Source: Henckelia pumila
Lineage: Eukaryota; Streptophyta; Magnoliopsida; Lamiales; Gesneriaceae
Length of the DNA stretch: 64,000 nt
Direction of reading: 5' to 3'
Assembly (NCBI RefSeq): GCF_033568475.1
Contig: NC_133120.1
Location: 84,152,151 to 84,216,150 of the forward strand
Positions 1 through 64,000 of the stretch are shown piece by piece. Position 1 is the first letter of the stretch. Every line of letters starts with the position of its first letter. The notes beneath the pieces are model-generated. The model did no database searches. It saw nothing but the letters and a program-made list of their open reading frames with translations, and was not told the origin of the DNA. The position numbers and the translations under genes were made by a program.

Positions 1-363
1 ACACCAAGTGGGTTTAGGAATTCCCCATGAGACATAATCTTGGGAGACTGATCCCCTCCCAAGAACTCCAATGTTAAAGCGATAGTATTTTATCCATCAA
101 GCAAGTATGCAATAGCAACTTCAAAATACAAAGAGATATGATAACCGACAAAATTGAATATATATAAAAAAGGAAAATAATTGTTCCTCCACCAACTGCT
201 TACGTACTCAAAAAGAGTAAACAAAATCTAAGACTTCAAAGTCTTTATTACAAATAAAAAATATTGCCCAAAAGTGGCAAGAAATAATAAAGCTAAACTG
301 CTCCACGGCTCCAAAGAGTAGTTTCCATGTAGCTTCGACACGCACCCCTCGTTGTTATTCAAG

Positions 364-2453
364 CTAGAAGTTCGAACGCAAAGCTTCGATCATCTCCTCG
401 TCACCCAGACCTCCCAATAAATTTCCTAAGGCTGGATCTGAGTCATCTTCAACTCTTTCAGACGCAGTCCTAGGCTCCGAAATTTTAGGGTAAATCTTCA
501 TAATAATTTCCTCCGGAACTAATTGTGTTTTCCGCAGTTCTTTGCGATAATCCACTACAACTTTATCATGAATAACAATCGCCCGCTGAATCACTTCATC
601 TCTAAAAGCTGTGGATGCTCGATAGCCTTCAATCGCTTTTTCTCCGGTACTTCGCAAAAGACTCTTGTCTACTGTCGAGTTGAAAAATTTCTCTCCGGTC
701 TCCGATTCATGGGAATATTTCTCCTTAAGTTGCTCCATCTCCTTGCACAATGCATCGTACTTTTTGGATTTTTCTTCAAGCTCCTTTTGCGACTTGAGAA
801 AATCATCTTGAGCCTTAGTGTTTTCCTCGCCAAGTCTTTGGCACTCACCCCTTAAGGACGTCAGATCGTCATCAAATTTTTTCCCAGAATTTCGAGACCT
901 CTCTTCTCGAAATTGAAAAGTGTGAGCAAGCGATAAAATCTGTAAACACCCATAGACAAAGAGTATTATTTACTACATAAAAATTATAACAAGTAACAAA
1001 CATATAATAATATACCTGGAAGGCAGACGAGGCAAGAGACCGAGTTAATACTTCGGTAAGCTGAGGCAGTAGATGCAACCTGTCATGATCTCCAATGAGA
1101 TTAGCTCCGGTTCTCCAACCAATCTCTGGATCCTTCAAATCCCAAAAAGAGCCAGCATTATTCCTATGATTCACACCCTCCAAGAACAAGTGGAGACCCT
1201 CACGAGTGTCGGGAGGAACTGTTCGTTCATCATCACATCTTCTTTTTGGATGTATTCTACCATTATCATTCTCCCTAATATGGGTATCACGGCCAGCATC
1301 ATTTTTTCTACCACCATTCCTTCGGTCCCGAGTGTCAGTATTTCTAGATGGAGGACCAGAACGATTGACACGGTCGGATGGCCCGGGAGAATTCCTCCTC
1401 CTTGAAATCCCTTGGGAATGATGATTACCTCGATCCATTGGTGACTCTTTTCTCGACATCTTTGACGAAGTCTTCTCGTTTTTCTCTATGCAAGCGCGAA
1501 CCTCCGCCAAACTTATTTTGTCACCTACAAACAAACACAAAGAGAAAAGAGAGAATGATCAATAAATAAATTTAATAAATTTTAAATTAGCACAAGTAGA
1601 AGAATTCCAAGAAGACGCAAAATACAATTATCAAAATTCAACTTGGACAAAGCATTACCAATAGGAACCAAACTCCTAGGATCGACTAGTTCGTCAAAAA
1701 GACCTAAGGATCGACAGTCAAGCTGCAAAGTGCGATGAGTTTTACCAAGTATGATTTTTCTAGGACCCGGACTCTAACTCGTGGGAACCCCCCCCCCCCC
1801 CCCCACTATAATCCCAAACGTAAAAAAAACTCCGATCTCCACGCACTCTTTGGAGACGAAAAACGGGATAAAAATTTATAGTCCACACGAGGTTGAAAAT
1901 AAATATAAGAGTTGGGCATAGAACGACGCACCACGAAGAGTGAGAAAAATAGCTCCGCAGTCGGAATCAATTGAATTTCGCTCATTCTACGGAGAAAACA
2001 TGAAAATACAAGGATAGCCCCTGGGGTCAACTGACTAAAACTCACACCAAGCCTACAAACAATTTATATCAAAATGGCATTAGGAGGAAGCGAAAACCCA
2101 TAATTAAAATACTCCAAGTAAACGGCGAAATATCCCGCAGGAGGGCACTGACAAGAATCTTCTTTTTTCGGAATTTTCATAATATGTTTTGTCAATATGT
2201 CAAGTTTCTCGTATGAGGTTGAAATTTTTGAATTTCCCAATACACACTCCTCAACCCCCTCCGATAAATCTCCGGATCTACTCCTTTCACAATAGTCAAG
2301 TTTACTAACAATTTTTAAGGGGGTCGGACTCTTCGGATCACGCGGAAAGGGGGTGTCTAAATCACTCAAAGGCGAAAGACAGTCATCAAAATAAATATTG
2401 TCACTAGACTCCGTGTGCAGAGATAGATCGTTACTCCGATTCGCCATCAACAA
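364..2453 (-). pseudogene. decayed antisense extra ORF of a gypsy-type element (Transposase_28-like, coiled-coil C-terminus)
   Basis: Several reverse-strand segments read as one multi-exon protein. The N-terminal part (2453-1806) has acidic/Ser-rich residues, then GYFAVYLEYFNYGFSLPPN and SFSQLTPGAILVFSCFLRR, a pattern I associate with the Pfam family 'putative gypsy type transposon' (Transposase_28). A TAA at about 2064 interrupts it in frame. A middle exon follows after an acceptor near 1521 and is rich in Arg/Ser/Asp. An intron at about 1015-940 has clean GT/AG ends and joins in phase to an exon reading ILSLAHTFQFREERSRNSGK. The C-terminus (about 900-364) is a charged coiled coil ending GDEEMIEALRSNF. 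A 17-nt C run at 1788-1804 sits in the N-terminal/middle junction. Because it is antisense to the LTR at 3878-4312, I read it as an extra antisense ORF of a Tat-like element. It could instead be an independent transposon gene. Confidence 0.6.
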
Positions 2454-2459
2454 GGATAA

Positions 2460-3850
2460 TATCTTACCCCGAGATGGACACCCTGCAAATATATATATAT
2501 ATATATATTTTATAAAAAATATATATATATATATAATTCATACTCCTACAACTTTCACGCAAACAATTAATCAAGTCATAATATTTTAAATATTTGACTA
2601 AATATATAAAAAAAACACAGAGTTAAAATATATATATATTGTCACACATTCACATAACAATAAATAATACGTATATATTGGCAAAGAATAAGAATATATA
2701 TGTATATGCATAAGTGTGTATATTCATATATTTATCCATCTCTCACGGCCCAAAGACCCGTCGCCACCGCATCTTCACCCCTCCCTTGCCGCCCATCGCC
2801 GACATCCATGGTCGGTGCTCCAGTTCAATCCAGGAATGCAGCTGTCGGCAAACCATCTCCCTTCACCACCAGATGTCGTTGTGTCTCCTCCAGCCCTGCA
2901 ACAGCACGCCGCCTATCTCTTCCCGGGATTTACTCGTTGTAGCTTGAAATTCTGCAACGATCTCGTGCAGCCACCCCCTTCACGATCTGTTCGTGCTGCC
3001 GAATTCCCTCTTCTCCAAGCTCGGCTGTCGCGCGCCTTTTTCCTCTCCAAGCTCGCCTACCGCGGCTGGCTCTTTTCCAGATCCGCCACCAACTGCGTCT
3101 TCTCCACTCGTCGCCGCCTCTCCTTTGGATGTGCCCCAAACCGTCGTGCACCTTCTGACGCCGCTAGTCAGACTCCTAACCGCTATCGCCGTACTTTTTG
3201 GGTTTACACAAAAAGGCCCTTGGAGACGGTGGAGAATTGGATAGATATGAATTTACACACAATACATACACAATATATTCACACTTTCACGTTGCAATAT
3301 AGAGAGGAGGCGAGAAACCAGATTCTCAAACAAACATACATCTCAATATTATAATCGGAGATAGGAGATGGTTGATACCTTCCATATGCCTCCCCTAAAT
3401 TAAATCTTCTGGAACGATGGTTGGCCCGCAACCTAGCTAAAGCAAACACTGCACCAAAAATTTAACAATTAAATTGAGTTAGTAAGTTGAGATGAAAACT
3501 ATACTGCGGTGCTGAATTTATAATAGTCGTAGCTGATAGAGTTCTACTGAGATTCTACAATTAATATTCTAGTAGGATTTTAATTCTATCCAATTACATG
3601 GTGATTATTATTAGTCTACCAGGATTTTAATTCCACTGTATCACAGCCCTACTACGTTTTCTCCATTATGATTTCTTCATATCTGACCGGGCATGTCGAT
3701 CCCCGTAATTTGATCCCCGCGACCTGACCAGGCAGGTCGATCTCCGTAATTTTCGCAGTGGCAAATAATATTCGTTCTCGGCAACTAATTTTTGGCAATA
3801 CTCCGATAAAAATTCTACTCTCGGACCTCTCCACACACGCGGCATGCCCG
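2460..3850. other. region between antisense ORF and 3' LTR; no recognised gene
   Basis: It starts with (TA)n runs (about 2491-2536 and 2625-2700). A GC-richer island at about 2740-3230 is open in several frames on both strands, with Pro/Arg/Ala-rich translations that I do not recognise. An AT-rich stretch follows up to the polypurine tract. It may hold the promoter of the antisense ORF, but nothing here proves that. Confidence 0.4.
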
Positions 3851-3875
3851 AGAGTTGGGGGGGGGGGGGGGGGCC
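3851..3875 (+). other. polypurine tract of gypsy element
   Basis: A purine run, AGAGTTGGGG, continues into 17 consecutive G residues (3857-3873). It lies immediately before the LTR start at 3878, where a plus-strand priming site of a forward-strand LTR retrotransposon should be. Confidence 0.6.
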
Positions 3876-3877
3876 TA

Positions 3878-4312
3878 TGATAGGTTACACCTAAAAATTC
3901 AACTGGGCCTGAGCCCAATCATGAAGGTCCACTTCAAATATTTTTGAGGCCCAAGATTATTTAAATATTATATATATTTAATTCAAGCAGACCCTGAATT
4001 CTACAAAAGCCTATACGAGGCTCAAGCCCGTGAAACTCTCCGAATATCTATAAATAGCTCAAGTCACCTCATTATTAAGGTACACACTTTCTTAAGCACT
4101 ATATCACTCTACTCTCGATTATTATTCCTTGAGTAATCGTTGACTTGAGCGTCGGAGTGCCTTTGCCGGAAATCCTCCCGGCTCCTCTGACTTTATTTTG
4201 TGACGTAGGAACAACCCACTGAAGATCTTCTAAGGGAACGTACAAGGACTTATTGATACTCTGGACTTTGCGGAAGCAACGTGTCGAGTACAAGTGATTT
4301 TTGACTACATCA
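3878..4312 (+). repeat. 3' LTR of a Ty3/gypsy (Tat-like) element
   Basis: The LTR is 435 bp. It starts TGATAGG and ends CTACATCA, so the ends are TGAT...ATCA. A TATA box (TATAAATA, about 4048) is followed some 80 bp later by the segment GACTTGAGCGTCGGAGTGCC, which I recognise from the R-U5 of plant gypsy LTRs. A polypurine tract lies directly upstream, so this is the 3' LTR of a forward-strand element. Its 5' LTR would be left of the window. The five bases after it (GGTGG) are the expected target duplication but cannot be matched here. Confidence 0.7.
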
Positions 4313-4317
4313 GGTGG

Positions 4318-4836
4318 AAAGCAATTTAATTTAGTTTTTTATGTTTTAGATGATGCGTTTGAATCTATGCATATATAGTACTTATGCAAAGTAAATTTAG
4401 AAAAATTAAATTTATGTGATGTAGACTTCGAAAGTTAATCTAATTATATGCGTCGACAAAATGATTTTTTGCCTGAACTTTATTTAATTAGCTTTGAATG
4501 TAATTAATTACACTAAATGATCCACGTAACCATATTAATTTGATTTATATATACTTTTCTAAATAAAATTTGATTATAAAAATTTTCCAACGCATTAGAT
4601 ATTTATGGTAAAATACTTGTTAATTACTGATATTTTTAATAAAAATATTAGTTTAGGATAATTTAGGAAGAAATTGTTAATGCTTGACTAGTGTACCTTG
4701 TACGCGATGCGTGCATATACATAAATTGTTTTATGTTAATTGATTTTTATTTTATTTTTAGAACTCATGAATTAAATATTCAAAAGTTAAACGTGATAAC
4801 TATCTAATTAATCTAATTTTTTTTAAAAAAAATATA
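4318..4836. other. AT-rich intergenic, nothing recognised
   Basis: Low-complexity AT-rich DNA lies between the gypsy LTR and the Cassandra LTR. No open frame or repeat could be assigned. Confidence 0.5.
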
Positions 4837-5175
4837 TGTGATGCTCGGGGCTGAGGAGGCTGAGCTTCTCCTGGTAAGTTTCTAGGCAGGGGAAGACATG
4901 AATGAACCGATCTCTTGCCGGAATGAGAGGGATCTGAGACTGTGTAGGTATGAGACTACATAGTTGATTAAACTTAAAAGATTTCATATGTACTACTCAT
5001 ATCAAGAAGGTGCGTCTTCTTTTCGAGAGCTCATCACATAAGAACTTCAGAGTTAAGCGTGCTTGACTTGTGACAATTTTAGGATGGGTGATCTTCTGCG
5101 AAGTTTCCTTAGGTGCGTGTGAGTGAGGACATAAGCACGCTGAAAAGACTCGTCTTGATAGAGTGGGTCGTAACA
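4837..5175 (+). mobile_element. Cassandra TRIM solo LTR carrying 5S-rRNA-like sequence
   Basis: The segment begins TGTGATGCTCGGGG and ends GGGTCGTAACA, 339 bp in all. Its centre (about 5005-5122) matches plant 5S rRNA over AAGAACTTCAGAGTTAAGCG, TGCTTGACTT and AGGATGGGTGATCTTCTGCG. This combination is the hallmark of Cassandra, a terminal-repeat retrotransposon in miniature whose LTR carries the 5S Pol III promoter. Only one LTR copy is visible, so this is a solo LTR. Flanks ATATA and AGATA could be a diverged 5 bp target duplication. It has no coding capacity. Confidence 0.8.
5005..5122 (+). promoter_or_regulatory. 5S-rRNA-like internal Pol III promoter (A/IE/C-box region) in Cassandra LTR
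   Basis: GAGTTAAGCGTGCTTG corresponds to the 5S A-box region. AGGATGGGTGATCTTCTGCG corresponds to the intermediate element/C-box region. There are several substitutions relative to 5S (for example AACTTCAGAG for AACTCCGCAG), so it is 5S-derived rather than a 5S gene. Confidence 0.65.
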
Positions 5176-5438
5176 AGATATCTCTAATCTAAAATTTTAA
5201 AAATACGAGCAAAGATAGCGAATGCCATTTTGGTAAATAAAATTTTTCTAATGGCTAAAAAAGAAAAGACCGTATAAATAATAAAATGACTAATTTATCT
5301 AATAATTTTTGTTTTTTGAGAATTAAGTTAGGATAGAATCGTAATTTAATCTCAAGTTTTACCAATAATTTAAAGTTAGTTAATTAGAGGGTGTTTACTA
5401 TAATAATATAGTAAGATATATAGATTTTGTGTAAGATA
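5176..5438. other. AT-rich spacer between Cassandra LTR and Helitron
   Basis: AT-rich DNA with short homopolymer runs. No coding frame or recognised repeat. Confidence 0.4.
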
Positions 5439-5707
5439 TCTATACCTATATATTAAGTAAAAGACCTTATGGTCTCTTGGTCTGGTATGCCATAAATTAA
5501 AAATTAAAAAAAAACTGTTCCCTACACTATTTGAATTTTTTTCCCACCATTATGATTTAACTTTTTTAATTTAACTATTTCTTTTCTTTCATCTCAATTT
5601 TTTATTTAATATATATTACAATCATTTTAATTGAAAATTTTAATTGAAATATAATTTTATTATAAAAATAAATTATTTAACACGCATTGCGTGCAACAAG
5701 TCGTTAG
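5439..5707 (+). mobile_element. short non-autonomous Helitron
   Basis: The 5' end TCTATACCTATATATTAAG follows an A. The 3' end has a short GC palindrome, CACGCATTGCGTG (5681-5693), about 13 nt before GTTAG followed by T. TC at the 5' end, a subterminal hairpin, a CTRR-like 3' end and insertion between A and T are Helitron features. The terminal C appears mutated to G. At 269 bp it has no coding capacity. Confidence 0.6.
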
Positions 5708-5832
5708 TATATTTGATATGTGATCTTGTAGTGAAATGCAAAGAAGTCGACGGTGTCTATGAGTCTATCGTTGAGTGATTTCATGTTACATTAGGAATGA
5801 CAATTCCGAAGTATGTGTTAAAATACTAATAA

Positions 5833-6648
5833 GTGCATGTTTGATACAAAATGAGTTGGTATTGTAATGCGTATTTCTATCTCATTTTCTATACTCACGC
5901 TTGGTTTGACATTGAAATGAGAATGTTCATTCTCATTGGAATGACTATTCTCATGAACATGAGAATAATCATTCCATCCATTTTTGGATGAAATGGTTAT
6001 TCTCACCTCCCATTTTCTTGTTTATATGCAATCTTTTTCATATTTAAATTATTTAAACTAATATTTACTTATATAATTATATCAATATATTATAATATAT
6101 ATAAAAATAATTATGTTATTATTTTATTATAATAATAATAATAATATTTTTGTGATAATATTATTTATTAGTATTATGATTTATTTATTATTATTATTTA
6201 TGGAAGTTTAATAAAAAAATTTTATTTATTTATTACAAAAATATTATTATTATTTAATATTATTTTGAAAATAATAATTAATAATTATTTATCTATTATA
6301 AAAATTAAAAAATAATATTATAATTGGATCTTATTATTATAATAAATTAATAATAATTATTATAAAATAAAAATTTAAATTAGTTAAACTATATAATGAT
6401 AATATTTTATAATAATTGATACATCTTCAATATTAATAATAATAATAAAAAGCTTATGGATTATTATTATTATTTTGATATATGTAGTTAAAATATGATT
6501 TTTTTATTAAAAAAATATTTCATTCAATTTTTTTTTATTTTAATATTATCAATCGTTGAAATGGATTAAAACAAACCATTTCATTCTCAATCTCATTTCA
6601 TTCCAAAATTTACCTTATTCATTTCCTACGTACCAATCATGCATGCCC
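5833..6648. mobile_element. PIF/Harbinger-like non-autonomous DNA element (816 bp)
   Basis: Terminal inverted repeats GTGCATGTTTGATAC (left) and, read from the right end inward, GGGCATGCATGATTGGTAC are flanked by TAA on both sides (5830-5832, 6649-6651). A 3 bp TWA target duplication with GGGCATGTTTGGT-like ends fits Harbinger/Tourist elements. Inside the ends are further inverted AATGAGAATG/CATTCTCATT motifs and a core of TAATA-type low-complexity DNA. A short reverse ORF (5818-6006) is only the repeat arms being read. Confidence 0.6.
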
Positions 6649-6651
6649 TAA

Positions 6652-8232
6652 TAAGTTTACTATTTTTTGAATTGATATGTTAGCACGCACGAAAATCTTG
6701 TACAAAAATATACAAAAAAATTTTCCTCCAATATAATATAAACGGGTTTTTTTAAAAAATAATTTATTTTTTTAAAAAATCAAAATTAATTTGAATTGGA
6801 CAAAATTACAAAAATATAACAAACGATGTCCACAACGGCGGACGTTGAACTTGCTACAGTGGCACGCCTTCTTCCCTTATTTTTTTTTTATTTTTTAAAC
6901 GTATTTATGATAATTTAATTTCCTCATAAATTTGTAAATAGGTGATAAAATGATAAATCAAACTTAAATGTATTGGAGGACTCAATCTATTTAATACTCG
7001 ACTAAATTTAAGAAAAAAATATTTTATATGCACCAATTGTTTTTTTAAACATGGATTAAATTATTTTTTATTATAAATAAAACCTCAAATTATTATAATT
7101 AAAAATTATTTTAAAATTGTAGATTGATTATTTGATCTCATGTTTATTTCAATTTTTAAATAAACTATGTATTAATCATAGTTTATTTAAAAAGGTAAGT
7201 ACAATGTATCCTTTTTTTAATGCGTCGATGATTGTGCTCTAATGTTGTCTTATCTCGTATGGGACTTGGGAGTGAGTTGTCTCCATAAAAGTAGTAAATT
7301 GATTCCTTTTATGAAAAGCATTGAGGAACTTTGATGTTCCAAGTTGTCACCCTATGACCATTGTGCTGATTTTGAATCAACATGATGGCCGGGATTTACT
7401 AAATAGGTGTCACAAATGCTGAGCTTTATCAGAATTATTCATAGTTTTTTTTTAAAAAAAAATTCTAATCATTGTTATTTTAATTTTGAGTATGTTTCAT
7501 TTAGACGGCTTTTTTTTCCGGTGAGTTTCGTTGATTCGATTGTATATAAAGTAAAAATAATAATTTCAATATACAAATTAAAAAATTTCATTAGTCGTGT
7601 CGAATAAGATATCTATATCATAAAATTAAAATGTAATATAAATTTTACATGAGTTTTTTTAAATTTTATGATATAATTAAAGTAAATTAATATCAATGAT
7701 TAATTGAATCATTATTTTACTCCACATTCTGATTTGAAACACTTGCGAATAAACTAACCTAACAATGAGACAGGGTCCGGAGTGGGCCAAAAGTTTGGGG
7801 TTTAAGGAGCGATAAAATGTATGCAAAAAGATTGAATGTTTTTATTTGAGGAGGAGAATTATGATCCCATGACCGTCCCATCTCTAAATTTCAATGACAC
7901 CCAAAAGATGGTCAATTTCACGAGTTTATTTAGTTCACAATCAGAGACATAAACAAGATCTAATTTCAATTTAAAAGAAACACTATCAGTAATGTTTCTT
8001 ATAATTTAACACATTAATTCACCTCCGTGCCTCCATTAATGTTTAACTATTTGAGATGACAAAGAAACAAAAGGCCTTTGTTTTTAAAAATAATTGTACT
8101 TAAAAGATAAGCCGACTTGATTTATATACAAAATGATAGATATATTTGTAATATATAAAGTAATATTTTTTAATAAGCCCGGGTCGAATAGGAGATTTGT
8201 TTCATAAAAATATTATGTGAGAGATATTTTTT
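6652..8232. other. intergenic, nothing coding recognised
   Basis: AT-rich DNA with poly-T/poly-A runs. One somewhat GC-richer patch at about 7245-7410 has no recognisable protein or RNA. Confidence 0.4.
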
Positions 8233-8619
8233 GGAAAAATTATTTTTTGGTCATGTATGTTTGTTACTTTGCGATTTTGGTACTCTATATTTTTAAATTT
8301 CAGTTTTAGTTCGGTATCTTTATTTTTTTATGCGAAGGAAAAAAACATTGTTTAATTTGAATCTTCATGCTTCTCGGTAGTTTGAGTTACGTGCCACATT
8401 TTTTGACAATTTTAGTCCTTTTTTCGATGTGGCGCTGATGTGAAATCAATGCAGTACTGATGTGCAGCTGACGTGTACAGTGCCACATCAGCATTTTCAA
8501 AGAAAAAAGACCGAAATTACAAAAAATCGAAACATGCAGGACTAAAACTGAAATATGAAAACATAGATGACCAAAATCGCAAAGTTACAAAGATACATGA
8601 TCAAAATTGCAGTTTTCTC
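8233..8619. mobile_element. Mutator-type MITE with long terminal inverted repeats (IR-1)
   Basis: The first about 45 bases (GGAAAAATTATTTTTTGGTC...) pair with the last about 45 (...GATCAAAATTGCAGTTTTCTC), and the similarity continues inward. Flanking ATATTTTTT (8224-8232) and ATATTTTTA (8620-8628) resemble a 9 bp target duplication, as Mutator-like elements make. The centre contains GTGCCACATCAGC-type sequence. No transposase is encoded. Confidence 0.55.
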
Positions 8620-8638
8620 ATATTTTTATGGAGAGAAC

Positions 8639-9035
8639 TACATTTGGTCTTGTTATTTATATTTTTTTTTTACTTTTGGTCCTGTTAACAGTGAATTTGT
8701 ATTTTCAATCATGTAACTTGCATTTTTTTTCCATCTTTGTCATGTATACAGTGAAATTTCATCTTTAATCTAGTAACTTGTATATTATTTATATTTTTGT
8801 CCTTTAATTTGTAGTTATTTTAATTTTTTATTAGTCATAAAATGACCGAAAATAAAAGATATACAATTAAATGATCAAAATGAAAATATTACACAAGTTA
8901 GATGACTAAAATAAAATTTCATCGTACGTAACATGAGTCCATGACCAAAATGAAAAATGCATACAAATGACATGATTGAAAATATATAAAAAATGAAAAA
9001 ATGAAAATCAAATAAACTAAAAATGTTGTTTAATT
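8639..9035. repeat. second inverted-repeat element of the same style (IR-2)
   Basis: The left arm motifs TTTTCAATCATGTAACTTGC and TTTGTCATG reappear inverted near 8935-8985 (ACATGATTGAAAA, CATGACCAAAATG). The arms are more diverged than in IR-1 and the exact ends are unclear. Confidence 0.4.
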
Positions 9036-9893
9036 CCCCAACTTTATGATACTTAAATATACAAATTTTTTGAATGAGAATGGGCCCATATCATCTCTTA
9101 AAAAAAACCTTTTTTCCCTTTGTGGGTCTCAAAGCCGACTAACTTAGCAAATAATCAATCATTGTCCCGTACCAAATTGTAATTATTTATATTTTATAAT
9201 ATAATAATTTCTTCCCAGCTGCTGGATATACACGCAACAGTCCAGATGCATTTTGCAAAGCGTTTTTAACTCAGTTTTTTAACACGATTTAGCAGTACGT
9301 AAATACCTATACGGCTTATATATATTAATTCAAAAAATAATTGTATGTTTCCTAAAGCTTAGTTATTAAACGTATTTTATGACTTTGTTCCTGCATGCAC
9401 TTCGAATCAATTTTCCAGTAAACTCTAATAATTCATCGTACATAAATCTTGCTTATTGCATATTATTTCAAATCTAAATCTTTATCTTCATTTCTTAAGC
9501 CCAGAAACCACGATTAATCATAATTAAATTGCATTGTTTACATGATGCGACTATTTTTCGTCAAAACCGCACCAAAACACTTGCCATAGTATGGCCTACG
9601 TCATAATAATATGTAAATAACAACGCAATTAAAAAGTCGTCATTCGCTCTGTTTTTATTTATTTAATTTTTTTTCGTCATTCACTCTGTTGACTGTTAAC
9701 TACTATTCAAAATTATTACTATAACTATGCTAAGAAAAAAATTTATTCCTCTAATAAATAAAAGCCGTCTTCTTCCTAAATATTATATTATAATATTCAA
9801 ATATATTAGTCTTCTATTTGTTAGAGTATTTGTTTATTTCACTAAACATATTTGGTTTGAAATTTCTCTACCTGTTAGACTGTTAGCGTCTAC
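9036..9893. other. AT-rich intergenic, nothing recognised
   Basis: No coding frame, RNA gene or clear repeat was seen between IR-2 and the hAT-like element. Confidence 0.4.
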
Positions 9894-10446
9894 TAGAACG
9901 GTCAGATGAGCTAACCCATGGCGGGGCAGGCCGGCCCACCAAAAACCACCTTTTGGCGGGTTAAGGGCAGGCCGACCCACCATCCCAGCGGGCTGAAAAT
10001 CCTCAACCCAACCCAACCCAAGGTGGGTTGTGGGTTAGGCGGGCCGGCCCACGAATTGAATCATTACAAATAAAAATAAATAAAAATTATTATAATTAAT
10101 TATAAATATAATTTCATAAATAAATATTAATATAAACATATTAATAAAAATTTTAAATATTGATTTCGTATGTGTAAATTTTATATAAAATAATTAATAC
10201 AAAAAAAATTCACAACTTTTATTATAAAATACATATATCACAATATAAATAAAAATAAAATATTAATTTTTCAGGCCCGCGGGCCAACCCAGGCTCGTGG
10301 CGAGCCACCGCGCGGGTCGCGGGCCTAGGCGGGTTGGCCCATTTAGGCCCACCTTTTGTTGGGTTGAAAAAATTTCAACCCAATCCACTTAAATTATGTG
10401 GTGGGTCGGGCCGACCCGACTGGCCTAACCAAAATTGACGACTCTA
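9894..10446. mobile_element. hAT-like non-autonomous element with GC-rich subterminal palindromes
   Basis: The ends TAGAACGGTCAGATGAGCTAA and, inverted, TAGAGTCGTCAATTTTGG are flanked by CGTCTAC (9887-9893) and CGTCTTAC (10447-10454), a near 8 bp target duplication. Both subterminal zones (9915-10055 and 10275-10430) are packed with GGCGGGCCGGCCCAC-like words in direct and inverted order, while the centre is AT-rich. TAG.GNTGTCAA-type ends and subterminal repeats fit hAT transposons. No transposase is present. Confidence 0.6.
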
Positions 10447-10454
10447 CGTCTTAC

Positions 10455-11534
10455 TATGCCCAAATTATAAACTTAATTGGTTTCGAATATTGAATATTGT
10501 TTCCTCCAGCTTTATTTTTGTCAGAGACGAAGCCAAAAAAAGGGGCCAGTGCCAGTCCATGTGACCGCCCTCCTTCAAATCCTTCGAACTTATCTAGTTA
10601 TTTTTTGTTTCATTAATAAATATTAATGTTTTAAAATAATTTTAGCACCCCATCCCCTTTTAATTTAGTTAAACCCTTCACAATTCCACTAATTATTAAA
10701 TAAAGATATTTTAATTTAATAATTATAATTTTTTTTAGAAAAACTACTAATTCATATGATCTAAAGACACAATTATTCGATATTTTTTTTTACTATTAGT
10801 TTTTATTTTAATAGTTTTGGAGAAATAACAATAATGAAATTTCGCTCCCTGTAATGTAATTTTCCCATTTTTTTGTACAATGTGAACTATATTTTTATAT
10901 TTGAAAGAGACTTCATTGTTATTGTTTCAAATGATCCATTGATCATTCAAAAAAATAAATAAAAAAAAGCAATCCGACCGCAACAGTCCACCACTCAAAT
11001 CGGTAAAACTAATTTTACATGTAAACTCGTGATTTTTTGTAAAAAAAAAATAAAAAATCTAGCCGATCGCATAAAACAAGTACTTGCATGGTTCGAATTT
11101 TTTAAAAAATAAAATAAAAAAACCGCAAAGACGCACTGTGACCATATTTAAATAATCGTGTCTAATTCGGATCAGGGTTCGTATTTTTTTAAAAAAAATT
11201 TGTTTGAATTATTAAATTAAAATAATTAGTATTTGAGAATTAGTGACTGTGGGAGGTTTCGACTAAAATAAAATAAAGTTAACAGAGGGTTAAAATTATT
11301 TTAAGAAATAAATAATTCTTAATATTAATTATAAGGGGAAGATGCGGGAGGTTGAGATTTGACAAGGCCGAGGGGCAAAATTTATACCATGTTTCACCAT
11401 GTTGGCATGAATTGACTGCGAAACCGAGTTGAATTGCCAATTACATCTTTAACAAATTCATTTTTAGGATACAACCATCATGACTTCCAAGATAAAATTC
11501 AAAGGAAGCAAAAACTTTAGAAATAAGTCAAATA
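10455..11534. other. AT-rich intergenic, nothing recognised
   Basis: It contains many A/T homopolymers and no supportable gene or repeat boundary. Confidence 0.4.
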
Positions 11535-11553
11535 ACGTAATAATATTTTGAAA

Positions 11554-11838
11554 TTGAATCAGATGCCAAAATTGTCATAGATGCTCTTAACTCCTCGTGT
11601 CTGATCAATCCAGCTTGGGCCTTTTAATTGAAGATTGTAAACTTCTTGACGAAGAATTCCAATCTTGTTTGTTTTATTTTGTTAGGCGATCAGCGAATCA
11701 AGTTGTTCACGCTTGAGCTAGGGCGGTAGGTTCTTTGTCTGATTTTGAAGGCCGAGTTACTCTCTTGCCTTTTCTTTATTCCGGATGTACTTTTGGTTGA
11801 CTCTATTTAATATTAAGCTTCTTTCGAAAAAAAGATAA
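11554..11838 (+). pseudogene. 5'-truncated LINE insertion, RNase H-like C-terminus (RVT_3)
   Basis: After correcting a one-base shift near 11629, the frame reads ESDAKIVIDALNSS, IEDCKLLDEEFQSC and FVRRSANQVVHA. This is the end of the RNase H domain typical of plant non-LTR retrotransposon polyproteins and related host domains. Two stops follow, then an A-rich tail (CGAAAAAAAGATAA). The insertion is bracketed by a perfect 19 bp direct repeat, ACGTAATAATATTTTGAAA (11535-11553 and 11839-11857). That is what target-primed reverse transcription leaves. Confidence 0.75.
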
Positions 11839-12665
11839 ACGTAATAATATTTTGAAAAAGATAAACGTTCTCGGCCTTTAGATTATTTTTTTGTTGGAAT
11901 CGACGATCAGATTTTCAAGTATTCATTAATTAGTTTGGTGTACAATTATTTAAATGATCGATGCTCATATATATATATATATATTTCTAAATTGGCTGCA
12001 TGTCACCATTTCGTACAAGTAAAATTTGGCATATTAATTTTATTTTCTTTGAAAAAATTAAAATAAAAATTGGCATCAACCTGATTTAATTAATTAATTA
12101 CATGGTTCTGGACTTCTGGTTCGTTGAATATCTCACGGTGCTTATAATGGTTGCCTATCTAATGGTGTACTTCAAGATAACATTAATTTTCAAATTATAA
12201 GATATAACAAGCACAATTATTGTGCGTTCTCCTCTACTTATTTCTTTTAACACAACAAGCACTACTGTTGGTTCTTTATGGAGGAATTAATTAGAAGATC
12301 GATCGATTTGTTTACTATATGATAATTACAGTACATAACTATACAATGACTGTGCATTGTGTTTGAATTTTTTTTGTTTGAGTTTCAAGTTTCAACATGC
12401 AGTACTATATATATAAACCAATATAAGTGATATATCATTGGGCTCCCGATCCGATCCTCGCTTGAATGCAAACTTATCTAATTAATGGGAGACAATTTCT
12501 AGCAAGTATCTTGAGAATCTATCGAAATTCATGATAATGTTTCTATATAATCTATTTTTAAAAATTATAATTTCTTCAACAATAAATTTCTCTTTTGCGA
12601 AGGAAGTAACGACTAACGACAAGGAATTAATTTGGGGATAAACGGCCCTCATCCACCAAATTCGT

Positions 12666-12667
12666 TC

Positions 12668-12703
<36 letters not shown>
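12666..12703. repeat. (ATT)n microsatellite
   Basis: About a dozen uninterrupted ATT units. Confidence 0.85.
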
Positions 12704-12704
<1 letters not shown>

Positions 12705-12716
12705 GGTTTTTTTTTT

Positions 12717-13035
12717 GAGGAAAATCTATTTTTGATTTTGGTCTTTTAACTTATTAATTTTTTGTATTGGTATACTAATTTAATTTTAATTATCAACAGT
12801 CAGCCGTGATCCAATTGTTTACCTGATAACTTGACAAGTCGGTATTTTCCAAAGTCATGCCATTATTTTCTTTTTTCATCACGCGCGCCAACATTTTTCA
12901 GTATGTACTACACCACAATTGAACCAAAATAACCCAAAATTAAAAGTTAGTGTATATACCAAAACCGAACTTTAAAAACATAGTGGACTGAAACCCAAAA
13001 TTCAACAAGTTAATAGACGAAAAAACAATTTTCTC
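12717..13035. repeat. inverted-repeat element (IR-3), Mutator-MITE style
   Basis: The left arm GAGGAAAATCTATTTTTGAT... pairs loosely with the right arm ...AAAACAATTTTCTCC. Internal TTTTGGTC/GACCAAAA-like words also occur in inverted order, as in IR-1 and IR-4. Boundaries are approximate. Confidence 0.4.
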
Positions 13036-13603
13036 CGAAAATTCAACTATTTAAAGGACCAAAAAACTATTTCCCCCTCCCAAATTAAAATTCATAACCC
13101 TAAACACATTTTTTTAAATTAAATATTCGTTTAAAACTTTAAAAATCCATCAAATGATATTTTCTAATCATCTAGTATAATACAATATATATATATAACG
13201 AGATCAACACTAAATGCACTTAAAATAATTAATTAAACATGTTAAAAAATATTTTCATAAACTAATTAATATTGTTGATCATATATATGCATGAAGTCCT
13301 AGCCAACCGTGTAATCCATATCAACATCATTGTCCGCTTCCAGCAAAACCCAATAATTTCAATAAAATAGAAAGTTCGCATGTCATTCAAGTCAAATCAC
13401 TAAATTAACTTTGTTCTACCAATCTTCACTCACTTCTTTTTTATCCTAAATATATTATGGGGTTAATTCAAGAATAAATTACACGCGCCATCCAACCCAG
13501 AAATCCAACACCACAACTGGCATACACCCCGAAATTCTCAAATCTTACCATTTTATGAACTGGTTTGCACTTCAAATCTGAGCTCTGAAACCAAGATTTC
13601 TGT

Positions 13604-13611
13604 GTATAAAT
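13604..13611 (+). promoter_or_regulatory. TATA box of ERF gene
   Basis: TATAAATG in CTGTGTATAAATGG lies about 127 bp before the chosen ATG, with no intervening coding frame. This is a plausible core promoter. A (TA)n tract follows at about 13697-13717 in the presumed 5' UTR. Confidence 0.45.
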
Positions 13612-13730
13612 GGATTCCCCATTAATCTTTAAATGTCAACCGCTTCATGCACATGCAGCAAAGATAATACTAATAACACATACAATTGAATTCGTGTATA
13701 TATATATATATATATTTATATGTTACTACA

Positions 13731-14282
13731 ATGTACTCACAATCAAGTGAAGAAGGAGGCGGCAGCAGCATATCGCCGACATATGAAGGCGAAGCGAACA
13801 TCTTCTCCGGCCGCAAAAGTTACCGCGGGGTGAGACGTAGAAAGAGCAGCGGGAAATGGGTTTCCGAAATCCGGGAGCCAAGAACTCCGAACAGAATATG
13901 GCTAGGGACATTCGCCACCGCGGAAATGGCGGCTGTGGCCTATGATGTGGCGGCGCTCGCCCTTAAAGGCAAAGAAGCCGAGCTCAACTTCCCGAACTCA
14001 GCTCCCTTTTTACCCGTCCCGGCTTCCGCCTCCCCTCGCGACATCCAGGCCGCCGCCGCCAGTGCCGCGGCGGCCGCGGCTGCAGCAGTGGATGCTATTG
14101 GCGGCGGCAGGAATGCCTTCCAAACACCACCTGCCGTGGATGAGTTCGTGGACGAGGATCTGATCTTCGACATGCCTAATGTTCTGTTAAATATGGCTCA
14201 GGGAATGCTTATGACTCCTCCACGCCTTTGTTTTGCTGCAGACGAAAATACACTAGATGATAACCTCTGGAATTATCCCTAG
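13731..14282 (+). CDS. AP2/ERF transcription factor, DREB type
   Basis: Single-exon gene of 183 residues. One AP2 DNA-binding domain (about residues 31-88) runs [20 protein letters not shown] to ELNFP and contains WLGTF and AAVAYD. Val at domain position 14 and Glu at position 19 are the DREB-subfamily pair, so it should bind DRE/CRT-type GCC-core elements in the nucleus. After the domain come [16 protein letters not shown] (poly-Ala), an acidic segment ([15 protein letters not shown]), MLMTPPRL, and a C-terminal LWNYP, as in the small DREB A-4 proteins of the ERF023-ERF027 kind. I chose the ATG at 13731; the open frame extends upstream only through a (TA)n tract with no ATG. The assignment is secure at family level, not to an individual orthologue. 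Confidence 0.9.
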
Positions 14283-15525
14283 AGGAAAATTCGACCATAC
14301 CCATGGGTATTACCTTCATGGGTTAGGTGACAATATTTAATTGATGCATATACCATGGGGTAGGATCGGATCAACCATCCCTAGATATGAGCGTTTTTCG
14401 GATCGAAGCCTCGCTCGATTTGCTTCAAGAATAAGAATTTTCTGCCGGAGAATTAATACATATACATACATATTAAGTTTGAAATTATCATGCGAGTAAC
14501 AGTGTGTATGTTTGCTTTGTAATTAAAGTATATTTAATGTTAGCTCACTTCTGCTTAATTAATTTGTTTTTCAAGAAACGTACCAATATTAATTAGTTAC
14601 ACCTAATGCATGCCTCAACAAACCGTAATGGTTTTTGCAATATTACTTGTATCTAAAAAAGTTCAACATGTGTGGATTAAAAATGACAAGTCGATCATAT
14701 AAGATCAAATAAGTTTCTGGCTATGGTTTTCTTAGCTTTTTGTCAAGTATGGAGATCCCTTGTATGCTTGAAGCATTAATATTAATATCAATCTTCAACT
14801 CAAGCCAGCATCTATAGTCAGCTAACTCAATCTTGAACTCAAGCCAATGTTTTTAACTTGAAAATTAATCCAATATCACTAGTATATATTTTTATAGGAG
14901 AGTTTGAGTTTAAATTAAGCTAGCTGATTCGTGCTCTATTACAAACTGAAAAACATTTGAATTCGACTCAAGTACTTCGATTTTGAACTCGTTAAAGATT
15001 CGATTTCAAGCTAACCTATTTCACTATTCTTGAGCGTTCAAATAATAGAAGTTAATGGCGATGTGCAACGACATGAATAATTAATAAGGGGTTGGTTGAA
15101 ATTAGCAATCAAGTTGGGCTGATGTTTAAAAGGGAATGATTTAGTCTCTGATTTTCAGGATTTTATGACGTGTAATTTGTAATTTTTTGTTTAAAATTTT
15201 AAGAATGTTGTCGACTTGTCGTCATTAAGTATGTTTTGCAAGCTCTAAAAATAAGTGATTATGATTTTTTTTTTGGTTAAAAAACATTTCATAATCACTT
15301 GTTCTTAATTAGAGTTCATAAACATTACCATAATACTGATAACCCTCAAGATTAGAAAGTATATACTAACCGTTGTGGCACAGGAGATTCATGTACATAA
15401 AATATAGATTAACCTTTAAAAAAAAAAGATGGAAGAATATATAAATTTGAATGATCTATAAATTATGCGTAATGGAACGAACACACGTTCCCAAAAAAAT
15501 AATAAAGTTTAGAGTCTTTTTAATA

Positions 15526-15602
<77 letters not shown>

Positions 15603-16920
15603 AACCTTTAGTTTTACTTTTTTCCTAATTTTATTATTATAATAATCATTCCTGGAGAATATAATTTATAATATTCTAAAATCAAACAAAATAAAGTTTA
15701 GTGACTAAACCAAATGCAAATAAATTAAAATTATTCAAAACAGACCTTAAAATATAGCTAGATGTCTTTAGCAAGATTTATTACAAAGTATTCAAATAGA
15801 TTTATATAGCTCTGGGTTTTTGAATAAAACCATTGATCTGCATGAGTTCGAGGGTTCAACCATAAAAGATGAGTTTCACAATTCGATTTATTTGTACATA
15901 AACAATCCACTTTACCTATATAACTTCACATTACAGACATTTCAAGCCATGATATATATAAAAGTGTTTGAATTTCGGGCCTCATTCAAAACGTATATAT
16001 ACTGGTTAAATGGATTTAATTATATGCATACATATGTATAAAAAGATGGCTTTAATTATGGAGGATGCAAGGAAAAGACATACTTTGTACGTGTACTTCA
16101 TAAAAAATTATTTGAACTACTTTGTCTGTACTTTATTATGAATATATATATATTTTTTTTGAATCTTGATGACTGAAAAAATACCACGAAAATGCACTTC
16201 ATAAATTAAATAATCGTGTTGTGCGTCAGTGCACAAGTGCCTGCATTTTTTCTTGCAGTCAAGATAAGAAATAATTAGAGATTTGAGCAAATTCATTTAG
16301 GACCACTAAACCTTAATCATCATTTCTCTAGAATGATTATTATATTCTAAACATGTGTCTCATTTTCATTGGTGCCCTTGCACCAATTACTATGTTTATT
16401 CAATATTTTATCGAAAAATATCATTTAACGTTGGAACGGTTTTACACAGGTATTCAGTAGATTAAAAATATACGTAAACATGCGGACAACATGCATATCC
16501 TATTCATGCACATTGGTGACATGTGAGTCCTTCATGTAGACTAGCTAGCTTGTAGCAACTTAAAACTTCAATTCTCCATACACTAATTACTTGTACTGTA
16601 TTAACCATTATTACCCCCAAAATAACCTTTCTTTAGGGGAAAATTATACTACTTTTACTTATGAGTGGGCCACAAATAAAATGGGGATTTTTCAAGATAT
16701 GACAGTGGACCCATCCTTTTCAAATCTTTGGGCCAACTTAATTTATAAATAAATTTAGATGGAATTTATCGCAAATTTGTTAAATGTTGAAAAATTAATG
16801 ATAACCATTATTTATGGCGAATATTCTGATTACTAGTGAATAAAATCCATCATATATAATATATTCAATCAAAATTATTTCAATAAAATCGTGGAAAAGA
16901 GACGAGAGTAACTGCATATG
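14283..16920. other. intergenic with a long (TA)n microsatellite
   Basis: Contents: 3' flank of the ERF gene; a 72 bp imperfect palindrome at 15243-15314 (arms AAGTGATTATGA/TCATAATCACTT); a (TA)n microsatellite at about 15526-15599; otherwise AT-rich DNA without a recognised gene. Confidence 0.45.
15526..15599. repeat. (TA)n microsatellite, about 74 bp
   Basis: Uninterrupted TA dinucleotides, long enough to be hypervariable. Confidence 0.9.
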
Positions 16921-16931
16921 ACATTCATTAA

Positions 16932-17086
16932 TGGGCCTCAACTATCCATAAACCAAGGTGGCCAATAGAGAAGGCCTAGGAAAGTACACCTGCAGGATTA
17001 GGCCTATAGTCGAAAAAGCCCATATAAATTCGAATGGAAAGCCCAAATTAATTGGTAAGCGCTCGAGTTCCGAAAACGTAACCCTA
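16932..17086 (+). promoter_or_regulatory. ribosomal-protein-type promoter (site II elements and telo-box)
   Basis: Upstream of the RPL27 copy lie TGGGCC (16932), AGCCCA (17017-17022) followed by TATAAAT, AGCCCA (17040-17045) and AACCCTA (17080-17086). Site II (TGGGCY/RGCCCA) plus telo-box (AAACCCTAA-like) is the usual promoter set of plant ribosomal protein genes. Its survival argues that this copy arose by DNA duplication rather than retroposition. Confidence 0.55.
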
Positions 17087-17137
17087 TCATAACTATAATA
17101 ACTCACTGAACCTTGGCTAGTTATCGCCGGCGGCAAA

Positions 17138-17545
17138 ATGGTGAAGTTTCTAAAGCCGAACAAGGCGGTGATCCTCCTGTAGGGGCGGTTTGTGGGCCGA
17201 AAAGAGATGATACTGAAGAATTACGATGACGGTACTCGTGACCGCGCCTACGGCCACTGCCTCGTCGCGGGAATCTCCAAGTATCCCGGGAAGGTGATCC
17301 GGAAGGACTCCGCGAAGAAACAGGCAAAGAAATCACGTGTCAAGGCGTTTGTGAAGCTAGTGAATTATAACCACATGATGCCCACGCGATACAATCTGGA
17401 TGTTGATCTCAAAGATGTCGTCACCTCGAAAACGCTGGTTTTGCGTGACAAGAAGGTGGCCGCTTGTAAGGAGATCAAGTCCAGATTCGAGGAGAGGTTT
17501 AAGACTGGAAAGAATCGATGATTTTTCTCGAAGCTCAGGTTTTAA
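17138..17545 (+). pseudogene. RPL27: 60S ribosomal protein L27 (eL27) copy with two nonsense codons
   Basis: From ATG 17138 the frame reads MVKFLKPNKAVILL, then TAG at codon 15 (17180-17182), where the family has Gln. The next 112 codons match eL27 closely ([46 protein letters not shown]). TGA at codon 128 (17519-17521) stands where the family has Trp; FFSKLRF and TAA follow at 17543-17545. Without the two stops it would be the usual 135-residue length. No frameshift is present. Both stops fit single transitions (CAG to TAG, TGG to TGA). Downstream initiation at ATG 17207 would give a truncated protein. eL27 is a structural protein of the large ribosomal subunit. This copy is probably a recent pseudogene, though sequence error cannot be excluded. 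Confidence 0.85.
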
Positions 17546-17647
17546 GGTGATATCAATTGTTCCAGTATTCTTTTATGTTCAATTTTGTTACACCGATAGT
17601 TATTTTGACTAGTGAGGCTAATTTTTGTCATATTTGCACCAATTCAA

Positions 17648-17844
17648 TATAGAGATTTATGGAACTTAACTTTTATTGATATGAACAATGAGAATATATA
17701 GATACAAAAAAGTTTCTAGAAAGCGTAAGATATACACAATATAAAATCCTAACTTACATTGTGATATACATGTAAACTAATCAAGAGATAAGGCAAGTAG
17801 ATAAATACAAATATGAATAATATCTACAAGAATATTTGCTAACA
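17648..17844 (-). repeat. 3' LTR of copia-A
   Basis: 197 bp, reading TGTTAGC to CTCTATA on the reverse strand. A direct repeat of 22029-22225. Confidence 0.92.
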
Positions 17845-17856
17845 TGCCCCCTCAAG
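17845..17856 (-). other. polypurine tract of copia-A
   Basis: On the reverse strand TTGAGGGGGCA directly precedes the 3' LTR start TGTTAGC. Confidence 0.6.
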
Positions 17857-20800
17857 ATGGTGATTCATGAAAAACACCAATCTTGAACGTTAAATCAAGT
17901 AGGAGAGTAGAATTCAGTGGTTTGGTGAGCGCATCTGCTAGCTGATCTTGAGAAGAAACATGGGAGATACGCAACTGAGAGCGTTGAACCAACTCCCGAA
18001 CAAAATGATAATCCAGCGCTATGTGTTTCATACGAGAGTGAAAAATTGGATTATCACATAAATAAGTAGCCCTAATGTTATCACTATAGAAGACAGGCAC
18101 AGAGGGCAAAGAGATGCCAAGTTCACGAACGAGAGAGCTGATCCAAGTTATTTCGGCCGCACCAGATGCAATGGCACGATATTCAGCTTTAGTGGAGGAG
18201 CGAGCGAGCGACCGTTGCTTCTTTGAGCTCCAGGAAATTGGGTTGGAACCCAAGAAGATGATGTATGCAGCCGTAGAACACCTGTCATCAGGATTTCCAG
18301 CCCAACCAGCATCAGTGAAGCCATGCAGAGATAAAACAATATCCTTCCTGATATGAAGACCATAATCAAGAGTGCCATTGAGATAGAGAAGTAAGCGTTT
18401 AACAGCGCCCCAATGATGTTCCGAAGGAGAGTGCATGAACTGAGATAAACGGTTGACAGCAAATGCCCCATCAGGGCATGTAATAAGAAGGTACTGTAGA
18501 CTGCCAACAACCAGTCGATAACGAGATGCATCAGTGGAGGGAGCACCATCATGGAGAGATAGTGATGGCCCTATTGCCAGTGGTGTCTGAACTGGCTTGG
18601 CATTCTGCATATTGAAGCGGGCAAGAAGATCAATTACATACTTGCGCTGAGACAGAATGAGACCACTATTGTGTGGTATAACCTCGACACCCAAGAAGTA
18701 AGACAACTGCCCCAAGTCTTTGAGAAAGAACTTGGCAGCCAGTTGGGTGACGACATCAGCAACAAGGGACAGAGAGCTACCTGTAACAATCAAGTCGTCA
18801 ACATAAACTAAGAAATAAACTGTATCAGACTGACGACGGAGAATAAAGAGGGAGGTGTCAGAGAGGGAATTGGAGAAGCCAAGACCCAACAGAAAAGTGC
18901 GCAGTGCATGATACCATGCACGTGGTGCCTGCTTAAGACCGTAGATGGCCTTGCGGAGCTTATAAACATGTGTAGGAAGGTTACTGTCACAGAACCCGGG
19001 AGGTTGAACCATTAAAACCTCCTCATCCAAGGAGCCCTGAAGAAAAGCATTATTGACATCAAGTTGTCGCAAGGACCAGCCCTGCTGGACAGCAAGACTT
19101 AATATAAGACGAATAGTGTTTGGCTTTACGACAGGGCTAAAAGTGTCACTGTAGTCAATGTCAGGGCGTTGGTAGAACCCTTTAGCAACTAGACGAGCTT
19201 TGAATCGATTAACAGACCCATCAGGATTGCGTTTGATGCGAAATACCCATTTACAACCCACAAGATTCTGACTGTGATGAGAGGGAACTAGATCCCAAGT
19301 GCCATTGCGAAGCAGGGCATCAAATTCAAGAGACATAGCCGACCGCCATCTAGGATCTTTGAGGGCCAGAGAGACACAAGTGGGTTCAAGGTCAGGGGAT
19401 ACAGCTGTAGTGACAAGGAAGTATTTGGGGTTTGGTTTGCGAATATTAGGCTTGGAACGAGTGAGCATAGGGTGAGAGGCAGGCGGCGTGGGGTCATCTG
19501 GTGGGTTAGGTTGCGGCGGTGGTGAGGCATCCACGCGAGGGGGCGGGGCAGCCAACTGAACCACGTGTGATGATGGAGAGATCGTAGGAGTGGAGAGAGG
19601 AAGAAGGTGAGAGGGGACGGAGGGACAGGGAGGAGAGTCGGAAGAGGGCGAAGAGAGAGTAGAATAAGGGAAGACAGATTCTTCAAAACAAACATGACGC
19701 GAGACAAGGAGTTTGGTGGACACAAGATCAAAGCACAAATAAGCACTTTGAGTGAAGGAGTAGCCGAAAAAGACACATGGAGTAGATTTGGGTTCCATTT
19801 TATGCTTATTGTATGGTCGCAACCAAGGATAACACAGGCACCCAAAGACACGCAGTTTGTGAAAGTTTGGACATTGACCGAATAATTTTTCGAACGAGGA
19901 AGACATAGAGAGATTGGATTTTTGCATGCGATTGATAGTATAAGTGGCGACTGCAAAGGCAAAGGGACAGAAGGTGGGCGGAAGTGAGGCTTGGTGAAGT
20001 AGAGTGAGGCCAGTTTCGACAATATGATGATGCCGATGTTCAGCATACCCATTGTGTTCGGGCGTGTGAGGGGGAGTGGTGAGATGAGAGATGCCGTGTT
20101 TGGAGAGAAAATGACGTAGAGCCAGAAACTCTCCACCATTGTCAGTGTAGAGAGTGACAATTTTAGTTTTAAACTTGTTTTCAATTAGGGGAGTGAAAAC
20201 AATGAAAATGGAGAGGACATCAGATTAGCGTTTCATTGGATAGAGCCAGACATATTTTGTGTAATGATCGACAAAAATGACGTAGTATTTATCACCATCC
20301 ATGGAGAGGATGAGTGAGGACCATACATCAGAGAAAAGTAATTCCAAGGGATGGGAAGATGTAAGAGTAGAGTCATAAAAAGGTAACTTGTGGCTTTTAT
20401 TAATATGGCAAGAATTACAATTAAACTGTGAGAAAAATTTTGACGAAACAAGAAGGACTCTAGAAGTAACTAAATGACGAATAACTGCAGACGAAGGATG
20501 ACCTATTCTAGAGTGCCACACAGAGAGAGAGAGAGTCGGAGGTGGCACTGAGTGCGACAGGAGAGGACTTAGAGGAGACGACGATGATTGGCCCAACGTA
20601 AGTCCGTGCCTACAGTGCCCGGGGAAGAGTAGGGCCCCCGTGCGAAGATCCTTCACCTGAAATAAGGAGGACAAAAAAGTGACAGAAACATGGTTAGTGT
20701 GACAAAGTTGAGTGACCGAAATCATATTTTTTGGTCATATATGGTACACACAAAACATGGTCAAGTAATAATGGGTTGGTAAAAGTAGAAAGAAAAAGAG

Positions 20801-21925
20801 AGCCTTTGTGAGAAATATTCAAACCAGTGCCATTTCCAACAGTCATTGTGTCAGACCCATCATAAGGCGCATGTAGGGACAGATTGGACAGATCCGTGGT
20901 GACATGATGCGAAGCCCCGGAGTCAAGGATCCACTCACTCGAGGGAGGCACGCCCAAAGATTGGGACGCAGAGTGAGCTTGTGGAGGGGCATAGGTCGAA
21001 GTAGGGTGTTGCGACGAGGGCGACAGTGTCCAAGGCATATGCTGAAAGGTTGGACATCGATTGGCAGAGTGTCCCGGGGTGCCACGGAGCTGGCAATGGC
21101 CGAGATAGGGCCGCGGTGAATGGCTTGGGGGACCCGACAGGGGCCGAGGAGTCCACGGCATAGGGCCGCGGGAATCGCGGGGGTGGTGCTGGCCGAAGTA
21201 ACGGGGCTGACTGGGAGAGGCACCAGCAGCGGCAGGCTTGGCAGACCGGGAGGCCGGGAAGGCGGTGGTCGGGGCAGCAACGGCAGACATGCAAAGAAGA
21301 AGCTGAGCTTTGAAGTTCAATAGCTTCTCATGAAGTTCGTCAAAAGAAATCGATGTTTCACGAGCTTGAAGGGCGTGTGAGAGTTCCTTGTATGAATTGT
21401 CAAGACCATTGATAACTTTAAGAGTAAGGTCCTCGGAGTCGTAAGAGACATTCATCAGGGCGAGGGCATCAATAACAGCCTTGATTCCATGCATATAATC
21501 AGTGATGGATTTGGAGCCTTTGACGGAGTTGGCAAGCTGATTCTTAAGTTGAAGGATCCTACCACGGCTCGGGGCAGCATAGGTTTTTACTAGAGTCGAC
21601 CATGCATCAAACGATGTTTGGGATGCGGCTATAAAAGGGATGAGGGTGGGTGTGAGAGAGCCAGTGATGGCGTTTAATAAAACCTGATCCTGACGTACCC
21701 AAAGAGAGTAAGCAGGATTGGGAACAGTGGCTTCGGCCTGAGTGATGGTTTTGGGTGGGCATGGATGAGAGCCATCAACGAAACCCATGAGGTCATAGCC
21801 AAGGAGAAGAGAGCGAAACTGAAGGTGCCATGCGGAGTAGTTTGTGGATGTGAGCTTGAGAGGGATTTGGGCAGTGGCATTAATGGAGATTAGGATGATG
21901 TTTGGGAGACAGTAGTGACGGCCAT
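17852..21925 (-). pseudogene. copia-A gag-pol polyprotein, disrupted
   Basis: Gag starts at ATG 21925 (MAVTTVSQTSS) but a small indel and TAA break it within about 12 codons. The main gag frame continues at 21788-20694 and includes a CCHC-like zinc knuckle whose second Cys is Arg (CQLRGTPGHSANRC), then protease motif WILDSGASHH. A one-base slip in an A run near 20725 shifts the frame. Next come the pre-integrase HxxH..CxxC segment and integrase residues D (LLFSDVW), D (TDNGGEF) and E (PEHNGYAEH). TAA at 20225-20227 lies within integrase. The frame is then open to 17852, with RT (LVYVDDLIVTG) and RNase H (FTDAGWAG, STKAEYRA). With at least four lesions it cannot make its own full polyprotein, but the long clean RT/RNase H frame suggests recent loss. 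Confidence 0.88.
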
Positions 21926-22013
21926 GGTTGGGTGGTGTGACGAGGGTTGGCGGCGGCGGAAAAGGAGGGGTGGACGGCGGCAGACGGCTAGGTTAATTGG
22001 CGTGAGCCAAAAA

Positions 22014-22028
22014 TTGGCTTTGATACCA
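22014..22028 (-). other. primer-binding site of copia-A (initiator tRNA-Met)
   Basis: The reverse strand reads TGGTATCAAAGCCAA immediately after the 5' LTR, one base different from the common plant copia PBS TGGTATCAGAGC. Confidence 0.75.
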
Positions 22029-22225
22029 TATAGAGATTTATGAAACTTAACTTTTATTGATATGAACAATGAGAATATATAGATACAAAGAAGTTCCTAG
22101 AAAGCATAAGATATACACAATATAAAATCCTAACTTACATTGTGATATATATGTAAACTAATCAAGAGATAAGGCAAGTAGATAAATACAAATATGAATA
22201 ATATCTACAAGAATATTTGCTAACA
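22029..22225 (-). repeat. 5' LTR of copia-A
   Basis: 197 bp, near-identical to 17648-17844 and followed by TTCAA. Confidence 0.92.
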
Positions 22226-22230
22226 TTCAA

Positions 22231-23362
22231 TTGTTATCTTGAAAAAGAATCTGTTTTTCATTTTATACAATTTTTGGATCGGACTGTTTTGGTTGATCTT
22301 CTTGCACGATTGGCATATTTAACCATCATTAAATGTCAAAGATTGAATATGTAGTTCATTTACATGAGCTAACTCTGGAATTTGGTGGGACGTTTCAATT
22401 TTCATGGTAGTTTTATTGTTTAAGCTGTTAAGCAGTTGAATAGTTTCCTCCTATCGACGACCATGTAAAGTGTAAAAAAAACCTCATGTAAGCCTAGTGC
22501 AATGGTTCGGACGGACTCATAAATTTATAATATTATATATATATTATGAAATTTTCATGCATGATAGTGCCCAAACTTTTTAGATGAGTCTGATGAATAT
22601 GAATATATGATGGCTTGAGCATGTATGATTTTGACAGTTAACTCACTCGTCATAAAGCTTGAAAACATAGAAACATGTAAAATTTAAAAAGTTTGAGGGG
22701 TAATCAAGATATCCATTGCCTCAGGAGTGTTTGGAATCAAGAAAAAAAAAAAGGAATTGATCCTAAGCTCAAAAAAATCAGTTTTGTATCATCTGCTGGT
22801 GGATTACTCATTCTGTATCTACAAGTAAAAAGTTAGTATTAAAATCACTAATGTATCAAATATTATCCATTTTCGACATTACCTATTTTTTTTGTATTTC
22901 CATAATCTATTAATTTAATTTTAATTATTTTTTTTAAAAAAAACAAAACATATTGCAAACACTCACTTGGCATTGGAGTTGGGACATAAGAGATAACAAA
23001 CAGAGATAACAAAATTTCAACTTAAGTTTGGTTATTTCGAGTATGAGTTGTTAGTGTTTAAAAATGCCTTAATGGTTAATATTTAAACGTATCATATAAT
23101 CAGGTCATCTTGCTTCGGTGACTTTTCTCGGAGCTGAATGAATCAATTGGTCCTATTTATCTGCTTATGGGGAACAAGAGTGGCAAATTCTGGTTCGGCT
23201 TGAATGTTTCAGAAAGTTGCCATCTGAAAATGAGGTGTTGAGTTAATACAAATTTCAAAAGGTTGCCTGTCAAAAAAAAATATCAAAAGGTTGCTTATGG
23301 TGGGCGCACCATATTTGCAATACTAAGATGCAATAAATTATAATGACCCAATGAACTCGAAG
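22231..23362. other. intergenic between copia-A and the RLPH2-type gene
   Basis: No gene was recognised. It includes the continuation of the RPL27 3' flank after the copia-A insertion and the 3' flank of the phosphatase gene on the reverse strand. Confidence 0.45.
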
Positions 23363-25111
23363 CTATTTTACCAATTTATCGGTGTCTCGAACCAATTTTT
23401 TCGAAGGAAGCAAAATTGCCGCCACCGGTTTAATCTCAAAGCCACCACCTTCATCAATTATCAATCTGAAATCTTCAATATGAACCTTTGAATGGTGACC
23501 ACTTATAACAATAGTCGGAATTTTGGTCAATTCCTACAAAAATAAAAAATATAATGTTTTTTTTTCAAAACAAAAACAAAAACAAAAAGAAAAAACTGGT
23601 TTAGATCAAGGCAAATGGAGGGATTACCTCGGGGATATTCCAGACGTTCTTTCTTCCACTTAGAGCTTCGACTTTGGGGATTCTCGTGTCTTTGGACTTG
23701 AGATAATTTAGCTGCTCTTCAACACTTTTACCTTTCTCTAGCCCAGCGTGTACGGCGATTAATTTACAATTTTGCAACCCTTTTTCGGTTTCGATATACA
23801 CATTATCCTACAAAACCAAGAAAGCAAGTTAGTTAGAGAACTCCAAGATGTTATCGATCGCCCCTGAATAAGGGACGTTGAAAAAAGTGGAACAAAATGG
23901 AAGGTAGAGTCGATGCTCCCTCACCTCCTCATGGACCCAAACCAAATCAGCAAGAAATTTCTTGTGTTCTTTGGGGACTGCCTTCATCAAATCTGTAAAA
24001 TTCGAAACTCTTGGGATCAAACTATGGCCACTCAAACCTCAAAAACATCCACGATCGCATAAGTGTGGTGAAAAGATATGTTTTTAAATCAAATTAATGA
24101 AAATCCTTCCATGTACTCGTTAGGAAATTCAACTTCATTAAGCATGTGGAAATCATATGAGGGTAATCAAAACTTCAATACAACCGCATTTCCAACATGT
24201 CATCTAATTCTTCATCCATAATCTCATTTAGAACTAGGAAGAAAACACAATTCCTTCCTTCCTTCCATCCATCCATCCATCCGTTGTAGGAGTGTAAGAT
24301 GAACCAAATTGTCTAACGAGTTTTCAGCATCAGCTGGATTATTAGTCGTCACCAAGCTCGAACATTAACACGATTTCTCGAAAACTTCCGAGTTTAAGAT
24401 GTAATACTTGGTTCTTATAGAAAATTTGATAAAACTTCCCTTCATAGATATCTCAAACACACTCAATTTGGAATCATACAACACATGAAGGAAAACTCGA
24501 ATAGAGCAAGAAAAGACATCTTTTTCAACTAAAAATTAAACTCAAAGAAGCTCAAATATGAAAAAAAAAAAAAAAAAAAAACACATACCAGCAGATCCAT
24601 GGGGAACCCCATACGACTCAAAAGTAGGACCTGCGTCGTAAATTGAACCTTTGTACTCGGTTTTCTTGACATGGTTGAACCCCACCATCCTGCCAGCCCA
24701 CCTCCGCCCTTGCAAATGCATATTCTCGTAGCCTTCGCCTTTATACCACCCTTCTCTTTCCTCGTTCATCTCGTACTCTTTCCAGGTGTCGGAAAATCGA
24801 GACCCATCCGGTGGGCTCGGCAAAACCCCTAAGAATGCAGCGAATGCTAGGTCGTGATTGCCGCAGAGGAAGACGTGGGTCTGATTTGGATATTTCTTGG
24901 GCAAAGAAATCAAGAAATCGATCACTTTCTGGGTGTCAGGTCCCCTATCGCAATAATCACCCAAGAATATGATGAGTGTTGTGCTGAAATCAGATGGGCC
25001 TATGGTGATTTCGAGATTTGACCACAGATTCTCGAGCTTGTCCACGAATCCATGGATGTCACCAATGCCGCAGATGACTCTTGGTTTTGGTGCCGAAATG
25101 GGATCCGCCAT
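23363..25111 (-). CDS. RLPH2: Rhizobiales-like protein phosphatase RLPH2-type (tyrosine-specific PPP-family phosphatase)
   Basis: A complete gene in four exons with GT-AG introns: 25111-24589, 23992-23925, 23807-23628, 23533-23363. These total 942 nt and 313 residues, close to the family's roughly 310. Metallophosphoesterase motifs are GDIHG (about 17-21), GDYCDRG (51-57) and GNHD (84-87). Later motifs are AVHAGLEKG and [10 protein letters not shown], which supply metal-binding His residues. [10 protein letters not shown] is also family-like. I recognise the Arabidopsis RLPH2 pattern, a bacterial-derived PPP-family enzyme reported to prefer phosphotyrosine. No signal peptide or membrane segment is visible, which suits a cytosolic or nuclear protein. 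Intron 1 begins GTATGTG followed by a 20-nt T run on the coding strand. No coding lesion was found. Confidence 0.88.
24248..24292. repeat. (CTTC/CATC)n microsatellite
   Basis: Tandem TTCC and ATCC units lie inside intron 1 of the phosphatase gene. Confidence 0.7.
24561..24581 (-). repeat. poly(T) tract just inside intron 1 of the RLPH2-type gene
   Basis: About 20 A on the forward strand (T in the sense of the gene), seven bases beyond the 5' splice site. It makes an unusually U-rich intron start. Confidence 0.7.
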
Positions 25112-25460
25112 AGATTGATATGCTAGTGTAGTTTGTGTGATGGCTGAGAGAGTTAACAGTAATCGATCAATTTATTTATAATTATAATTATAATAATAAT
25201 AATTGAATTTGTGATTGGGAATTTGAAGGATAAATTATTTATTTTTTTATGGGTGGTGTGCGAAAAGTTTGATGAATTTGGACGGACAACTTTTAATATG
25301 TAAGCCGTCGGATCGAACATGAACGGATGGATCTAAGTCCAGTTCATGCATTCAAGATTCTACTTGTATTGCTCATCTTGGAACCAACGTGCAATCCGAG
25401 AATTACAACGTCTTATAGACGAAAGTAACCCATCTATAGTATTTCTTAATGAAACAAAAC
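25112..25460 (-). other. 5' flank of the RLPH2-type gene
   Basis: AT-rich with TAATAATAAT runs near 25190. No clear TATA box or conserved promoter motif was identified. Confidence 0.35.
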
Positions 25461-25479
25461 TCTCTGTTTATCAATGTCA

Positions 25480-25762
25480 ATTGAAGCTCAGCAAATTTGG
25501 TTTTGATGGTTTTTTTTGCGGTTGAAGCCAACATATAGCACTTGGCTTTAAGATCATGGTCTCATCACGTCTCAAGCTTCTTCAGCTCATCAGGGCTGAT
25601 GTCCTTAGCAGCCTCTTTTGGAGGTGCTTTTGTTAGTACATATGTTAACTTCTCCGACGCAAGTACGACTTTTAGGTTTCTTAGCCAATCAGAGTAATTT
25701 GGTCCAGTAAGTTTGTTGTTATCGAGGATAACAGATAGTGGATTGCGATGAGCCATATTCAA
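25480..25762 (-). pseudogene. copia-B gag N-terminal fragment
   Basis: It reads MNMAHRNPLSVILDNNKLTG then NYSDWLRNLKVVL, the usual start of a plant copia gag (UBN2/DUF4219-like). A stop follows KKLET at 25565-25567; the next codons still read DHDLKAKCYMLAS, a conserved gag continuation. It then dissolves into unrelated sequence, so this is a broken 5' fragment. Confidence 0.7.
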
Positions 25763-26046
25763 AATTTTTACTGAAATTAGAAACAGATAAAATGTAATTG
25801 ATTATTTAATCAATTTAATAAGACATAAAGTATGGTCTTTTATTTTATGAATTATCCTCCCACTGTTTTTGACATTTTCACCACCCTTTAATAAAAATGA
25901 GAAATCATATTTTCTCAATGAGAACATGAAGTCCAACTGAATAATTTTGATTCCTAAATAATATCAGACAATCTCAATTCCCAAAGGTTGTTTCCAATTA
26001 CATCCAATGTAACTTTCATGTTATTTGCCTCATGATTATATATGAG

Positions 26047-26235
26047 CCCAATAATATGACTCCTCATATAAATTTCATGTCAAACCGACCCATCAATGTC
26101 GAGTCACAGTGGACGGTCCCATAAGATCCCCCAATAATATGAGCCGAAGTTATGGGAGTTCCACATAACTCACATCAGACATGTCAGTGGAAGTCACAAC
26201 TTTTCGATATCCAGGACTCCCCAATAATATGAGCC
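26047..26235 (-). repeat. periodic leader motif of copia-B (three copies of GGCTCATATTATTGGGG-like)
   Basis: Forward-strand complements at about 26047, 26129 and 26219 (CCCCAATAATATGAGCC or a near variant) are spaced about 82 and 90 bp. The same motif occurs four times at similar spacing in the leader of copia-C. Confidence 0.75.
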
Positions 26236-27239
26236 AGACCTGATCATGGGTAGCATTCATCATGCAACCACCGTTGATGGAAGACAAGAATCATTAAACA
26301 ATTTAATTTTCCCTTTTTAACGGTCTTGATATAAATTTTGATCATATTCAAAATAAGGGATTTTAATTTTGAAATTTATCTCATCTTTTGAATATTTCAA
26401 AATCGTGCCATGTTTGTAGTATGTTTTCCGGATTCATGCAATTTTATTATCGTATAACATACATACTATTTTACCATATATATCACATATATATAATAAA
26501 TATTTAGGATGATCGATCACCGAGAGCTATGACGATCCTTGTTTTACAGAAACAAGGATCTAGGTCGTACCCTAGGTAATGCAGGTATGCAATGCAATCC
26601 TATTACATTGTATCATTTATTTTACACATCTTCGGTCTTCAATTCTCATCATCATCTTCATCACCTTCGATCTCCCACTAATTCTAATGTCATACATTAA
26701 AATTTCATGACACATAAAGGGATACATCACTAGGGTGGGGATTGAGCTATAGAACAAACTCATTATGCAATGATAATTCATTATTACAAAACCGAATGAT
26801 AAATAAATCATAGCATTCACCTAGCACATTGGTCATGACTCTCGATCATCTACGGAATAATAATATAATATATTATATAATCCATCAACACATGTATCTT
26901 GTAATTTTATCATCAACCGCCACAATTATTCAATGAATTAACAAATTCAATAAATTCTTTTATTTAATTTATAATTAATTCAATAATAATTGATTTCTTA
27001 TAAATCTTTTTTACTATAAATAATTAGAATCATATTCCAATTATTTATTTCATAAGAAAATTTTATAATTTTATCAAAAAATTAATTCCAAGGGCAAATT
27101 TACCAAATTTTCATAAAATTTTAATTTACCCAAATTAATTTAAAAATTAAAATAAAAATCATCAAATAGAAACCTTTTCGATCACACGATCGGGACTGCT
27201 CGAAACACTTTCGTACAGCCGATCTCAGTCCAAGTACTA

Positions 27240-27385
27240 CGCGAACAATTCGGGCAGCTGCCCGAACAATTCGGGCAGCCGGTACTGTTCACGTGAACAG
27301 TACCCGAAGTACTGTTCACATGTGAACAGTATGCGCGCGGGCTGCCCGAACAATTCGGGCAGCCGGTTACTGTTCACGAGCTGTC
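27240..27385. repeat. GC-rich palindrome cluster in copia-B leader
   Basis: Perfect palindromes occupy 27249-27266 (TTCGGGCAGCTGCCCGAA), 27282-27303 (22 bp, centre CACGTG) and 27310-27331 (22 bp, centre ACATGT). GGGCTGCCCGAACAATTCGG-type words recur between them. The surrounding DNA is very AT-rich. Confidence 0.85.
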
Positions 27386-27498
27386 CGAACTTTTTTTTTT
27401 ATTTTTTATTATGCGTCTGTTTTTTTTCAAAAAAATTTTTTATGCGGTTAGAAATATAAATACTCAACATGAAATAAACCATACAATACAAAGAACCC

Positions 27499-27511
27499 GG
27501 CTTTGATTCCA
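27499..27511 (-). other. primer-binding site of copia-B
   Basis: The reverse strand reads TGGAATCAAAGCC one base after the LTR end ATCTCAACA, a variant of the initiator tRNA-Met complement. Confidence 0.6.
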
Positions 27512-27512
27512 C

Positions 27513-27918
27513 TGTTGAGATACCGGATTTTTATCGTGCCCAAAACGCAGCGAAAGTTTAAATTATTATTTTGATGTTGAAAATATGTTTGGACACTCGT
27601 ATGATTTTAGGGGATTAAAAATACCTTTAGTGAATAAATTCACTGGACTCCAACTATTTCGAGAAATTCGAAAATAGCTCTTGTTGTATATCCCTACGAA
27701 CGATCTACTAGATTTTTCCTCCTTTCTTCAAATCAGATCTATAACTGAATTTTTTGTTTCTCTTCTAAATCGCACATAAAAAATAGAAGAGATTTAAATT
27801 GAGATTAAAAAGAAAATTGATCACATCAATTCTTTTATGAATCTTCTGCCGAACGAATTAAGAGAGAGCAAAGAAGGGAGCAAAGTTTCTTCTGAAAATC
27901 GAGATACCTTCTCTCTCT

Positions 27919-27964
<46 letters not shown>

Positions 27965-28030
27965 ATAGCCAATAATTTGGCTTAATGATTGATGGGTGTC
28001 GGCAACCGACACCCCATTAACCAATCTCCT
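27513..28030 (-). repeat. 5' LTR of copia-B (outer boundary uncertain)
   Basis: On the forward strand it starts TGTTGAGATACCGG. It includes an (AT)n tract (about 27926-27961) just upstream (reverse sense) of TATAAAAAAAGAGAGAG, a likely core promoter. A perfect hairpin GGGTGTCGG-CAA-CCGACACCC lies at 27994-28014 in U3. The distal end may have been replaced by the Helitron terminus at 28042. Confidence 0.5.
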
Positions 28031-28041
28031 TTATAGATATA

Positions 28042-28072
28042 CTAGAAATGGGCCACCTCACTTAGTGAGGTG
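28042..28072 (-). mobile_element. Helitron 3' terminus (reverse strand)
   Basis: The reverse strand reads CACCTCACTAAGTGAGGTG (perfect 9 bp stem, 28072-28054), then 8 bases, then CTAG at 28045-28042, followed by T. A subterminal hairpin about 12 nt before CTRR and a 3' T host base are the Helitron 3' signature. The element therefore extends rightward. It may include the PP2A fragment and the helicase remnant up to about 34.5 kb, but its 5' TC end was not found. Confidence 0.6.
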
Positions 28073-29745
28073 TTAGCCCAGACTTGTTGTACATCGTAAA
28101 ATAATTAAAATAAATAAATAAATATGCGTTTATATATGTATTGGTATGATTTAATATTGTAGTTTTTATTAATACATAACAAATAGTTGAGTCCATTCTG
28201 CAATAAAGCATTACGTTGATTCCTTCGATGTTGAAGTATTAATAACTAATTTATTTGAGCATAGATGTTTTTTATAACAAGATTACGAAAAATATAACAT
28301 TATCTAACTATTAAATTTGGCTCATAAATTGGATGACGATAAATTAATAATATAAAAATTTTAAATCAATATACTTGAATTAGACAATGGTGCATGACAG
28401 TAATTATTAAAATAATTTGAACCAAGCATTAAACAAAATAGTAATTATTAATCGATCAAAATATGTTATCGTTCACACTAAACGATGCCAAAAGTTATTC
28501 AACTAGTTATTGGACGGCTAAAAGGTCATCATATCTCATTCGGTTCGTGAATGTTATAACAAAATTACGAAAAATATAACAAGATGGTTATTCATTTCGT
28601 TGCGGACAGCTAAAAAATCTTCATCATGTCTCGTTCAGTTTGTTGGCATTTTTAAGATTATAGCAAACAAGGATGGTAACAAATTATTGTCGTAAAGTTG
28701 CAGGCATTAAGCAGCAAAAATTATTGTCATGAAGTTGCAGGCATCAAGTTATTCGGGGTGTTCATTTAATCGGAACCGAACCGAAATTGGCGTTGTCATA
28801 CTTTCTCAAGCGGACATCGTAGAACCCATATGTAGCAAGCAAAAGAATTAATTAGTACACCTGGAAATTATAAGATGAACATGAATATAGTCGTCAAATT
28901 TTGGAAATGCTCAAGAACATGGATAAGTTCAATTTTCCATCTACAAACATCTGATGAATAAAGCAGATATGAAAGAAAAAGTTCTTTCGACTGAGATCTT
29001 TAAAATGATGCCTATTTTATCCATCAATTTTGGATTACATAGTGAATGTGCAGTGGAAATATTTTTTAAAATACAAAAAGGATGAACAATGTGCTTCATA
29101 CAGCAGTGCACTACTGTGCCAGTAACATATTTTATCACGTATAAGCAAAAGAGAATGTAGCAAACATTAAAGAAAGTAGAGGTCTTTCTAACATGCTAAT
29201 AGAACTATATTATGTAAAGAAACCATAAATATTGCTCATCACCAAAGATCCATCACGTGCAAGAGATCTACAAGGATAGACAAGACAAAATCCATCATTA
29301 TCGAAGCATGATTCAATAATTGCAACAAAATTCAAACATGTAACAAATTAAAAGCTTCGGTTGATATTAAAGAAAATACCGTGCAAAAACTCCAAATTGC
29401 ATGTTTATATTGTCATTACCATAGTAAAGGCAGCTGAAATTCCAAAAACATGTGCTAGGGAATCAGATCTCATTAACGCAATAACACTTCATCGGTTTTT
29501 CTTCTAGAAAATATATATCTCCGGGACAATCCGAGCATCAATCACAATTTAATGCTAATAATTCAGTTCATTTTCTGGCATAGAATAGAGACATCAGGTA
29601 TTAAGTAAAAAACAATTGATTCACACTTGCAAACAAAAAGAAAAACCAACTACGATTTATCCGAGTTACAAAAATCAGCAAACAAATAACAAAAATCAAA
29701 ATACGCTTGTCTTCCGTAACATGCCCAAATCCAAGTAAAACTCAC
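28073..29745. other. probable Helitron interior, noncoding, with subrepeats
   Basis: No gene recognised. A roughly 37 bp unit (AAATTATTGTC..AAGTTGCAGGCAT) is tandemly duplicated near 28678-28748. TATAACAA.ATTACGAAAAAT occurs twice (about 28275 and 28557), as does a CATCAT.TCTC.TTC segment. Confidence 0.4.
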
Positions 29746-30001
29746 CAATATAGTCTCCCATGAAGAGGTAATTAATTAGTATCAGGGGCGTTTCCACCAA
29801 TTCGAAAGAGCTCGATCAGATCGTAAAACTACCCGTGAATATCGCCGCAGACTGTCGCGAGGCATTTCACCGGCTACACGTTCCATTCCTCCACTAAATT
29901 GCTCGTGCTTGGTCGCAGAGAGACTTCACATCCGCCTCCGCTAGCGGCTTGCACTCCATCAAATGCTGTACTTGTCTATCCAAATTCCCATGACCCGGCA
30001 T
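29746..30001 (-). pseudogene. PP2A catalytic subunit, first-exon fragment
   Basis: The reverse strand starts [20 protein letters not shown], then [14 protein letters not shown], as in plant PP2A catalytic subunits. A one-base loss (ATTTAG) shifts the frame. VEEWNV, TAG, PVKCLATVCGDIHG, TAG, FYDLIELFRIGGNAPDTN follow, then an insertion and GDYI. Both TAG codons stand where the family has Gln (CAG). The segment stops exactly at a GT donor at the position of the native exon 1/intron 1 junction. No later exons (metal-site or C-terminal YFL) were seen on either side, so only the 5' end of the gene is here. It lies between a Helitron 3' end and a Helitron helicase remnant, which suggests capture by a Helitron (inference). 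Confidence 0.8.
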
Positions 30002-30003
30002 TT

Positions 30004-33000
30004 TCTGCATAGTTATTATCGAAATTAAAGAGACATGATGTCGTATATCGACTTGGAAACAATCAAGAGAAATATATTAATGCTAGCACAACAGCTACAT
30101 ACAGTGGTAGTACTCTTGAATGCTAGTGGTACAACACATACTCTTGAATGCACGGTACAGGTTATCAAGATAAACCACACAATAGATAGGAGCTTATGCT
30201 AATCTCTCAAAAATTGAGTATTAAACAGCAACTGCAACGAATGTTGCATTCAAAATAATCAAGCCTTAATAACATCTATCATTAGATAATTACATGTTCC
30301 ATTTTCTAGCGAAGAAACTCATAGCTCCAGTGGAAGGACTGAGGAAAAGGCATACGCTACCAAAAAGGCAAACGCTGCCAATTAAACGAAAACTAAAATT
30401 ATGAATGAATCCCAAAACAAACTAAGTCTAAATATTCAGCCAACATAAACTCCAAGCGGTATCAAATGATACACTGCAATTCACACCCACTTTAAGATCA
30501 CAAATTTTGAATGGATAAATATACATTATTTTTTATCCTTTTTAATTTTTGGGTTACGTACTAAAAGTGTCCGCACAGTTTCCAAGATCGACGAACATTT
30601 CCACAAAAAGAAAGAAAACCATACCAAACTCAACATTTTGAATACAAAAGTAAAAAATGCATACATGATGAAAAAAATAGAGAAAAAGTTTGAAACCCTT
30701 ATCAACTTAAATGCACAATGGTAAGTTGAACTCAACTTTACTGGAGAAATGGATATATATACATATATATAGATATATCAAAAAACTATTTTCAAGTGCT
30801 GGAATTCTATTTACTCCAGCAATGCAATTTCATTGTCTCAAAAAAACAAAAAAACACAAGAAAGAAAGGAGGAGGAGCGACAACAACGATTAACAAAAAT
30901 ACATACACGGGTTACCAAAACTATTCAGTTTCTCAAGAATTCGATTCGATTCTTTTTATTAAATTAATTAAAACATAAAATAGAAAAGAAAAAAAAGAAT
31001 TTAGTGTCAAACCTCGATTATCTTCTTGTCTTCCTCCTTTTCGGACTCTGAAACAAAAGAGATCTACAAAAAAACAAAAAACAGGGAGAGTTTGAAAAAT
31101 GAACTTGGTTAACCAAATTTTTTGATTTATGACTTCTTTCAAAAAAAAAATTTTGCAAAATAACCTTCAAATACAAAGAAAAAGCAAAAACCAAAAGAGA
31201 AAATAGATCTGATAACATAGATAACGACATAAAGTTGTACAACACGTGGGTAAAAAAAACAGAGGGAAAAAATTAAGCAATGAGAACGAACCCGCATGAA
31301 GGTTTCCGATCTCAAGCAAATCCATGAACGTCCCTCGACCACTCCTGCTTTGATGTGTTTTTTTTTTTTCTTTTGGAGCGGTGGACAATGAAGACCTAGA
31401 TGCGTGGTTTGTTGCTTACCGGATACGGGAAAGAAACTGGCCCGTTTTCACTTACTTATGTAGATTATTTGTGCGTTGCATTTCTTACCAGCCATCTCAG
31501 GGACTCCGGGATGATAAAGAGCCCAAAAGGTAGAATAGCACAAGGGATTATGAAAGATACAGACATTCCAGCACAAATAATGAGCTACAGAGTTATGGGA
31601 TTTTCAATATTGATATTATTTTTCTGTTAAAAATGGTTGAAATTTATGTATGTACCTGGTTTAATGTTGCCAACGCTCAGCCTAAATCTTCAGGCACTAT
31701 TTCAGCTATGAATACGGGTACCTCATCAAACAAATATCTCTGCTAGAACCATATAAAGCACTGTTTTCCACATAGGCAATTTAACTTATTATTCCATGAG
31801 ATAATTCTACCTGAAATTGTAGTCTGTAAAGAAATATTCAGTTTTAATAGTAGTTGGTTAAATTTTATAGTAAAAGTAATACAAATTATGTTTGTGGCTG
31901 GTTTAGTTTTTTAAATTATGAGGATAACTTAAAGTGGTTTTGGGCTTGGGAAATCATTATTATATTATAGACATACTTTCATCTGAGTTAAAGTAGGTGA
32001 ACATAGAGAAAAAATAATAATACTCCATTTTCTTCTCCAAGAGTATTTGGATAACCTATAGAAAGACTCAATTAAAGCACTATTGTACCCCAGATATTTG
32101 GTGATAATAGTTTTCAATAAATCATCAACTATGTCGTGCCATCAAAATGAAAGAAACATTCATAGCTCTAATTTTCAAAAAATTCATCAACCATGCTTCA
32201 GAATCATTAAAATGAGAGAAACATTCAGAGTTCTGAGTTAGGTTGTCCAGATGAGTATTTTTAAATTCGAATTCTAAAAATTTAATGCGTGTAGATGACT
32301 GAACAATGTGACAAACGACAAGGTGAGCAAAAGAGGAAACCAAAACATCAATTTACAAAAGTAAGTAAAGTAATAACTGCTATAAAAGACTTGTTCATCT
32401 ACAATTGACGTTGGGTTATAAAATTTACTAAGCAACTCCTCAATAATTAAAGGCTGTCTGAATTCAGTTCTATTAACTCCACAATAAGCGAAGGGACAAG
32501 AATCATAATAAAACAAAAAGAAACTTTAAGAGAAAGCTGAAGTGGGTAACATCTAGATGATGTTGAGAAGACCCATAGCCTGAAAGTTGATGAGATCACT
32601 TTTACTTTAAAAAGGAGACTGCATTAAGAATAACAACACAATCTCCAAAGCATTGCTGAGTTGATATAACAAAATATTATGTCTTCCAATCATACTTTTA
32701 AAAATCTTATAAAATAATAACATAATAAAAAAACAAAAAATTTGCCCACAATATACTGGTGATAAAACCCTGGGCAACCTTATCCTATGCATGTAAAGTT
32801 GATGAAAAGCCACAAGAAAGAAAATTCCAAAAACAAAAATCAAGCTTTCTCCTCAATTTCTCTAGATTTGTTTCCTTGAGAACAATTTTCAGCAGAAGAA
32901 AGATAAAATTACATTCAACCAACATACAATTTGCATAAATCCAAAAATAATGAGATACAAGTGATGAAAATCAGAAAGCCCAAACAACAGCAAAAGAAGA

Positions 33001-33400
33001 GCGAGGTGGAGAGAAACAGAGCACCGAGAATATCCGGAAACCCACAAAAATACGAAACAAAAAAGCGAGGAAACAACTAACCCAGTCGAAGATCTTCAAT
33101 CCCATGAGAGGGAACATCACACAAAAGGATCGAAAGGTGAAGGAATTGCAAGCTTGTGAAGATGCAGCATAAATGAGAAGCGAAAAATGGGAGAAGAGGT
33201 AATAAGCTCTTGCCCTAACCCGTTACCTTTGATGCGTGTTTTTCACAGCATCCGTGGAGTGAGAAGCACAAGAGGCGTGTTTTTTAGTTACCGACAACGG
33301 GCAAGAAACTGACCCATTCTACAGCTCAAATATGACAACAAAGTATGCAAACTATTTAATAGAATTTAAAAAGTAGAAATATAATAAATGAAAAGATAAT
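30004..33400. other. intergenic / probable captured-gene flank between PP2A fragment and helicase
   Basis: No full gene recognised. Reverse-strand bits look like short exons: an SESEKEEDKKIIE segment ending at a GT near 31017, a frame starting MSTAPKEKKKTHQS at 31388, and MFPLMGLKIFDW near 33110. None was identified. A roughly 53 bp promoter-like stretch (GATGCGTG..ACGGG.AAGAAACTG.CCC) occurs at about 31400-31452 and again at about 33272-33324. Confidence 0.35.
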
Positions 33401-33429
33401 AAGATAAGGATTTACCTATATATTAATTA

Positions 33430-34480
33430 GTACTTGCGGCCTTTAGAACATCATGATATACAATATTCTTTGTATAGCTAGTACTTTGGATCAATGGTGT
33501 TGATGGTCTAATAAGCACTTTTAATTGATCTAAACTTTTTGCTCTTGATAATGCAACATAAAGTTGATCATGTGAAAAGACAGGTTTCTTTAAATAGACA
33601 CCAACAAAAATAGAATAGATGAAAAATGATCATGTGGAGCTTCTAATGTTATACGTGGAATAAATACAGGCTTTCTTGCATGGACGCCAACCGAAATTTT
33701 AGCGTAAATAATATTCGAACTAAAACTTTTGCAAAGAAGCCGCGTACCATTACAAAGTCCTTTGGTTGGATTAATATTTCTTAGCAATATGATTGGTGCA
33801 TTTATTTTCAAAGTTAGTTTATGAGAAGGAAGTCCTTGAGGAGTTAAACAGTGAAACAATTCTTCTTGGTCTGGTACAACACAAGTACTTATGTTTTCAT
33901 CACAACTAAAATATGTAGTCTCTTCGCCATGAAATCTATTAATTAAGACATCATTTATTTCGTGAACAAACTCATTCCTTGTGGTGAGTATGGCTCGATT
34001 AACAAATAAAGAGAAATCTAAATTGCAATCATCAATATTTGGTAATATTTGTTGTAGGAGGTATTTGAATTTCATCTTTTTCATTAGTGTCCTCGACTCC
34101 ATCACCAATTTTGAGCAAGTAAGTCGAAAAATTAGGATCAAGTAATGCTCGCATATTTTTCTTAAGGTTTATTTTATCAAATTGGTTCCATAAAGGTGAC
34201 ATGACATTCGAAGAATCTATAATATCATCTTTGATACCTTTGAGAATTACTGGCAATGTTTGGCGAAAATCTCCACCAAATACAATGATTTTACCACCAA
34301 ATATTATGTCTGAATTCATTATGTCTCTCAACATTTAGTCCAATTTTTCAATAATACTACGTTTAGCCATTGTAGCTTCATCCCAAATAATTAATTTTGC
34401 CTACTTTATTAGATGAGCTAATGTGCTTTGTTTACTGATGCTACAAGGTTTGGGATCATTTTCATCTAAAAAAATTTTAA
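33430..34480 (-). pseudogene. Helitron/Pif1-type helicase, truncated and broken
   Basis: The reverse strand carries AKLIIWDEATMAKRS (Walker B, DEA), IIVFGGDFRQTLPVI (motif III), then NEFVHEINDVLINRF, APIILLRNINPTKGLCNGTR, VFIPRITLEAPHD and PVFSHDQLYVALSRA. Plant Helitron helicases have these in the same order. The Walker A region is missing: the frame degenerates near 34480, beside a LINE. At least one TAG (at about 34335), a frameshift between the two main frames near 34060, and an internal deletion before PVFSH disable it. The Rep domain of an autonomous Helitron was not seen. Confidence 0.8.
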
Positions 34481-34529
34481 ATCTTGAATGTGAAATACGT
34501 CCTCCTGAAAGTAAGGATGCTGCAACTCC

Positions 34530-36345
34530 TGAAGTGGTTTAATTTTGACTATCTTCGTCAAATAATTGAGCAGAGAATTAAGAGTTGGTCTTCAAAAAAA
34601 ATTTCAATGGGAGGAAGAGAGGTACTTATTAAATCAGTACTGCAAGCTATTCCTTCATATGTCATGTCATGCTTCAAATTACCTGTCTCTATATGCCAGC
34701 GAGTGGAAAAAATTTGTGCAAACTTTTGGTGAAATGACAAGAATGGAAAACGAGGAATTCATTGGTTAAAGTGGTCGAGTCTTTGCCAACTGAAAGGAGC
34801 AGGGGGATTAGGATTTCGGAATTTGTCAGCATTTAACAAAGCCTTATTGGCGAAACAAATCTGGAGAATGATCCAATCCCCAAATGCGTTAATGACAAAA
34901 ATTCTTAAAGGTTGTTACTTCAAAAATTCAGATAGCATGGACGCAAAATTGGGGTCAAATCCATCCTATTTGGAGATCATTATTATGATGAAGTCGTGAT
35001 TTAATCTGAAAAAGGGTTATGTTGGCGCGTGGGAAATGGTCAGAATATATTGGCCAAATCAGACCCATGGATTCCAGGATTACACGGTTTTAAAAGCTGC
35101 TCTTTTTAGTCTACAGAAACGTATTTTGCAGTGGCAAATTTGATTACACCGTCGGGGGTTTGGAATGAAATCTATGTGCGACAGGTGTTTCCTATTCATG
35201 AAGCGGAAGAAATTCTTAATATCAATCTCAACCGAAGGGAATATGATGATGTTCGAGTTTGGATGGGTATTAAAAATGGGAAATTCACTGTTAAAAGTGG
35301 TTATCTTTGGGAAACAATCAGTTTGACTCCACCACCTTTTCAATCGAGGCTGACCGATTCTTCTTGGTGGAATTTTGTTTGGAAGCTTCATATACCTCCT
35401 AAAATTTGAATTTTCTTATGGCGAGCCACTAAGAATCTGATACCTACTGCTGGAAATCTTATGCGGCACCATGTCCCGATTGATGGTATGCGTCCTTTAT
35501 GCAAATTCCATTTTGCTTCAACAAGTCATTGTTTGTTGTTTTGCTCTCGTATCAAAAAAGCTTGGAAAAATACTGCTTTTTGGTTTCATTTGAAGTCTCA
35601 TCGCGCAACATTGTTCTTTGAGTGTGCCGAGTATTTATCAAAAAAAATTGTGAAGCAAGGGGATTTCGAAGTTTTTGTTATGATTGTCTGGGCTTTATGG
35701 TCTCTAATTTGCAAGTTTCTCTATGATGACTCGGTAAAGTTTTTTGAAGCTGATATTAGTTGGGTTTATAATTTACTGGAAAGTTATCGCACTTGCAATA
35801 GCCTATATGTTGTCCCGGCTGTTTTGGATGGGATTTCTATGACCGATCATTGGCAGCCTCCGACTTCAAATAATTTCAGATTGGATGTAGATGCAGGTTA
35901 TAATTTGAGAAATAATAGATTCAGTGTGGGAGCTGTGGTGAGAGATGAATTTGGAATGGTTAGAGGGGCAGCTGCCAAATGCATAAGGAACTAGTTGCAA
36001 TCAGATTTGACATGGATTTGTGTTTGCGTTTAGGATTGGAGAAAATATGTATTTTCTCAGATTCTTCGGAAGCTGTGCAAGCAATCAAATTCCCAGAAGA
36101 TGATCGGAGTTTAGAAGGCGTGGTTGCTTTGGAAGTGCATTCAATGCTTGAGCCTCCTCAATTTAATTCATTAGAGCATATGCGACGCTCGGCCAACAAA
36201 GTCGCTCATCTTCTTGCTCATAAAGTTTTATCTAACTCTTCGAGCTTTGATTGGGTAGATGGTACACTACCGGTTTGGCTTTATGATGTTGTAATTCAAG
36301 ACCTACTATCTTAATGTTCATATTTGTTTCAAAAAAAAAAAAAGG
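34530..36345 (+). pseudogene. LINE (non-LTR retrotransposon) 3' part: RT end, zf-RVT, RNase H, poly(A)
   Basis: The forward strand reads KSWSSKKISMGGREVLIKSV, LQAIPSYVMSCFKLP and GIHWLKWSSLCQLKGAGGLG (end of reverse transcriptase). The zinc-binding reverse-transcriptase-associated region and the RNase H domain (LDVDAGYNLRNNRFSVGAVV, RRSANKVAHLLAH) follow, ending at a stop at 36312-36314. An A run at about 36332-36344 is the poly(A) tail. Lesions include TGA in FW*NDKNG (34730-34732), several shifts at 34990-35130, TGA at about 35407, and a frameshift near 35985. It is 5'-truncated; no clear target duplication was found. Confidence 0.8.
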
Positions 36346-36591
36346 AAATGTTTGCGCCTCTTCATTTTTTTTTTTACAACCATCAACTTTTAACCTCGTA
36401 GAGTATGGACACAATTGGTGATCACAAGCAATGAAACTTAAAGCCAAATAAGAGGGGGTCTTGAAGTTATTCGCAAGAATTCGCATCCACAACAAAGAGA
36501 GCATAACACAATCCCAAAAGCAAGAAATGAACTCCCGAGCATTTCATAGACCACGCGATCGGTTGGATTTTGGCAGTGCGTGTGAACTCAG
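36346..36591. other. 3' flank of BUD31 gene
   Basis: Short noncoding stretch between the LINE poly(A) and the BUD31 stop codon. It probably includes the BUD31 3' UTR. Confidence 0.4.
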
Positions 36592-37436
36592 TTAATCTCC
36601 GCTAGCGCAACCCTTGCAGCCACAGTGAACACATTCTATAACCTTCTCCTCTCGTGAATGCGTGGGGACTCGGCACACGCATGTGGTCTGGAAGTTATGG
36701 TCCCAGGGTTGGATGCACTTTATACAGCAAAGCCTTTCATAACCAGGCTGCAATTCACATACCAATCTTCAGAAACATGTAAAGCGAAGAAAGCACAACT
36801 ATATCAAGCGAGTGCATGGACAAGGATGAGAAGTTCAAATCTTTGAAGAAAGGAACATGACAGAAAGTCGAAGGCGTGGACTAGGACCAGAAGTTCCAGT
36901 AACGAGCCTAGACATGTCATGCAGGGAATTTTCAAATTCAAGTGTCAGAAAATCACAATTTTATCCAATGTATGACACAGAAAGTACACACAAATATGGG
37001 CAGTTTCTATCCGTCACGAAGAAATTCCGAGATGAAAAATGAACTAGATGGACAAACCTTCTTCCACTTAGCAATTAAATTCCGATCTGCATATCCCTGA
37101 TCCAAGCAGAACTCATACAATTCCTTGGAGATTTCGTTCCTCTGCTCGAAAATGTATCGACTCTTCTGATGGGCTATTTTAAAAATAGGCCATAAGGCCT
37201 CACATTTTCTTTTCCCATCATTCGGATCATTCTCCGCTGGAAAAATGAAATCACAACATTAATTTGCCAGCTGGAAAGACACGAACATGATAACAATGGA
37301 TCCAAAATATCAAAGCAATGAAAGGAGGAAAACCAAAAAAACCTTCTCTCATTTTGGCCTGCAGTTCACGTAGAGTAGGCTCAATCAACTCCCAACCTTC
37401 TGGGTACTTCAAACGGCTGGTCTCCACCTTAGGCAT
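36592..37436 (-). CDS. BUD31: BUD31/G10 homologue (splicing factor), with a three-residue deletion
   Basis: Three coding exons with GT-AG introns: 37436-37343, 37236-37058, 36747-36592 (429 nt, 142 residues). The protein starts [20 protein letters not shown] and contains [39 protein letters not shown] and a Cys-rich C-terminus ([30 protein letters not shown]). BUD31 is a small zinc-binding nuclear protein of the spliceosome and its Cys ligands are all present. Oddity: after SRYIF this copy reads EQRNEIS, three residues shorter than the usual DLYYRR-EIS segment. CIKC and PWDHNFQ also differ from my recollection of the plant consensus. An acceptor (CTCTTGCAG, 37446-37445) just before the ATG implies a 5' UTR intron. 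It may be functional or a diverging duplicate. Confidence 0.85.
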
Positions 37437-38453
37437 GATTTCCCCTGCAAGAGCCATGAACACGCACAAAGTTCAAAAATTTATGCCCAGAAAATGTATA
37501 GAAGTATACGCATTGCAATCATTCACTGTTAAAACACGAAAAAGAGTAACCTAACAACCAGTTCAAGCTTTCGTAATCGAGTCCTAATTTCAACACAATG
37601 AGATTTGCCCTAAAAATACTCTACTCACTAGTCACTAACTAACACAGGTTGAGTCACAAAATCGAAATTGAATCAGCAGGAGAAAGCTGAAACTTTACTA
37701 GAGTAATCCGCTCTTTCCCCTCCGGCGGCGGCGGACGACGATTACGCACCTCAAGAGCCCAAGTGTACTTGTATCGTGTTTGTTGCGTGTGCAGCGGTTC
37801 AATGTGTAGTTTTGCTCAACTTTCCTCTTTGGAAAATTGGGATTGGAGAAGCTATTTGAAGGGAATGCTTGAAATAACATCATATTTCGATTACTTAAAA
37901 AATAACTAGTTGGTATTTAAAACATGTGGATTTTTCCAAACGAATAAATAATTTTGAAATCCCTAACTTCAAGTTCATCTATCCAAATGCAACCTTACTT
38001 TCTTAACATAATCCAATCGCAAGCATAAAAATATGTCCAAGCTATTTGAAGTCAAACTATGTCTAATGAATTGCGAGATCATAAAAATATGGTTGATTGG
38101 TTCCTTAGTTCAATAAATCGGTTCACATGTAAATTATTTGGCTTCGTGCTTAGGTCTCACCCCAACTAACATCAAATCAGATCCATGACTCTAAATTCAT
38201 CGATCCAAATATGCGCGCGTGCACACAAATATACATCTATATGTAATGCCAAAACAATCGATGCAAAACGCAACGACAACCTCTTGCCTCGTCGTGTTAA
38301 ATCACCGAGATCACATAAATGTCCCGCAATATTTTTTTTACCCATACACATTTTACTGGATACAAGATTTTACCCCTTTTTTTTCTTTTCTCCAAAGAAC
38401 CAACTAGACTCGACAAGTCCTAGGATCCGTTCTCCAAGATGAACATGTTTTCA
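37437..38453. other. BUD31 5' UTR/promoter side and KIPK-like 3' flank
   Basis: About 37445-37850 holds the BUD31 5' UTR intron and a GC-rich leader (CGTCCGCCGCCGCCGGAGG on the reverse strand). The rest is unassigned, up to the kinase stop codon at 38454. Confidence 0.4.
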
Positions 38454-41289
38454 CTAGAACAACTCGAACTCCAGACGTTCTCCAGTGGAACTATAATCAA
38501 GATAATATTTCCCCTTCTCCTGAGGAAGGGTCTGTGGATCTCCAAGATCACAGAACTCAGGGATTTGAGGTGGAATGGCACAGCGTATCAGAGCCCAGTT
38601 CAGGCCGTCGAAGAAAGGATGCCGTTTGATCTCAGCAGCTCCTGTTTCCGTACCCAAACGATTCTCGGGTTCTTTCACCAACAGACCCCGGATGAGATCC
38701 CTGGCATGGAAACTAACAATTGGAGTATCCGGAAATTTGAGATTCTGCAGTATCACATTTGCTAACGTCTCTTCATTTCCTGCACCTTTAAAAGGTGCCT
38801 TCCCGTATAGAAGTTCATAGAGAAAAACACCAAATGTCCACCAATCAACAGCACTTCCATGACCCTCACCTTTGATGATCTCTGGAGCTAAGTATTCGTG
38901 TGTACCAACGAAGGAATTTGATCTTGCCTCGGTTGGTTCAGCCACGAGCTGGGGTAAAAGTCTAGCCTGTGCTGCAGCATGAGCTTTTAGCTTTCTTGAT
39001 CTTGCCGTGGCAGGTAAAAGCCTAGGGCTAAAGCAAGATACTTTACATGATGGCCCCGTACAGAAAGGGTCGATGCAGTTGGATCCCGCACATGGACCAG
39101 AGATCCTGGGCGGCTCTATTAGCAAGGACGATGATTTCACGAGAGTAGGGTTGACAGAACATCTAAGAGAAAGGTCGAAATCCGACAGCATGATGTGACC
39201 ATCTTCACGAACCAATATGTTTTCAGGTTTAAGATCCCGGTAAATTATACCGAGCATGTGCAGATATTCTAGAGCTAGAAGAACCTCGGCAACATAGAAT
39301 CTGTAAGATCCAAGTATTAGTAGAAAATCATAAAACACAATCTCAAATAACTAGCAAAAATTTCAGTCCTTAAATCACATACCTTGCTGCCTGTTCAGGA
39401 AAGTACCGGCCAGGCTGTTTCTGTCGTAGGACATGTAAGTCTCCACCAGGACAGAACTCCATAACCAAACATGATAAATTATCCGATGTAAACTGGCTAT
39501 AAAGTGTAGGGAGAAATGGGTGATCAAGCATCCTAAGTATCTCTCGCTCCGTTTGGGCCCGAGGCATCTTCTTTCTTCTGACCAAGAACTCATTATCCAT
39601 CACCTTTATCGCAAAAAGACAGTTTGTCCCCACAAGTTCAGCAAGATAAACCGAACCAATGTCTCCGGAACCCAGTTTTTTCAACAGATTAAAGTGACTC
39701 AATCCTATGAAACCATATTGTTTCCTTATGAGGTTGATTGCTTCCCATCTGACATCCTTCGACATGTGTGGTCTATTGCTGCATGCTGATCCGCTTAGAT
39801 TGCTCTCTTCACTTAGGCTAGTTGTGCTACTACTAAAATCACAAATACTGCTCTTTGAGCTCTGGGAGATATCTCCTTTCTCGGTGGATTTCAAGGTAAT
39901 GTTACCCCCCTTAATGACAGGTGCGCCTCTATTCTCCCAAGTTTTGGGAATCACTTCAGGCTTCTTTGCATTAAAGTTCTGAGTATTTGAAGCCGCATTA
40001 GCATCTGAAGTTGCCGAAGGATCCTCAACAGAATCCTTACATGAGTCCCTTAAAGAACACTGACACCTTTCACAGATCAATTGCTCAGAACCATTATCTA
40101 CTTCAGAAGATGTTTTTGAATTAGCCTCATCTGACACAACTACTTTCTTTGATTTCTTTATAACAAGATTCTTGTTTATGATAATGGGCTTGGCAGCACG
40201 AGAGGCACTTCGTGTTGACTTGAGATCCTTGTTGCTTTTTACTGCACTAGGAGGAGGTGCATTGTGTCTCGGTTTCCGTTTTGGCTTGGGTGTTTCTTTG
40301 TCTGCTACTTTCAACGAAGTGCAAGAGTCCTCACATGAGGTACTGGCCACCTTATTTGAACCAGATGTTTTCTTATCAGATTTTTTCGCATTTTCTTGAT
40401 CACTGGGCTGAGGCAAGACAGGAGCTAAACTTTGTTTTTCTTTGTTTGAACATAACAATTCTGCTTCAGCTTCTGAAATGGGTAAAGTATTATTACGATG
40501 CACAGGAGCCAATTTCGTTCCCTGGATGACTACAGCAACAGGCAAACGTGGAGAAGAATTTGTACTTGGATTCGGTGACTTGGTCTTAGGCGATGGCAGG
40601 TTCCTGGGCAGGACAGAATTTGTAATACGATTTGGGGATTTGGTCTTAGGAGTTGGCAGATTCTTAGGCGAGAACCGGGACATCCCTGAACTATCTCCAC
40701 TGGATTCAGTAGCAATACCCCCAGCATTCTTCATGATTGGTTTAACACCAAAACTAGGAGATGGGATGGAACTTTGAGCAGACAACTCCATCACAGATTC
40801 TTGAACACAAGGATGTGTACCTTCAGAAGAACATGAGGTTCCATCTCCTGGCACTCGAGAAATTGCAGTTCTGCATGCTCCACCTCCGGCAGGCCGTGAA
40901 AAATTAGAGACTTTCCCAGATTCTGACATCCTAGGCGATGCGGGTTGCATCGATAATCGCTTCAAGGAAGCCATCTCTGCTGCCTGAGAAATGCACATTC
41001 CCCGTAGAGCCTGTTTCAGAGAGACAGGCTCTGAAAATCCAATTCCGGGTGAATAAGAACCAGCAGGTCGCATTGGCTTCTTTGAGGCATTTCTCCATGA
41101 GTCGGAAAGATCCAAACTTTTACATGTTCTGAGATTCACTGCTTCAAAAAGCTTGTTTATATCATTTTCCAAACCTTTGCTGGGCCCTTTTTTCAAGATG
41201 GGTGGCTTTTGTTCTCTGTTCTGTCGCCGAACTAAATTTGGATCATCCTTTACCTCAACTATTTCACAAGATCTACTGAAAGAACCCAT
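38454..41289 (-). CDS. KIPK: AGC (AGCVIII) protein kinase, KIPK-like
   Basis: Two exons, 41289-39383 and 39300-38454, are joined in phase across an 82 nt GT-AG intron (917 residues). The long Ser/Pro/Lys-rich N-terminal half starts [18 protein letters not shown], as in KCBP-interacting kinases. The kinase domain starts at about residue 535: [14 protein letters not shown] (Gly loop), FAIKVMD (catalytic Lys), [10 protein letters not shown] (catalytic loop) and DFD in place of DFG, the mark of plant AGCVIII kinases. An insert with [12 protein letters not shown] lies between DFD and [11 protein letters not shown]. The C-terminus LEFELF carries an FxxF hydrophobic motif for PDK1 docking. Relatives act in polar growth and auxin-transport control at the cell cortex. 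Length and both termini look complete. The subfamily assignment is from memory and less sure than the AGCVIII assignment. Confidence 0.85.
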
Positions 41290-42963
41290 ATCCTTAAAAC
41301 AGACTAAGACGATGAATCCAACGAATCTAGGACCGAATTTTGAAAAGTCTTAAACCCAGAACATCACAGCCGTTCATCTCTGAAGAAACCCATACACAAT
41401 TTAGGGTCACAGGACCACATTATTACACGGAATAAAGCTTCTAACAGTTACAAAAATTTCATCTTTTTTCCAACCTTCACCAACTCCTTCCCCAATATCT
41501 AGTTGTCTCAATCCTGGCCGACCTGAATAAAAGATTACAGAGACCAACCACAAATATTATTACATTTCTTTGTACATCCTAAACCGATAATTATTTTTCA
41601 AAAAAAAATTGGACAACATCTTCAATAATATTGTAATATAAATACATAATGTCATCCTCAAAATCAATTACCCAACATATACAAAGTCCCAAGTGACCAC
41701 AAGTAGTTTGGGCGAAAAACACATGAAACTGCACTTTTGAACGTCAATCAAAATAGACAACCGATCATATTACCGCTAAAACTATAAAATCAGGAAAAAT
41801 TTAAGTCGCAAGCATCAGATATCGACAAATAATATCATCGATTTTTTTTTAAAAAAAAATTAACACACAAAGAAAGTGATTAGCTTTAGAAAAAAAACAT
41901 TAAGCCAACAGAAAATTCAAAAAAACAAAACACAGATAGTTCAAGAACTACGGCATTTCGAAAGGTAAAAAAAAAAAAAAAAGAACAGATCAGCAACAAG
42001 ATATGTGCTAAATAATGGTACCTATAGAGATCCACTCTTCTACAGACTAACAGGAAAAAAAGTTTCCAACTTTATTTTCCAATAAATTCAACCCGTCCCT
42101 TTTTCTCTGGACTATTTTTGCTGCTTCTTTAAAGCTGCATCACATTCTCATTAGATATTAAAAAACAGGGAGAAAAAAGATAAAGAACCCTAAAGAAAAT
42201 AATGGGCTCTTCTGATTCTGGCGAAGGTTATTCGGTGGACAATGATGGGAGGGGAGAGAAGGCGAAACATTTCGGATTCTCTCACTACAAACTATTTATT
42301 TACTACTTAAAAAAATTTAATGTTTTCATATTTTTATTTGAATTAAATTATATTTGGGTCTATTGATGTTCTGATTGGTCCACTTAAATGACTTTGGATT
42401 CGGATTTTGAATCTAATCATTTTCATTTTCATTTTATTTATTATATTATAATATATTTTATTTATTTTACCAGCAGTCATCCGATGTGTCGACTAATGGC
42501 ATTTTACAAAATGAGTCAATAATCTTGCAAGAAGGAAAATAAAATAAAATAATAGTCCATTTCAATTGATTTGATGGATGTTTATTTGGGTTGTGTTGTT
42601 AAGTCATCATCATTACTTAATTATCCATGTCTTACCGATTATTTATGACATAAGTTTTTCTTTTTTAAAAAACTTAAAAGATGTAAAACTATTTCATATA
42701 TGTCTATTGCGCGCAAATTAAAGCTCAACAGAAAATAGCAATACAAGATTAATTCTTTCTAAAATAAAATTATAAATTACTTCTATATTATTGAGTTTGA
42801 GGCTAAAATAGTAACTTATTTGGTAAGTTATGCCATACCATTTTTTATCTCCTAAATACCCTTATTTTATAACTATCATAATTTTTTTAAATAAAATTAA
42901 TAATAATTAATTAATAATAAAAAAACATTACATTAAATATAAATTACTCAAATCTTATTAGGC
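41290..42963. other. 5' region of KIPK-like gene, then intergenic
   Basis: Probable 5' UTR, perhaps intron-bearing, to about 42250. AT-rich DNA follows. No other gene recognised. Confidence 0.4.
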
Positions 42964-43128
42964 AAAAACTTCTATGAGACTGTCTCAAGGGTCATATTTA
43001 TGAGACGGGTTTTTTATATGGGTTATTCATTAAAAAGTATTACAATTTATATCAAAAGTATTACTTATTATTATAAATATGGGTAGAATTGACCCGTCTC
43101 ACGGATGAGACCGTCTCACAAGAGTGTT
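42964..43128. mobile_element. MITE with GAGACGGTCTCA-type terminal inverted repeats (copy 1)
   Basis: The left end AAAACTTCTATGAGACTGTC and the right end, read inverted (AACACTCTTGTGAGACGGTC), form inverted repeats of about 45 bp. The core reads AAAAGTATTAC..TATCAAAAGTATTAC then GGGTAGAATTGACCCG. I have seen this layout often in Lamiales-type genomes. No coding capacity. Confidence 0.55.
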
Positions 43129-43317
43129 ACTCATCTTATTATATTTCATATCGATGTGTGCATATATTTACTAGTACAAAATTGAGGACGATTCATCATA
43201 TCCATATCATATAACCATTTGTCACGAAATTCTATTACCCTCACCATCAAAACAATGAATTGGTCATAGTGTCGCTGAGGACTCAATTTTGTTGAACGGA
43301 TATTCGGTTTAATTCAA
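43129..43317. other. spacer between the two MITE copies
   Basis: AT-rich, nothing recognised. Confidence 0.3.
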
Positions 43318-43432
43318 CTTATGAAAAATATTATTTTTATATCAAAATTATTACTTTAAATGCATATATGGATCGGGTCGACCCGTTTTACGCATATAAA
43401 TCCGTGAGACCGTCACACACAAGACATACGCC
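43318..43432. mobile_element. same MITE family, partial copy 2
   Basis: The right-half motifs of copy 1 recur: AAAAATATTA..TATCAAAATTATTAC, GGGTCGACCCG and CCGTGAGACCGTCACACAC. The left inverted repeat is missing or highly diverged. Confidence 0.5.
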
Positions 43433-44799
43433 GTGATAAAATATGCATTTAACGTGGATAATTTTTAATATTATTGATCAAATCTCACACAATTCATTTC
43501 TAGATTACTATTCCTCTCTCATTTAAAAATTATACATACGTTTTTGTGCGTATACCGATGAAAAATATTGCTAATAAAATTTAACTATTGGTTGTGTGCT
43601 CACTTGCTCCATTCAGTTAGACATCCTATAAAGACCTGCATACATTATTTGTTATCTATAATCTATATAACAAGATGTATACAACAAGAAATATTTCATG
43701 ATTCTAATATCAATTTTAATATACCAATCAATTAGTTTCTAAAATTTAGTCTTACATGTTAGGTAGAAGACACAAAAAAGAGTATAATGGGCACCATGAT
43801 TCTAATCCATGCCCACTTGATTATCAAGCATTTCGACGGGCCACACGTTTTTTAGGTAGTAGAAAACAAATCTCACTAGGCATTATATATTACAAAAAAT
43901 GCACATAAAATAATTGTATGCACAGTCCTTGTAACTCATACATGACATTTCTTTATTTTTGAGTTCTTGGATCCACGTCGCAACTCGTAACACATAATTA
44001 AGTTGAAACTAATGGGTACGTTCGAATAATTGAACCACGATGGTGACTCTAGTTAAAAAATTCGTCTTAAATGTAATTTTTGAAAACGGAAAATAGAATG
44101 AGGCATATATAAAAATATATATAACAAACACATTGAACTTACATCATATTAATGATCTCGATCGATAACATACATCTTTTTTTATTTAATTAAGCCTCTG
44201 CCTATTTTACTAACTGTTGATCCGTTGGTGTGGCAAATTATTTTCTTTTCTTTTGGTATAACCACCTTCTCAAAACAAAACTTTTCAAAAAAAAAAACGT
44301 GGGCAAAATGAGGCAGTTTGAACAGTTTTCTTCACCCACAACTTTCACAATTTTCACTTTACATCTTCATCTTCCCACCCACATTATTTTCTCCCGTTGT
44401 TTAGTACTTTATTATGTGTGTTTGTTACTTTTTATTAATTTCCTATTTATTAATCTTGCCGAGTAGCTTTCAATATCACTACTGGACTGATCTTCGACGA
44501 TCAACTTCAAATATTTCACGGTTTGCTTTATTTATCGTCCTTTTTATAACTTTTATTTGTTTTTAAATTTTCTTATCTATTGTTTTGGTTCATCTTTAAT
44601 GTTGGTTTTATTGGTTTTATCTTTATGTTCCTTTATTTGTTTTCTAAAAAATTAATCCTCTGTCAAATTTTGTTTGAGTTTTCATTTGTTTGTTTAGGAA
44701 TTCACTAATTTTCTCTCTTTGTCACTATTTCAAAAGCTACAGAAAAATTAGGCCAAAAAAGGTTTATGGCATCCCTTTCGTTCTTGTGTTCATTTGTGT
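43433..44799. other. AT-rich intergenic, nothing recognised
   Basis: No supportable gene or repeat. Open frames here are short and low-complexity. Confidence 0.4.
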
Positions 44800-46889
44800 T
44801 GTGGGGACCTCGGGTTGCTAATCACATCTTAGAGCAATTAACATTCATTAAACATCAATTAAATAAATCAAGAGCAAAGTAGAAATTTTTTTTTTTTTTT
44901 TATAAAAACAGTGCCTCGCTCGATCGGGGAAAAACACCCGATCGAGCGGGCTTCAACACCCTGCTCTCGGTCTGGAAACATTTTGGCCTCGCTCGATCGG
45001 GTAACTTCCTCCGATCGAGCGAGCCAAATTGCCCGATTCTCTGTTTTGAACAAAATAGGGCCGCGCTCGATCGGGGATAATCACCCGATCGATCGGGCCT
45101 GTTTTCCAAAAAAAATTCAGCAGCTACATTTTGCTGTCAAGAATTGGTGTCATACATTCCAATCACCAAACTCGATCCAAAACATGATATATAAGTTCCA
45201 AATCATGCATATAAACATAACCAAGGTCTCAAGCATCTATACATGCATTTATTACATCGAACAAATCGCTAAAGAACGATAAACGACATAACATATCTCA
45301 AGTTTCATACATGTATTTTAAAACCAACAAGTTCTAAGGTTCTATGTTTCTAAAGTTCACAAGACTTCATCTACAACCCGAGTCCTCACGTGCTAGACTC
45401 TCTTCCAGCTGTCAATGACGTCGATGATCAGCTCCTGCCCTCTCTGTTGTCATGCACATATACAAAACAAGACAACAACCGGATATACTCCGGTGAGAAA
45501 CGATTCTCAGTATAACCAATATATATAGAAAGCGCTAAATAAATCACATCGTCTCAATTTAAACTCGACTCAACAAATATAGTAATTTAACGCTTCAAAT
45601 ACGAATTGATTCACATAACTTCGAGGTCATCAAGATTCATAACTGATCTTGACATGGATATCCATCTAACGAGTTCGTAACCGACTCGCAAATAAGGTTA
45701 ACAGCAACCTTGGCATAGAATCAATTCAATATAGCATCATATCAACTCAAATTTAAAGATCCACTACCTGAGATGGATCGACAACATCACAATCAAATCG
45801 AAAATATAAACAAGTATGTGGTTTTTGTGGGCCAACTCAAGAATAGTCGTTCTTGAGTTTCAAAGTCCTTACTTCGCGATGTCGTCATTATACCTTTGTT
45901 TATCTCGATTCTGAACTCTTCAAATCTGAAAGATACAATCAAAATATATATATCAAACTTTATTCCAAACTATCGTATCAAAATCGAGGCGAAAACATCA
46001 TAAGATCATCAATCAATCTCATTTCAAACCTCAATCAACCTTCTTCGGTACAAAGTCGACGTCTTGATTCGTTGGCCTTCCAAACTCAACTGAAACTAAA
46101 GAAAAAAAATGATATAACATTCACAACATCTAGATAACAACTTCAGCTCAGATATAAACCATCAAAACAGTCTAAAAACTTGATTCGACGGCGTAGTGAT
46201 TGAAAATCGGTAATCGACGTAATCCCGAAATCATTTCTAACTTCACTTCAATCATTCGTACAACATATATCAGCTACCATATCATCAAACTCTTCATAAT
46301 ATCAGCTATAAACAACAATCATAAGCTGGAAATCATGCTTGGACATGTTTAATACAAACTCCTCAATCCGGTTTCGAGATAGAATCGCATAACCATCGAT
46401 AAACATAATCAAAAGCTTAAAATATGATCTCTGCCACAAACTGATTTCGAAATCCATATAAAACATCATAAAACTTACACGATATCGAAACCCTCGTTGC
46501 AAGGATTTCAGAACAATTTACGGAATCGAAATCGAATAACCGGAGCAAAAGTTACGAGGATTTAAAGATCAAAATTTCAAAGAAAAATGAAGAAAATGGC
46601 TTTCGGCTTTGCTCTCTTCGGAAAATTCTGAAAGCTTATGCTTATCACACGTATGCATGCTGATGAAGCAAATAACATGTGATAACTTTCAACCAAATTT
46701 GCAATTTAGCCCCTCAAGTCTTCAATATTTGCAATTTGGTCCTCGGCCCTTAATTTAATTCAATTTCAATCCTAAATAATTTAAGAATATTAGAATTTAA
46801 ATCGAAACTCTAAATATTCCCAAATTAAATATACTCGGATTAAAATCAAATTAAGTTCAGATTAATATTAATTAATCCCGGGCCTTACA
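44800..46889 (-). mobile_element. Ty3/gypsy solo LTR, about 2.09 kb
   Basis: The reverse strand starts TGTAAGGCCCGGGATTAATT and ends AACCCGAGGTCCCCACA, both typical of long plant gypsy (Tekay/Del-like) LTRs. It also has GGACCAAATTGCAAATATTG and GGCTAAATTGCAAATTTGG in U3. No gag, pol or second LTR is adjacent, so it is a solo LTR. Flanks TGTGT (44795-44799) and TATGT (46890-46894) could be a target duplication with one change. Short forward ORFs inside it are not genes. Confidence 0.65.
44917..45101. repeat. three tandem GATC-rich hairpins inside the gypsy LTR
   Basis: Three imperfect copies of a GCTCGATCGGG..CCCGATCGAGC stem-loop lie at about 44920-44950, 44988-45022 and 45063-45101, roughly 70 bp apart. 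They are much more GC-rich than the surrounding LTR. Confidence 0.8.
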
Positions 46890-47311
46890 TATGTCATCTA
46901 ATTTGGTTTATCATTTGGACACAGTACAAAAAAGTTCAAATTTTAAATGTATGAAATACTTAAGATTCGTTCCTATCTGATTCTAAAACTCCCACGTTCA
47001 CGGATCAAAAGGGAGTTACAAACACCTTTCAAATACATTTTCTGATTCGATCTCTTTGCATCGTTTCTCTTTCAAACACATGGAGAGAAAATAAATTCTT
47101 AATAAATCAAGTGTTTTAGATCTATAAATTTTCTCAAAAATATTGGTGTTTCTTCATATATATTTCTGTGTTACTTTATGCTTATAATTTGTTTATGTAT
47201 AAAAATGTAGTGAAGGGAAATGATTATAATTAAATGTGAAGATTGACGTGCAACTCAATATCCCATTGTCATTCAATGTCGGTTTGTAGTTAACGATTCT
47301 TTTAATTTTTC

Positions 47312-47351
<40 letters not shown>

Positions 47352-48006
47352 TATATAATTATGAGAAAAGTAGTGATCTCTCTGTGTATTCAACAAATGA
47401 GATATTAGATCAATGCAGTTCTAGAAATGCAGGTATTGTGTACATGCTAATGGATATAACCATCGGACTCATATATCGATTTGCACTTTGGTTGGAGGAG
47501 TTGGTTTTTAAGAAGAGAAATGAGTATCCAGCGTGAGACTGCTCTCATCAATATTGAAGAGTATGCATGATGATTTTTTATTTTTTATTTTGTTTTTTGT
47601 TTTTTGGTTTTTGGTGTATATATTATGTATGATTACAAATATTAAATTTATATCATCGCAAGATTGTAATTTTGTGTTGTCTTACCTTATACAACCTATG
47701 ATTATTGTTGTTAGGAAAGGGAGATCGATTTTTTATCTTTTAAGTTAGAAGAATATCATATGATGTCTGTGTAATTTTTCTTTCTGTAAAAAAATAATTT
47801 CTTTGGGTTGGAACTCTATGATAAATTGGATTTAGTGCTCACTTATAAGAATATTTTCTGGCTCCAATTATCATGAAGTCAACTTTAGAATATATCTTTA
47901 CTCAAATTGTTTATTACATTTTCTTTTATGAATCGAAATTGTACATAAATTTACATCCAATGCTTAGACATAAATAGTTATTTATCCCTTATATTTACTA
48001 TTTATT
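46890..48006. other. intergenic / probable Helitron interior
   Basis: It contains (TTA)n at about 47314-47343 and AT runs. The Helitron 3' end at 48037 implies part of this is Helitron body, but the TC 5' end could not be fixed. Confidence 0.35.
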
Positions 48007-48007
48007 A

Positions 48008-48037
48008 CACACGCAACGCGTGTGCTTCAGTTGCTAG
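48008..48037 (+). mobile_element. Helitron 3' terminus (forward strand)
   Basis: CACACGC-AAC-GCGTGTG hairpin (48008-48024), then CTTCAGTTG and CTAG (48034-48037) followed by T. This matches the Helitron 3' end pattern and resembles the terminus at 5681-5707. Confidence 0.6.
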
Positions 48038-49000
48038 TGTTCATAAGATATGTCTTATATACGTATAGTTTTTATAGAGATAAATTAGTGCACATGATTT
48101 AATTTGTATGTATACACTGTGGCACAAATTAAATTTATTAAAGTTTTTTTTAAAAAAAGGGCTTATATATTAACGAGGAAATTTTAAATTTGAATTTTTA
48201 TTTACAAATTTAATTTATAATTTCCAATCGCCATAATACCACCTATCATTATTTTACATAAACTTTAATTTTAATTTTTTTTTAACAAGAGTACCCATGA
48301 AAAAATAAATCAACTATACAAATATGCAATACAAGTATACAACAGTACCATATTTTGATCACGTCATAAATGTATTGAGACACATGCATATGCGATAAGT
48401 CATATGAAATGAACTGACATCGATATTGGCTATAGTTCCTAGAGAAGATGAAATGAACTTTTCAATACATAATTATGAGCAAATTGGAATCATACAGATT
48501 TCGGATCATGTTTATATATCTCAATCAATTAACTATATATTAAACAAGCTTTTGGACTATAACTATATCTTAACCACTATAGTATTTGACATTCTTCTTA
48601 TCGTCCAACTTCAAAATTAAAGTTAATTAATATAATCGACATTGGTGACACAAAAAATTGCTTATTATATATTTAACAAAAAATAGCATCATTAATTCAT
48701 TGATGGCTTTTGTTTTGTCATGAATATTTAATGGATCTAAATTAAACTTGCACCATGTTCTACGTACTCATTGAGTTGTTCGTCCATTATATATAATTAC
48801 AACAATAACAATATGAGTACTTCTCCGAAGTAAATGTCCTCCAACTTCTCTACTTTTATCAATGCCACAAGTCAAATAAATCGAATAATCTCATGCTTAA
48901 AAAAATGAGAGTGACTCGAGTTTTTCTAACCCAAATCTACTTTCACCGGGGAGCTAGGACCCAATTGATTCGACTAAAGTGTGGATCATAAAATTTTAAC

Positions 49001-49001
<1 letters not shown>

Positions 49002-49045
<44 letters not shown>
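49002..49045. repeat. (TA)n microsatellite
   Basis: About 22 TA units in an intergenic region upstream of the bZIP gene. Confidence 0.85.
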
Positions 49046-49048
<3 letters not shown>

Positions 49049-50829
49049 ATTTGTTGTTTTGCATTTTTGAAAAATTGTGGCTTGTAATTAGCAACAAGAC
49101 ATTCATATATATATATATCCAGAGGAGGAAAAAGGGGTTGTCAGAGTTTAGCCAAGATCATGTGGTGCATTCCCAAATCTCGACAAAATTTTCACTACAT
49201 TTCTTGGTTTTGGTGGGGTTCTTCCTCATTTGGTCTATTTCCATATGAGTTGAGGTTGCATTTTCAGCGCAACTAAATTTAAATTACTCCCACTGCCCTA
49301 AAATTCAAAACCAATAAATCTCTCCAGTGGTCCTTGTACCTCTTGGGCTATTAGATTTAGTGCCATCCATTGCTAATCGGTCCCCTCTTTTTGGCTCCAA
49401 ATTTACTAATTAATACATTTGTATCACATCTTCTTATGTATACATAATCAACCATAGATATTTTTAGAAGATTATATATTTTTATTATAAAGGTATTTAA
49501 TCAAGGACAAAAAGATAAAATGATCGTGAAATTGTACCGCGTCATAATTTTTTTTTTTTTTTTTTTCCAAATATGAGTGTGACTGCATGTATACAAGACC
49601 GAAGGCTCTTAAATCTGATATTGATAAATAAGGAAAAATCAATGCTTTATATGTTAATAATTAGTGGCATAAACATCTCAATTTTTTCATATATTTTTTA
49701 TGTATAGTAATTATTGGTATTTTGTGTAAAAACAAGCTTGCGCAGTGTAGTCGTCAATTGTCACAAGTGCAGAACTATCACTTTCCTTCAGAATTTCTAC
49801 CCCGGAAAGGGATACTTTTGGTCCAAGATCTGCAAGCCCTTTATTTATTTATTTTTTTCAAATAAAAAAGAAAAAAAAATCAAGTGGTCCAGAAATTGGG
49901 AACGAAAAAGTTTGCTGATAATATACATACAAATATATATGTGTACATGTTTTAATCACATCTATCAAGCTAGCTAAGGTACAAAAGTTATGGAGTGTTG
50001 CTAGTGGATATTGAAATTAATTTCTCTTTCATTTTTGGACAATTATTACTATTTTTACTCTCAATAAAAATTAATATTTTTTATGATATAAGTCGAATCG
50101 AATTGAAAATCTATCTCATAATGTTGACCTCTCATACCATGTCATTAAAGTTTACATGCTCTGTAAACTAATTGGAGCGAAAGGAAATAAAGCAATTAAG
50201 CATTGGTGAGATATAGATGTCACGATATTTTTGAAGAGTAAGGTGGGCATTGAATTGTCACAGCCCATGGAAGTATTTACATACAATATCTGTTCGGCGG
50301 CACTTTAATATGAATTTCGATAATTATTTTAATAATGTTTTTGAGATAAAATTTATAGTTTGGAATAAATAGATATAAATGTCATTTTTTCTAAAAAAAA
50401 ATTATCCACAAGTGTACTTCCTTTCGATACCCTCTCTTATATATGTAAAAGTAAATAAATATATACTACGATCATTTTCAGTGTGGGGCTTTGTGCTGTA
50501 GCCCAATAAAACTCAATAAAGTATTTCAAACAATAAAAGCCCAATACCTTGAGTTCATTTGGAAGAGGCCCCAGAGCTAGTCTCTACATACTTGTTTACT
50601 TGTTTTGAGGTAAAATTCCATACATAAAAGCTTGATAGATAAATTAAATATATAAATAATATCCAATTTACTTAACTATGTATGTTTTCAGAGGAAAATA
50701 ATTAGATATTCTTTACTAAAAAATATTATTTTTATTAACCATGCATCTATCGATCGAATTCTGTCATATATAAACTACACGTACGCACGCATGAATAGTA
50801 AAAAGTGCACAAACCCGGCCTTGTGAGAT

Positions 50830-50857
50830 ACGTGTCAAATGTGCTTTAACACGTGGC
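50830..50857 (+). promoter_or_regulatory. paired ABRE/G-box-like sites upstream of bZIP gene
   Basis: ACGTGTC (50830-50836) and CACGTGGC (50850-50857) are ACGT-core sites of the kind bound by bZIP factors. They lie about 0.9 kb upstream of the bZIP start codon. Function is inferred only from the motif. Confidence 0.35.
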
Positions 50858-51698
50858 TGCTCCATGCAACTAAGATAAATATTTTGGTATTATTATATTA
50901 TTATATATCATAATATTAATCTGATAAATTCAAAAGTTTAAGTTATATACATTGTAAGGTTGTGCTTAGATTGAAATATTTTAAATTCATGAATTTCGAT
51001 TAAATTTTAGTGTTAATAATAAAATATAAAAAAATCTCAAATTTATAACTTAATTATTTACACATTATTTAGATGAATTAAAAATGATTCTAAATCACCA
51101 CTTTATTGGATGAACTTAAAATCCATCATAACTATCATGAATTAACATATAAACATAAAAAAGTGAATTTGATGTTTGTGATGCTACTTCTCTAAACAAC
51201 AAAAATGCATTTAAAATCAATAAATTTAAAATACTTTTATCCAAGCTTAACTTGAAGCTTTTCGTGGCGAGTGATGTTTTGCGTCAATTATTGTGTTATT
51301 GTCTGCATATTACAAGTTGATCTGACAATCACGCTCTGTACGTAACATAAAATGATTTATAATATTTTGAAATCTCTTGGCCTAAAAAAAACCATGCACA
51401 AATTAATTAAGCCATATATCCAGTCGTACTTGGTACCATTTGACATAGAGATCAATTTCACGTCCATGCTAGCTAGCTAGCTGCTGCATGATTAAAGTGT
51501 AATACATCGTGATTCGTGGAGATGTACACGTATATATTATGTATATAACATGTAGCAGAATCGTACGTATTCGATCGTAATTTTTTTTTTTAATTTGGCA
51601 AAGATATAATAGAGATGTGTGTGTAGGTATCGTGTCACCCGTTTATTTGTTTTTATTTTTTGGTTAAATTGCAGGGAACCAGCGGGGGAGGGAAACTG

Positions 51699-51773
51699 CA
51701 TGCCACTTGGGCAAGTGGGCTTTAGCAGAGAAAATGGAATGCTGGGAAGCGTGCCGCGGGATGTTGACGTTTG
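51699..51773 (+). promoter_or_regulatory. overlapping upstream ORF in bZIP 5' leader
   Basis: The ATG at 51699, in an exon that appears to begin after TTGCAG near 51674, reads MPLGQVGFSRENGMLGSVPR and stops (TGA) at 51771-51773. It overlaps the main start in another frame. Scanning ribosomes would meet it first if the transcript includes it. Confidence 0.4.
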
Positions 51774-54015
51774 AGTTGGAAGCGGCGGAAGCTCTGGCGG
51801 GGCTGGCTCGCTCCGCCTCCTTGCCCGGCGAGTTTGAACGACGGCAAATGGATACTGAAACACTGGTAGTTTCCTCCCAAGTCTCGACTCACCAGGTTAT
51901 ATATATATTCCATCTGAAAAGCCTTACCCTTTCCGCTGTTTAATGTTGGAATTTTTGAACTTAGTCGGCAAATACTCCATATATTAATTAATTATTTCGT
52001 TTTTGTGTTTTGAGAATCTTCATGAAAGTTTTTGAATTAAGTAGTAGTTTAGTAATTTCATGCACTATGGTTTTTTAGGTTTTTCCTCTTTGATCATCTT
52101 CTAGTTTCTGTTCAGTAACATATATATTTCATTTTTGCCGAAAAAATAGATTGTTATCAACTAGTAGCTAGCCCTTGTCATGTTTTTTTTTAATTTTTTT
52201 TTTTTTTTTTTTTTCAGTATCAGGCGTTCGGTGGCCAACATGAGTTTTCTGGAAAAACTTCTACCATGGTTGCAGCAGCTGGCCTCACAAACACTTTGAA
52301 AATTGTGGATACAAATAATATTAATCAATCAAAAGTACTACTGCGTGGCACTGTGAGGCATCATTTGACAGAGGTACGTACATGAACTTGGTTCATTATA
52401 TTTACTATTGTCGATATATGACTCTTCGTTGGGTAAATCTATATATATATATATATGAATACCATTCAGGCTGAGAAGGAAGCACGAAGGCTTCGTCGTG
52501 TCCAAGCAAATAGAGAGTCTGCTCGGCAAACCATTCGTCGCAGACAGGTCGCTAGCTAGCTAGCTTCATCTGGTTTTTGTTATAAAATTTTTACCATCGA
52601 TCTTTACTTGCTTATTATATATAAGGTGTATATATCAGTAGAAACTTCTTTTAATTAATGGTTTAATTTAATTTTGTGGTTTGCCATGAGATACATTGTG
52701 ACATGAAATTTAGAAAGTGAAGCGCAACCCTTGCGTCGACTAATTATTAATTTGAGTCAAAAAGATATATCCATTGATGGTTAGAACTAATTAAACTTGA
52801 TTAATTCAGGGTGAAAGCTGACATTTATCCTGTATTTAGGCACACAAGAAAACCGCAATCGTATGATATTAGTGGCACAACCGATATTTGTCATGAACAC
52901 ATAAACTAGGCAGCCAGCATGGTTTTTTGTGTTATCTTGCATGCATTTTTATGGTCTGTTTATTAGTGTAATTGGTGATTGAGATAGAACATTTTACCGA
53001 TTCGTTTGCTCAACAGGCTATGTATCTGGAGTTAACGGGGAAGGCGGCTAACCTGTCGATGGAGAATACATATTTGAAACAAGTGGGTGATGTTTTTTTC
53101 CCCTAATTATTGTTGTTTTAATTAATTTTGCCTTATCATGATAATGGACGATTGTACTCAAGTCTATTCATCTGGATGATAATTCTTTTAAGCAGGAAAG
53201 AGACCTAGCAGTGAAGAAATATTACTACTTGAAAGATAAAAATCAGTTTTTGAAAGCACAGGTAAATCGGGGATATATATGTAAGATGAATAGCTATCTT
53301 TTCATTGGAATTTCAGTCCCGCCCCACGGTTCTTTTGCATTTGCAGATGGCTAAAAGAAAGCTTGCCAAAGCAGGGCATATACGCGACAAGCCAGAGTCT
53401 TCGCTTACAGAAATATCGAGTTCTTCTGCTGCCATCACCACTCCGATTTGTTTAAACAACAGGGCTTCTTTACTGCCTTTCTTCTGGCCCTTCAATTCAC
53501 AACGTCCATCTGATACAGATTTCACAAATGCATCACAAATTCGGATACCGATGTGGAATGAATCCTGTTTGAGTCAAGGACAAGATTGCTCCACCGCGAT
53601 AAATAAACCCAGACCTCCTTACTTCATATTGCCAGTACCTTGGTTACTTCCTTTCATCTCGCCCGACGGTAAACTAGAATTCCATCCCGCCACTAAAGAT
53701 CAACAACACGAGCCTCCACCGATTCATCAGTGTCAAATGTGTTCATCCTTCTCTACTCTATTGCATGAAGACAGGGGGATCGGGGTCTATAATCCAGCTA
53801 GAGTTATACCTACAAGCAATGGTGTCGGAGCTAGATTTCGTTTTCCACGAGATTACACGAGACACGGTTTCTCAGATAAGAATCACGGCGGGCGAATCAT
53901 CTCCTCTTCAAGAAAACCGGGCAACGATGCCATTGCTGCGACCGAGGCCAGGAGGAAGAGGAGAGAATTGATGATGATGAGGAGTATCCATTCCCCTGAT
54001 GCGCATATTCAATAG
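51734..54015 (+). CDS. bZIP transcription factor with Ile in the conserved basic-region Arg position
   Basis: Six exons, all in-phase GT-AG: 51734-51895, 52218-52373, 52470-52547, 53017-53082, 53196-53261, 53347-54015 (398 residues). The N-terminus has LTFELEAAEALAGLARSAS. The bZIP begins at about residue 107: EKEARRLRRVQANRESARQT then IRRRQ, followed by leucine repeats through ENTYLKQ, ERDLAVKKYYYLKD and NQFLKAQ. The canonical N-x7-R/K signature is N-x7-I here. I recall such Ile variants in a small plant bZIP group, where DNA binding is altered. The long C-terminal exon is Ser/Pro-rich with CQMCSSF and ends in a basic ARRKRRELMMMRS. I chose ATG 51734 because the frame upstream has no ATG. 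An out-of-frame ATG at 51699 opens a 24-codon uORF overlapping it. Confidence 0.85.
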
Positions 54016-54327
54016 GAATTACGCGGCTAGTGTGTTGATGTTAAGTAGTTTGACATATTTTGAGCCCAGATATGTGTTTTTGTTCATTAAAATTATCGAG
54101 ACTCTGCTTGTGTCTTATAATTTGGGTTACTTTGTACATTCTAGCTAAGGATTGGATTGGTACCTAAACAATATTGTGTGTAACGCTCACTATATGTAGG
54201 CCCCCCCTAGTTTAACTTTAAGAGGGTGTATAACTTGGTAATTGGTAATTTGGTATTGTATATATAGTCCGGGGTGGTTGTCTTGGAGGAAGAATTTTCA
54301 AGGATTCTTGGTTCTATATAGTGAAAA

Positions 54328-54667
54328 GGGAAAATAGTTTTTTGATCTATTAATTTGTTTAATTTTTTTTTGTTTTTATTTATAATTTTTTAAAGTTTGG
54401 TTTCAGTACATTAACTTTTAATTTACAATGATTTTGGTTTAACTGTTGATGTGGCACCGGAAAATGCTGATATGATTTTGGAAAATGATGGTATGACATC
54501 AAAAAATGATGACATAACATCGGAAAATGATGACGTGTCAAATTGTCACGTCAGCACTTGGACCAAAATTAACGAAAATTAAAATTTAATGTATCAAAAT
54601 CAAACTTCGAAAAGTTAATTGACCAAAATCGAAATATAAATAATTAATGGACCAAAAAAATATTTTC
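54328..54667. repeat. inverted-repeat element (IR-4) with internal ~21 bp tandem units
   Basis: The left arm GGGAAAATAGTTTTTTGATC pairs with the right arm ...GGACCAAAAAAATATTTTC. Inner words TTTTGGT/ACCAAAA and AGTTTGGTTTCAG/CAAAATCAAACTTC are also inverted. The centre (about 54451-54536) has four to five tandem units of about 21 bp around GGAAAATGATG. Confidence 0.55.
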
Positions 54668-55004
54668 AATAGACGGTGGGTTGGAATTTGGCAGCACGTA
54701 CACTACAAAACCTGATGCATGTGTCCAACAAGAACTAAAGAATACATCCCGACTGTCAGGAATATTTGAATTGACGGAATATGTGAGGGTTTGATCAATA
54801 TTCGGAGTATGGTTTTTATTATCGATATTTTTTCGAGTTAGTTCTTCACACAGGTTTGTCCGGTGCATTTTACATGGTTAAGGAAAGGTGGTGTCTGCCA
54901 TGTTGGATCAAGACTGTACATGTATTGGGCTTGATGGAGTAATATAAATGTTTTGACTTGGGTCGGACTTGGTTCCTTGGCCAAGAAACTAAGGGCCGTA
55001 ATGC

Positions 55005-55042
55005 TAGCTTCTTCCCCAACTTTTAAGTTGGGAAAGAAGCTA
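55005..55042. repeat. strong 18 bp-stem palindrome
   Basis: TAGCTTCTTCCCCAACTT (55005-55022) pairs with AAGTTGGGAAAGAAGCTA (55025-55042) with one mismatch and a two-base loop. The parent element is not identified. Confidence 0.7.
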
Positions 55043-55500
55043 CGTTTGTGTTGCAACGCACCCCTAATTTTTTTTAAAAGAAATTAATTATATTTTGATT
55101 AAAGATTACTTAAATAAATAAAAAAATAAAAAAATAATTATATTTAAATAAAACATAATTAATCAAATTACTTTACATTAATTTACGTAATCACTCAAAA
55201 ATAAAAAAAATAATGAATCAAAGATTAATTAAGTACTTAAAAAATATAAATTTAATTTATTAAATTATTTTACGTAGTTAGCATCATTTAACATAAAATT
55301 AATTTTATTACATTATAAAATTTAAATTTAAATCTAGGTAATAAATTATAATTATATAATATGTGTAGAAATGATTAGTGGGACCCAAAGAAGTTATTTT
55401 TTGAGTTTAGAATTGTGCAGAAAAGTTATAAAAATTTTGTTTTGAGGTGAGAATGACGTGTCCCATGATGAAGTTGGATATATGAGTTCAGGCATGCGAA

Positions 55501-56140
55501 TACCCTAATGAGACCCAAATGTTAACTTGGCTGCTAAAGAGGCCCAAATACAGAGATGTATGGGGAGTCCAAAGTCAGCAGCTGGAAGAAGAGTCGTTGG
55601 AGCTCAACTACCTTCAACCATCGAGCTTGGTGCGTATCCAAGGACATGCGGCAGTTACCAAGAAACACAAGTTATCCGATTACTCAAAACAAAGAGAGGA
55701 CAGGAGAGGACAAGATTCAGATAGAGGATTGAAGCTCTGTAAATGCGTTCTTGATTCCATTTTTTTGCTAAGTAGTTTCTTTGGTGTATTGATAAAGTTG
55801 TGGTTATGAATTTGTAACTTAGATCTTGGATTGTTGGAGATTGAAATAAGATCGTAAGGCCTCCCGTGGATGTAGGCAGAGTTAATTGCAGAACCACGTA
55901 AATCGGTGTCTCTTGTACTTCGATATTGTTTGCTGCAGATTAGTACTGTTAAGCATGAGATTGTGTGTTCATTTAATCATTTGTGAATCTTGGTTGTTGT
56001 TCTATCTTCAAAAACTTTGAACTATTTCTCTTGAGACTTGTGTTGTTGATCCTATAGAACTCTTAGCAGTTAATGTGACTTGAATGTTATTGTATTAGCA
56101 TAAGAGTTTATCTTGTGTATATCGAAGTGTAACAACTGTG
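55501..56140 (+). repeat. possible decayed copia LTR fragment
   Basis: The sequence CCTCCCGTGGATGTAGGCAG followed by GAACCACGTAAAT is a U5-like segment shared in style with the Tork-like LTR just to the right, where CCCGTGGACGTAGGCAAATT and GAACCACGTAAAT occur on the reverse strand. Possible ends are TGTTAAC (55520) and GTGTAACA (56134), but no target duplication was seen. An ORF at 55519-55809 is not convincing. Confidence 0.4.
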
Positions 56141-56210
56141 AATTTACTTTAGATTTTTTGAAGAAAGAATTTAGTACTTGTCCTTCAAAATATTTATTAT
56201 AAATTATAAT

Positions 56211-57014
56211 TGTTATGAATCAATCCAAAATTTGGTATTCCGAGAATTCACCACGCAAGCAAACAAGAACAATAATCCCAGAAACACAGACAAAACCAAC
56301 GCACACAGATCAAACTCAAACACTCACGCGAAAGCAATAAACAACGCAAGTATTTACGTGGTTCGACAATGAATTTGCCTACGTCCACGGGAGAGCAACA
56401 CAATCACTTTATTAATCACCAACAGAACAACCCAAGCTCAAGAACAGAGCTTATTACAGAGATAGACTCAGATAAACTATCAAGCTAGATACAGACACAA
56501 TTCAAGTTTAAAGCCTTGAATTTTCCCGTCACAATCTATGCTTAGTTTTCTCCTCCGAAATCTCTCCTTCTTCTCTCACAATATATTCTGAAGAATTTGA
56601 TTTTCTGTTATGTTTGTTGCGGCCATCTTCCATCTGCTTATATAGAGAATTACACCGACTTTCATCTTGGGCTTTAGGTCAACTGTAACTTACGGCCCAA
56701 TTATAAAGTCAATATGGTCCAGTCCGATAAGCCTTCATTCATCAGTCTGATCTGCTCTTGTACTTCGATCTGCATCGAACTGCCTGCAAGCTTCCCGCTT
56801 TACGAAAACTCCATCTGACTTCTAACCAAGTCACAATACTCGAGCAATCTATCTGTATAAACTCATCCGAAGACTCATCTGACCATCACATCGATCTGAT
56901 CCCAATATTCGATCTGGCCATGAACTCATCTGATCACCGAGCTCATCTGATCTGTATTATTCGATCCGATCTCTTTTTTATTTCCATTCAATCTGATAGA
57001 AGCATACTTCAACA
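56211..57014 (-). repeat. 3' LTR of Tork-like element
   Basis: The reverse strand starts TGTTGAAGTATGC after the polypurine tract and continues through CTCTATATAAGCAGATGG (TATA box, about 56635-56645) and a U5 with CCCGTGGACGTAGG and GAACCACGTAAAT. The left boundary at 56211 (TGTTATGAATC on the forward strand) is inferred from TG..CA symmetry only. Confidence 0.6.
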
Positions 57015-60000
57015 ATTTTCACCTTGATTCTTTCAGGTTGAATGCTGCTCTCCATCCTAGCCTCCTTGGCTAATTTCCAATCACCGCATTAACTAAGTCC
57101 AAACATTTCTTGAACTTAGCATACGGCAGTGACTTCGTCATAGCATCTGCAGGGTTTTCTTTCGATGCTGTCTTTACAAGGATCACATCTTTTTTTTTAA
57201 TCACATCTCTCACGAAATGCATCTTCACATCTATGTGTTTCGATCGTTCATGATAGACTTAGTGTTTCGTCAAGTGTATTGCACTTTGATTGCCACAGTG
57301 TACTACTACTTGATCTTGTTTTACACCCAACTCCGCTATCATTCCTTTTAACCACAATCCTTCTTTTATGGCCTCAGTAACAGCTACGAACTCTGCCTCA
57401 GTGATAGAAAGGGCAACCATTGACTGTAGATTTGACTTCCAGGTGATCGCTGTGCAATAAAAGGTGAACACATAACCAGTCAACGACTTTCTCGTGTTTA
57501 AGTTCCCAGCAAAATCTGAATCCACATATCCAACTACCGGATCAATCCCATCTTGCTGTTTCTCAAACTTCATCCCCAGCCCATTTGTGTTTATGAGATA
57601 TCAGAGAATCCACTTCAGAGCTTCCCAATGATATGTTCTCGGGTTAGCCATAAATCTCGACACAACACTGATTGCGTATGCCAGATCAGGCCTACTACAC
57701 ACCATTCCATATATGAGACTCCACACTCCACTAGCATATGGAATACCAGCCATCTTCATCTTGTCTTCCTCACTTTCAGGTGATTGACTCGCAGATAGCT
57801 TCAAATGTTGTCCCAGAGGGGTCAAGACAGATTTTGCTTGATTCATGTTATACCGCAGAACAACCTTCTTCAAATAGTTCTTCTGACTCAGATGAATCTC
57901 CTGTCTTTTCCTGTTTCTCACTATGTCCATGCCCAGAATTCTCTTTGCTTCACCCAGATCTTTTATCTCAAACTCTGTATTGAGCTGTTCTTTCAAAGAT
58001 GATATATATGTCCTACTTTTACTTGCAATCAATATATCATCAACGTAAATCAGTAGGTACAAGATAACCTGCTCATCATCCTTCTTCAGATAGACACATC
58101 TGTCATATTGGCTTCTCACAAAACCAATACCAATCATGAACTCATCAAACCTCTTGTTCCATTGCCTCGGACTCTGCTTCAGTCCATACAATGATTTTCT
58201 CAGTAATCGTACTTTGTTCTGGGTTTTCTGATGTATGAAGCCCTTTGGTTGTTCCATATAAATGGTTTCTTCCAGGTCACCGTGTAGAAACGCAGTTTTC
58301 ACATCCATCTGCTCAAGCTCCAAATCTAGTTGGTTCACCAGTGCTAACATAATCCGGATGGAACAATGTTTGACCACTGGAGAATAGACCTCATTAAAAT
58401 CTATCCCTTTTACTTGACCAAAACCCTTTGCAACCAATCTTGCTTTATACTTGATCTGATCTGTACCAGGAGTTCCTTCCTTCTGTTTATAGATCCACTT
58501 GCATCCCAATGTCTTTTGATGCTTCGGTCTGTCTACTAGCTTCCAGGTTTGATTCTTCTCAAGTGAGTTCATCTCTTCATTCATAGATTCAATCCACTTG
58601 TTTTTCTGTTTACTCGCCATAGCTTTATCATATGTATTCGGCTCTGAATACTCCATCTCCTCAGCTACTGTAAGTGCATACCAAGCCAGATCAGCTTCAC
58701 CAAACCTCTTAGGAGCTCTGATCTCCTTTCTGGTTCTGTCCCTTGCAAGATTATAAGTGCTTAAGTCCTCTTTTGGATCACTCGCTGTCATATCATCATC
58801 TTGCATCTCATTTGACTCTTCATCTGGCACAGAAGACTCCACCTCAATCGGTAGTTTTTCATTCACATTGATCTGATTGTCCTTTCCATCTGTATTCATT
58901 TTATACCCAAGTTTGGATTCATCAAACTTCACATCCCTGGTGTTGAAGCTCTTTGGACCTCTTGACTCCAGGTTCCAAACTTTATAACCTTTCGCACCAT
59001 CCGGATACCCAATGAATATACATCTGACTGCCCTTGCTTCCAACTTGTCTTGTTTCAAATGAGCATATGCAAGACATCCGAATACCCTCAAGTTTGAGTA
59101 GTCTGCAGGTGTTCCACTCCACTTTTCCATTGGTGTCTTGAAACCAATCGCGCTGGATGGACACCTATTGACCAAATAGCATGCAGTAGATAATGCTTCT
59201 CCCCAGAAGGACTTAGGTAGAGAAGCATTGATCAACATACATCTGACCCTTTCCAAAAGAGTTCTGATCATTCTCTCTGCCAGGCCATTTTGCTGTGGCG
59301 TTCCTGCCACTGTTCTGTGTCTGGTAATGCCTTTCTCCTTACATATCTTGACAAACTTATCTGATAAGTATTCCAGCCCATTATCTGTTCTCATGTGTTT
59401 AACTCTTCGATCACTCTTGTTCTTAACTGCCAGCAGCCATTCTCTGAACTTGTCATAAGCTTCATCCTTAGTCTTTAAGATGAATATCCATACTCTCCTT
59501 GAGTAATCATCTATCAAAGACATGAAGTATCTGCCTCCATCATGAGTTTCTGTCCGAGAAGGACCCCATAGATCTGAATGAATGTAGGCCAATGGTTGCT
59601 CAGTTGTGTGACTTCCTTGACCAAACGATACTCTTTTTGATTTCCCATGAGCACAACTATCACATAACTCCAATGATTCGATCTTATCTCCACTTAACAG
59701 ACCCTGTTTAGATAGCTCATGTAATCCCTTCTCACTTACATGTCCAAGTCTCAGATGCCATAGTTTGGTTCTGTCTTGCTGTTCCTGAATACTTGCTGTA
59801 CTTCCAATAATCGTTTCACCTTGTAGTACATATAAGAGGTTTCTTTTTACAGCCTTCATAATAACCAGAGATCCTTTTGACACTGAGATACTTCCTGCTC
59901 CTGATTTGAATGAATATCCCTGAGCATCAAGCGTTCCCAATGATATCAAGTTTATCTTCAACTCAGGCACATACCTCACCTTGGTGAGTACTCTGTCGAT

Positions 60001-60510
60001 CCCATCATGCATCCTTATTCTGATATTTCCAGAGCCCTTTATTCTGCATGACTGATTATTCCCCAACAGTACCATGCCCTGATCCGATTCCTCAAATTTT
60101 TCAAACCAAGATCTTATAGGACACATGTGAAAGGAGCATCCTGAATCCAATATCCATTCGTGGTTTTGATCACCTTTAGAAACCACCAATACTTTTTCTG
60201 AGTCATATCCATCTGTAGCTACGGCCAGAGTACCATCTTCTTTGGGTTTTTCCTGCTGCTTCCCTTTCTTTTCCGGACAATCTCTTCGCAGATGTCCAAC
60301 CTTCTGACAAGCATAACACTTCTTATTACCCAAGTTTCTGTTCTGGTATCTTCCTTGACTCTTCGATCTGGACTTTGGCCTGTATTTTCCACTTGATGTC
60401 CTCTTATCACTTCTGCCTCTCGCCATAAGACCTTCTCCATGTGATTCAGTATTTGTGTTTGACTTTCTCTGAAGTTTCTTGGATTGAATAGCAGACATTG
60501 AAAGAGTGGG
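56211..60510 (-). mobile_element. Tork-like Ty1/copia element, 5' end interrupted by another copia
   Basis: Reverse strand: gag tail and pol (60525-57070), polypurine tract AAGGTGAAAAT, then a 3' LTR. The gag N-terminus, primer-binding site and 5' LTR are absent because copia-C begins at about 60510. They may lie beyond the right edge of the window, on the far side of copia-C. Domain order (zinc knuckle, protease, integrase, RT, RNase H) and sequence style place it near the Tork/Tnt1 group. Confidence 0.82.
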
Positions 60511-60525
60511 TGCCCGGTTAGCCAA
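57070..60525 (-). pseudogene. Tork-like gag-tail and pol polyprotein with two nonsense codons
   Basis: The long frame 60525-57601 contains the zinc knuckle CYACQKVGHLRRDC, protease WILDSGCSFHMC, pre-integrase WHLRLGHVSEKG..CDSCAHGK, and integrase D (YIHSDLWGP), D (MRTDNGLEY), E (PQQNGLAERM). RT follows with AFLHGDLEE and LLIYVDDILIA. TGA at 57601-57603 (family Arg) precedes RNase H ([31 protein letters not shown]). TAA at about 57259-57261 (family Gln) lies before VYHERSKHIDVK. The C-terminus ends at TAG 57072-57070. Both stops fit C-to-T changes (CGA, CAA). Apart from these and the lost gag start, the polyprotein is intact, so decay is recent. Confidence 0.88.
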
Positions 60526-62379
60526 CTTGTGGCTAAGGGCTTTTATGACTCTATGTAAAATAATCTTTTGTTTAATATAATTTACACTTTTATAATGGCA
60601 TTGACTTTATCTTTCTTCATATTGTTATATTATGATATACTATTGTTGTTTTGATAAAGACCTTGAATATACTATAGTGTATGTAAGATGTGGTAGCACA
60701 TGGGGATGGCTATCATGAAACACATCTTATAGTCACTGTATATTCTAAACTGTTCCTAGTCAATTGAGCCGTCCGCAAATAAGGATAAGGATCGCTCGAG
60801 ATTGAGACTAGCATTTGCGATGCCGAGTACCACGTTTCATTGATATGGAATATAGAGATGTTCAAAGCATACAAATGGATATTCATATGATGAATGATCG
60901 AACTACCCTATTCGAACTTTCCAAGTGGTTATCATTTATCGAGTGGATAAAGTCCGCGGTTTTGGTTGTACACCATTAGTCCTTATTACTTGAAACATCA
61001 TTGAGACTCTATATGCTAGTACTGTACTTTGACTCATTTACCGACTCTATTGGGGTCATCAGGTATCGGGATTGGATACAATTACGACACATATAGGATT
61101 CGATGCTTTGTTGTCAAGGATTCATCACATACTTGTGAGTGTGGATATCCTATGCGATCTGAGTAGATATTAGTATGACGAATCTCTGGCTAGAGTACAT
61201 GATGTGTTTTAGGTTAATAGGTTTTTCTAGTAACACATGCGATGTCACTATTTGATCTCCAAGATGTAATGCATAGTTATCGAATCTCGAACGACTCTCG
61301 ATATACCAATGGTTGTTGATTCGATCGGGATATATGGATGAAGGGACCGTACTGTACGCTAACCAAAATCTACTGGTTCTTGCAGGCACTATCAGTAATA
61401 CCTAGGGAATCATGGGGCGATGTTGCTAGGCGCTCTTACCATGATTCGATGGGTAATTCGGAAATTGTTGTTCCGAGTCACAAGGAATTGTGAGCCCACA
61501 GCTAGCTGTATTCCTGAACCATTGAGGGTTACACAAGTAATGAATTACTAAAACCCCATAGAGATAGTTAAATTTAAAGAGTTAAATTTAATGAAAGAGA
61601 AGTTGGACTTCTTAACTAAAGGGAGTGAGATTTCCTAAAATGACATAGGGATGGACATTTTTGGAAATCACTGAATTCGGATTCAGAAAAATTATCTTGA
61701 CTCTAAAAGATGCAGAAATGGTTTCTGTGCACATTGGTGAAATCAGTTTATCAATCGGAGTCACGATGAATTTTATATTAATTTTTATAACAACAGGTTT
61801 GGCTTGTTGGGCTTAAGTTATGGATTGTGGGCTTTAAGGAGTTAGAGTCCTGATACAATTATAACTAGAAATTATCTATAAATAAAGGTGTTGGGTTCAA
61901 AAATTAGACACATTGTATATTGCAATTTTTGAAAATACACTCTAGAATTTTCAAGGGGATTTTCGAAATCCTCTATCCCTTTTTGGAGAAAATTCGACTT
62001 GTGATTTTTGTGAAAAATTACAAATCGAATTAACAGATCATATATGTTTATTCTCTACGTAAAACTTCTGATTGATTTCTAGTGCAGTCAATCAGAGGGT
62101 TTCTGTTTTTCGTTCGTGAACCTAATTTCGGAGTTAGATCGTGACTGTCATCGGTTCCCGGGATTTACAAGAAGAGCAGATTAAATTCTGTTGGAGTCCA
62201 CGATCAAGCCTTTGCTTGACGAGGTAAAAATTTAATTGTGATTTTATTTTTACTTGAACAAATTTAATAGTAAAAGTTTTGATACCCATATATGGAATCG
62301 TTCCATATAATAAAATAAAATTTTAAACTTCCGCTGCACCGGGTATCAATTCTTAATTGATCTGAACACGTTTCCAACA
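60506..62379 (+). repeat. 5' LTR of copia-C (about 1.87 kb)
   Basis: The right end, ..GTTTCCAACA before the PBS, is firm. The left end near GAGTGGGTGCCC (60504-60511) is inferred from where the Tork gag frame is lost. CTATAAATAAAG at about 61876 is a likely TATA box. A short palindrome TTAGCCA..TGGCTAA lies at about 60518-60536. Confidence 0.6.
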
Positions 62380-62380
62380 G

Positions 62381-62393
62381 TGGTATCAGAGCC
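62381..62393 (+). other. primer-binding site of copia-C (initiator tRNA-Met)
   Basis: TGGTATCAGAGCC one base after the LTR end. A standard plant copia PBS. Confidence 0.85.
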
Positions 62394-62415
62394 AGGTTGC
62401 TCAGATCAAACGATT

Positions 62416-62542
62416 AAGGGCAGCGCACGGCGCTGCCCAGGGCAGCGACGATCGCTGCCCAAGGGGCAGCGATGGGCTGCCCAGCCCGGGCCCCTTTTTG
62501 GGGCGCGGGCTGCCTGGGATTGTCCCGGGCAGCCCGGGAAAA
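62416..62542 (+). repeat. GC-rich palindromic block in copia-C leader
   Basis: Repeated GGGCAGC/GCTGCCC words in both orientations (for example GGCAGCGACGATCGCTGCC) and CCCGGGCAGCCCGGG, in a leader that is otherwise AT-rich. It lies about 35-160 bases after the PBS, comparable to the block in copia-B. Confidence 0.8.
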
Positions 62543-63489
62543 AATTATTTTTAATTTTTAATTAAAATTTTAATTTTTTGAAATTCTAGTTTTTGATCCG
62601 ATCAAAAATTATTTTGATTGGTTCACGAGGCATCGGATCGAATTGTTCGAGTCCGAAAATTTTAAAATTGATTTTTGGATAAATTTGAATTTTTGGAAAA
62701 TTTATAAATTTTATCCGTTAAATTAAATTTTATAAAATTAATTATTTTGGTACAATTGATGATAAGATATGATCTTATGGATGGATAAGATAAAATATGA
62801 TTTTATCTTTTAAATTATGATGCCTTTGCATGTTTATCCAATTATTTAATTATTGAATTAATTAATGGATAAAGGATGATCGATTGTCATGACCAATGTT
62901 TTATGTGTATGTTAGGTGATTTACATTTGTCTTATTGTTGTTGGTGTTTATTAATGAGCTTAGTTTATAGCCCAATATGATTGTCATATGCAATAAAAGT
63001 GGGCCTGGTTTATGGCCCGTTTCTACCCCTAAAAATGTATCCCATATTTGTCATCGAAATTTATTGTAAATTTATTAGACTTAGTGGGAGACAAAGATTT
63101 GAAGAAATGATGGGCCCAGCAGACAATGAAGACCGAAGAAATGTAAATTGGAAGCTCAATGTAATAGGATTGCATTGCATACTTGCATATCACCTAGGAT
63201 TGGACTTAGACTCGTGATTGGCAACCACGGGTCGATTAGTTAATGGGATCGATCATCCTTAAATAATATATGATATTATTGATGTATGCATGTTTAGACT
63301 AAATTGTATGAATCCCGCAAGCATACATAAATTGCATGATGAGACAAATTTTCAAAATTAAAAATCTCTCATTTTAAATATGATTTAAAATTGATATCAA
63401 GATTAATAAAAAGGGAATTTAAATATTGTTTAAATATTCCTACCTTCCATCAACGATCAATGTATGAGATGCTACCCGCGGATACGATC

Positions 63490-63775
63490 CGGCTCATATT
63501 ATTTGGGGGGCCCGTTCGTCGAAAAGCTGTACATTGGATCGACACATGTTGTAAGTTGGGTGGAACTCCCATGGGATTGGCTCATATTATTGGGGATCCA
63601 CATGGCGACCGTCCATCATAACTTAATATTGATGGGTTATCTTGACATGTCACAATAAACGGCGTCATATTATTGGGCCCTTATTGGACATGAGGTAAAA
63701 ACATGGAGGTTACTTTGGAAGTAATTGGGCTCTACCTTTTGAAAATTATGGTTGGCTGATATTATTCGGGATCAT
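63490..63775 (+). repeat. periodic leader motif of copia-C (four copies)
   Basis: GGCTCATATTATTTGGGG (about 63491), GGCTCATATTATTGGGGA (about 63579), CGTCATATTATTGGGCCC (about 63663) and GGCTGATATTATTCGGGA (about 63754), spaced 83-91 bp. Three related copies lie in the copia-B leader. Confidence 0.8.
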
Positions 63776-63962
63776 GATTTGTCAATTGGACTCCATGTTC
63801 TCACTAAGGAAAACAGTTTCCCGTTTTCACTAGAGGGTAGTGAAATCGTTAAAATAGTGGGAGTGTAATTCATAAAATTAAAATTCGCCATATTTTATGT
63901 CTTAGTAAATTAATTAAACAATCATTGATTATTATCTGTTTCCTTTTCAGTATACTATTACA

Positions 63963-64000
63963 ATGACTTCTCGTAATCCACTGTTTTCAATTCTCGAACA
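63963..64000 (+). CDS. copia-C gag start, partial at window edge
   Basis: ATG at 63963 opens MTSRNPLFSILE, alignable with copia-B gag (NPLSVILD). Only about 12 codons are in the window. Confidence 0.6.
   Translation, partial: MTSRNPLFSILE

Follow-up and report, generated by a model that had tools for sequence, protein, structure and literature searches.

A covarying RNA domain with four near-identical tips in the leaders of plant copia-type elements, within a predicted 5'-UTR intron

The leaders of two copia-type elements in a 64,000-nucleotide stretch of Henckelia pumila DNA (contig NC_133120.1, positions 84,152,151 to 84,216,150; hereafter the window) hold a conserved, covarying RNA structure with four near-identical tips. 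The structure lies upstream of gag in a leader that looks like a 5'-UTR intron, and we consider it probable that splicing takes place. Element C is on the forward strand and element B on the reverse strand (Table 1), and relatives of their leaders were sought in the 884.7 Mb of this one genome.

The original prediction had delimited both leaders, and these limits hold, with the PBS and the gag ATG located in each. In C, a copia-type gag follows the LTR and the PBS, and the PBS adjoins the LTR end; the first 200 residues read on locus L003, which is C's own place in the genome, match Retrotran_gag_2 (PF14223, E 1.5e-21). The PBS of C is presumably a match to the initiator tRNA-Met, and that of B differs from it by two changes. 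The gag start of B has no Pfam match, and a search with it found no relative. Because the two leaders are 71% identical over about 1 kb and the LTR stretches compared have one 26-bp match in common, at a conserved U5 site, we regard B and C, judged by sequence, as two different families of one lineage whose leaders have diverged less than their LTRs. A segment of about 26 nt (CAATGTAATAGGATTGCATTGCATAC, at 63157-63184 and its B counterpart) is identical in the two elements amid the 71% leader identity.

Table 1. Positions of the features of elements C and B in the window
Feature	Position	Strand	Basis or remark
C small hairpin (TCAAGC CTTT GCTTGA) and end of predicted exon 1 in LTR	62200..62223	+	sequence, fold
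C predicted 5'-UTR intron, 1727 nt	62224..63950	+	GT 62224-62225, AG 63949-63950
C PBS, GTGGTATCAGAGCC	62380..62393	+	sequence
C leader	62381-63962	+	from PBS (GTGGTATCAGAGCC, starts 62380) to gag ATG 63963
C GC-rich hairpin array	62415..62545	+	fold z -8.1; unit number varies between copies
C domain I, arms m1, m2, m3	63441..63697	+	alignment fold, covariation
C motif 1	63491..63507	+	one extra T-type mismatch in this copy
C motif 2	63579..63595	+	17-mer match
C motif 3	63662..63678	+	17-mer match
C domain II, spacer hairpin and arm m4	63701..63799	+	alignment fold, covariation
C motif 4	63754..63770	+	17-mer match
C gag start, Retrotran_gag_2	63963..64000	+	exits window; domain read on locus L003
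B predicted 5'-UTR intron, 1854 nt	25771..27624	-	donor 27624, acceptor AG 25772-25771
B PBS, GTGGAATCAAAGCC	27499..27512	-	sequence; two changes relative to C PBS
B leader	27511-25757	-	from PBS (GTGGAATCAAAGCC, starts 27512) to gag ATG 25756
B GC-rich hairpin block	27180..27400	-	fold z -10.7
B four-armed RNA domain	25923..26286	-	motif matches, alignment, covariation
B motifs	26235-26219, 26145-26129, 26062-26046, about 25969-25953	-	
B gag start	25568..25756	-	ends after 63 codons

Upstream of gag, the core TCATATTATT/TGATATTATT is present in four copies in each leader. The 17-mer motif, at three mismatches or fewer, has seven matches in the window against 0.17 expected (none of 100 shuffles reaches seven), all of them inside leaders B and C; at an eighth site (in B, core at 25966) the core is present with more mismatches, and there are therefore four motifs per leader. 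The periodic motif predicted before gag thus recurs, at spacings of 88, 83 and 92 in C and 90, 83 and 93 in B. The core columns are identical between B and C in 40 of 40 positions, compared with 67% of 268 spacer positions. Outside the motif, neighbouring units of one leader are not alike (12 comparisons, z -1.7 to 1.7), and corresponding units of B and C are alike in order (z 6.3 to 8.9, four of four). A recent tandem duplication, which the original prediction had named as a possible origin of the periodicity, is excluded because neighbouring spacers are unrelated and the B and C units match in order. A 25-mer search gave no matches, viral contigs gave no lead, and two exact motif matches (L001 and L002) have flanks without visible likeness to the leader.

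A pattern made of two cores (m3 to m4) has 12,404 exact matches in the genome (6258 + 6146; reversed control, 0), and a pattern shutting out the C type has 505 (258 + 247; control, 0). We assembled 61 leaders, those of the two window elements plus 59 from loci retrieved from the genome, comprising 30 C, 20 D, 6 E, 4 B and 1 F, with the group labels assigned by the letters after m3 and D a remainder class. All four cores are present in 32 of the 35 leaders examined, at -169 to -174, -80 to -86, 0 and +92 to +98 relative to m3, so that family members keep the motif array and it is seen in other families as well. The pattern that found most leaders fixed m3 and m4 and left m1 and m2 free; among 21 aligned leaders, rows not chosen by m1 or m2, m1 is unchanged in all 21, and m2 in 20. 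In the first 28 of 40 listed C copies, which were found by similarity, one of 1119 core cells is changed, whereas 0.86% of cells are changed over the whole hairpin region and 1.68% in mid-leader.

In most cases the sequences on either side of a core pair with each other, so that the core forms the tip of a hairpin. From its base, such an arm consists of a lower stem, one to three bases (mostly G) left unpaired on the 5' side, three to four further pairs and the loop UAUUAU. The m2 stem, with pairing assigned by eye, is CCCATAA/TTATGGG in B, CCATGGGAT/ATCCaCATGG in C and CCATGATTTT/AAAAcTCATGG in a D copy (L045); the sequences differ, yet pairing is kept. Of the 108 cells in the eight hairpins of the window, 75% pair, and the covariation score is 0.472 compared with 0.192 ± 0.048 in shuffles (0 of 500); the number of double-change pairs in this set is not significant (9 versus 6.9; 79 of 500), and sliding by +1 gives 10 such pairs against 9 unslid. 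When single arms are folded with the motif fixed, four of the eight fold better than shuffled flanks (fraction at most 0.014), whereas B1 (0.56), B4 (0.51) and C1 (0.99) do not and B3 reaches only 0.12. A covariance model scores its eight training arms at 30-42 bits; the next site in the window (52300-52336, reverse strand, 21.3 bits) was rejected as an AT-rich chance match outside any leader. The iron-responsive element and the PP7 coat-protein hairpins have a short upper stem, a 5'-side bulge and a six-base loop, and the arms resemble these in layout only; the sequences and systems differ.

An alignment of 21 of the 61 leaders, hand-picked for coverage (5 C, 3 B, 8 D, 4 E and 1 F), folds with 106 pairs, 36 of which are changed on both sides, and addition of the m2 tip by hand brings the structure to 110 pairs. 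Each core caps one arm of the folded domain, which is about 360 nt long. On these 21 leaders, the same sequences from which the 110-pair structure was derived, 96.4% of 2302 cells pair, and there are 206 double-change cells, whereas shuffles give 68.8 ± 7.5 (0 of 500) and slid versions no more than 29. The covariation score is 0.320 versus 0.194 shuffled, a measure of further pair types lies below the shuffles (86 versus 95.0), and the fold energy of the 21 leaders, drawn from five groups, has a z of -13.5 relative to 200 column-shuffled alignments. The spacer hairpin has paired variants even within the C type (TTACTTTGGAAGTAA and TTGCTTTGGAAGCAA). A simple tandem duplication, or a site bound as DNA, would suit the regular spacing of the motif, but the spacers of neighbouring units are unrelated and the stems pair and covary; a DNA-only motif is rejected on the latter ground, and we regard this reading as very improbable. 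The leader thus contains a conserved RNA structure of the kind expected for a packaging or dimerisation signal. Rfam 15 has no match at gathering score in the window, and the 17 matches in 62350-64000 (E up to 5) are all under their gathering scores.

Further candidate helices are present upstream of the four-armed domain, with double changes at 17 of 131 pairs in 11 leaders, and one of them is long-range. A candidate long-range helix at 62874-63260, GGATGATCGAT ... ATCGATCATCC, might enclose a further structured domain 5' of the four arms.

The second component of the leader is a GC-rich block after the PBS, and the island predicted there is confirmed, with a GC content of 71% in C (62415-62545) and 53% in B (27400-27180) within stretches of 35% and 32%, and folding z-scores of -8.1 and -10.7 computed against dinucleotide shuffles. 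Its description as a block of palindromes is not borne out: perfect 8-base palindromes number 3 in B (0.86 expected) and 1 in C (1.43 expected), and the excess is therefore one of hairpins. The prediction that the palindromes differ between elements while the layout is kept stands as to the layout; that they are wholly different sequences is rejected, as GGGCAGC/GCTGCCC words and a TTG-loop hairpin are common to the B and C blocks. The last C hairpin, GGGCTGCCCGGGA-TTG-TCCCGGGCAGCCC, is recognised in 23 of the first 28 of 40 listed C copies, two of which have a changed pair kept on both sides and others one-sided changes; the B counterpart is GGCTGCCCGAA-TTG-TTCGGGCAGCC. Among the 32 of 61 leaders whose retrieved piece includes a PBS (that of the other 29 does not), GGGCAGC or GCTGCCC occurs within 420 nt after the PBS in 31 (17/17 C, 11/11 D, 2/2 E and 1/2 B), the B copy L069 having neither word in its first 420 nt, so that the block too is kept by family members.

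Even among young copies the GC array is quick to change, with one to six GCTGCCC words per block in the first 28 of 40 listed C copies, which are about 98% alike elsewhere. Because unit number differs between copies so similar, some of the block may arise from hairpin turnover in reverse transcription and not from selection. Template switching at hairpins can yield paired changes without selection, and since it can perfect palindromes, the paired changes in the GC block are weaker evidence for selection than those of the four-armed domain. The suggestion of selection on structure is strongly supported mainly for the periodic block, where stems covary; in the GC block the layout is kept, but unit number varies and turnover is possible. 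The block on its own might be a functionless hairpin satellite, grown and kept perfect by template switching in reverse transcription, a reading for which the variable word number and this established mechanism both speak, but which has to be set against the same words at the same place in B, C, D and E (31 of 32 leaders); we think it a serious possibility that falls somewhat short of probable. Unit number in the array (62415-62545; L003-L030) might also mark template switching or subfamilies.

Both leaders are bounded by candidate splice sites, a feature absent from the original prediction; their quality was judged by eye against the consensus. The predicted intron of C contains the end of U5, the PBS and the leader. 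In the first 28 of 40 listed C copies, AG/GTA at the donor and the AG of the acceptor are invariant (28/28), and the 12 nt around the donor vary at 6.6% of cells compared with 4.1% in U5. The donors are GACGAG/GTAAAA in C, CTAAAG/GTATTT in B and CGAAG/GTGTAA in the B copy L092, CTAAAG/GTATAA in E (L090, L091) and TGATAG/GTAAAA in D (L086, L089 and L064, the last being the same as L094), and in all four groups the donor follows a small hairpin of differing sequence (by eye in D and E). The D copy L045 has no donor in the stretch examined, and L093, fetched for a B LTR, had none recognisable and was dropped. At the 3' end, the leaders of B, C, D and E have TTTCAG/TA or a near form just before gag; a strict acceptor pattern is found in 20 of 35 leaders (among the other 15, L031, L061 and L070 hold TTTCAG/TA) and a looser one in 55 of 61. 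The distance from acceptor to ATG, taken to the first ATG from two bases past the acceptor and so skipping an in-frame ATG one base past it in E, is 10-16 nt in 10 of 12 leaders, the two outside being L005, where the script missed the acceptor, and L061, where the gag ATG is lost.

The distribution of ATGs is consistent with this intron. With transcription starts assumed about 30 nt past TATA-like sites, there are before the donor 1 ATG in 319 nt (C), 2 in 382 (B), 0 in 320 (E, L091), 1 in 320 (B, L092) and 2 in 320 (D, L094), compared with 6.1-7.5 expected in the five LTRs; depletion is weak in D over 380 nt (4 versus 7.0). From donor to gag there are 49 in C and 56 in B (36.5 and 40.1 expected), and between PBS and acceptor 44-59 in each of 11 leaders. 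Apart from L045, then, conserved donor and acceptor sequences go together with an ATG-poor exon, as expected of a 5'-UTR intron. The spliced C junction has no copy in the genome at up to two mismatches; spliced RNA would lack the PBS, and the absence of such a genomic junction therefore neither proves nor refutes splicing.

We propose that the leader is a cis-acting RNA module inside a 5'-UTR intron, the spliced RNA serving as messenger and the unspliced RNA being kept for packaging, and we see the case for this as about evenly balanced. Transcription would start in the 5' LTR, and splicing from the LTR donor to the acceptor just before gag would remove about 1.7-1.9 kb. The spliced RNA, with few upstream ATGs, would be the gag-pol messenger; the unspliced RNA would retain the PBS together with the GC hairpins and the roughly 360-nt four-armed domain. 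The four tips would act as a multivalent site whose most likely ligand is the Gag of the element itself, in the packaging of genomic RNA, and the GC hairpins would help two RNAs to pair near the PBS. On balance the four-armed domain is likely to mark unspliced RNA; that it is bound by Gag rather than by a host protein falls a little below an even chance, and a role of the GC hairpins in dimerisation is suggested more tentatively. Equally tentative is the wider picture of a plant copia lineage in which PBS, GC hairpins and four arms all lie in a 5'-UTR intron and splicing sorts the RNA, spliced being messenger only and unspliced genome only, with the domain a new RNA family and a multivalent UAUUAU platform for Gag or a host export factor.

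The same structure evidence is shared by packaging and by two other readings. If the domain serves export or splicing control, its tips would bind a host protein, either to allow nuclear exit of unspliced RNA in the manner of constitutive transport elements or to restrain use of the acceptor, which lies about 150 nt further on; its position in the predicted intron near the acceptor fits this, repeated identical loops suit a host protein, and retroelements with such export elements are described in part of a recent review (PMC12786077), but the GC hairpins by the PBS are left unexplained, and we consider this reading unlikely. More improbable still is internal ribosome entry, with the domain starting gag translation on unspliced RNA. 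Structured RNA does lie just upstream of gag, and the 44-59 ATGs in each of the 11 leaders would block scanning of an unspliced messenger; a conserved donor and acceptor are, however, a simpler way past those ATGs, and about 150 nt that we take to be poorly structured, together with the acceptor, lie between the domain and the ATG. This reading is weakened because conserved splice-site sequences bound the leader.

The preferred reading, packaging of an unspliced RNA, has partial counterparts in known systems. As set out in the portion of the source drawn on here, the retroviral 5' leaders of HIV, MLV and MMTV have palindromic dimerisation hairpins and packaging signals around the PBS and donor (PMC5874298). 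The leaders described here are similar in having GC-rich hairpins near the PBS and donor and several stem-loops before gag; unlike the retroviral ones, their four arms share one loop sequence, and the predicted intron ends at gag, which would come from spliced RNA. The barley copia element BARE also has a long leader and two RNA classes, in separate pools from two promoters, one translated and one packaged, and the relevant passages of that 2013 paper give its splicing as the only Copia case shown besides copia itself (PMC3735527); BARE has two promoters and a small gag intron, whereas the intron predicted here spans LTR to gag. Plant LTR elements are generally without introns, with Ogre and EVADE as exceptions, according to the section cited from a 2025 review (PMC12786077). 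EVADE, an Arabidopsis copia element, resembles the present elements in splicing (here predicted), but it splices within gag-pol to make Gag only, and the intron predicted here precedes gag. The RNA transport elements of MusD and IAP, in the same section, are likewise structured RNAs in LTR elements and act on unspliced RNA; those are animal elements, and the likeness is one of description. The passages on retroviruses, BARE, and EVADE and Ogre in these three sources describe no leader-spanning intron (PMC5874298, PMC3735527, PMC12786077). Titles and abstract openings, mostly outside the subscription journals, include no report of this leader or of an LTR-to-gag intron in plant copia. The keeping apart of translated and packaged RNA is described for few plant retrotransposons, and a covarying domain with four tips, whose two-core signature is so abundant in this genome, gives experiments on packaging, export and splicing in plants a defined target and supplies a model for searching other genomes.

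Several other features of the window were noted. A long copia polyprotein frame (57601-60606, reverse strand; zinc knuckle, integrase and RVT_2) ends near the sequence leading into C, and C may have inserted into it. A second copia element on the reverse strand (17647-22226) has a 199-bp LTR pair (17647-17845 and 22028-22226) that is 97.5% identical and a coding frame in several pieces. A reading frame adjoining the truncated end of B (24542-25171, reverse strand) is what we take, from a sequence motif, to be a phosphoesterase-type gene. Finally, imperfect long inverted repeats at 54330-54667, 8700-8984 and 12730-13033 are 66-68% self-complementary and are possibly foldback or MITE-like elements; 12730-13033 matches 54330-54634.
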